Source of the DNA: Methanosarcinales archaeon
GTDB lineage: Archaea; Halobacteriota; Methanosarcinia; Methanosarcinales; Methanogasteraceae
DNA length: 6,022 bases
Direction: 5' to 3'
Assembly (NCBI GenBank): GCA_030609345.1
Contig: JAUWCK010000072.1
Span: forward strand, 1 to 6,022
In this document: piece after piece, positions 1-6,022 of the stretch
How the letters are laid out: each line of letters starts with the position of its first letter
Position numbering within the stretch: the first letter of the stretch is position 1
Translations under genes and position numbers: made by a program
Notes under the pieces: generated by a model
Told to the model about the DNA's origin: nothing
What the model saw: the letters and a program-made list of their open reading frames with translations, nothing else
Database searches by the model: none

Positions 1-189
1 GTGCTGTACTCATATCTGGACTTTGACAAGTATACACGGAAATATACGGTGTCGAAGGCGAGCCGCAAGACAGCGAAGATTGAGATCAGAGTTAAGCCGT
101 CGCTGTATGCAGACGAAGTGCGGCGCGGGCTGGTTGAGTACCTTGCAGTATTCAATGAGGTCATCGAGGTCGGCGAGGTGGAACAATGA
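1..189 (+). CDS. Short unrecognised protein, probably 5'-truncated by the window edge
   Basis: The frame is open from the first base and ends at TGA 187-189, giving 62 residues if the GTG at base 1 is a true start. That GTG may equally be an internal valine codon, so the gene should be treated as possibly partial. The protein is charged and has an alternating stretch (KIEIRVKPSLYADEVRRGL), suggesting a small alpha/beta fold. There are no cysteines, no membrane segment and no motif I can assign to a family. Its stop overlaps the start of the next gene by ATGA (186-189), with GAGGTG at 175-180 acting as that gene's ribosome binding site, so the two are very likely co-transcribed and translationally coupled. 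Genes next to annealing proteins are often exonucleases or single-strand binding proteins, but nothing here shows either. Function unknown. Confidence 0.6.
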   Translation: MLYSYLDFDKYTRKYTVSKASRKTAKIEIRVKPSLYADEVRRGLVEYLAVFNEVIEVGEVEQ

Positions 190-1565
190 AACCAGACCCG
201 ATAACGCGGTATATCAAAGTCAAAGACTTGGTGATGCACTTCAAGGTGAGCACGCTCGCGCTGGCAGAGGCGGATGAATATGGGTGGATGAGAGCAGGCG
301 AGGGCGCTCTCATCTGCGAACACGGAGAGCAGATATACCCAGTACTGCTCAAAAACGAGAATGGCGCAACAGAGATCGCTTGCGGCTGCCCGGCATGGCA
401 ATTTGCGAAAGGGAATGATGGATGCAAGCATGTATCAGCATTTCTGAAACGGAAAGAGCCGGTACAGAAGCCGATCTCGGATGAGGTAGCGCGGGACTTG
501 ATGAAAGCGGGGTGGACAGGCGGCAAAGGCAACCTACAGCCACCAGCCGCAGAGATAGAGACGACATCAGAACCGGAACTTGGAGAGAAGATATACACGC
601 GGTCGTGCCCGCACTGCGACGAGAAGATTGGGGGCACAGACTTGGACGCGGTGAAGCGGATGCACAGCGCGCATATCGCAGAATGCGAGCAGAACCCGGC
701 AAATAAGAAGGCATCACCGGCAACCGGTAACAAAACGAAACCGGTTGCAACAGCGAAAGCAGATAGTTCCAAACCGGAACGAACTGGTGCAAAAAGCGCA
801 ACAGTTGAAATAGCACAAGAGGAGAGAACCATGACAACAGAACCAGAACAGAAGAAGACGTACACGCACCCGGACGGGACAGAATTCGAGACGGCAGAGG
901 CATTTATGAGTTACGCGGACGATCAGAAGGCAGCGGAGAGGACGGCGGAGACCAAAGCACTCATTACGCCAACACAGCCAGATCGTGCGACACAGGTCGT
1001 GCCTGCATGGTCTGATGAGCAGATAGACGTCATGCGAAAGACTGTTGCGGAGCGGGCAACACCTGCGGAGTTCGCTTACTTTTTGAATGTCGCCGCTGCA
1101 ACCGGTCTTAACCCATTTTTGAAGGAGATATACTTCATGAAGACCGATAAGGGGCAAACGTCCATTATCACGGGCAGGGACGGGTACTTGACTATCGCAA
1201 AGCGGGATCCTCGATTTAGGGGGATTCAGTCAATGGAGGTCTGCAAGTCTGATGAATTCGAGATGGGCTTTGCGGATGGGCGGATGGACGTGACAAAGCA
1301 CCAGATCACGGACTTCAAGGATCGCGGAGAGATAATTGGAGCGTGGTGCCGGGGACAGATGGAAGGACAAGACCCCGTAACGATATTCGTGTCGTGGGCG
1401 GAATACAATAAAGGCGGCAATATCTGGAAGATGTACGGGTCGGCGATGATCAGGAAAGTCGCTGAGGCGATGGTATTGAAGCGCATTGCAGGGATTAGCG
1501 GACTGGTGACAGAAGCGGAAATATCGGGCTCGCGGACGCTGGTTCTGGATGCTGAAATGGTGTAG
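186..1565 (+). CDS. Bet/RecT-family single-strand annealing protein with N-terminal SWIM and zinc-finger extension
   Basis: A 459-residue protein. Residues about 275-445 match the phage Bet/RecT recombinase family, which anneals complementary DNA strands and promotes strand exchange. Supporting segments are ATPAEFAYFLNVAAATGLNP, ITGRDGYLTIAKRDPRF, GAWCRGQMEG, TIFVSWAEYNK and a C-terminal helix SAMIRKVAEAMVLKRIAG. The N-terminal half is unusual. C66-x-C68...C80-x-H82 fits a SWIM zinc motif, and C141-x2-C144...H160-x2-H163 resembles a CCHH zinc finger. A low-complexity Lys/Ala/Thr-rich linker (about 170-215) follows. Typical Bet proteins are roughly 250-300 residues, so about 215 residues are extra. 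The start at 186 is supported by GAGGTG at 175-180 and ATGA coupling. An internal ATG at 831 has its own strong ribosome binding site. No exonuclease partner is visible in the window. The Bet assignment is confident; DNA or protein binding by the zinc motifs is inference. Confidence 0.9.
   Translation: MKPDPITRYIKVKDLVMHFKVSTLALAEADEYGWMRAGEGALICEHGEQIYPVLLKNENGATEIACGCPAWQFAKGNDGCKHVSAFLKRKEPVQKPISDEVARDLMKAGWTGGKGNLQPPAAEIETTSEPELGEKIYTRSCPHCDEKIGGTDLDAVKRMHSAHIAECEQNPANKKASPATGNKTKPVATAKADSSKPERTGAKSATVEIAQEERTMTTEPEQKKTYTHPDGTEFETAEAFMSYADDQKAAERTAETKALITPTQPDRATQVVPAWSDEQIDVMRKTVAERATPAEFAYFLNVAAATGLNPFLKEIYFMKTDKGQTSIITGRDGYLTIAKRDPRFRGIQSMEVCKSDEFEMGFADGRMDVTKHQITDFKDRGEIIGAWCRGQMEGQDPVTIFVSWAEYNKGGNIWKMYGSAMIRKVAEAMVLKRIAGISGLVTEAEISGSRTLVLDAEMV
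720..748 (+). repeat. 9-bp perfect inverted repeat in the linker-coding region
   Basis: GCAACCGGT at 720-728 is the exact reverse complement of ACCGGTTGC at 740-748, separated by an 11-nt A-rich loop. It lies in the low-complexity linker coding region about 85 nt upstream of the internal start at 831. It could be an mRNA hairpin, a protein-binding palindrome left from a former intergenic region, or chance. A further AACCGG occurs at 772-777. Confidence 0.4.
818..833 (+). promoter_or_regulatory. Internal ribosome binding site and alternative ATG start for the annealing domain
   Basis: AGAGGAGAG at 818-826 sits 4-6 nt upstream of ATG 831-833, which is in frame and corresponds to Met216 of the long protein. 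The spacing and strength equal those of the GGAGG site used by the next gene. Initiation here would give a 244-residue protein starting MTTEPEQKK, the ordinary size of a stand-alone Bet protein. The sequence shows the site directly; its use in vivo is inference. Confidence 0.5.
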
Positions 1566-1590
1566 GGGGCTGCCCTGCACTTCTTTTTTT
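1564..1590 (+). terminator. Weak hairpin plus T-tract between the annealing gene and the HTH gene
   Basis: AGGG 1564-1567 can pair with CCCT 1573-1576 over a 5-nt loop, followed by TTCTTTTTTT at 1581-1590. Archaeal RNA polymerase can stop at T-tracts alone, so partial termination is plausible. The T-tract is directly followed by the ribosome binding site of the next gene, which suggests read-through with attenuation rather than a full stop. The stem is short and confidence is low. Confidence 0.3.
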
Positions 1591-1601
1591 GGAGGAGAGC
1601 G

Positions 1602-2012
1602 ATGATCACGCTGACAAAAACGCAGTATGCGTATGCTGTTGCGCTCGATGAGAATACGATGACCACAGGCGCTTTGGCGGATCGTTTTGGAGTTACGTGT
1701 GGGGCGGTGGGGCAACAGATACATAGATTGCGTGCCAAAGGGGTGGTTGCGTCCGGGAGGAGGGAGGGCGGTAGTCGGCATCACCAGCACTGGTTGTTAA
1801 TGCCGCTTTCGGAATTGGAGTGCAACGCATTAGAGGTAGTAGGGGGCGCGTGCAGACACATATCCGTCGCTGAATTGGAGTATGCGGCGGGACTTCGTGG
1901 AGGCGGGTGGACGGGGCGGGAACTGGCAGACAAGTTTCGGGAGCGATACCCGGATCGGAGATGCATGAAGGGGATTATCTTCAAGGCTCGGCGGCTTAGG
2001 TATTGCAGGTGA
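1602..2012 (+). CDS. Small DNA-binding protein with two HTH-like segments
   Basis: A 136-residue basic protein with a winged-helix type helix-turn-helix at about residues 16-50 (TTGALADRFGVTCGAVGQQI, then HRLRAKGVVASGRR), the usual layout of MarR/GntR-like or phage regulators, in which a Leu/Ala-rich first helix precedes a recognition helix. A second possible HTH lies near the C-terminus (WTGRELADKFRERYPDRRCM, then KGIIFKARRLR). The middle contains LEVVGGACRHISVAELEYA with no assignable motif. The start is fixed by GGAGG at 1591-1595, 6 nt before the ATG. The gene lies 36 nt downstream of the annealing protein and is the last gene before a strong terminator, so it probably belongs to that operon. 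A role as repressor or replication regulator is inference; the sequence shows only DNA-binding character. Confidence 0.75.
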   Translation: MITLTKTQYAYAVALDENTMTTGALADRFGVTCGAVGQQIHRLRAKGVVASGRREGGSRHHQHWLLMPLSELECNALEVVGGACRHISVAELEYAAGLRGGGWTGRELADKFRERYPDRRCMKGIIFKARRLRYCR

Positions 2013-2021
2013 CGGGATAGG

Positions 2022-2030
2022 TTTTTATAG
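2022..2030 (+). promoter_or_regulatory. Possible TATA box upstream of a structured noncoding stretch
   Basis: TTTTTATAG lies just after the stop codon at 2010-2012. An archaeal TATA box here would place the transcription start near 2050, at the first hairpin of the stretch that follows. The purine-rich GGGATAGG just upstream could serve as a BRE, though the match is loose. Low confidence. Confidence 0.3.
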
Positions 2031-2045
2031 TCCAGCGACAGACAT

Positions 2046-2138
2046 GGACGTGTATGCTTCCGGTTTGTCATTCCGGTTGTTTGCACGTCCTTTGGCGGTG
2101 GCAGCTTCGTACCCTGCCACTGTTTTTACTCTTTTTTT
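2046..2138 (+). ncRNA. Candidate small structured RNA or structured 3' UTR
   Basis: GGACGTGTA 2046-2054 pairs with TGCACGTCC 2082-2090 (9 pairs with one G-U). Inside it, CCGG 2060-2063 can pair with CCGG 2073-2076. A second hairpin (2096-2122) with T-tracts ends the unit. With a TATA-like site at 2022-2030 this could be an independent RNA of about 90 nt; otherwise it is the folded 3' end of the upstream operon. A 48-codon open frame (ATG 2044 to TGA 2188-2190) crosses it but runs through the terminator and the next TATA box, so I prefer a noncoding reading. I recognise no known RNA family. Confidence 0.35.
2096..2138 (+). terminator. Strong intrinsic-type terminator ending the left operon
   Basis: GTGGCAG 2098-2104 and CTGCCAC 2114-2120 form a perfect 7-bp stem, extendable to 9 pairs with 2096-2097 and 2121-2122, around a 9-nt loop. 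It is followed by five T (2123-2127) and seven T (2132-2138). Both a hairpin and multiple T-tracts are present, so termination is likely whatever the mechanism. Confidence 0.8.
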
Positions 2139-2154
2139 GAATATGGCGCGGCGT

Positions 2155-2169
2155 AATGTTTATATATGG
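2155..2169 (+). promoter_or_regulatory. Archaeal TATA-box promoter, distal, for the primase gene
   Basis: TTTATATATGG at 2159-2169 is a close match to archaeal TATA elements and follows directly after the terminator. Transcription would start about 25 nt downstream, near 2187-2192, leaving a leader of about 110 nt before the ATG at 2299. The 10-mer AATGTTTATA at 2155-2164 is repeated exactly in the promoter at 4192-4201. Confidence 0.65.
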
Positions 2170-2208
2170 TTAGCGCATAAGATAACTTGATCAACCAGCC
2201 CCTAAAGC

Positions 2209-2231
2209 TGAAGAGGGTACGTCGTCCTTCA
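2209..2231 (+). promoter_or_regulatory. Hairpin in the leader of the primase gene
   Basis: TGAAG 2209-2213 pairs with CTTCA 2227-2231, and beyond a bulged A the stem continues G2215-C2226 with a wobble to T2225. The loop is 2217-2224. It would be present only in transcripts from the distal promoter, so it may act as a leader control element. Small and uncertain. Confidence 0.3.
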
Positions 2232-2250
2232 TGGCGGCGTTTCCTTTGCC

Positions 2251-2266
2251 ATTTATATGTATATGG
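2251..2266 (+). promoter_or_regulatory. Proximal TATA-box promoter for the primase gene
   Basis: ATTTATATGTATATGG contains a TATA element about 45 nt upstream of ATG 2299, predicting a start near 2278-2282 and a leader of about 20 nt. The surrounding CCATTTATATGTATATGG (2249-2266) is an imperfect palindrome, so it may also be an operator. The leader has no clear Shine-Dalgarno site, only GGACGG at 2285-2290. Confidence 0.5.
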
Positions 2267-2298
2267 TGCTCAGCTAACAAGGCAGGACGGCAGAACCA

Positions 2299-3990
2299 AT
2301 GTTAAATAAAACAACAGATAGCGAGAGCTATCACACGATACTAACAGCAGCACACGCATACACCGAGCGCGGGTGGGTGGTCCACCAGCTCTCGTCGCCA
2401 AATTCGCCGGGCAAAAGTCCCGGCAAACGACCGCTTGACACGGGATGGCAACGCGCCACAGAACCACCAACCGAAGACAAACTCAACCAGTGGTTTGGAA
2501 GGGGCAACCCGAAGGAGCATAATATTGGGCTGGTATGTGGAGAGGCATCAGGGGTCACTGTGATCGATTTAGACCGACAGATATATGCGGGCATGTTCAA
2601 TGGTGTGACGACACTGAGGTCATCCCGGACACCCGGCAGAAGCCATGTATATTTCCAATATAACCCCCGTCTGGCGGCGAGTAAGCATCATAATTTAGGG
2701 ATAGAGGTGTTATCAAATGGCAATAATGCAGTCATGCCGCCGAGCATACACGAGTCCGGAGGGGTGTATAAATGGAATGACGTGACCGCGCCAATCGCAG
2801 AGATGCCAAAAGAACTTGAGACCCAACTTCTTAACCTGTTTATGCGGGAGGGAGAGCTTAACGCCCTGGTGCGGAAGTGCAGACCGTGTTTCAGCCGACT
2901 GTTCAAAAAAGAAGTTCGCGAGGTGACAGACTTTCACGGGGCGGGCGGACGAGAGCTCATGGTGGCATGGGGGGCGGAATTGAAGGCAGCCGGCGCGACA
3001 CTTGCAGATGGGGAGATGTGGGCGAAGATCATATACGGCGATAAGTTTGACCGCGGGCAGACGCTCACAGAATGGAGGAATATAGACAAGAAGAAGACGT
3101 GGAGGTGTGAGACTATAGCAGGCAAGCTCAGCAGTATAATTGAATGCGACTGCTCGCGGTGCAAGTGGCGCAACACGCCACCGACTACCCCAGCACCGGC
3201 TCCGACTACCCCAGCTACCCCCGCAGCGGCGAGTGGCAAAAGTGGCAAATACGAAGTTCTGAATTATAAGACCTTCAGGAAACTTATGACCCGCCACCCG
3301 GAGACCGCGTCACGCGCTATAGATATGCCAGGAGATGGTGTCGTTTATGAGTTATCTGGAGCGGCATTTATCGGCGACGCTCTGGAGCTGGACGTGATTA
3401 TACCGTACCGCGGGGATGATATGCTGCCCCGTCGGGTGATAAGTCCTGAACTGCTGCTCGGATATATTGAGAAAGTTGAAACGCATGAGGCAGGCGATGA
3501 CACCACGTACAGCCTGTATATCCGTCGAAAGGTTCTCCGGTTCTCGATTAGCGAGATATCAGACTTGGCTGCATGGAGAAAAAAACTGGTGCAGTGCGGT
3601 CTGATTGTAGGGTTCACGACACGCTCGAACGAAATGCGCGAGCGGTGGGAAGAGGCACTTGTCAGGGTTGTGAAACAATCCGAGATAGTGTGGGAGGCGC
3701 ATCTGTCAGAAGACGATATGGCAGCGGATTTGATCATGGATCGGCTTATGCATTTGCCAGTCGTTTTAGCGAATGCTGATTTTGTAGATGACCGCGCCGT
3801 TCTAGATCGAGATGATATGTATTGGATTTCGACGACGACTGTTGATGACATCGTCGGGCAAATGAATGATCGGCGCCGCCTGTCCGAAGTGCAGCGACTA
3901 CTAAGCAAATATCTTGTCAAAAGTAGTTCACAGAGGACGTTTGATGGTAGGCGGTTCTCGATCTGGTTCTTTAAGAGGTGGGCAGAATGA
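2299..3990 (+). CDS. Bifunctional primase-polymerase (Prim-Pol, archaeo-eukaryotic primase superfamily)
   Basis: A 563-residue replication protein. Residues about 10-185 form a Prim-Pol catalytic domain. NIGLVCGEASGVTVIDLD contains the metal-binding D90-x-D92, S115-H116-VYF supplies the s-x-H nucleotide-binding motif, E136 in GIEVLS is the likely third acidic ligand, and VMPPSIHESGGVYKW (145-159) is the typical closing motif. Members of this family synthesise primers and often extend them as DNA polymerases. A helical region follows (about 210-270), then a possible zinc cluster C270, C283-x-C285-x2-C288, a Thr/Pro/Ala linker (293-311), and a C-terminal domain ending in a probable winged helix (about 505-560, YWISTTTVDDIVGQMNDRRR then SEVQRLLSKYLVK). 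Many plasmid and viral relatives carry a fused helicase; this one does not, and a separate helicase lies downstream. The codons for the linker contain a sequence shared with the downstream repeat array. Family assignment is confident; the C-terminal domain functions are inferred. Confidence 0.9.
   Translation: MLNKTTDSESYHTILTAAHAYTERGWVVHQLSSPNSPGKSPGKRPLDTGWQRATEPPTEDKLNQWFGRGNPKEHNIGLVCGEASGVTVIDLDRQIYAGMFNGVTTLRSSRTPGRSHVYFQYNPRLAASKHHNLGIEVLSNGNNAVMPPSIHESGGVYKWNDVTAPIAEMPKELETQLLNLFMREGELNALVRKCRPCFSRLFKKEVREVTDFHGAGGRELMVAWGAELKAAGATLADGEMWAKIIYGDKFDRGQTLTEWRNIDKKKTWRCETIAGKLSSIIECDCSRCKWRNTPPTTPAPAPTTPATPAAASGKSGKYEVLNYKTFRKLMTRHPETASRAIDMPGDGVVYELSGAAFIGDALELDVIIPYRGDDMLPRRVISPELLLGYIEKVETHEAGDDTTYSLYIRRKVLRFSISEISDLAAWRKKLVQCGLIVGFTTRSNEMRERWEEALVRVVKQSEIVWEAHLSEDDMAADLIMDRLMHLPVVLANADFVDDRAVLDRDDMYWISTTTVDDIVGQMNDRRRLSEVQRLLSKYLVKSSSQRTFDGRRFSIWFFKRWAE
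3206..3221 (-). repeat. Inverted 16-nt copy of the downstream repeat, inside the primase linker
   Basis: CTACCCCAGCTACCCC at 3206-3221 is the exact reverse complement of GGGGTAGCTGGGGTAG at 4041-4056. A shorter relative, CTACCCCAGC, lies at 3185-3194. Here the sequence encodes part of the Thr/Pro/Ala linker. It may be a second binding site of the same factor, or the source or product of repeat spreading; low-complexity coincidence is also possible. Confidence 0.55.
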
Positions 3991-4088
3991 GAGTGTTTTT
4001 TACCAGCTACTATAGGGAGGTTGAACGTAGTAGCCGAAATGGGGTAGCTGGGGTAGCTAACAGTAGCAGTAGAGGTAGTGTGGGGTAG
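3987..4088 (+). CDS. Small 33-residue ORF coupled to the primase stop and running into the repeat array
   Basis: The ATG at 3987 overlaps the primase stop as ATGA, and GAGGTG at 3975-3980 is 6 nt upstream. This is nearly the same arrangement that starts the annealing protein at 186, so initiation is plausible. The peptide begins MRVFFTSYYREVERSSRNG and then reads repeat-derived GVAGVA before stopping at the TAG of a GGGGTAGCT repeat (4086-4088). It resembles no family I know. It may be a short coupling peptide, or the stub of a gene whose remainder was replaced by the repeat array. A T-run at 3996-4001 lies inside it. Confidence 0.35.
   Translation: MRVFFTSYYREVERSSRNGVAGVANSSSRGSVG
3996..4001 (+). 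terminator. Short T-tract just after the primase gene
   Basis: Six T residues follow the primase stop by 5 nt. Archaeal polymerases may pause or end at such tracts, but it is short and there is no stem upstream. Weak candidate. Confidence 0.2.
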
Positions 4089-4138
4089 CTGGGGGGGTAG
4101 CTGTCAGCTACCCCCCCTATAGTTATGACCTACCCCCC
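4005..4138. repeat. Iteron-like GGGGTAGCT array with central palindrome, candidate origin or operator
   Basis: GGGGTAGCT occurs at 4041-4049, 4050-4058, 4082-4090 and 4094-4102, and inverted as AGCTACCCC at 4106-4114. Degenerate copies are GAGGTAGTG 4072-4080, AGCTACTAT 4005-4013 and CCTACCCCCC 4129-4138. The arms GGGGGGGTAGCT 4091-4102 and AGCTACCCCCCC 4106-4117 form a perfect 12-bp inverted repeat around GTC. An outer pair, CTATAGGG 4010-4017 and CCCTATAG 4115-4122, is also exactly inverted. Four G-runs within about 57 nt (4041-4097) could form a G-quadruplex. Direct and inverted repeats next to a Prim-Pol gene are typical of plasmid and viral origins, but an operator for the RHH-helicase operon fits too. 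The stem is not followed by a T-tract, so it is not a classical terminator. Confidence 0.7.
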
Positions 4139-4157
4139 TCCAACCAGTCCAGCCTCG

Positions 4158-4166
4158 CATATATAG
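4158..4166 (+). promoter_or_regulatory. Secondary TATA-like site upstream of the RHH gene
   Basis: CATATATAG lies about 65 nt upstream of ATG 4228 and would start transcription near 4187. It is a weaker candidate than the site at 4192-4203, which is better placed for the gene. The stretch around it (4141-4227) is A/C-rich with very few G and shows no other structure. Confidence 0.3.
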
Positions 4167-4191
4167 AAAACAAGAACCGAAGACACACCAA

Positions 4192-4203
4192 AATGTTTAT
4201 AAC
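4192..4203 (+). promoter_or_regulatory. TATA-box promoter placed for a leaderless transcript
   Basis: AATGTTTATAAC contains TTTATAAC at 4196-4203. A start about 25 nt downstream falls at about 4224-4228, at or next to the ATG at 4228. No Shine-Dalgarno site precedes that ATG, which agrees with leaderless translation. The 10-mer AATGTTTATA also occurs at 2155-2164 upstream of the primase. Confidence 0.6.
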
Positions 4204-4227
4204 CAACCACAACAGACAAAGACAACA

Positions 4228-4362
4228 ATGACGACAAAACACATATCCATCAGACCGGATCAAACCGAATGGCTCAACAATAACGACAAGAGCCTGTCAA
4301 AATACGTGCAGCGAAAGATCGATGAAGACATGGGACGTAAAAGCAATGACAATCAGGAATAA
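4228..4362 (+). CDS. Small ribbon-helix-helix-like DNA-binding protein
   Basis: A 44-residue protein, MTTKHISIRPDQTEWLNNND to the end at NDNQE. The layout is that of a CopG/Arc-type ribbon-helix-helix: an N-terminal strand with alternating polar and hydrophobic residues (KHISIRP, 4-10), a first helix (DQTEWLNNN, 11-19), a turn, and a second amphipathic helix (SLSKYVQRKIDEDM, 22-35). Such proteins bind operators as dimers and commonly act as copy-number repressors, autoregulators or antitoxins. ATG 4228 is the natural start because it lies about 28-32 nt after a TATA box. The gene overlaps the helicase gene, which suggests one operon. The repeat array directly upstream is an obvious potential target, but that is inference. 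No toxin-like partner is visible. Confidence 0.7.
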   Translation: MTTKHISIRPDQTEWLNNNDKSLSKYVQRKIDEDMGRKSNDNQE

Positions 4363-6013
4363 GATATATGGAGGTGCCGGGTGCGGCAAGACATATCACC
4401 TGCTATCAGAACTCGAAGGACTACTCGGAGCGGGTGCAGACATCAATGCCGTCTCAATGCTGACACTCACGAGAGCAGCAAGAAAAGAGTTTGTGCAGCG
4501 AGCATACAAACTCACAGGCAAAGCAGAAAAGAACCTCCAGTGGTTCGGCACGATGCATCAAATAGCGTGGAGAATGCTAAAACTGTCCTATAAGCAACAC
4601 GCGGTGGATAGAAAAGCAATCGCCAACTTTGCTGACGAATATGAGCCACAACCAACAGGCAGGCTGCCAGCACTCACGAAGATCGATCAAGTGAGACGGA
4701 ACTGTATGCATGAGAACAGTCCAGACGGGCTTATCAGAACGCACCGTGCGACTGGCATCAACTTCCAGTATCGAGACCGGATGACTCACAAGTACAAAGA
4801 CCTCCCCATCTCTCAAATCGTATCCTTCAGCAAACAGTGGCACGCGTTCATGGATCATGAAGACCGTTTTGACTTCACGAAGATAATCGAGATTGCAGTG
4901 AGAGAGGTTGCACAAGGCGATACACAGGCGATATTCGAGTATATGTTCGTTGATGAGTTCCAAGACTTCTCGCCCCTCCAGCACGCTCTATATCAAGCCT
5001 TAGCAAAAGACATGAACGAGGTCTGGTTTTGTGGTGACGACTGGCAGGTAATTTACCGCTTCGCGGGCGCATCACCAGACCATCTCATCAATGAGACTGT
5101 ATCACCCGGCAGAGAAGTTATCCTGCCACGAACGTACAGGTACGGGCGTGCCGGGCTCGAGAACTCACTACGATATATCCGGAAGCTCGCTGTACTCAAG
5201 GAGCGAGACATCCACGCAGCAGACCACAAAACAAATGTGCAATATTTGCACGGTGCAAAGTGGCAAGACCATATCCATACCGACAACACAACGTCCGCGT
5301 ACCTCACGCGCACCAACAGCCAAGCCAAAGAGATCGCTGCTATCCTAAAAGCGAAGGGGCTAATATACCGCGTATTAGGGCAGTCATATTCAAAATCAGC
5401 CCACCTGCTACAGGTATATAACTCACTCGCCACTCTCGAACGTGGAGACGTGTTAGTGGATGATGACATCCGCACACTCATTTCCGCACTGCCAGCAACC
5501 ACCATGATCGATGCACAACAGACCACGATAGACGGGCAACACAGCAAACACAAAATACAACTCCTCAAGCCCGGCACGAAGGCGAGAGTAGCGTCCCCGG
5601 ATTACCTTGAATCTCTCAACAAACAATTCTACACAGCAGCCGAGTTTGCAATGTCATTTCTCTCGAACATGACATGGCGAGACGTGATGCTGATAGACCA
5701 CGTCAAAGGTATGCCAGAGTTTATCGCAGAAAAAGGACTCAAGTACCCCACCCCTCACGACGTGAGAATTAATCACGTTGTGGGCACGATACACAAATTC
5801 AAGGGCAACGAAGCCGACAATGTATTCCTGTTCAAGCAACTCCCGTACCCGATATCCGACAATGTTCTGTACGGTAATGCTGCAACACGGGACGCAGAGC
5901 GGAGAACATTCTACGTCGGCGCAACTCGAATGAGGCACAACCTGTACGAAGTGAATGCGTTCTTCAGAGACTATCGCGGTAATCTCCTGCCGAGTATAGA
6001 CGAGATTTTATAG
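4346..6013 (+). CDS. UvrD/Rep-like superfamily 1A DNA helicase
   Basis: A 555-residue protein with the full superfamily 1 helicase motif set (numbering from ATG 4346): Walker A GGAGCGKT (9-16), motif Ia LTLTRAARKEF (from about 39), WFGTMH (66-71), motif II VDEFQD (202-207), motif III GDDWQVIYRFAGA (230-242), motif IV LPRTYRYG (260-267), motif V VGTIHKFKGNEADNV (from about 479), and motif VI ERRTFYVGATRMR (518-530). It should hydrolyse ATP and translocate 3'-5' along single-stranded DNA, and could serve as replicative or repair helicase for the element. It is shorter than bacterial UvrD (about 720 residues), so the accessory subdomains are reduced. An earlier in-frame ATG at 4322 would add MKTWDVKA and overlap the upstream gene by 41 nt. 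I prefer 4346 (17-nt overlap) because the Walker A strand then begins close to the N-terminus. Neither start has a good Shine-Dalgarno site. A further ATG at 6019 suggests another gene beyond the window. Confidence 0.92.
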   Translation: MTIRNKIYGGAGCGKTYHLLSELEGLLGAGADINAVSMLTLTRAARKEFVQRAYKLTGKAEKNLQWFGTMHQIAWRMLKLSYKQHAVDRKAIANFADEYEPQPTGRLPALTKIDQVRRNCMHENSPDGLIRTHRATGINFQYRDRMTHKYKDLPISQIVSFSKQWHAFMDHEDRFDFTKIIEIAVREVAQGDTQAIFEYMFVDEFQDFSPLQHALYQALAKDMNEVWFCGDDWQVIYRFAGASPDHLINETVSPGREVILPRTYRYGRAGLENSLRYIRKLAVLKERDIHAADHKTNVQYLHGAKWQDHIHTDNTTSAYLTRTNSQAKEIAAILKAKGLIYRVLGQSYSKSAHLLQVYNSLATLERGDVLVDDDIRTLISALPATTMIDAQQTTIDGQHSKHKIQLLKPGTKARVASPDYLESLNKQFYTAAEFAMSFLSNMTWRDVMLIDHVKGMPEFIAEKGLKYPTPHDVRINHVVGTIHKFKGNEADNVFLFKQLPYPISDNVLYGNAATRDAERRTFYVGATRMRHNLYEVNAFFRDYRGNLLPSIDEIL

Positions 6014-6022
6014 TTATTATGA

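Follow-up and report, generated by a model that had tools for sequence, protein, structure and literature searches.

A short-repeat array located directly behind a Prim-Pol gene is most likely the site where replication of its element starts, and arrays of the same kind, each built from its own motif, recur at the 3' end of primase genes in a minority of relatives, well above control. The array was studied in a window of 6,022 nucleotides from a Methanosarcinales archaeon, which is probably part of an archaeal mobile element and whose Prim-Pol has its closest named relatives in Methanoperedens and Methanosarcina assemblies.

The window and its repeat array

The features on which the analysis rests are the following:

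186-1565, + strand: open reading frame matching RecT and, below threshold, SWIM
1602-2012, + strand: small HTH-like ORF
2299-3990, + strand: Prim-Pol gene (563 aa), with PF09250 at residues 18-171, a linker near residues 295-308 and a C-terminal winged-helix-like domain at 469-563
3185-3221, - strand: three inverted GGGGTAG copies inside the Prim-Pol gene (core count; the encoded residues are the linker)
4005-4138, no strand: iteron-like array, proposed core of a replication origin (repeat density against shuffles)
4009-4123, no strand: outer inverted pair, 4009-4020/4112-4123, 92% complementary, bracketing the array (inverted-repeat search)
4041-4058, + strand: two exact GGGGTAGCT copies in tandem, starting at 4041 and 4050 (motif scan; TRF period 9)
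4082-4090, + strand: exact GGGGTAGCT copy (motif scan)
4091-4117, no strand: perfect palindrome with 13-bp arms (4091-4103/4105-4117) and one base between them (inverted-repeat search)
4094-4102, + strand: exact GGGGTAGCT copy (motif scan)
4106-4114, - strand: exact inverted GGGGTAGCT copy (motif scan)
4128-4136, - strand: inverted GGGGTAGCT copy with one mismatch, its GGGGTAG core exact (motif scan)
4139-4227, no strand: AT-rich flank of the array, a possible melting zone (60% AT, 98th percentile within the window)
4195-4200, within the AT-rich flank: TATA-like TTTATA for the next operon (read by eye)
4228-4362, + strand: open frame of 44 codons, a possible small regulator (ORF listing)
4322-6013, + strand: UvrD-type SF1 helicase gene (Pfam and PHROGs scans)

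The initial annotation had reported four exact GGGGTAGCT copies, one inverted copy, a 12-bp inverted repeat with a 3-nt centre and an outer exact inverted pair, all lying between a Prim-Pol and a helicase operon and forming the densest signal of the window. The direct copies were found at the four positions claimed, and the inverted copy at 4106-4114 is accompanied by the one-mismatch copy at 4128-4136 and by an exact one within the Prim-Pol gene (3213-3221). The 12-bp repeat is the same object as the palindrome with 13-bp arms, which is built from the last direct and the first inverted copy, and the outer pair CTATAGGG/CCCTATAG is present, exact, inside 4009-4020/4112-4123. The location between the two genes was borne out, the helicase being of the UvrD type, and by the duplicated 8-mer score the array, which extends from +15 to +148 relative to the Prim-Pol stop, is indeed the densest region for repeats.

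These repeats exceed what is expected by chance. When up to one mismatch was allowed, GGGGTAGCT matched the window 7 times, whereas 200 shuffles averaged 0.71 matches and never exceeded 4. The stretch 4005-4138 contains 41 duplicated 8-mer pairs (mean 2.2 and maximum 20 in 1000 local dinucleotide shuffles), and the best 135-nt stretch in 100 shuffles of the whole window held at most 10. The GGGGTAG core is present 9 times in 6022 nt, where 0.39 copies are expected; four direct and two inverted copies belong to the array and three inverted ones lie inside the Prim-Pol gene. As for the outer pair, a 115-nt stem-loop (4009-4123) is possible, but in none of the minimum-energy structures predicted for 3985-4150 were its arms paired with one another.

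Elsewhere in the window, the frame at 186-1565 appears to encode a RecT-type annealing protein whose beginning holds the sub-threshold match to a SWIM-type zinc finger; such a fusion, if real, would be unusual. Two strong hairpins followed by T-runs (2034-2125, + strand), located between the HTH-like ORF and the Prim-Pol gene, had no Rfam match at gathering scores; the RNA fold of 2034-2140 gave a z of -5.2, with 0 of 200 shuffles as stable, and the hairpins are a candidate terminator or small RNA. The whole window yielded no Rfam family at gathering scores and no tRNA, and both the terminator and the sigma-70 promoter scans of 3900-4400 were empty.

Relatives of the Prim-Pol gene

Scans of IMG/VR with the single Prim-Pol or helicase protein of the window retrieved no locus, nor did a helicase alignment against the same collection; the Prim-Pol alignment retrieved one (L018). 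Phage records gave no match by protein or DNA, and plasmid records gave one weak match, from Deinococcus (26% identity). The first set of relatives was composed of 7 loci from IMG/VR and genome contigs and 30 obtained by searching 185 genomes from the order to which a Methanoperedens assembly belongs; that search listed 37 Prim-Pol matches, 4 of them already in the set (L019-L022) and 3 omitted as short pieces. Two weak bacterial loci (L025, L026) were left out, the helicase-match loci L094-L097 are likewise outside the analysis, and two near-duplicates (L079 of L023, L068 of L067) were removed before counting, which left 35 relatives. Broken or truncated Prim-Pol frames (such as L024, L071, L083 and L087) were retained and scored as misses.

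A held-out set was obtained by a profile search of 392 genomes of the phylum. From its 64 matches, 46 new genes were taken, 15 had been seen earlier and 3 were dropped (an internal stop, a duplicate copy and a short one); L131, with a zone of only 878 nt, was also removed, giving n = 45 genes, which were mostly retrieved via the helicase part and need not all carry the Prim-Pol domain.

Arrays are enriched at the 3' end of primase genes

In the first loci inspected, the Prim-Pol gene had short repeats in both orientations at its 3' end, and the motif differed from one locus to the next. In Methanosarcina sp. KYL-1 (L022) the motif is TGGGGAAA and lies behind the gene; in a Methanoperedens assembly (L020) and in Methanosarcina sp. 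UBA293 (L023) it is ATGACGCA and CAAATTC, respectively, both within the gene. The criterion used to score an array required, no more than 600 nt from the stop, a 7-9-mer with at least 4 non-overlapping copies, both orientations and a Poisson p below threshold. The zone was picked after seeing L018-L024 and the criterion was written when all motifs in the first set were already known; only the held-out set was untouched before its test, where the criterion was unchanged. Four thresholds were tabulated for the first set and three for the held-out set, and the strictest (p<1e-8) is the one headlined here.

At this threshold 11 of the 35 relatives had an array, versus 7 of 442 control windows (Fisher 1.5e-9), which were taken from these loci with half overlap and include those of the window itself; at 1e-7, 1e-6 and 1e-5 the counts were 12, 15 and 17 of 35 versus 20, 35 and 69 of 442. 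Among the 28 loci obtained after the idea arose (L064-L093), 6 carried an array at p<1e-8 (p 3.3e-5). In the held-out set the figures were 12/45 versus 25/582 control windows at p<1e-8 (p 2.1e-6), 16/45 versus 46/582 at 1e-7 and 21/45 versus 76/582 at 1e-6. When other ORFs of 200 codons or more were examined at their 3' ends, arrays at p<1e-8 were present in 2/123 and 4/153 cases in the two sets, against 11/34 and 12/45 for primase genes, one first-set zone of under 900 nt being omitted from this comparison. Because the enrichment is seen in the held-out set and also relative to the 3' ends of other ORFs, the association of arrays with the primase 3' end replicates, although most genes miss the strict criterion.

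In 14 of the 15 rows mapped, the remainder of the locus contained 0-2 copies of the exact motif. By the repeat-density statistic, 11 of the 35 relatives had the top window of their locus in the zone, where 4.3 were expected (P 0.0027), and at control ORF stops this was so in 4 of 85 cases (8.9 expected); Fisher's combination of the circular-shift P values for repeat density was not significant (0.22). A control match of L024 at +1431, which passes 1e-6 and not 1e-8, probably marks the true 3' end of this broken gene.

These results bear on the proposal, made in the initial annotation, that the array is an origin of replication, which was to be refuted if the motif was not conserved in relatives and no element-encoded protein bound it. 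The recurrence of arrays at the same place stands in favor of the proposal; the motif itself is not conserved but differs in each locus, and the test of motif conservation, taken literally, would have misled.

Architecture of the arrays

Counting that of the window, 24 arrays reach p<1e-8: 12 are situated behind the gene and 10 inside it, and the other 2 are mixed. Arrays behind genes tend to be arranged as two opposite blocks (21 orientation switches versus 34.7 expected, with 0/5000 shuffles as low); in-gene arrays have no block order (31 switches versus 33.7 expected). The spacer at the largest switch reached at least the 94th AT percentile of its locus in 8 of the 11 after-gene arrays of relatives (L022, L077, L091, L153, L157, L160, L161 and L168); such an AT-rich spacer was absent from the other three (L018, L150 and L164) and from the three in-gene arrays examined (L064, L090 and L092). 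In the window, direct and inverted copies are 3 nt apart and meet in the palindrome with no AT-rich spacer. Seven in-gene arrays were translated, among them that of L090, which just misses p<1e-8, and by eye they fall in linker-like stretches ahead of a C-terminal segment of about 40-100 residues; the array of L020 starts 20 residues after the last Pfam match.

Other repeats were noticed in these loci. The IMG/VR contig L018 has a two-orientation ACGAGTAA array and, farther from the Prim-Pol gene (about 500 nt behind it, 8588-8750), about five tandem 22-nt units ATTGGTCCTATATCCCGGGTAC; tandem units of about 20 nt lie in a small ORF some 1.4 kb behind the gene (9550-9690). Some control windows of the held-out set contain strong repeat families that may be other binding arrays (GTATACA, 14 copies, in L148; CTACGTA, 12 copies, in L171; GTTCCTGA, 12 copies, in L138). 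In L080, repeats are very dense (score 552) in a stretch that lies, in gene orientation, about 2.8 kb upstream of the stop codon of Prim-Pol and is possibly a tandem or CRISPR-like array.

The Prim-Pol protein and candidate binders

Positions 3185-3221 encode a Pro/Thr/Ala linker that joins the N- and C-terminal parts of Prim-Pol. The GGGGTAG copies found there could be a by-product of codon use alone, since the same string in several unrelated viral contigs can be read as linkers of this kind: GGGGTAGCTGGGGTAG is present in 17 IMG/VR contigs, several of these stretches are readable as Ala-Thr-Pro or Val-Ala-Gly repeats, and five contigs (L003, L004, L005, L011 and L016) have longer tandem runs of the 9-mer. 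The stretch in L017 lies, by eye, in a frame resembling a DnaG-type primase.

PF09250 was the sole Pfam match of the window Prim-Pol, in which no helicase domain was recognised, and its C-terminal 255 aa had no Pfam match. The C-terminus shows a suggestive structural similarity to the C-terminal origin-recognising domain of SaPI/PICI initiators. When used alone as query, this region returned only P0001, a protein 99% identical over its whole length to that of the window, and a search of solved structures with the profile A2 returned nothing up to E = 0.1. The proteins P0002 and P0003 share the domain layout of the window protein.

Repressors of the pRN1 type belong to the CopG/RHH type, and the initial annotation had named a 44-residue RHH protein, alongside the primase, for binding assays with the array. 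The open frame at 4228-4362 is real, but it matched no PHROGs profile, nor any Pfam family or solved-structure sequence up to E = 10, so that neither its RHH identity nor its proposed binding found support in these searches. The winged-helix-like domain at the C-terminus of Prim-Pol is a better candidate binder. Among the six window proteins scanned, there was no Rep_3 match with Pfam and no partition gene with Pfam and PHROGs.

Proposed function and alternative explanations

Our favored explanation, which we consider likely, is that the array is an iteron origin bound by the C-terminus of Prim-Pol. In the mechanism that we infer, the C-terminal winged helix would bind the GGGGTAG(CTG) copies in both orientations, gathering several Prim-Pol molecules on the array; these would assist duplex opening, either at the palindrome or in the AT-rich flank, after which the Prim-Pol domain would lay down primers, and a helicase, either the neighbouring UvrD-type enzyme or that of the host, would continue replication with host polymerases. 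The repeat sequence of each element would be matched to its own initiator.

A control or a partition site is also possible. The array could be an operator or copy-control site through which a DNA-binding protein of the element regulates the helicase operon or Prim-Pol; inverted repeats are typical of operators, and a TATA-like box and a short ORF follow the array. In addition, pRN1 carries a repressor gene in its replication operon, together with orf904 (PMC4234260). However, the 3' end of a primase gene, with 10 of 24 arrays inside coding sequence, is an unusual place for an operator, and the small ORF has no detectable RHH match; we therefore regard this explanation as unlikely. A centromere-like partition site or a plasmid-incompatibility site, bound by a ParB-like or other segregation protein, seems quite improbable: plasmid centromeres are also arrays of short repeats, but the scans recovered no partition gene among the six window proteins, and relatives likewise have arrays beside the primase gene.

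The readings as terminator, quadruplex or neutral repeat are made less likely by the diversity of the motifs, by the arrays having no G-quadruplex or long hairpin in common and by the existence of in-gene arrays. An element acting at the RNA level, be it a terminator, a structured 3' UTR of the Prim-Pol mRNA or a G-quadruplex, would agree with the GC-rich palindrome behind the stop codon and with the folding of the + strand of 3985-4150, better than that of shuffles (z -2.48 as RNA, -2.85 as DNA). We hold it to be very improbable, given that no T-run follows the palindrome, that the terminator scan was empty, that the longest perfect stem varies from 4 to 12 bp across the arrays examined and that arrays within genes are unlikely terminators. 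The quadruplex suggested earlier for the G-runs fared no better: in the window a four-run pattern exists only with a 28-nt loop, none being present with loops of up to 25 nt (runs of 4) or up to 12 nt (runs of 3), and of the 23 arrays examined 1 had a G4 pattern, so this is not their shared property. Finally, a neutral expansion (a minisatellite or an inserted palindromic element without function) would account for the repeat families seen in some control windows (7/442 and 25/582), but arrays are enriched at the primase 3' end in both sets, also when compared with the 3' ends of other ORFs, and those behind genes follow a two-block order, which makes this the least credible explanation, with very little chance of being correct.

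Beyond the window, we tentatively propose, with rather more doubt than confidence, that an origin layout not yet described is common to the mobile elements of Halobacteriota: each would have its own iteron array, linked in position to the 3' end of the primase(-helicase) gene and located directly behind this gene or in the coding sequence of a linker beside the C-terminal part; the window has both. There, the three inverted GGGGTAG copies of the linker and the six behind the gene bracket the sequence coding for the C-terminal domain and therefore, if the proposal is true, binder and sites would travel as one cassette. Our literature searches, which covered open-licence PMC papers, found no description of an iteron origin at an archaeal primase gene, nor, among the papers listed on iterons in Methanosarcina or Methanoperedens or on related origins, of such arrays. 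A rule of position (primase 3' end, element-specific repeat, both orientations) would allow candidate origins of uncultured archaeal elements to be predicted. It would also make it possible to assay binding directly with a short DNA and a protein domain, and would provide methanogen genetics with candidate vector origins.

Comparison with known systems

In the pri-rep-ori modules of SaPI/PICI elements (SaPIbov1, EcCICFT073), short element-specific iterons lie directly behind the initiator gene, and the window, with multiple putative iterons directly downstream of its own, is alike in position and repeats. PICI origins have two iteron sets around an AT-rich region, as laid out in a figure legend of PMC6092414, and the initiator has a C-terminal origin-recognising domain, according to the part of PMC7581432 cited here. 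Several relatives share the two-set layout; the window does not, its AT-rich stretch being beside the iteron blocks. Moreover, the elements studied here are archaeal, and the window initiator is a Prim-Pol with no recognised AAA+/SF3-type helicase domain.

CCPol-MP of SCCmec is a family-A-type polymerase partner. The pattern-2 SCCmec elements (Cch2/CCPol-MP) also have direct repeats behind the replication operon, which are bound by the C-terminal domain of the helicase and serve as priming site in the account cited (PMC7581432); these are bacterial, and the binding domain is on the helicase. The alpha protein of phage P4, likened by description only, is a primase-bearing replication protein that binds origin repeats via a winged helix, but its primase is of the Toprim type (PMC4234260, in the part cited). 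The large Methanoperedens plasmids (HMp) come from the same host group and have a predicted origin with repeats, located, as far as described in the cited part of PMC9674854, not at a Prim-Pol but at an Orc1/Cdc6 gene, with flanking repeats and a 1743-nt AT-rich intergenic region. Classical iteron plasmids (RepE/Rep_3-type) differ in having a Rep_3-type initiator gene beside the iterons, for which the Pfam scan of the six window proteins gave no match.

The nearest archaeal precedent is pRN1 of Sulfolobus (orf56/orf904), whose family has a putative origin behind a prim-pol gene with a C-terminal winged helix and a low conservation of the origin between plasmids (PMC4234260). An essential stretch of 166 bp follows orf904 and contains a 100-nt stem-loop, whose sequence varies from plasmid to plasmid; the position of the window array fits the essential ~170 bp behind the prim-pol gene, and its outer inverted pair brackets 115 nt, though the arms do not pair with one another in the predicted folds. 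In contrast to the arrays described here, the authors state, in the sections cited, that the pRN1 origin lacks an iteron structure, and they suggest that primases of this type assemble at stem-loops; orf904 also has an SF3 helicase domain, and the pRN1 repressor lies in the orf904 operon. The 44-aa frame of the window, with no family match, is downstream of Prim-Pol. Since no helicase domain is recognised and the AT-rich stretch is not central, the window array is, by the tests made, a full member of neither group; its repeats bring it near PICI origins and its primase near pRN1.
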